From the NCBI GenBank assembly GCA_947175465.1, contig CAMWMY010000003.1:1-19539 (forward strand): a stretch of 19,539 nucleotides of DNA. Reading direction: 5' to 3'. Each line of letters opens with the position of its first letter. Position 1 is the first letter of the stretch. The notes under the pieces are model-generated. The model saw nothing but the letters and a program-made list of their open reading frames with translations, was not told the origin of the DNA and searched no databases. Positions 1 to 19,539 of this stretch are shown one piece after another. This DNA comes from an uncultured Erysipelotrichaceae bacterium (GTDB taxonomy: Bacteria > Bacillota_I > Bacilli_A > Erysipelotrichales > Erysipelotrichaceae). The position numbers were made by a program, and so were the translations under genes.

Positions 1-19
1 GAAAAGGAGTGTATAAGAG

Positions 20-667
20 ATGAAGTATAGTGCATTAGTGGTGGCCGCTGGAAGTGGATCACGGGTTGGACTTGGATATAATAAAATGTTATATAAATTA
101 AATAATGGAAAAACAGTACTGGAAGAAACGATTCAAATCTTTCAACAAGATCCACAATGTACGCAAATCATTGTAACGGCTAGTAAGGATGATATGGAAC
201 AATATATTCGTTTGATTTCTTGTGGAAAAGTTGTTTTGGTTGCTGGAGGAGCTAGTCGCCAAGCTTCTGTATACCAAGGATTATTAGCTGTTAAAGAAGA
301 ATATGTTCTTATACATGATGGGGCAAGACCATGGTTACCGAAAGCTTGTATAAAGCGCTTGTTGGATGTTCTTAATGAACATAAAGCATGTCTTTTAACA
401 GTAAAGGTAAAAGATACAGTGAAGCAGGTGGTAGATGGTGTTGTACAAAAAACGCTTATACGAGATCAATTACAGCTTGCTCAAACACCACAAGCTTTTT
501 ATACAGAGCTTATATTAGAATGTCATCAAAAAGCAAAACGAGATGGATTTGAAGCGACAGATGATGCTCAAATAGTAGAGTGTTATAGTGATGAGGCAGT
601 TATTGCTGTTGAAGGAAGCTATGAAAATATAAAGGTGACAACAATAGAAGATTTGCAAGGCAAATAA
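20..667 (+). CDS. ispD: 2-C-methyl-D-erythritol 4-phosphate cytidylyltransferase (IspD)
   Basis: A 215-residue cytosolic enzyme that transfers CMP from CTP to methylerythritol phosphate, the third step of the MEP isoprenoid pathway. Seen: the N-terminal nucleotide-binding signature AAGSGSR (residues 9-15) followed by Asn21-Lys22, HDGARP at 99-104, VKDTVK at 130-135, TPQAF at 156-160, TDDAQ at 180-184 and a late NIKVT (203-207), all in the order known for IspD. The length is normal for the family. The start is supported by an AAAAGGAG ribosome site at 2-9, ten bases upstream. The related CDP-ribitol enzyme TarI shares this fold, but no teichoic-acid gene is adjacent and the HDGARP/TDDA pattern fits IspD. 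The gene begins almost at the window edge, so any upstream operon partners are not visible. It ends in a terminator shared with the convergent ABC operon. Confidence 0.88.
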   Translation: MKYSALVVAAGSGSRVGLGYNKMLYKLNNGKTVLEETIQIFQQDPQCTQIIVTASKDDMEQYIRLISCGKVVLVAGGASRQASVYQGLLAVKEEYVLIHDGARPWLPKACIKRLLDVLNEHKACLLTVKVKDTVKQVVDGVVQKTLIRDQLQLAQTPQAFYTELILECHQKAKRDGFEATDDAQIVECYSDEAVIAVEGSYENIKVTTIEDLQGK

Positions 668-698
668 AAAGACAGTTTTTTTATCAAACTGTCTTTTT
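666..698. terminator. Bidirectional intrinsic terminator between ispD and the ABC exporter operon
   Basis: GACAGTTT (671-678) pairs perfectly with AAACTGTC (686-693) around a seven-base loop. The A-run before the stem (666-670) and the T-run after it (694-700) extend the helix and supply a U-tract on either strand. The hairpin fills the 34-base gap between the two convergent stop codons, so it can end both ispD and the minus-strand operon. Confidence 0.9.
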
Positions 699-701
699 TT
701 A

Positions 702-2582
702 TTATTCTAAATCAAATTGCCCTGTATAAAGTTGATAGTATTTTCCTTTTTGTTCTAATAGTTCTTCATGATTTCCTCGCTCAATAATACGTCCTTGTTC
801 TAATACCATAATAGCATCTGCATTTCTCACGGTAGAAAGTCGATGTGCGATAACAAAGACGGTTCTTCCTTCCATAAGAGTATCCATACCTTTTTCAATT
901 AAGGCTTCGGTTCTTGTATCGATAGAGCTTGTCGCTTCATCTAAAATAAGTACAGCTGGATTTGCAATGGCCGCTCTTGCAATCGATAACAATTGTCTCT
1001 GTCCTTGTGATAAGTTGCTTCCATCACCTGATAATACTGTTTGATAGCCATTTGGTAAATGCTGAATGAAAGAGTGGGCATTTGCTAGTTTGGCTGCTGC
1101 AATAACATCTTCGTCACTTGCTTCTAAGTTTCCATAACGAATGTTTTCCATAACGGTATTCGTGAAAAGGTGAGTATCTTGTAAGACAACAGCTAAAGAA
1201 CGGCGTAAATCATCTTTTTTAATATCATGAATATCGATGCCATCATAAGTGATCTGCCCTTTTTGAATATCGTAAAAACGATTAATAAGGTTGGTAATTG
1301 TTGTTTTACCAGCCCCTGTTGATCCTACAAAAGCAATTTTTTGTCCAGGTTTTGCAAATAGGGAAACATCATGTAAAATCGTTTTTTCTGGTGTATAAGA
1401 AAAAGTAACATTTTGAAAGCGAACATCTCCTTTTAAAGGTGTATAGACAATACTTCCATCATTTTGAAGTTGCTTCCACGCCCATTGATTTGTAGGTGTA
1501 GGACTTTCGCTTATTTTTCCTTGCTCATCTTGTGTCATATGAACAAGTGTTACATGTCCTTGATCAACTTCTGGAACTTCATCAATTGCTTGGAAAATAC
1601 GCTCAGCACCAGCTAAGGCAGCTAAGATAGCATTAAATTGTTGGGAAACTTGAGTAATCGGCATTGTAAAGCTTCTTGTGTATTGTAAATAAGAAGCAAT
1701 GCTTCCAATATCTAAAGCACCTTGTATAACTTGTAATGCTCCAAATGCAGAGATGATAGCATATGTTATATAGGAAAGGTTTCCCATAACTGGCATTAAC
1801 ATACTTGCAAATGTATTTGCATCCGTTGCTTCTTTTCGTAATTCTTGGTTTCGTGTATGAAAAGCATTTTTTGTATGTTGCTCATAATTGAATATTTTCA
1901 CAACTTTTAATCCTTCAATCATTTCTTCTACATAACCATTTAATTGTCCAACTGCTTTTTGTTGCTTTTTGAAATGGGAACGACTAATTCCTCCTATTTT
2001 TTTAATTGAGAAGATCATAACAGCTACCATCACAAGAATACATATGGTTAACGTAGGACTTAAAATGATCATCATTGTAAAAGTACCAATAATGGTAATA
2101 GCTGAGGATACTAATTGAGAGAACCCTTGGTTTAATGCTTCACGTAAAGTATCTACATCACTTGTATAGCGACTCATTAGTTCTCCATGTGTATTAGCAT
2201 CAAAGTATTGAATTGGTAAATCTTGCATTTTGTTGAAAAGGTCATGACGAATACGATTAAGTGTACGGTTCGCTACTAACATCATGCATCGTTGATAAGC
2301 ATACGTTGCACATACTCCAACAAGGTAAATACCACCCATAAAGATAAGCATAAAAATAAAAGGTTTTAAGTCTTCTAAGCTAGGAGATTTCTGAATAAAT
2401 GGTACGATATAATCATTAATTACTGGTTTTAATAAATAGTTTCCTGCGATTGTAGCACAACTACTTATGAGGATAAAACATAGAACTGCGAAAAATAAGA
2501 GACGAGATGCACATAAATATTGCAATATACGCCATAAAGTAGCTCTTATATTTTGTGGTTTTTTCTTATTTCCTTGACTCAT
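702..2582 (-). CDS. ABC exporter half-transporter, canonical ATP-site subunit (BmrD/YheH-like)
   Basis: A 626-residue fused membrane/ATPase half-exporter for the cytoplasmic membrane. A six-helix transmembrane domain spans about residues 25-330, followed by an unusual linker of about 45 residues (about 340-385) before the nucleotide-binding domain. Visible motifs: Walker A GSTGAGKT (420-427), Q-loop Gln468, a non-canonical signature LSQGQ (524-528), Walker B ending Asp548-Glu549 with the catalytic glutamate present, and the switch histidine His580. In heterodimeric exporters such as B. subtilis BmrCD this combination marks the subunit that supplies the working Walker motifs, while its own signature pairs with the partner's degenerate site. 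Its ATG overlaps the upstream gene's TGA (ATGA, 2579-2582), so the two are translationally coupled. Substrate is unknown; a drug or toxic amphiphile is inferred from the MarR context. Confidence 0.9.
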   Translation of the reverse strand: MSQGNKKKPQNIRATLWRILQYLCASRLLFFAVLCFILISSCATIAGNYLLKPVINDYIVPFIQKSPSLEDLKPFIFMLIFMGGIYLVGVCATYAYQRCMMLVANRTLNRIRHDLFNKMQDLPIQYFDANTHGELMSRYTSDVDTLREALNQGFSQLVSSAITIIGTFTMMIILSPTLTICILVMVAVMIFSIKKIGGISRSHFKKQQKAVGQLNGYVEEMIEGLKVVKIFNYEQHTKNAFHTRNQELRKEATDANTFASMLMPVMGNLSYITYAIISAFGALQVIQGALDIGSIASYLQYTRSFTMPITQVSQQFNAILAALAGAERIFQAIDEVPEVDQGHVTLVHMTQDEQGKISESPTPTNQWAWKQLQNDGSIVYTPLKGDVRFQNVTFSYTPEKTILHDVSLFAKPGQKIAFVGSTGAGKTTITNLINRFYDIQKGQITYDGIDIHDIKKDDLRRSLAVVLQDTHLFTNTVMENIRYGNLEASDEDVIAAAKLANAHSFIQHLPNGYQTVLSGDGSNLSQGQRQLLSIARAAIANPAVLILDEATSSIDTRTEALIEKGMDTLMEGRTVFVIAHRLSTVRNADAIMVLEQGRIIERGNHEELLEQKGKYYQLYTGQFDLE

Positions 2583-4312
2583 TCATGCATCACTCCTTTC
2601 TGTTGAGAATAATAAACTTCTTGATAAATTTGATTGTTTTGTAGTAATTCATCATGGGTTCCTATTGCTTGTATTTGTCCATCTTCTAATACAAGGATAC
2701 GATCAGCATCTTGTATAGAAGAGATACGTTGGGCAATAATGATGGTTGTTGTATCTTTTAAGTTTTCACGGAAAGCTTTTCGTATATTCGCATCGGTAGT
2801 TGTATCAACAGCACTTGTACTATCATCTAAAATAATAATTTTTGGTTTTTTGATAAGAGCTCTTGCGATACAAAGACGTTGCTTTTGCCCCCCAGAAACA
2901 TTTCCTCCACCTTGTTCTAATTCAGTTTCATAACCGTGTGGAAAGCTCGTAATAAAATCATGAGCACAAGCAGCTTTACAAGCTTCTTCTAATTGTTCTT
3001 GTGTAGCATGTTCATTTCCCCAGCGTAAGTTTTCCGCAATCGTTCCTGTAAATAAGGTGTTTTTTTGTAATACCATAGCTACTGCATCTCGTAAGCTATG
3101 AAGACTGTATTCTTTTACGTTTCTTCCACCTACATAAACATTTCCGAAAGAAGTATCGTAAAGACGAGGAATTAATTGTACTAAAGATGTTTTAGAAGAA
3201 CCTGTTCCTCCTAAAATACCAATCGTTTCCCCAGATGCAATAGAGAGGTTAATATTCTTTAATACATATTCTTCACTATCTTTTTTATAAGAGAAAGCCA
3301 CATTTTCAAAGCGAATAGATCCATCATGCACTTCATGAAGTTGTACATCTTCTCCATCACAAATATCAATTGGTTCATTGAATACTTCTACAATACGCTC
3401 CATAGAAGCACTAGAAATTAAAACATTGACAAAAACCATAGAAATCATTAATAAAGACATTAAGATTTGTGTCACATAAGCGATAAAACTAATAAGCTCA
3501 CCTGTTAACATGGTTCCACCAATAACCATATTTCCACCAAACCATAAAATAGTAATAATACAGAAATAGCTAGCAAGTTGCATAATTGGCATATTAAAGA
3601 TAACAATTTTTTCAGCTTTTAAACTTGCTTGCATCAAAGCATCATTGGATTGTTTAAACTTCGCTTTTTCATAAACAGAGCGAACAAATGCCTTTACAAC
3701 ACGAATCGAAATTAAATTCTCTTGTACAGAGGCATTTAGATTGTCATATTTTTGTAACATGATTTCAAATTTAGGAAATGCTTTATGAATAATGAAAAAT
3801 AAAGATACTCCTAAAATAGGAATGACAATTAGAAAAATCCAAACAAGTTGCATGTTAATGGAAGCGGCGATAATCGTTGCACAAATTAACATGACAGGGG
3901 CACGAAAGGCCATTTTGTTTAACATTAAAAAAGTTGTCTGTAAGTTGTTTACATCCGTTGTACAGCGAGTCACAAGTGATGCGGTTGAAAATTTGTCAAT
4001 ATTAGAAAATGAAAAATCTTGAATTTTATCAAATAATCCTTTTCGTATTTGACTTCCAAACCCCATCCCTGCAAGGGCGGAAAAGCGAGCTGCTGCAACA
4101 CCGAGTAATAAAGAGATAATGGACATCACAAACATAAAGATTCCTAATTGAACAACATAAGTAATATCTTTATTCGCAATTCCATAATCAATAATTTTAG
4201 CCATTAAAAAGGGCATAAAAATTTCAATAGCTGCTTCTGCAACGATACAAATAACACCTAGAATGGCATATTTTTCGAATCCTTTTAAATAAGGTCGTAA
4301 GACTTTGATCAT
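2579..4312 (-). CDS. ABC exporter half-transporter, degenerate ATP-site subunit (BmrC/YheI-like)
   Basis: A 577-residue half-exporter that pairs with the 626-residue product downstream. Transmembrane helices occupy about residues 15-305, then the nucleotide-binding domain. Walker A is GGTGSSKT (368-375), Q-loop Gln416, and the signature VSGGQ (472-476) is near-canonical. Walker B ends Asp496-Asp497, so the catalytic glutamate is replaced by aspartate, and the switch histidine is Gln528 (AQR instead of AHR). These substitutions are the family hallmark of the degenerate site in heterodimeric exporters, and they complement the partner exactly: good Walker motifs there, good signature here. The gene overlaps marR upstream and its partner downstream, each by an ATGA. 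Transcription from the marR promoter is therefore expected to serve all three genes. Substrate not predictable from sequence. Confidence 0.9.
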   Translation of the reverse strand: MIKVLRPYLKGFEKYAILGVICIVAEAAIEIFMPFLMAKIIDYGIANKDITYVVQLGIFMFVMSIISLLLGVAAARFSALAGMGFGSQIRKGLFDKIQDFSFSNIDKFSTASLVTRCTTDVNNLQTTFLMLNKMAFRAPVMLICATIIAASINMQLVWIFLIVIPILGVSLFFIIHKAFPKFEIMLQKYDNLNASVQENLISIRVVKAFVRSVYEKAKFKQSNDALMQASLKAEKIVIFNMPIMQLASYFCIITILWFGGNMVIGGTMLTGELISFIAYVTQILMSLLMISMVFVNVLISSASMERIVEVFNEPIDICDGEDVQLHEVHDGSIRFENVAFSYKKDSEEYVLKNINLSIASGETIGILGGTGSSKTSLVQLIPRLYDTSFGNVYVGGRNVKEYSLHSLRDAVAMVLQKNTLFTGTIAENLRWGNEHATQEQLEEACKAACAHDFITSFPHGYETELEQGGGNVSGGQKQRLCIARALIKKPKIIILDDSTSAVDTTTDANIRKAFRENLKDTTTIIIAQRISSIQDADRILVLEDGQIQAIGTHDELLQNNQIYQEVYYSQQKGVMHE

Positions 4313-4746
4313 TCACATTCCTCCTTTAAATTTTCAATATTATGTGTCAAAGTAAGCAAGATATCATAAAGAAATTGTTTTTCATCTTCGCTAATACCTT
4401 TAAATACTTTTTGATCCATTTCATCAAATGCTAGACGGCATCGATTACAAATTTCATTTCCTTGAGGACTAATGGATACTCGTGTACATCTTTGATCGGT
4501 TTGTGATGCTTCTTTTAGTAAATATCCATTTTTCACAAGGCGTTTAATACTTGTCGCAATGGAAGGGGGAGATACTTTTAAAATATCCACTAGTTCTTTT
4601 TGTGTACAATATCCTTTTTTTTGAATTTCTTCTAAAATAGGAGCTTGTCCCCAAAAAAGACCTTCTTTTTCCATAATTTGTTGTAGTTGTTTACGATGCA
4701 AATGTTGAAATTTTCGCATTGTTTGAATAAGCTCACGTATTTCCAT
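4309..4746 (-). CDS. MarR-family transcriptional regulator
   Basis: A 145-residue winged-helix regulator, normal MarR length. The helix-turn-helix lies at about residues 47-75 (TQKELVDIL, then SPPSIATSIKRLVKNGYL), followed by the wing with TDQRCTRVSI and a C-terminal dimerisation helix. The start is placed at the ATG ending at 4746. A longer frame could begin with TTG at 4761, but GGAGGG (4754-4759) sits seven bases before the chosen ATG, and inside the longer version. It is the first gene of an operon with two ABC half-exporters (ATGA overlap with the first), so it probably represses the exporter and itself through the inverted repeat just upstream. Several cysteines are present; redox sensing is possible but unproven. 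The effector is unknown. Confidence 0.88.
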   Translation of the reverse strand: MEIRELIQTMRKFQHLHRKQLQQIMEKEGLFWGQAPILEEIQKKGYCTQKELVDILKVSPPSIATSIKRLVKNGYLLKEASQTDQRCTRVSISPQGNEICNRCRLAFDEMDQKVFKGISEDEKQFLYDILLTLTHNIENLKEECE

Positions 4747-4760
4747 ACATATACCCTCCA

Positions 4761-4797
4761 ATTACTTAGTTGACTAACTATTAATCAACTAAGTAAT
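4761..4797. promoter_or_regulatory. Probable MarR operator, perfect 13-bp inverted repeat
   Basis: ATTACTTAGTTGA (4761-4773) and TCAACTAAGTAAT (4785-4797) are exact reverse complements with 11 bases between them. A smaller dyad, TTAGT-TG-ACTAA (4766-4777), lies inside the left arm. TTAGTTGACTAA-like dyads are typical MarR-family sites. On the minus strand the repeat begins at the last bases of the -10 box and covers the expected transcription start, so bound protein would block the marR-ABC promoter. Assignment to this MarR protein is inferred from position. Confidence 0.75.
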
Positions 4798-4824
4798 TTT
4801 ATGTGATATTGTACAACTTGTCAA
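4796..4824 (-). promoter_or_regulatory. Sigma-A type promoter of the marR-ABC operon
   Basis: Read on the minus strand: a perfect -35 TTGACA (4824-4819), a 17-base spacer, and a -10 TAAAAT (4801-4796). The start point is expected near 4789, inside the inverted repeat described as the operator. Confidence 0.8.
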
Positions 4825-4855
4825 GTTATAAAAAATGAAAATTTTATAGATATAT

Positions 4856-4885
4856 TTGAAATTACGATCTTTTTTTGCTTATAAT
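4856..4885 (+). promoter_or_regulatory. Sigma-A type promoter of the lysR gene
   Basis: TTGAAA at 4856-4861, an 18-base spacer and a perfect TATAAT at 4880-4885 predict a start near 4892. This promoter lies inside the longest possible lysR reading frame, so translation must begin downstream, at 4919. It is back to back with the marR promoter. Confidence 0.72.
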
Positions 4886-4918
4886 AGAAAGAAAGGCAAA
4901 GAGAAAGAAGGGGTTCAT

Positions 4919-5806
4919 GTGACAATTCGGCATTTAAAAATTTTTGTGACTGTTGTAAAATGTGGAAAAATGAGAGAGGCAGCCAATACTTTATTTTTAT
5001 CACAGCCAACCATTAGTCAGGCAATCCGTGAATTGGAAGCGCATTATGGTGTAAAGTTATTTGAACGTTTATCTCATAAATTATATGTAACACAAGATGG
5101 GGAGCGCTTATTTCAACAGGCCCAACATATTATAGATGCTTTTGAAGGCTTAGATGCTGTGATGAAACAAGCTGCTTCATCTTCGGTATTGCGTATTGGG
5201 GGAAGTGTAACGGTTGGGACATGTTTACTACATACGCTTGTCACACAATTAGAGTCTTCTTTAGAACATATAGAAGCTAAGGTTGTTATTAATAATACTT
5301 CTCATATTGAGGAGCAGATTTTAAATAATACGATTGATATTGGAGTTGTAGAAGGGTTAGTTAAAAATAAAAATTTTATGAATATTCCTATATATGAAGA
5401 TGAGTTAGTCATTGTAGCAGGTAAAGAACATCCTTTTTATCAAGTTAAAGAGTTATCTATCTCACAATTAGAAGGACAAGCCTTTGTATCTCGAGAAGAA
5501 GGAAGTATTGAGCGTAATCAATATGAACAGTATCTTTTAGAAAATGGAATTGAGTTAAAACAGGCATGGAGTTGTACTAACACTGATGCGATTAAAAGAG
5601 CTGTGATGAATGGAAGAGGACTTGCGATATTATCAAAATTGCTAGTTGAAAAAGAAGTAGCAAAAAAAGAGTTATCGATCGTTACGATAAAAGATATAAA
5701 AATGAGCCGAGATATTCAACTCATCTATCATAAAGATAAGTTTCTATCTCAGCCCATGCAAACATTTATTTCAATATGCCAAGCGCTTAGCCTGCCATCC
5801 AAATAA
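4919..5806 (+). CDS. LysR-family transcriptional regulator
   Basis: A 295-residue LysR-type regulator of normal family length. The N-terminal helix-turn-helix is clear (residues 1-60: RHLKIFVTVV, then MREAANTLFLSQPTISQAIRELE), followed by the linker helix and a periplasmic-binding-protein-like effector domain from about residue 88. The start is taken as GTG at 4919, because AAGGGG (4908-4913) lies five bases upstream and because the frame's earlier TTG coincides with the -35 box of the gene's own promoter. The 3' end overlaps the convergent chromate transporter gene by 20 bases. A T-N11-A dyad upstream of the chromate transporter promoter makes that operon its most likely target. The effector is unknown; CysL/CbbR-like regulators are similar by eye, but no closer assignment is possible. 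Confidence 0.88.
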   Translation: MTIRHLKIFVTVVKCGKMREAANTLFLSQPTISQAIRELEAHYGVKLFERLSHKLYVTQDGERLFQQAQHIIDAFEGLDAVMKQAASSSVLRIGGSVTVGTCLLHTLVTQLESSLEHIEAKVVINNTSHIEEQILNNTIDIGVVEGLVKNKNFMNIPIYEDELVIVAGKEHPFYQVKELSISQLEGQAFVSREEGSIERNQYEQYLLENGIELKQAWSCTNTDAIKRAVMNGRGLAILSKLLVEKEVAKKELSIVTIKDIKMSRDIQLIYHKDKFLSQPMQTFISICQALSLPSK

Positions 5807-6359
5807 GCCAATAAAGAAAGGTTCCAATCACACCACTTCCAAAAATAACGGTAATGGCTCCAAGTTTATATTTGCGTAGTAAGTATAAACCACCGACAAA
5901 TAATAAACATTCTACCCAACGGAAATTTGATAAGATGATATGTTCTTTTTCCGCTTGGAAAACTCCTAAAAATAAAATAGATAAACCAGCAGAAGCAATT
6001 AATGCAACAACCGCAGGTCTTAATGCGGATAATACAGTTTGTACTCCTGAAAAGTTACGGTATTTGTAATAGAAGTGTGCTAATAATAAACAAATAATGA
6101 AAGAGGGAATAATAACTCCTAAAGTACATATGATAGCACCAAAAACCCCAGAAAGTCTTGTCCCAACAAAAGTGGCAGAATTAATAGAAATAGGACCAGG
6201 TGTCATTTCAGCAACTGTAATTAAATCACTAAATTCTGCTAATGTCATAAGTTTGTGTAAATCAACAATTTGATGTTGAATAAGAGGAATAGCGGCATAT
6301 CCTCCTCCTACACTAAATAGTCCAATTTGTAAGAAACTTAAAAATAATGTGAGAATCAT
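5787..6359 (-). CDS. Short-chain chromate transporter family protein, second subunit
   Basis: A 190-residue membrane protein with one CHR domain. Seen: the N-terminal helix with FSVGGGYAAIPLI, then a conserved loop with ITVAEMTPGPISINSATFVG, then four or so further hydrophobic helices. In this family, short single-domain proteins work as pairs that replace one two-domain ChrA; the ion carried (chromate, sulfate or another anion) is not established here. The start is the ATG at 6359, which overlaps the upstream gene's TGA (ATGA). GGAG lies nine bases before it. A longer version beginning at 6425 would run 70 bases back into the upstream gene and has no reason to be used. It overlaps the 3' end of lysR by 20 bases with no clear terminator between them. 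Confidence 0.87.
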   Translation of the reverse strand: MILTLFLSFLQIGLFSVGGGYAAIPLIQHQIVDLHKLMTLAEFSDLITVAEMTPGPISINSATFVGTRLSGVFGAIICTLGVIIPSFIICLLLAHFYYKYRNFSGVQTVLSALRPAVVALIASAGLSILFLGVFQAEKEHIILSNFRWVECLLFVGGLYLLRKYKLGAITVIFGSGVIGTFLYWLIWMAG

Positions 6360-6940
6360 GCTTCTGTTCTCCTTTCTTTCCATAGGTTCCATAATAAATC
6401 CGCAATTCCAATTCCTAAGCAGCAAAGAATGACAATCATAGCACTGATATCAAAGAAATATGTGCAAATGAAAGCGACAATCATTAAACCGATATATAAA
6501 GCTTTTTTTGCTTTAAATACATGACTTGCTAAATTAATAACAACATCTAAAATAACTGCTGCAACTCCTGCTCTCATTACTTGTAGAGCAATTGCGATAA
6601 TTGGATTCTCACGAAATTGTGTATAAAATACAGAAATAACAGAGATAATAACCATTGGTGGAATTGCTGTACCTAAAACAGCTACTAATGATCCAATGAT
6701 TCCATACATACGATAACCGATAATAACCGAAGCATTAATAGGAATAGGTCCAGGAGATGATTGTGAAATGGCTGTAATATCTAACATTTCTTCTTCTCCA
6801 AACCAATTTAACTCTTCAACAAATTTTTTCTTCATTAAAGAAACAATAACGAAACCACCACCGAATGTAAAGGCACTCAATAAAAAGGTAGACTTAAATA
6901 ATTGCCAAAGCATTGGACGTGGGTTTTCTACTTTTTGCAT
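6356..6940 (-). CDS. Short-chain chromate transporter family protein, first subunit
   Basis: A 194-residue single-CHR-domain membrane protein, first gene of a two-gene operon. It shows FTFGGGFVIVSLM near residues 24-36, the loop AISQSSPGPIPINASVIIGY (about 58-77) matching the partner's TPGPISIN motif, and about five hydrophobic helices. The paired motifs in inverted-topology halves are what is known of short-chain chromate transporters, which need both subunits. AAGGAGG lies six bases before the ATG, supporting the start. A promoter and a LysR-type dyad precede it. Chromate efflux is the family label, but in gut Firmicutes the natural substrate is uncertain. The next gene overlaps by ATGA, indicating coupled translation and roughly equal amounts of the two halves. 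Confidence 0.87.
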   Translation of the reverse strand: MQKVENPRPMLWQLFKSTFLLSAFTFGGGFVIVSLMKKKFVEELNWFGEEEMLDITAISQSSPGPIPINASVIIGYRMYGIIGSLVAVLGTAIPPMVIISVISVFYTQFRENPIIAIALQVMRAGVAAVILDVVINLASHVFKAKKALYIGLMIVAFICTYFFDISAMIVILCCLGIGIADLLWNLWKERRTEA

Positions 6941-6977
6941 ATATATCCTCCTTATTTGTCACGAACTTTAATATCAT

Positions 6978-7007
6978 ATAATAGAAAATAATACATGTAA
7001 AATACAA
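6978..7007 (-). promoter_or_regulatory. Candidate promoter of the chromate transporter operon
   Basis: On the minus strand: TTGTAT (7007-7002), an 18-base spacer, TATTAT (6983-6978). The -35 matches consensus at four of six bases, so it is a moderate promoter that could need an activator. Confidence 0.5.
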
Positions 7008-7013
7008 AATTCT

Positions 7014-7026
7014 TATCAATTCGATA
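7014..7026. promoter_or_regulatory. Candidate LysR-type box (T-N11-A dyad)
   Basis: TATC (7014-7017), five bases, GATA (7023-7026): a perfect short dyad whose outer T and A are separated by exactly 11 bases, the consensus shape for LysR-type binding. It lies just upstream of the -35 box of the chromate transporter promoter, the usual place for a LysR activator. Short dyads occur by chance in AT-rich DNA, so this is only suggestive. Confidence 0.45.
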
Positions 7027-7085
7027 GGTAAAACTTACAATTTCATAAAAGAAGCTTTTTTTAATTATCTTATATGGGTATTCTA

Positions 7086-7094
7086 TGGTATGAT
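7086..7094 (+). promoter_or_regulatory. Extended -10 promoter of the rRNA methyltransferase gene
   Basis: TGGTATGAT is an extended -10 element (TGn followed by TATGAT), with no good -35. The 14-base string TCTATGGTATGATA (7082-7095) recurs exactly at 10432-10445 before the HAD gene. Its position requires the gene to start downstream, at 7122. Confidence 0.6.
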
Positions 7095-7121
7095 AAAGTC
7101 ATCTATTGTGAGGTTGAAAAG

Positions 7122-8477
7122 ATGAATGATAAGTTTTTAAAACGTATGAAAGTATTGTTGGAAGATGATTATGAAGAATATGTCGATACTTTACAAAAGC
7201 CAGCTTATCGAGGCTTAAGAGTTAATACTTTGAAAGTAAGTGTGGATGATTTTTGTGCCTTTCCTATATGTCCACTTGAAAAGACACCTTTTTGTAAAGA
7301 AGCATTTTATATCCCTTCGGATACGGTAAGTATAGGAAATCATCCATATCATACAGCTGGATTATTTTATGTTCAAGAACCTTCCGCTACAAGTGCAGTA
7401 GAAGTTCTAGATGTGAAAGAAGGCGATTGGGTATTAGATTTATGTGCTGCCCCTGGGGGAAAGAGTTCACAAATAGGAATTAAATTAAATCATACAGGTT
7501 TTTTAGTGAGTAATGAAATCGATCATCATCGATCACAAATTTTGCTTTCAAATATGGAGCGTATAGGGCTTAGTGAAAATATGATTGTAAGTGCGAATCC
7601 TGCGATGGTATGTGATGCTTTTCAAGGGCATTTTGATAAAGTGCTCGTTGATGCTCCTTGTAGTGGAGAGGGAATGTTTAAGAAGCATACCAAAGCTATG
7701 GATGAGTGGAGTGAAGAAAATGTGCTTGCTTGTAAACAGCGACAATTGCATATTTTAGATAGTGCATATAAAGCTTTAAAAAAAGATGGTGTTTTAGTTT
7801 ATTCGACTTGCACATATGCACAGGAAGAAAATGAGGAAGTGGTTTATACTTTTTTAAAAACATATCCAGATATGGAATTAGTAGATTGCGGAGTTTTTTT
7901 TGGACGTGAAGGGATTGCATATAAAGATTTGGATGTGAAAAAGGTACGTCGTATTTTTCCAATGGATAAAGGGGAAGGGCATTTTATTGCAAAGTTTCAA
8001 AGAAAGAGTGAAAATACAGCGGTAAAATTAAAGACGATGGTATCTAAAACAATGACCCCTTATGGAAAAGCTTTTTTACAAGAACATGGAAATTTCGATG
8101 ATTTTTATGTTAAGTATGATCAAGATAAATTATATTTGTGTAAACAACCTTTTTTTGATTTGAAAAAGATAAAAGTATTGCGTCAAGGGATTTTGTGTGG
8201 GGAAGTAAAAAAGCAGCGTTTTGAACCTCATCAACATTTCTATATGGCTGCACTTCTTAAGCCATGGCATAAACAAAGTGTTTCTTTGAATGATGAGCAA
8301 TGTGAACAATTTTTTGAAGGAAATGTGTTAGCGATTGCAGGCTATAAAGGATTTGTTAGTCTTAGTTATCATGGACATATTGTTGGCTTTGGAAAAGGGG
8401 ATGGAAAGGTAATTAAAAATAAGCTACCGAAAGGATTGCGGTGCAAAGTTTCTTTAAAGAAAGCTAGAAGCGTGTAA
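7122..8477 (+). CDS. RsmB/RsmF-family rRNA (cytosine-C5) methyltransferase, RsmF-like
   Basis: A 451-residue SAM-dependent enzyme predicted to make 5-methylcytosine in ribosomal RNA. Residues 1-90 form the N-terminal RNA-binding part (YRGLRVNTLK). The Rossmann catalytic domain carries LDLCAAPGGK (about 105-114, SAM binding), DAPCSGEGMF (177-186) with Cys180, and STCTY (228-232) with Cys230. These are the two cysteines known in NOL1/NOP2/Sun enzymes for product release and catalysis. About 150 C-terminal residues fit the PUA-like RNA-binding region of RsmF/YebU-type proteins. The start is taken at ATG 7122, with GAGG eight bases upstream; the frame is open from 7074, but the promoter lies in that stretch. 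The exact target nucleotide cannot be read from sequence. It appears to be monocistronic, ending in a hairpin at 8468-8498. Confidence 0.88.
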   Translation: MNDKFLKRMKVLLEDDYEEYVDTLQKPAYRGLRVNTLKVSVDDFCAFPICPLEKTPFCKEAFYIPSDTVSIGNHPYHTAGLFYVQEPSATSAVEVLDVKEGDWVLDLCAAPGGKSSQIGIKLNHTGFLVSNEIDHHRSQILLSNMERIGLSENMIVSANPAMVCDAFQGHFDKVLVDAPCSGEGMFKKHTKAMDEWSEENVLACKQRQLHILDSAYKALKKDGVLVYSTCTYAQEENEEVVYTFLKTYPDMELVDCGVFFGREGIAYKDLDVKKVRRIFPMDKGEGHFIAKFQRKSENTAVKLKTMVSKTMTPYGKAFLQEHGNFDDFYVKYDQDKLYLCKQPFFDLKKIKVLRQGILCGEVKKQRFEPHQHFYMAALLKPWHKQSVSLNDEQCEQFFEGNVLAIAGYKGFVSLSYHGHIVGFGKGDGKVIKNKLPKGLRCKVSLKKARSV

Positions 8478-8498
8478 TTTATGTTGCATGCTTTTTTA
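8468..8498 (+). terminator. Intrinsic terminator after the methyltransferase gene
   Basis: AAGCGTG (8468-8474) pairs with CATGCTT (8487-8493), with one G-U pair and a 12-base loop, followed by a run of T (8492-8497). The 5' arm contains the last codons and abuts the stop codon. Confidence 0.7.
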
Positions 8499-8574
8499 TT
8501 ATAAAAATTTCATAGGCGAGTTTCCTTTTTTTCAAAATCTTCGTTATTTTGCCTATTTTGGCTTTTTTTTATGT

Positions 8575-8583
8575 CATAGGATA
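8575..8583 (+). promoter_or_regulatory. Candidate sporulation (SigK/SigE-type) -10 element of the cotJ operon
   Basis: CATAGGATA fits the SigK -10 pattern CATANNNTA and partly fits the SigE -10 CATACAAT. No convincing AC-type SigK -35 is present; TATTTT at 8554-8559 is a weak SigE-like -35. Mother-cell control of cotJ is known in Bacillus (SigE). The next 30 bases hold a small hairpin, TGAGAT/ATCTCA (8587-8592 and 8599-8604), immediately before the ribosome site. Confidence 0.4.
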
Positions 8584-8623
8584 CGTTGAGATGTGAAAAT
8601 CTCAGAAAAGGAGGATTTATTTT

Positions 8624-9193
8624 ATGAATAATCGTAATGGATGTTGTAGTCAACGCCGTAATTCTTGTTCTTGTAGAGGGGAAAGAATTCGCGTAGGAGA
8701 AGGTAGTAATTCTTATCGCAATGAACGTCGTAATCGTTGTTGCGAGAACACATGTCGTCCACGTACATGTGAACAAAAATCATGTGCACGTTTACGTGCG
8801 GAAGAAAGATGCCGCAATAACTTTAACCGTTGCATGAGAAACGCAAGAAATGTAGATAACAATTGTGGATGTGGAAGAGGTTTTAGCCGTTTTGAAGAAG
8901 ATTTCTATACGTTTAGTAATGATGGAAGATGTAACCGTCGTTGTCATTCTTGTGGATGCAATGATTTTTCTACTTTCAATGATTTTGAAAGTTACAATGA
9001 TGAATTTGAATGTTGCGATGATGATTATGATGACTTTGATTCCATCGATCAAGGGTTATACAATGCTTCCTTAAGTATGGCATATGTTCCAAGACAAAGA
9101 TGGAGATGTACATTTAGACGTGAAGAAGGATTTTGTAAAGGTACTATATTTCCTGAGTTATACAAACCATTTTGTTCAAGAGGAGGGAAATAA
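8624..9193 (+). CDS. cotJA: CotJA-like spore coat protein with long Cys/Arg-rich N-terminal extension
   Basis: A 189-residue protein. Its last 45 residues match the CotJA family: SLSMAYVPRQRW (149-160) then KGTIFPELYKPF (172-183). CotJA is a small spore-coat protein (about 80 residues in Bacillus) that acts with CotJB and CotJC, which follow here. What is unusual is the extension of about 140 residues in front. Residues 1-85 are rich in Arg, Asn and Cys, with CC and CxC pairs; residues 88-142 are rich in Phe, Asp and Glu. I count 22 cysteines in all, 19 of them before residue 135. No signal peptide or membrane helix is present, as expected for a mother-cell protein. AAAAGGAGG (8606-8614) lies nine bases before the ATG. 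The extension is probably for disulfide crosslinking or metal binding in the coat (inference). Confidence 0.82.
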   Translation: MNNRNGCCSQRRNSCSCRGERIRVGEGSNSYRNERRNRCCENTCRPRTCEQKSCARLRAEERCRNNFNRCMRNARNVDNNCGCGRGFSRFEEDFYTFSNDGRCNRRCHSCGCNDFSTFNDFESYNDEFECCDDDYDDFDSIDQGLYNASLSMAYVPRQRWRCTFRREEGFCKGTIFPELYKPFCSRGGK

Positions 9194-9194
9194 G

Positions 9195-9446
9195 ATGCGA
9201 AACCGTTGTGAGTTATTAAGAAGAATTCAAACGTATGATTTCAATATGCAAGAAGCTGCTTTATTTTTACACACAAATCCTTGCAACCGCAGAGCAATGG
9301 AATATTATAATTTCTATCGCTGTTTAAGTGAAAGAGCAAAAAGAGAATATGAAAGAAGTTTTGGTCCTTTAACAAATCGCTCTAATAACTATAGCTGTAA
9401 TTGGCAATATATATACGAACCATGGCCATGGGAAAGAGAGGTATAA
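9195..9446 (+). CDS. cotJB: Spore coat protein CotJB
   Basis: An 83-residue protein matching CotJB in length and in order of landmarks: an N-terminal helix with LLRRIQTYDFNMQEAALFLHTNP, a central MEYYNFYRC, the YERSFGPL turn and the C-terminal WPWERE motif. CotJB is a structural partner of CotJA and CotJC in the inner coat; no catalytic role is known. The start is ATG 9195, two bases after the cotJA stop, with AGGAGGG (9181-9187) seven bases upstream inside the end of cotJA. A longer frame opens at 9084 within cotJA but lacks a ribosome site and would overlap the CotJA signature. It has only three cysteines and no Cys-rich extension, unlike both neighbours. It is followed three bases later by cotJC. 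Confidence 0.9.
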   Translation: MRNRCELLRRIQTYDFNMQEAALFLHTNPCNRRAMEYYNFYRCLSERAKREYERSFGPLTNRSNNYSCNWQYIYEPWPWEREV

Positions 9447-9449
9447 TTT

Positions 9450-10346
9450 ATGTGGGTATATGAAAAGAAATTGCAATTTCCAGTAAATATTTCAAGACCA
9501 GATCCTAAATTGGCAAAAGCTATTATTACACAGATTGGTGGACCAGATGGAGAAATGGCTGCCGCAATGCGCTACCTTCATCAAAGATATACAATGCCTC
9601 TTCGTGAAGTAAGAGCTATTCTTACTGACATTGGGACAGAAGAGTTAGCACACTTAGAAATGATTGGAGCTATCGTTTATCAATTAACAAGAAACTTATC
9701 TGTAGAACAAATTCGTGAAGCTGGTTTTGATCAATATTTTGTTGATCACACAACAGGAGTATATCCACAAGGAGCATCAGGAACTGCTTTTAGTGCATCA
9801 GTACTACAATCAAAAGGAGATCCTATTGCTGATTTAATGGAGAACTTAGCAGCTGAACAAAAAGCTAGAGCGACATATGATAATATTCTTCGTCTAACAG
9901 ATGATCCAGAAGTTAGAAAACCTATTGAATTTTTACGTGCACGTGAAATTGTGCATTTCCAACGTTTTGGAGAAGCGCTACGCTTATTGCAACGTCATTT
10001 AAATAGCTGTAATTATTATCAATCCAATGCATCTTTCGATCACGTAAGAGGCATTGAAATTGAAAGAAATACATGCTGTGTAAATGGTAGAAACTGTGAT
10101 CGTGATTGCGCTTGTAGAAGTGGACATGATCGTGAATGTTGTCAAAGAAATAACAATTGCGGTTGTGAATCTAACCATAACTGTTGCCAACAAAACCGTA
10201 GTTGTGGATGTGAATCCAATGATAACTATTATGAAAATGCCAATGAATACGCTAATGAATATACATGCAATCAAGGTTGTTGCGAAAGAAGTCATGACTG
10301 CTGTGAAAGAGATCGTGACTGTGATTGTGAAAATACCATTTTATAA
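9450..10346 (+). CDS. cotJC: CotJC, manganese-catalase-like spore coat protein with Cys-rich C-terminal tail
   Basis: Residues 1-185 form a complete CotJC/manganese-catalase four-helix domain. The dimetal ligands expected for the family are visible as Glu35 (GPDGEM), Glu65 and His68 (GTEELAHLE), Glu136 (NLAAEQKAR) and His169 (REIVHFQRF), so catalase-type chemistry is possible. Bacillus CotJC stops near residue 189; here about 110 further residues follow, of low complexity, with 21 cysteines counted from 187 to 293. Most are CC or CxC pairs, and CGCESN occurs twice (237-242 and 252-257). Asn, Asp, Glu and Arg fill the rest. The start is ATG 9450, with GAGAGG eight bases upstream at the end of cotJB. 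Likely role: coat or exosporium-like scaffold and peroxide defence, with the tail for crosslinking (inference). A 12-bp stem terminator follows. Confidence 0.9.
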   Translation: MWVYEKKLQFPVNISRPDPKLAKAIITQIGGPDGEMAAAMRYLHQRYTMPLREVRAILTDIGTEELAHLEMIGAIVYQLTRNLSVEQIREAGFDQYFVDHTTGVYPQGASGTAFSASVLQSKGDPIADLMENLAAEQKARATYDNILRLTDDPEVRKPIEFLRAREIVHFQRFGEALRLLQRHLNSCNYYQSNASFDHVRGIEIERNTCCVNGRNCDRDCACRSGHDRECCQRNNNCGCESNHNCCQQNRSCGCESNDNYYENANEYANEYTCNQGCCERSHDCCERDRDCDCENTIL

Positions 10347-10391
10347 TTCATGTTTAAATAACAATAAACTGCTCATAAATAAGCCTACACG

Positions 10392-10430
10392 AAAAAGAGA
10401 ATCTTGCTCATGGATTCTCTTTTTGTTTTT
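10392..10430 (+). terminator. Strong intrinsic terminator of the cotJ operon
   Basis: AAAAAGAGAATC (10392-10403) and GATTCTCTTTTT (10413-10424) form a perfect 12-bp stem with a nine-base loop, followed by GTTTTT. It lies 45 bases after the cotJC stop. Confidence 0.9.
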
Positions 10431-10435
10431 ATCTA

Positions 10436-10444
10436 TGGTATGAT
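10436..10444 (+). promoter_or_regulatory. Extended -10 promoter of the HAD hydrolase gene
   Basis: TGGTATGAT, identical to the element at 7086-7094 and embedded in the same 14-base string. It follows the cotJ terminator directly, which argues that the HAD gene is transcribed separately from cotJ. Confidence 0.6.
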
Positions 10445-10466
10445 AGAGGAGTATGAGGTGATGATT

Positions 10467-11123
10467 ATGAAAGATATACAATATATTATTTGGGATTGGA
10501 ATGGAACTTTGTTGAATGATGTGTCTTTATGTATAACAGCTATCAATCATTTATTATCTCAAGAAGGGATACCTACGGTATTAGATAAAGAGGCATATCA
10601 AAAAGTATTTCAATTTCCGATTATTCAATATTATGAAAAATTAGGGTTTGATTTTACAAAATCTTCTTTTGATACTTTATCAAATCAATATATGGCTTAT
10701 TATCAACCAAAGAGTTTACAATGTGAGTTGCATGAAGGTGCTTATGATGTACTTGCAAACTTTCATAAACAAGGTTATAAACAAGCTATTCTCTCTGCTA
10801 GTAAATTAGAAAATTTATTAATCCAAGTACGTCAATACGATATAACAGAGTATTTTGATCATATTTTAGGGTTGGATAATATTCATGCGCACAGTAAGTT
10901 ACAACTTGCAAAAAACTTTTTTTCATCGTTACACATAGATAAGGAACATGTTGTCGTTATTGGAGATAGTGTACATGATAGTGAGGTAGCGAAACAGTTA
11001 GGATGTCACTGTATTTTAATTGCGAATGGCCATGAGCATAAAGATAAGTTATTACAAACAGGTTGTTGTGTAGTGGATACGATTGAGGAGGTAGCTTCCA
11101 TCTTAAAAAAAGAAAGCAAGTGA
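10467..11123 (+). CDS. HAD-family hydrolase (phosphoglycolate-phosphatase-like), DWNGT variant
   Basis: A 218-residue member of the HAD superfamily, subfamily I with a helical cap. Motif I is IIWDWNGTLL (residues 7-16): the nucleophile Asp is present, but the second position, normally the acid/base Asp of DxD, is Asn. Motif II is the Ser in AILSAS, motif III the Lys of HSKLQLAK, and motif IV VVVIGDSVHDSEV with the metal-binding Asp pair. Phosphatase activity on a small phosphate ester is the family expectation; the substrate is unknown. ATG 10467 is preferred: GAGG (10455-10458) is eight bases upstream, and an earlier in-frame ATG (10461) lies too close to it. A still longer frame would start in the cotJ terminator loop. 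The pseudouridine synthase gene follows after 32 bases, probably cotranscribed. Confidence 0.85.
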   Translation: MKDIQYIIWDWNGTLLNDVSLCITAINHLLSQEGIPTVLDKEAYQKVFQFPIIQYYEKLGFDFTKSSFDTLSNQYMAYYQPKSLQCELHEGAYDVLANFHKQGYKQAILSASKLENLLIQVRQYDITEYFDHILGLDNIHAHSKLQLAKNFFSSLHIDKEHVVVIGDSVHDSEVAKQLGCHCILIANGHEHKDKLLQTGCCVVDTIEEVASILKKESK

Positions 11124-11155
11124 GATAGAAGGGAGACTGGGAAAGGAGAGAGTCT

Positions 11156-12100
11156 ATGAGAGAGCTAGTCATAGGGAAAAATGATGCCGATCAGCGCGTA
11201 GATAAGTTTTTAAGTAAGGCAATACCACTACTTCCTAAAAGTTTGATGTATAAAAGTATTCGTAATAAAAAAATTAAAGTGAATCGAAAAAGATGTGAAA
11301 TCGCACAACGATTACAAGAAGGCGATCGTATCCAGCTTTTTATTGCAGAAGAGTTTTTTCAAACGATGGAATCTTATCGCTTTTTACAAGTAAAGCCAAC
11401 ATTATCTATTGTATATGAAGATGAGCATTTATTAATTGTCAATAAACCAGTTGGTTTATTAGCACATAGTGATACTTCGCAAATACAAGATACGTTATTA
11501 GATCGTATCCAGCACTATTTATATAAAAAACGCGAATATGATCCTAGCAAAGAGCATAGCTTTGCACCTAGTTTATGCCATCGTATTGATCGTAATACAC
11601 AAGGAATTGTAATTGCAGCTAAAGATGCAGCAACACTGAGAAGTATCAATGAACAAATACGTTTACATACCTTAGAAAAGAAATATCTTTGTATCGTGGA
11701 AGGACATTTTCAAATAAAAGAAGATACCCTTATTCTTTACCATAGAAAAGAGAAAGGGAATAAAGTGCAAATACAAGCTCATGCACAAGAGGGTTATCAA
11801 GAAACGAAAACAGCCTATAAAGTGTTAAAAGAAGGAAAAGGATATTCTTTAGTGGAAATTAATCTTTTAACAGGAAAATCTCATCAAATTCGTGCTGTTA
11901 TGTCTTATATTAAGCACCCATTACTGGGCGATCGAAAGTATGGTGCTAAGAAAAGTGATTATCCTTATCAAGCATTATGTGCTTATCAAGTTACTTTTCC
12001 ATTTCAAAATACAAAGGATATCTTATCATATATGAGTCAAAAGCAAATTACTTTGGAAAATATTGACTTATATACTTATTTTGAACAACATTTTTTATAG
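11156..12100 (+). CDS. RluA-family pseudouridine synthase with S4 domain (RluC/RluD-like)
   Basis: A 314-residue enzyme that isomerises uridine to pseudouridine in RNA, most likely 23S rRNA. An S4 RNA-binding domain covers about residues 10-65 (ADQRVDKFLSK, IRNKKIKVN, EGDRIQ). The catalytic domain shows IVNKPVGLL (94-102), the active-site motif HRIDRNTQG (142-150) with catalytic Asp145, LLTGKSHQIRA (about 236-246) and HPLLGDRKYG. The active-site motif differs slightly from the usual HRLDxxTSG (Ile, and Gln for Ser), but the aspartate and following Arg/Thr are kept. AGGAG (11144-11148) lies seven bases before the ATG. It sits 32 bases after the HAD gene and ends at the terminator starting at 12124. 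Whether it is RluC-, RluD- or another paralogue cannot be told from one copy. Confidence 0.9.
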   Translation: MRELVIGKNDADQRVDKFLSKAIPLLPKSLMYKSIRNKKIKVNRKRCEIAQRLQEGDRIQLFIAEEFFQTMESYRFLQVKPTLSIVYEDEHLLIVNKPVGLLAHSDTSQIQDTLLDRIQHYLYKKREYDPSKEHSFAPSLCHRIDRNTQGIVIAAKDAATLRSINEQIRLHTLEKKYLCIVEGHFQIKEDTLILYHRKEKGNKVQIQAHAQEGYQETKTAYKVLKEGKGYSLVEINLLTGKSHQIRAVMSYIKHPLLGDRKYGAKKSDYPYQALCAYQVTFPFQNTKDILSYMSQKQITLENIDLYTYFEQHFL

Positions 12101-12123
12101 AAAGTAAAAAATGATAATTTTTT

Positions 12124-12160
12124 AGCAAGATATAAATTTTTTCTTGCTTTTTTATTTTTT
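12124..12160 (+). terminator. Intrinsic terminator after the pseudouridine synthase gene
   Basis: AGCAAGA (12124-12130) pairs with TCTTGCT (12142-12148) around an 11-base AT loop, followed by a long T-rich tract to 12160. It separates the HAD/pseudouridine synthase unit from the ATPase operon. Confidence 0.8.
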
Positions 12161-12384
12161 GAGGAGTAATATGTTTTCTAGGCCCTAAAAAATAGAATAT
12201 AAGATACTTTTATTATAAAAGGTAAAAAGTCAAAAAGAGGGGAAGAAATAATAAAAGTATGGATATATGCATATTTTCACATCCACAATAAAAATAAAGG
12301 ATTGATGGAGCAAAATAAGGGTTAAAGTGGCGAGAGTATTTCATGAACTTGAGCCTATGGTAAATAGGAAAAGGAGGCGTGCTT
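12161..12384 (+). other. Structured untranslated leader of the V/A-type ATPase operon
   Basis: No credible gene lies in these 224 bases. ATACTTTTATTAT (12204-12216) and ATAATAAAAGTAT (12248-12260) are exact 13-base reverse complements with 31 bases between. TGGAT (12260-12264) can pair with ATCCA (12281-12285), ATATGCATAT (12265-12274) is a palindrome, and CCTAT/ATAGG (12354-12358, 12364-12368) forms a hairpin touching the ribosome site AAAAGGAGG. No convincing -35/-10 pair was found. The stretch could be a regulatory RNA leader, but I cannot match it to a known riboswitch class. Confidence 0.4.
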
Positions 12385-12696
12385 TTGAAAAATATAATTA
12401 GAAAAATTATCGAAAGTGACAGGGAAGCTAGAGAGAAAGTAGAGCGTGTAAAAGAAGAGCGTCAAAATATACAAAGCTCTCTACAATCAAAGGCCAAAGA
12501 TATTGCAGAGGAATATCGACAACAAGCTCTTGCACGTGTTTCAGAACAAAAAACATTACTAGAAACATCATTACAACAGCATACATCAAAGGCCAAAGAT
12601 GAATATGACAAAGCAGTTGCTAGCTTACAAGAACAATTTGAAGCTAACCAAAAACAATGGGTCGATGAGATTGTGAAACATTGTTTACAAAGCTAG
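12385..12696 (+). CDS. ntpF: V/A-type ATPase peripheral-stalk subunit G/H-like (NtpF)
   Basis: A 103-residue, highly charged, almost wholly helical protein rich in Glu, Lys, Gln and Ala, with no membrane segment. Its first place in an ntp operon, size and coiled-coil character fit the G/H (NtpF/AhaH) subunit that pairs with subunit E in the peripheral stalk. Such proteins diverge quickly, so the call rests largely on context. The start is TTG at 12385: AAAAGGAGG ends seven bases upstream, whereas the alternative GTG at 12379 is one base from it. A 16-base direct repeat, ATCAAAGGCCAAAGAT, occurs at 12486-12501 and 12585-12600, 99 bases (33 codons) apart, giving SKAKD twice in the protein. The C subunit gene follows after 29 bases. 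Confidence 0.75.
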   Translation: MKNIIRKIIESDREAREKVERVKEERQNIQSSLQSKAKDIAEEYRQQALARVSEQKTLLETSLQQHTSKAKDEYDKAVASLQEQFEANQKQWVDEIVKHCLQS

Positions 12697-12725
12697 TAAG
12701 GTAGGTTGTAAAGGAGGTGTTATCT

Positions 12726-13760
12726 GTGCATGCGTTAGCGAATGGTGCGATTAGTACAAAAGCAAAAGCGATGTATGGGCAACGATTAAAGAAAAGTGAT
12801 TATGATGAGCTTATACGAAAACGCAGTGTTTCAGAAATAACAAGCTATTTAAAAAATGAAACAATCTATGGGGAAGCTTTGAAAGATATACAAGAAATGA
12901 GTGTTCACAGGGGACAATTAGAAGAAATTTTAAGGCGCCATGTCTTTATGAAGCTTATGAAATTAATTCGTTACGCTGGCAAAAAAGGACACTCCTTTTA
13001 TGAACTTCATTTGCACCAAGTAGAAATAGATTGTATTTTAGCTTGTATTCGAGCCTTGATAACAAAGCAGTTTATGGAATCGATTGCAGATATGCCTTTA
13101 TTTTTAGATCGATATACAAAAGTAAATTTTGTAAAATTGGCAAAGGCCAAAAATTATGATGACCTTTTAGAAGCAGTAAAAAAGTCCATATTTTATAAAA
13201 CACTTTTACAATTTCATATAGATAATGAAGAATTTTCTTATACGAAATTAGAAGCTGCTTTGCAAAAAACATATTATCAACATGTGTTTCAAATTGTCGA
13301 AAAAAACTTTAAAGGAAAGACAAAAGAAAATATTTTGCATATTTATAAAACCAATATAGAGCTTTCCAATATTACGAAAATTTATCGTTATAAAAAATTT
13401 TTTCAGGCAAAACCAGAAGAAATTAAAGAGAGTTTATTAGAGGTGAAATCAAGATTATCTTCCTCTATGCTCACTCAGCTTATAGAGGCGAGTAGTGCTG
13501 AAGAAATGTTGAAATTATTAGAGAAAAGTAATTACCACTTGTATGTAGATCAACAAGATTTTGTTTTTATTGAATATTATAGTGAGCAAATAAAATATCA
13601 TCTTGCGCGTAGATATATGAATTTTTCTACAGCTGCTCCTTTAGTATTTTGTGCTTATTATTTTTTAGCGACATTAGAGATTGAAAATTTATTCAATATT
13701 ATTGAAGGTGTTCGCTATCATGTAGCAAGCGAAGAAATTGAAAGAATGCTTATTTATTAA
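12726..13760 (+). CDS. ntpC: V/A-type ATPase subunit C (central-stalk/d-type, NtpC)
   Basis: A 344-residue, mostly helical cytosolic subunit that couples the rotating central stalk to the K ring. Seen: the family N-terminus ANGAISTKAKAMYGQRL (residues 4-20), repeated helical units with IDCILACIRALI, and TNIELSNITKIYRYKKFF, plus a typical C-terminal LEIENLFNIIEGVRY. Length fits subunit C of Enterococcus and Thermus. The start is GTG at 12726, with GGAGG (12713-12717) eight bases upstream; an earlier GTG (12717) overlaps the ribosome site itself. It lies between the G/H-like gene and subunit I. In the Enterococcus hirae operon (F-I-K-E-C-G-A-B-D), C comes after E, so the order here differs. The next gene starts 15 bases on. 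Confidence 0.88.
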   Translation: MHALANGAISTKAKAMYGQRLKKSDYDELIRKRSVSEITSYLKNETIYGEALKDIQEMSVHRGQLEEILRRHVFMKLMKLIRYAGKKGHSFYELHLHQVEIDCILACIRALITKQFMESIADMPLFLDRYTKVNFVKLAKAKNYDDLLEAVKKSIFYKTLLQFHIDNEEFSYTKLEAALQKTYYQHVFQIVEKNFKGKTKENILHIYKTNIELSNITKIYRYKKFFQAKPEEIKESLLEVKSRLSSSMLTQLIEASSAEEMLKLLEKSNYHLYVDQQDFVFIEYYSEQIKYHLARRYMNFSTAAPLVFCAYYFLATLEIENLFNIIEGVRYHVASEEIERMLIY

Positions 13761-13775
13761 GAAAGGAGGATACAT

Positions 13776-15695
13776 ATGGCAATTGCGAAAATGAAGTTAA
13801 TGAATATTATAGCAGATAAGAAATATTTGGAAGAAGTCCTCTTGCGCTTTCATGAACTAGATAATTTTCATCCGGAGTTAGCTAGTAAAATTGTAGATCG
13901 TGTTCATGGATTAACGGTATTACAAGATGAAAACCCATATACGGAAATTATGAATCGTTTTCAAGATATTTCAATGGAAATGGGAGTAAGTCTTCATTCA
14001 AGTAATGTAAAGAGTAAAGATTGTGATTTATCCAAAGTAAAGAAGTACATAGAAGGTGTTTATGAAGAATATAAACAAATTGCTATGGTAAAAAAAGAAC
14101 TTTTAGAAGTTATTCAAGAAAATAAAGATGCACTTGCACAATTAGAAAATATTGAAAGTATTGATATTTCATTAGATGATATTTTTTCTTGTAAATATAT
14201 AAGAGTACGTTTTGGACGTTTGCCACTCGATAGTATTTATAAATTACAATTTTATAAAAATCATCCATTTATTTTCAATTCTTTTAATACGGATCATAAT
14301 TATAGTTGGTGTGTTTATTTCACAACTCCAAAATATGAAGGGGAAGTCGATAATATTTTCTCTTCGCTATATTTTGAGCGTATTCGTATACCGGATTTTG
14401 TACATGGTACTCCTGGAAAAGCAAAAGAAATGTTACGTTCAGAAATTGAAAATGATTATGTACAATTATCTTATGTAGATAAAAAATTAGAAGAGATACT
14501 TGCTTCTTGTAGAGATCATTTTAGTGATATTCAAGCAGAATTAACATTCTTAAATTGTACGTTTGCAGCACGTAAATATGTTGTTAATTTAGGAGAACGT
14601 TTTTCGATTACAGGCTTTGTAGCAGAAGATGATGTAGAAAATGTAAAGACGATGTTTCAAGATCTTCCTGAGGTGGAATTAGAAGTTTTACCTGCGCATA
14701 GCGATAAGCGATTAACACCACCAACAAAGTTAAAAAATGGTTGGTTTACACGCCCTTTTGCTATGTTTGTGGAAATGTATGGAATGCCAAATTACAAAGG
14801 GATTGACCCTACACCGTTTGTAGCATTAACTTATACTCTTTTATTTGGAGTGATGTTTGGAGATGTCGGACAAGGGATTGTTTTAAGCCTTGTAGGATAT
14901 CTTGCTTATAAATGGAAAGGTATGAAACTTGGAGAGGTAGGAGTTCGTATTGGACTTTCCTCAACATTCTTTGGTTTTGTTTTTGGATCTGTATTTGGAA
15001 ATGAAGAATTGTTGAATCCAATGTTTTATGCTCTTGGGTTTGAAGAAAAACCGATTCATGTTATGGGAAGTAACTTTATTATGCCGCTTTTGATTATGGC
15101 TATAGGTATAGGAGTTATCTTAATTATTTGTAGTATATGTATTAATTTATATATTAACTTTAAGAAAAAAGACTATGGAGCGTTCTTTTTCTCCCCAAAT
15201 GGTCTTGCAGGAATTACTTTTTATGCAGGCTTAATTGGTGGAGCAGTAGCACAATTCATGTTTGGAATACCAGTTTTCAATATTATTTATATTTTATGTA
15301 TTATTGTATTACCACTCATTTTAATGTTTTTTCAAGAGCCATTGCAACATAAGTTAGAAGGAAAAGCAATGTTTCCAGAAGGATTTGGAGGCTTTTTCAC
15401 ACAAAGTTTCTTTGAGCTTTTTGAAATATGTTTATCTTTCATTACAAATACCATTTCTTATTTACGTGTAGGTGGATTTGTTTTATCCCATGCTGGGATG
15501 ATGCTTGTTGTAACCTTGCTTATGGAAATGTCTGGTGGAGCAGGTATTATTGTGGCAATCATCGGAAATATATTTGTTATGTGTCTTGAAGGTATGATTG
15601 TTGGAATACAGGTATTGCGATTAGAGTTTTATGAAATGTTTTCACGTTACTTTACAGGTGATGGGATTGCATTTAAATCATTAAAAGATAATTAA
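13776..15695 (+). CDS. ntpI: V/A-type ATPase subunit I (a-type membrane stator, NtpI)
   Basis: A 639-residue stator subunit. Residues 1 to about 340 are the cytosolic arm that binds the peripheral stalks, including a coiled coil at about 90-130. From PTPFVALTYTLLFGVMFGDVGQG (346-368) onward come about seven to eight membrane helices. The helix containing NTISYLRVGGFVLSH (558-572) carries Arg564, the conserved arginine that faces the K-ring carboxylate in the ion path. The C-terminal MIVGIQVLRLEFYEMFSRYF with Gln612 and Arg615 is also typical. The start has AAAGGAGGA six bases upstream and is an ATG, unlike the two genes before it. Length matches other bacterial NtpI proteins. The ring subunit gene follows 16 bases later. 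Confidence 0.93.
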   Translation: MAIAKMKLMNIIADKKYLEEVLLRFHELDNFHPELASKIVDRVHGLTVLQDENPYTEIMNRFQDISMEMGVSLHSSNVKSKDCDLSKVKKYIEGVYEEYKQIAMVKKELLEVIQENKDALAQLENIESIDISLDDIFSCKYIRVRFGRLPLDSIYKLQFYKNHPFIFNSFNTDHNYSWCVYFTTPKYEGEVDNIFSSLYFERIRIPDFVHGTPGKAKEMLRSEIENDYVQLSYVDKKLEEILASCRDHFSDIQAELTFLNCTFAARKYVVNLGERFSITGFVAEDDVENVKTMFQDLPEVELEVLPAHSDKRLTPPTKLKNGWFTRPFAMFVEMYGMPNYKGIDPTPFVALTYTLLFGVMFGDVGQGIVLSLVGYLAYKWKGMKLGEVGVRIGLSSTFFGFVFGSVFGNEELLNPMFYALGFEEKPIHVMGSNFIMPLLIMAIGIGVILIICSICINLYINFKKKDYGAFFFSPNGLAGITFYAGLIGGAVAQFMFGIPVFNIIYILCIIVLPLILMFFQEPLQHKLEGKAMFPEGFGGFFTQSFFELFEICLSFITNTISYLRVGGFVLSHAGMMLVVTLLMEMSGGAGIIVAIIGNIFVMCLEGMIVGIQVLRLEFYEMFSRYFTGDGIAFKSLKDN

Positions 15696-15711
15696 ACGGA
15701 GGAATAAAATT

Positions 15712-16164
15712 ATGTTAAACACAATGGAATTATTATTACCACTTATTATAATCGTATTAATTAGTTTACCTTTAGTAGCTGTATTTAAAGGAACAGCAAG
15801 TAAAAGAAGTGCAAAAATTCGTTTAGCTACGCACATTGGATTATTTTTTATGCTAGTAGCTGGAGTTCTTGTTTACCAAATAAATGGAGCACAAGTTCTT
15901 GCATCTGAAGCTGCAGCAACTGCAACAGATGCTATGACGGGAAGTATTGCACAAGGGTTAGGATTTATTGCTGCTGCTTTAGCAACAGGACTTTCTGCAT
16001 TAGGAGCAGGGATTGCAGTTGCGGCTGCTGCACCTGCTGCCATTGGAGCTTTCTCTGAAAATGAGAAAAACTTTGGTAAGGCATTGATCTTCGTTGCCCT
16101 AGGAGAAGGGGTTGCGATTTATGGGTTAATTATTTCTATTTTGATTATTATGATTAAACTATAA
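15712..16164 (+). CDS. ntpK: V/A-type ATPase subunit K (proteolipid ring, NtpK)
   Basis: A 150-residue, four-helix proteolipid. Helices lie at about 5-25, 37-58, 79-112 and 121-149. The second hairpin is a typical c-type hairpin: GLGFIAAALATGLSALGAG, a small loop with ENEKNFGKAL, then VALGEGVAIYGLIISIL with the ion-binding carboxylate Glu132. The first hairpin lacks that carboxylate, as is usual for V-type K subunits, and also lacks most of the Gly/Ala pattern; it is joined to the second by an Ala/Thr-rich stretch of about 15 residues. At the position corresponding by eye to the Na+-binding Gln of F-type rings I see Val103, and Gly133 follows Glu132 instead of Ser. This leans toward H+ coupling (inference). 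CGGAGG lies nine bases before the ATG. Confidence 0.92.
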   Translation: MLNTMELLLPLIIIVLISLPLVAVFKGTASKRSAKIRLATHIGLFFMLVAGVLVYQINGAQVLASEAAATATDAMTGSIAQGLGFIAAALATGLSALGAGIAVAAAAPAAIGAFSENEKNFGKALIFVALGEGVAIYGLIISILIIMIKL

Positions 16165-16180
16165 TAAAAGAGGAAAGATT

Positions 16181-16489
16181 ATGAAATTTTTTCTTCTTAG
16201 CGATAATATCGATACACAGATGGGACTTCGCTTGGCGGGAATTGAAGGAGTTGTGCTTCATGAACGCCAAGAAGTTTTATCAACATTAGAAAATATTATA
16301 CAAAGACAAGATATAGGGATTGTATTAATGACAACAAAACTTGTGAAGACATGTCCTGATGTAATCTCAGAAATGAAATTAAAGTTAAAAAAACCGCTAA
16401 TTGTGGAAATTCCTGATCGTCATGGTTCTGCTAAAATTGGAGAAACGATTGATGCATATGTGAGTGAAGCAATTGGGGTTAAACTATGA
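16181..16489 (+). CDS. ntpG: V/A-type ATPase subunit F (central stalk, NtpG)
   Basis: A 102-residue protein with the F-subunit Rossmann-like fold: MGLRLAGIEGVV (14-25), IGIVLMTTKLVKTCPDVI (about 45-62) and PLIVEIPDRHGS (72-83), a pattern typical of the family. It binds subunit D in the rotor and modulates ATP hydrolysis. AGAGG lies about seven bases before the ATG. It sits between K and E, whereas in Enterococcus the corresponding gene follows C. The TGA stop overlaps an ATG of the E frame (ATGA at 16486-16489). NtpG in Enterococcus nomenclature equals subunit F elsewhere, which should be kept in mind when comparing names. Confidence 0.88.
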   Translation: MKFFLLSDNIDTQMGLRLAGIEGVVLHERQEVLSTLENIIQRQDIGIVLMTTKLVKTCPDVISEMKLKLKKPLIVEIPDRHGSAKIGETIDAYVSEAIGVKL

Positions 16490-16497
16490 GGTGTAAT

Positions 16498-17094
16498 ATG
16501 CAAATACAAAATGAGGATTTTGAAACTTATTTTAAAGAAGAAATTCAAGATGTATCAAATCTTGAAATAGAATCACTACGCCAAGAAATGGAACATATTC
16601 AAGCATCGATACTAAAAGAAATGCGTGAAGATGCACAAAAGAAAGCAGATCTTTTATTAGAACAAGAATTGCAAGAGTTAAAAAGTGATTATGCGACCAA
16701 AATAAGTCAAGTGGGCACGGATTATCATAAATTGTTAATGAAGAAAAGAGATGAATTAGCTACTTGTGTTTTTGAAAATGTAAAAAAAGAATTGCAAGTA
16801 TTTGTAGATAGTGAACAATATGTACCTTTCTTAATGAAAAAAATAGAGCAAGTAAAAGAAGAATTGCCGTATAAAGCTATTTTGTATGTAGGCAAAAAAG
16901 ATGAGAAGTTTCTTGAAGAAATGCTTACAAAATGTTATCAAGGAACAGAAGGTAAAATAGATCCTCATATTCAAATAGGAGGTTTTCGCTTAGAGTATGA
17001 AGATCGAGGAGTTATTGTTGATGAAACACTTGATTTTCATTTAGAAAAAGAAAAAGAGTGGTTTTATACAAATTCTGGGCTTAAAATTCGCTAA
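16498..17094 (+). CDS. ntpE: V/A-type ATPase peripheral-stalk subunit E (NtpE)
   Basis: A 198-residue subunit with a long charged N-terminal helix (about residues 15-95, rich in Glu, Lys, Gln) and a globular C-terminal domain ending in GGFRLEYEDRGVIVDETLDFHLEKE, the characteristic E-subunit motif (G-G-x-x-x-x-x-x-x-G-x-x-V-D-x-T/S-x-D). It pairs with the G/H-like subunit to hold the catalytic head against subunit I. The start is taken at ATG 16498, because GAGGTG (16488-16493) lies just upstream; an in-frame ATG at 16486 overlaps the F stop (ATGA) and could also be used, adding four residues. The length is normal for the family. Subunit A follows 30 bases later. Confidence 0.88.
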   Translation: MQIQNEDFETYFKEEIQDVSNLEIESLRQEMEHIQASILKEMREDAQKKADLLLEQELQELKSDYATKISQVGTDYHKLLMKKRDELATCVFENVKKELQVFVDSEQYVPFLMKKIEQVKEELPYKAILYVGKKDEKFLEEMLTKCYQGTEGKIDPHIQIGGFRLEYEDRGVIVDETLDFHLEKEKEWFYTNSGLKIR

Positions 17095-17124
17095 AAGAGA
17101 AGAAGCTCGAAATGAGGTGAAAAT

Positions 17125-18876
17125 GTGAGCGAAAATGTAATATATTCGATTAATGGACCTGTTGTTACAGTAAAGGATACAACTGATTTTTCCATGTTAG
17201 AAATGGTTTATGTTGGTCATAAAAGGTTGATGGGAGAAGTAATCTCAGTAAAAAAAGAAGCGACTACAATTCAGGTTTATGAATCAACAACAGGGTTGCG
17301 TCCTAATGAACCTGTATATCCAACAGGAAATCCTATTTCAGTAACTTTAGGTCCTGGTATTTTACGTAATATATTTGATGGGGTAGAAAGACCTTTGAAA
17401 GTTATTGCAGAACAATCAGGAGCTTTTATACCAACTGGAAGTAATGTAGAACCTTTGGATATTGAAAAAGAATGGGATGTTCAATTAAAGGTAAAAGTAG
17501 GAGATCATGTTTGTGGTGGAATGGTGTATGCAACATTACCAGAGACGGATTTAATTGAACACCGTTGTATGATTCATCCATCATTAAAAGGGACTATTAT
17601 TGAAGTACAACCAAATGGTAAATATAAAATTAATGATTGTGTAGCAAAAGTACAAGATGAACAAGGACAAATTCATACATTAACGCTTTGTCAAAAATGG
17701 CCAATTAAGCAAGCAAGACCAGTGCAAGAGCGTTTATCTATTAGTGTTCCTTTAATTACAGGGCAACGTGTTATCGATACACTATTTCCTATTGCTAAAG
17801 GAGGAACTGCTGCTGTTCCTGGAGGATTTGGAACAGGGAAGACGATGACGCAACACCAACTTGCAAAATGGTGTGATGCCGATATTATTGTTTATGTAGG
17901 TTGTGGAGAACGTGGAAATGAGATGACACAAGTTCTTGAGGAATTCTCAGAATTGATTGACCCAAAATCCAAAAAACCATTAACCGATCGTACTGTATTA
18001 ATTGCCAATACGTCTAATATGCCAGTTGCGGCGAGGGAAGCAAGTATTTATACAGGATTAACATTAGCGGAGTATTATCGTGATATGGGATACCATGTAG
18101 CGATTATGGCCGATTCTACAAGTCGATGGGCAGAAGCACTTCGTGAAATTAGTGGGCGTTTAGAAGAAATGCCTGCTGAAGAAGGATTTCCTGCTTATTT
18201 GCCTTCTCGTATTTCTCAATTTTATGAACGTGCTGGTTATATGAATACGCTTAATGGAAGCATTGGTTCAGTATCGATTATAGGTGCGGTATCTCCACAA
18301 GGAGCTGATTTTTCAGAACCTGTTACCCAAAATACAAAGCGTTTTGTTCGCTGTTTCTGGGCATTAGATAAAGCTCTTGCTTATGCACGTCATTATGCAG
18401 CGATTAACTGGAATCAAAGTTATTCCGAATATGTAACCGATTTAGCGAAATGGTACAACAAAAATGTCGATCCTCGTTTTTTACATAATCGACAACAAAT
18501 CATGACTTTATTAGCTGAAGAAACAAAACTTATGGAAATTGTGAAGCTTATTGGAAGTGATGTTTTACCTGATGATCAAAAATTAGTTATTGAGATCAGT
18601 AAAGTCATTCGTATTGGTTTCCTTCAACAAAATGCATTTCATAAGGAAGATACTTATGTGCCTTTAGAAAAGCAGTTGAAAATGATGGATGTGATTTTAC
18701 ATTTATATAAACGAGCTAAAGATATTATTGTACAAGGAAAACCTTTAAGTGAAGTGATGAAGCTTGGGTTATTTGAAAAGCTAATGAAGATGAAATATGA
18801 TATTCCTAATGATAATATTCAGCAATTGGATGCTTATCTTACGATAATAGATGAAGCAATTGCAACGATTCAATAA
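17125..18876 (+). CDS. ntpA: V/A-type ATPase catalytic subunit A (NtpA)
   Basis: A complete 583-residue catalytic subunit. Order of features: N-terminal beta barrel (1-70), the non-homologous bulge region of V/A-type A subunits (about 115-185), then the nucleotide-binding domain with the P-loop GGFGTGKT (233-240; Lys239), GCGERGNE (259-266) with the catalytic Glu262, VAIMADSTSRWAEALREISGR with Asp330 of the Walker B strand, and a helical C-terminal domain. These features separate it from F-type beta subunits. The start is GTG at 17125, with GAGGTG (17114-17119) five bases upstream; the ATG two bases earlier runs straight into a stop. It hydrolyses or makes ATP at the interface with subunit B, whose gene follows after 21 bases. 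Confidence 0.97.
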   Translation: MSENVIYSINGPVVTVKDTTDFSMLEMVYVGHKRLMGEVISVKKEATTIQVYESTTGLRPNEPVYPTGNPISVTLGPGILRNIFDGVERPLKVIAEQSGAFIPTGSNVEPLDIEKEWDVQLKVKVGDHVCGGMVYATLPETDLIEHRCMIHPSLKGTIIEVQPNGKYKINDCVAKVQDEQGQIHTLTLCQKWPIKQARPVQERLSISVPLITGQRVIDTLFPIAKGGTAAVPGGFGTGKTMTQHQLAKWCDADIIVYVGCGERGNEMTQVLEEFSELIDPKSKKPLTDRTVLIANTSNMPVAAREASIYTGLTLAEYYRDMGYHVAIMADSTSRWAEALREISGRLEEMPAEEGFPAYLPSRISQFYERAGYMNTLNGSIGSVSIIGAVSPQGADFSEPVTQNTKRFVRCFWALDKALAYARHYAAINWNQSYSEYVTDLAKWYNKNVDPRFLHNRQQIMTLLAEETKLMEIVKLIGSDVLPDDQKLVIEISKVIRIGFLQQNAFHKEDTYVPLEKQLKMMDVILHLYKRAKDIIVQGKPLSEVMKLGLFEKLMKMKYDIPNDNIQQLDAYLTIIDEAIATIQ

Positions 18877-18897
18877 TGGTAGAAAGGAGGAGTTTGT

Positions 18898-19539
18898 ATG
18901 CGTCTACAATATGTAGGTTTAAGTGAAATCAATGGTCCTCTTATCTTTTTAGATAATGTAGAAGGTGTTCATTTTGAAGAACTTGTTGAAATTTCCTGTC
19001 AAGATGGAAGCACTCGTATGGGAAGAGTAGTAGAAATTGAAGGAAAGCGTGCTGTAATTCAGGTATTTGAAGGTACAAGCCATATGTCTTTGAAAAATAC
19101 GAAGACACATTTTTTAGGCAAACCTATGGAAATGCCTTTATCAAAAGAGCTTCTTGGTCGTATTTTTAATGGAGCTGGACAGCCTATTGATGGACTTGGT
19201 GAAGTATATGCACAAAAAAGTGGAGATATTAATGGACAACCATTAAATCCTGTATCAAGGGTATATCCACGTAACTATATTAATACAGGTATTTCAAGTA
19301 TTGATGCATTGACGACGCTGATCCGTGGACAAAAATTACCAATTTTTTCAGGGTCTGGGATGCCACATAATGAATTAGCTGTACAAATTGTTAAACAAGC
19401 GAAAATAGCTGAGAAAGATAGCAAAAATTTTGCGATTGTGTTTGCGGCTATGGGTGTAAAAAATGATGTTGCGGATTATTTTAAACGCTCATTTCAAGAA
19501 GCAGGTGTTATGGACAAAGTCGTGATGTTCTTGAATTTA
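18898..19539 (+). CDS. ntpB: V/A-type ATPase regulatory subunit B (NtpB), 3' end cut by window
   Basis: The first 214 residues of subunit B are present and the frame is still open at the last base. Seen: N-terminal barrel (LQYVGLSEINGPLIFLDNV), KELLGRIFNGAGQPIDGLG (about 84-102), NPVSRVYPRNYINTGISSID and LPIFSGSGMPHNELAVQI. This last segment is where a catalytic subunit would have a P-loop; here the GKT is absent, as is normal for the non-catalytic B subunit. Full-length family members have about 455-465 residues, so roughly half is missing. AAAGGAGG (18883-18890) lies seven bases before the ATG. A D-subunit gene would be expected next, outside the window. Confidence 0.95.
   Translation, partial: MRLQYVGLSEINGPLIFLDNVEGVHFEELVEISCQDGSTRMGRVVEIEGKRAVIQVFEGTSHMSLKNTKTHFLGKPMEMPLSKELLGRIFNGAGQPIDGLGEVYAQKSGDINGQPLNPVSRVYPRNYINTGISSIDALTTLIRGQKLPIFSGSGMPHNELAVQIVKQAKIAEKDSKNFAIVFAAMGVKNDVADYFKRSFQEAGVMDKVVMFLNL

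Follow-up and report, generated by a model that had tools for sequence, protein, structure and literature searches.

Why should a manganese-catalase-type protein of the spore coat end in a long, cysteine-rich tail? The question is raised by cotJC, the third gene of a cotJ operon in the DNA analyzed here (the window: 19,539 nucleotides on contig C3 of the draft genome G000, which comes from an uncultured Erysipelotrichaceae bacterium and is about 83% complete). A first-pass annotation had described this tail and had proposed that the first and last proteins of the operon gained the same kind of module. The features concerned are these:

8548..8592, forward strand: promoter-like block, TTTGCCTATTTTGG ... 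CATAGGATACGTTGAGAT, upstream of cotJA, with a conserved counterpart at the cotJ operon of G037; putative
8624..9193, forward strand: CotJA, 189 residues with 22 Cys; Pfam CotJA matches residues 150-183 only
8624-9070, forward strand: N-terminal extension of CotJA, 149 residues rich in Cys, Arg, and Asn, preceding the Pfam CotJA part
9195..9446, forward strand: CotJB, 83 residues with 4 Cys, no extension
9450-10346, forward strand: CotJC, whole gene, 298 residues, third in the operon
9450..10043, forward strand: CotJC residues 1-198, Mn-catalase domain with ligands E35, E65, H68, E136, and H169
10044..10343, forward strand: CotJC residues 199-298, Cys-rich tail with 20 Cys, predicted disordered, kept in one group of relatives
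10137..10166, forward strand: first CCx5CxC unit, residues 230-239, inside a 15-residue tandem (230-244/245-259)
10182..10211, forward strand: second CCx5CxC unit, residues 245-254, from motif counts against shuffles
10299..10328, forward strand: third CCx5CxC unit, residues 284-293, from motif counts against shuffles
10392..10424, forward strand: terminator-like hairpin of 13 pairs shortly 3' of the cotJC stop, from a consensus scan

Pfam matches to CotJA and CotJB lie directly upstream of cotJC, which is the operon order expected of CotJC. The block upstream of cotJA is shared with G037, a genome of the same family and another genus, and its CATA core resembles the -10 regions of promoters for the mother-cell sigma factors E and K. 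The terminator consensus scan of the region found four candidates, compared with 1.2 expected, and the hairpin listed above is probably the end of the operon. SpoIVA is encoded in the same genome, which makes a spore-forming host probable. The CotJC domain encoded by another genome of the family (G039) does not differ from the one in Merdibacter massiliensis, a member of the Erysipelotrichaceae according to NCBI. Elsewhere in the window (5787-6940), two adjoining half-size proteins appear similar to a chromate transporter (ChrA) pair and stand beside a LysR-type regulator.

The catalase part of CotJC was annotated as complete with all five ligands, and this held up. Residues 1-183 match PF05067 with 190.2 bits, against a cut-off of 27. 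The five ligands align with the Mn ligands of the Mn catalase 1jku, and they are invariant across 61 aligned CotJC rows. An AF2 model built from the same number of rows predicts the Mn-catalase fold and is disordered from residue 199 (an earlier model from 9 rows was poor, with a mean pLDDT of 45). Judged from its sequence, CotJC is a complete Mn-catalase-type domain with an added Cys-rich tail.

The extent of the tail needed correction. A standard CotJC had been said to end near residue 189, but relatives in the family stop at about 198, with NPxFD. Therefore, the tail starts at about residue 199 (position 10044), and the added part is real but is about 100 residues long, not 110. The annotated total of 21 Cys between residues 187 and 293 was exact (187, 209, 210, 216, 220, 222, 230, 231, 237, 239, 245, 246, 252, 254, 273, 277, 278, 284, 285, 291, and 293), and Cys187 is also found in untailed relatives such as L005. 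Cysteine makes up 20 of the 100 tail residues, compared with 86 of the 5,438 residues (1.6% on average) in the 17 other window genes that were counted. The densest 100-residue stretch of any of those genes has at most 5 Cys. The tail is coding sequence. Its 100 codons contain no stop, which happened in 0 of 5,000 base shuffles, and its third-position GC (0.20) is near that of the domain (0.17), compared with 0.33 for all window positions.

To place the tail among CotJC proteins, we refer to the window's CotJC as P0001 and to its near-copy as P0004. We scored 7,996 CotJC homologues and surveyed the best 120 for tails. Among those 120, eight have at least 8 Cys past residue 185 (P0004 to P0009, P0060, and P0076), and the rest have at most 4. 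A 51-row tree unites the seven tailed rows in one clade (fork 99/96) and P0060 with P0076 in another (100/98). In a 270-row FastTree, no untailed row falls inside the group that the eight tailed rows make up (local support 91). These eight represent about six lineages (P0001/P0004, P0005, P0006, P0007, P0008, and P0009/G037), and with P0004 left out, members of the clade are 64 to 84% identical to P0001. The Cys-rich tail of P0060 and P0076 is a separate one that ends alike in both (CRTNAGEDIPI...CC); past residue 185, the former has 14 Cys and the latter 12. The tree suggests that a Cys-rich tail was fused to CotJC at least twice.

Such tails are uncommon. CotJC matches were found in 36 of 272 genomes of the family: 24 unsplit, 10 in pieces only, and 2 to a distant paralogue only. 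We inspected all 24 unsplit proteins. That of G000 has 20 Cys past the domain and that of G037 has 10, compared with 0 or 1 in the other 22. A class-wide sample gave matches in 117 of 395 genomes. Of these, 42 were inspected (30 loci and 12 others selected mostly for long frames), and apart from G000 none has more than 1 Cys beyond the domain; the remaining matches were judged by frame length alone. Among 80 GTDB loci, we found no CotJC with 5 or more Cys beyond residue 185; in that set, the gene is cut, split, or masked short of its end at no fewer than 11 loci, and the window's own genome is possibly missing. An apparent tail in G157 was rejected, as the match to residues 1-285 crosses three stops and the frames behind cotJC have no Cys-rich tail. 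The tail is an addition, specific to a lineage, to a coat enzyme that is already known, and it probably relies on a familiar type of chemistry. A literature search, mostly without subscription journals, found no description of such a tail on CotJC in the portions of papers that it covered.

Many relatives have a cotJC gene that is split (L167 in G042, L168 in G024, L169 in G073, and L170 in G561; L069, L073, L077, L082, L091, and L092 among the GTDB loci). Judged by match ranges, the split points lie at about residue 65 (the TEELAH ligand motif), at 132-144 (the AAEQKAR ligand motif), and near 30, 50, and 175. Ten of the 34 family genomes with CotJC hold pieces only, some of which may be contig breaks. 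Each of four intervening elements that we read encodes a large serine recombinase (PF07508), and the interruptions look like skin-type intervening elements. In the text available to it, a literature search found no description of cotJC as an insertion site of this kind. The public contigs of L081, L105, and L112 stop exactly at CotJC residue 174-175, a split point of other loci. An assembly that broke between the excised and the integrated form would have this effect. G117 has an intact CotJC (L113, C7:14743-15333), whose C-terminal 41 residues are matched a second time at a distance of about 6 kb (C7:8524-8646).

How well is the tail kept where it occurs? The nearest relatives found retain it, so the refuting test proposed with the annotation, absence from close relatives together with many substitutions or stops, did not refute it. 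In the domain, P0001 and P0005 are identical at 187 of 198 positions; in the tail, they are identical at 54 of the 90 that align. The P0005 tail is 98 residues long, compared with 100 in P0001, and keeps the C terminus CxCENTIL. Beyond residue 210, the alignment score of this pair was reached by 0 of 500 shuffles. However, their 8 aligned Cys pairs hardly exceed the shuffle mean of 6.7, and 121 of 500 shuffles reached 8. Therefore, Cys richness and the tail frame are kept, and single Cys positions are kept much less.

Searches with the tail alone found no Pfam family and no PDB chain at E 10, although both searches are weak for a short, biased sequence. A homology search with the tail region confirmed only the window's own protein, one of six candidates. 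It missed P0005, so such a search is insensitive for this kind of sequence. No second copy of the tail or of the CotJA extension was found in the window's genome (about 83% complete).

The annotated likeness between CotJA and CotJC is one of composition. The CotJA extension is also Cys-rich, but BLASTP of CotJA against CotJC gave an E value of 0.039, 34 of 500 shuffles reached their local alignment score, and the CCx5CxC unit of the tail (below) is absent from the three CotJA proteins tested. These comparisons do not support a single module common to both proteins. The extension has no Pfam match at E 10. A homology search with CotJA gave 3 proteins, and the extension is identical at 120 of 150 positions in P0125 and 111 of 151 in P0126, so that it is better kept than the CotJC tail. 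CotJB indeed has no extension, but it does have 4 Cys in 83 residues, a number equaled or exceeded at 15 of 151 CotJB loci counted.

Both tailed genomes that could be read have very Cys-rich CotJA proteins, with 22 Cys in the window's and 42 in that of G037. Two genomes are too few to speak of a correlation, and we regard the co-occurrence as a coincidence that merits a test. In genus g35, Cys-rich CotJA extensions stand beside untailed CotJC (about 25 Cys in G109, about 27 in G157, and 11 in G034; that of G135 is partly masked). Therefore, the extension and the tail need not be gained together, as had been supposed. The long CotJA frames of L083, L080, and L112 were stop-to-stop artifacts and were left out of the count, and the CotJA of L122 is partly masked. 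The extension of G037 contains a perfect 30-bp repeat (L004:800-937; 4.6 copies, 100% match) and that of G157 a perfect or near-perfect 102-bp repeat (L120:2805-3212; 4.1 copies), so strain differences in length are likely.

What might the tail do? We lean toward the explanation that it is a Cys-rich module, disordered and quick to evolve yet retained, whose disulfide cross-links anchor CotJC in the spore coat, with other CotJC chains and probably CotJA as partners. It would then act much as the unrelated Cys-rich coat proteins CotY, ExsY, CsxA, and CdeC do. The thiols of the tail would form interchain disulfides, Cys-rich CotJA from the same operon would be the probable partner, and the cross-links might toughen the coat or hold CotJC there. 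A cross-linking module would thus have been fused to the enzyme in the tailed clade. What the analysis shows is that the tail is fused to the domain, that it is coding, that every member of the group found has it, that a four-Cys unit is repeated in it, that it is predicted to be disordered, and that the genome encodes SpoIVA. Against this explanation, single Cys columns are not beyond chance in P0001 and P0005, composition varies, with the four-Cys unit absent from P0006, P0008, and P0009, and the tail has no predicted ordered domain, whereas CotY and CsxA are described as forming ordered lattices. Published accounts of location also differ. CotJC homologues are reported as surface-exposed Mn catalases of Clostridioides difficile spores (PMC9542656), but another paper describes CotJC as an inner-coat protein (PMC8745062), which counts against this explanation. 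CotJC homologues of C. sporogenes are reported to share a single gel band with a protein that has 14 Cys (PMC4942563). Also against the explanation, the window's genome (about 83% complete) gave no CotZ/CotY family member and no further copy of the tail or of the CotJA extension.

The main rival of disulfide cross-linking is metal binding, for which the four-Cys unit and the His-rich tails of G037 and P0009 leave room. The CC and CxC pairs that had been singled out are present (5 and 4), but 319 and 566 of 1,000 shuffles, respectively, reached these numbers, so they are no commoner than 20% Cys gives by chance. CGCESN occurs twice, as annotated. The nonrandom feature is CCx5CxC, a pattern that we picked after inspecting the sequence. 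P0001 has three copies (at 230, 245, and 284), a number reached in 0 of 1,000 shuffles. P0005 has two copies of the relaxed form [CS]Cx5CxC (0 of 1,000 shuffles), with Ser in place of the first Cys, and P0007 has one strict copy (18 of 1,000). It is absent from P0006, P0008, P0009, P0060, P0076, and all three CotJA proteins tested. Cys periodicity was rejected as a tail feature: lags 6, 7, and 15 are weak in P0001 (p 0.035, 0.033, and 0.019, uncorrected for 24 lags), only lag 23 appears in the G037 tail (0.035), and no lag falls under 0.05 in the P0005 tail or two CotJA extensions.

With four Cys per ten residues in three copies, these units could hold a thiol-ligated metal (Zn, Cu, Cd, or Fe). 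Next to the Mn catalase, the tail would then buffer or sequester metal in the manner of a metallothionein. The tails of G037 and P0009 fit this, being rich in His, Asp, and Cys (and in Glu) and closer to a metal-binding look, and His/Asp/Cys-rich stretches occur in CotJA of genus g35. However, the unit is not in every tail, its first Cys is replaced in P0005, 8 of the 20 tail Cys of P0001 fall outside the three units, and the searches at E 10, weak as they are for biased sequences, gave no match. We consider metal binding unlikely.

Growth of low-complexity sequence with little function, in which repeats rich in Cys, Asn, Arg, and Glu expand and drift at a free C terminus, seems quite unlikely. 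It would account for the fast divergence of the tail relative to the domain, for the different lengths of the near-identical P0009 (248 residues) and G037 (243 residues) proteins, and for the repeat growth in CotJA of G037 and G157. However, no loss of the tail was seen within the tailed group (among the best 120 of 7,996 homologues), and the stop-free run of 100 codons counts against it. The 15-residue tandem also argues against it, with pS 1.10 and pN 0.14, although it has only 15 codons and the pair was chosen for protein similarity. The tandem is saturated at silent sites and not in protein, and we therefore rejected recent slippage, for which TRF shows one weak 12-bp array only (10231-10261).

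Very unlikely, in our view, is a sacrificial role, in which peroxide would oxidize the tail and so spare the enzyme or the coat, without building cross-links. The fusion to an intact Mn-catalase site favors it, as do reports that loss of CotJC homologues lowers spore catalase activity (PMC9542656 and PMC11222575), but most relatives seen lack such a tail. No result here separates this role from cross-linking. Neutral read-through past the normal stop was rejected as the sole account because a group of relatives keeps the tail.

Returning to disulfide cross-linking, it has a variant that we regard as the least likely idea considered here. Enzyme and cross-link substrate would be joined in one chain, the Mn site would set the local peroxide, and the tail (with CotJA) would supply the thiols to be oxidized. 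Disulfides would then set the coat only at the places occupied by CotJC, and the process would end once the peroxide is gone. If the tail does cross-link, nature has provided a tag for attaching enzymes to spores and, with it, a way to examine the formation of disulfides in the coat.

Known systems offer several comparisons. Metallothioneins resemble the tail in their high Cys content, but the tail has no sequence match to them in Pfam or PDB at E 10, in searches that are weak for short, biased sequences. The window's CotJC is like the rest of its family (PF05067) in operon order, fold, ligands, and CotJA and CotJB neighbors and differs by about 100 extra residues with 20 Cys. CotY, CotZ, and ExsY of Bacillus are likewise Cys-rich, disulfide cross-linked proteins of the coat or exosporium. 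However, the tail is predicted to be disordered, is fused to an enzyme, and, like the CotJA extension, does not match the CotZ/CotY family (PF10612) at E 10. That family has no match in the window's genome (about 83% complete), whereas the B. subtilis control was positive. Cys-rich spore-surface proteins without common ancestry are described as self-assembling and cross-linking (PMC7333573, PMC7677010, and PMC4950064). CsxA and ExsY are reported to assemble into disulfide cross-linked layers (PMC7333573), as is CotY, with 15 Cys in 161 residues (PMC4950064), and disulfides are reported to be at least part of the assembly of CdeC, with 37 Cys (PMC7677010). CsxA of C. sporogenes and CdeC of C. 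difficile, compared here by description only, are like the tail in being unrelated, Cys-rich, and from anaerobic spore formers, and as described they assemble themselves. However, the cited accounts present these Cys-rich coat proteins as separate structural proteins (PMC7333573, PMC7677010, and PMC4950064), whereas here an enzyme of the coat carries the Cys-rich module as a fusion.
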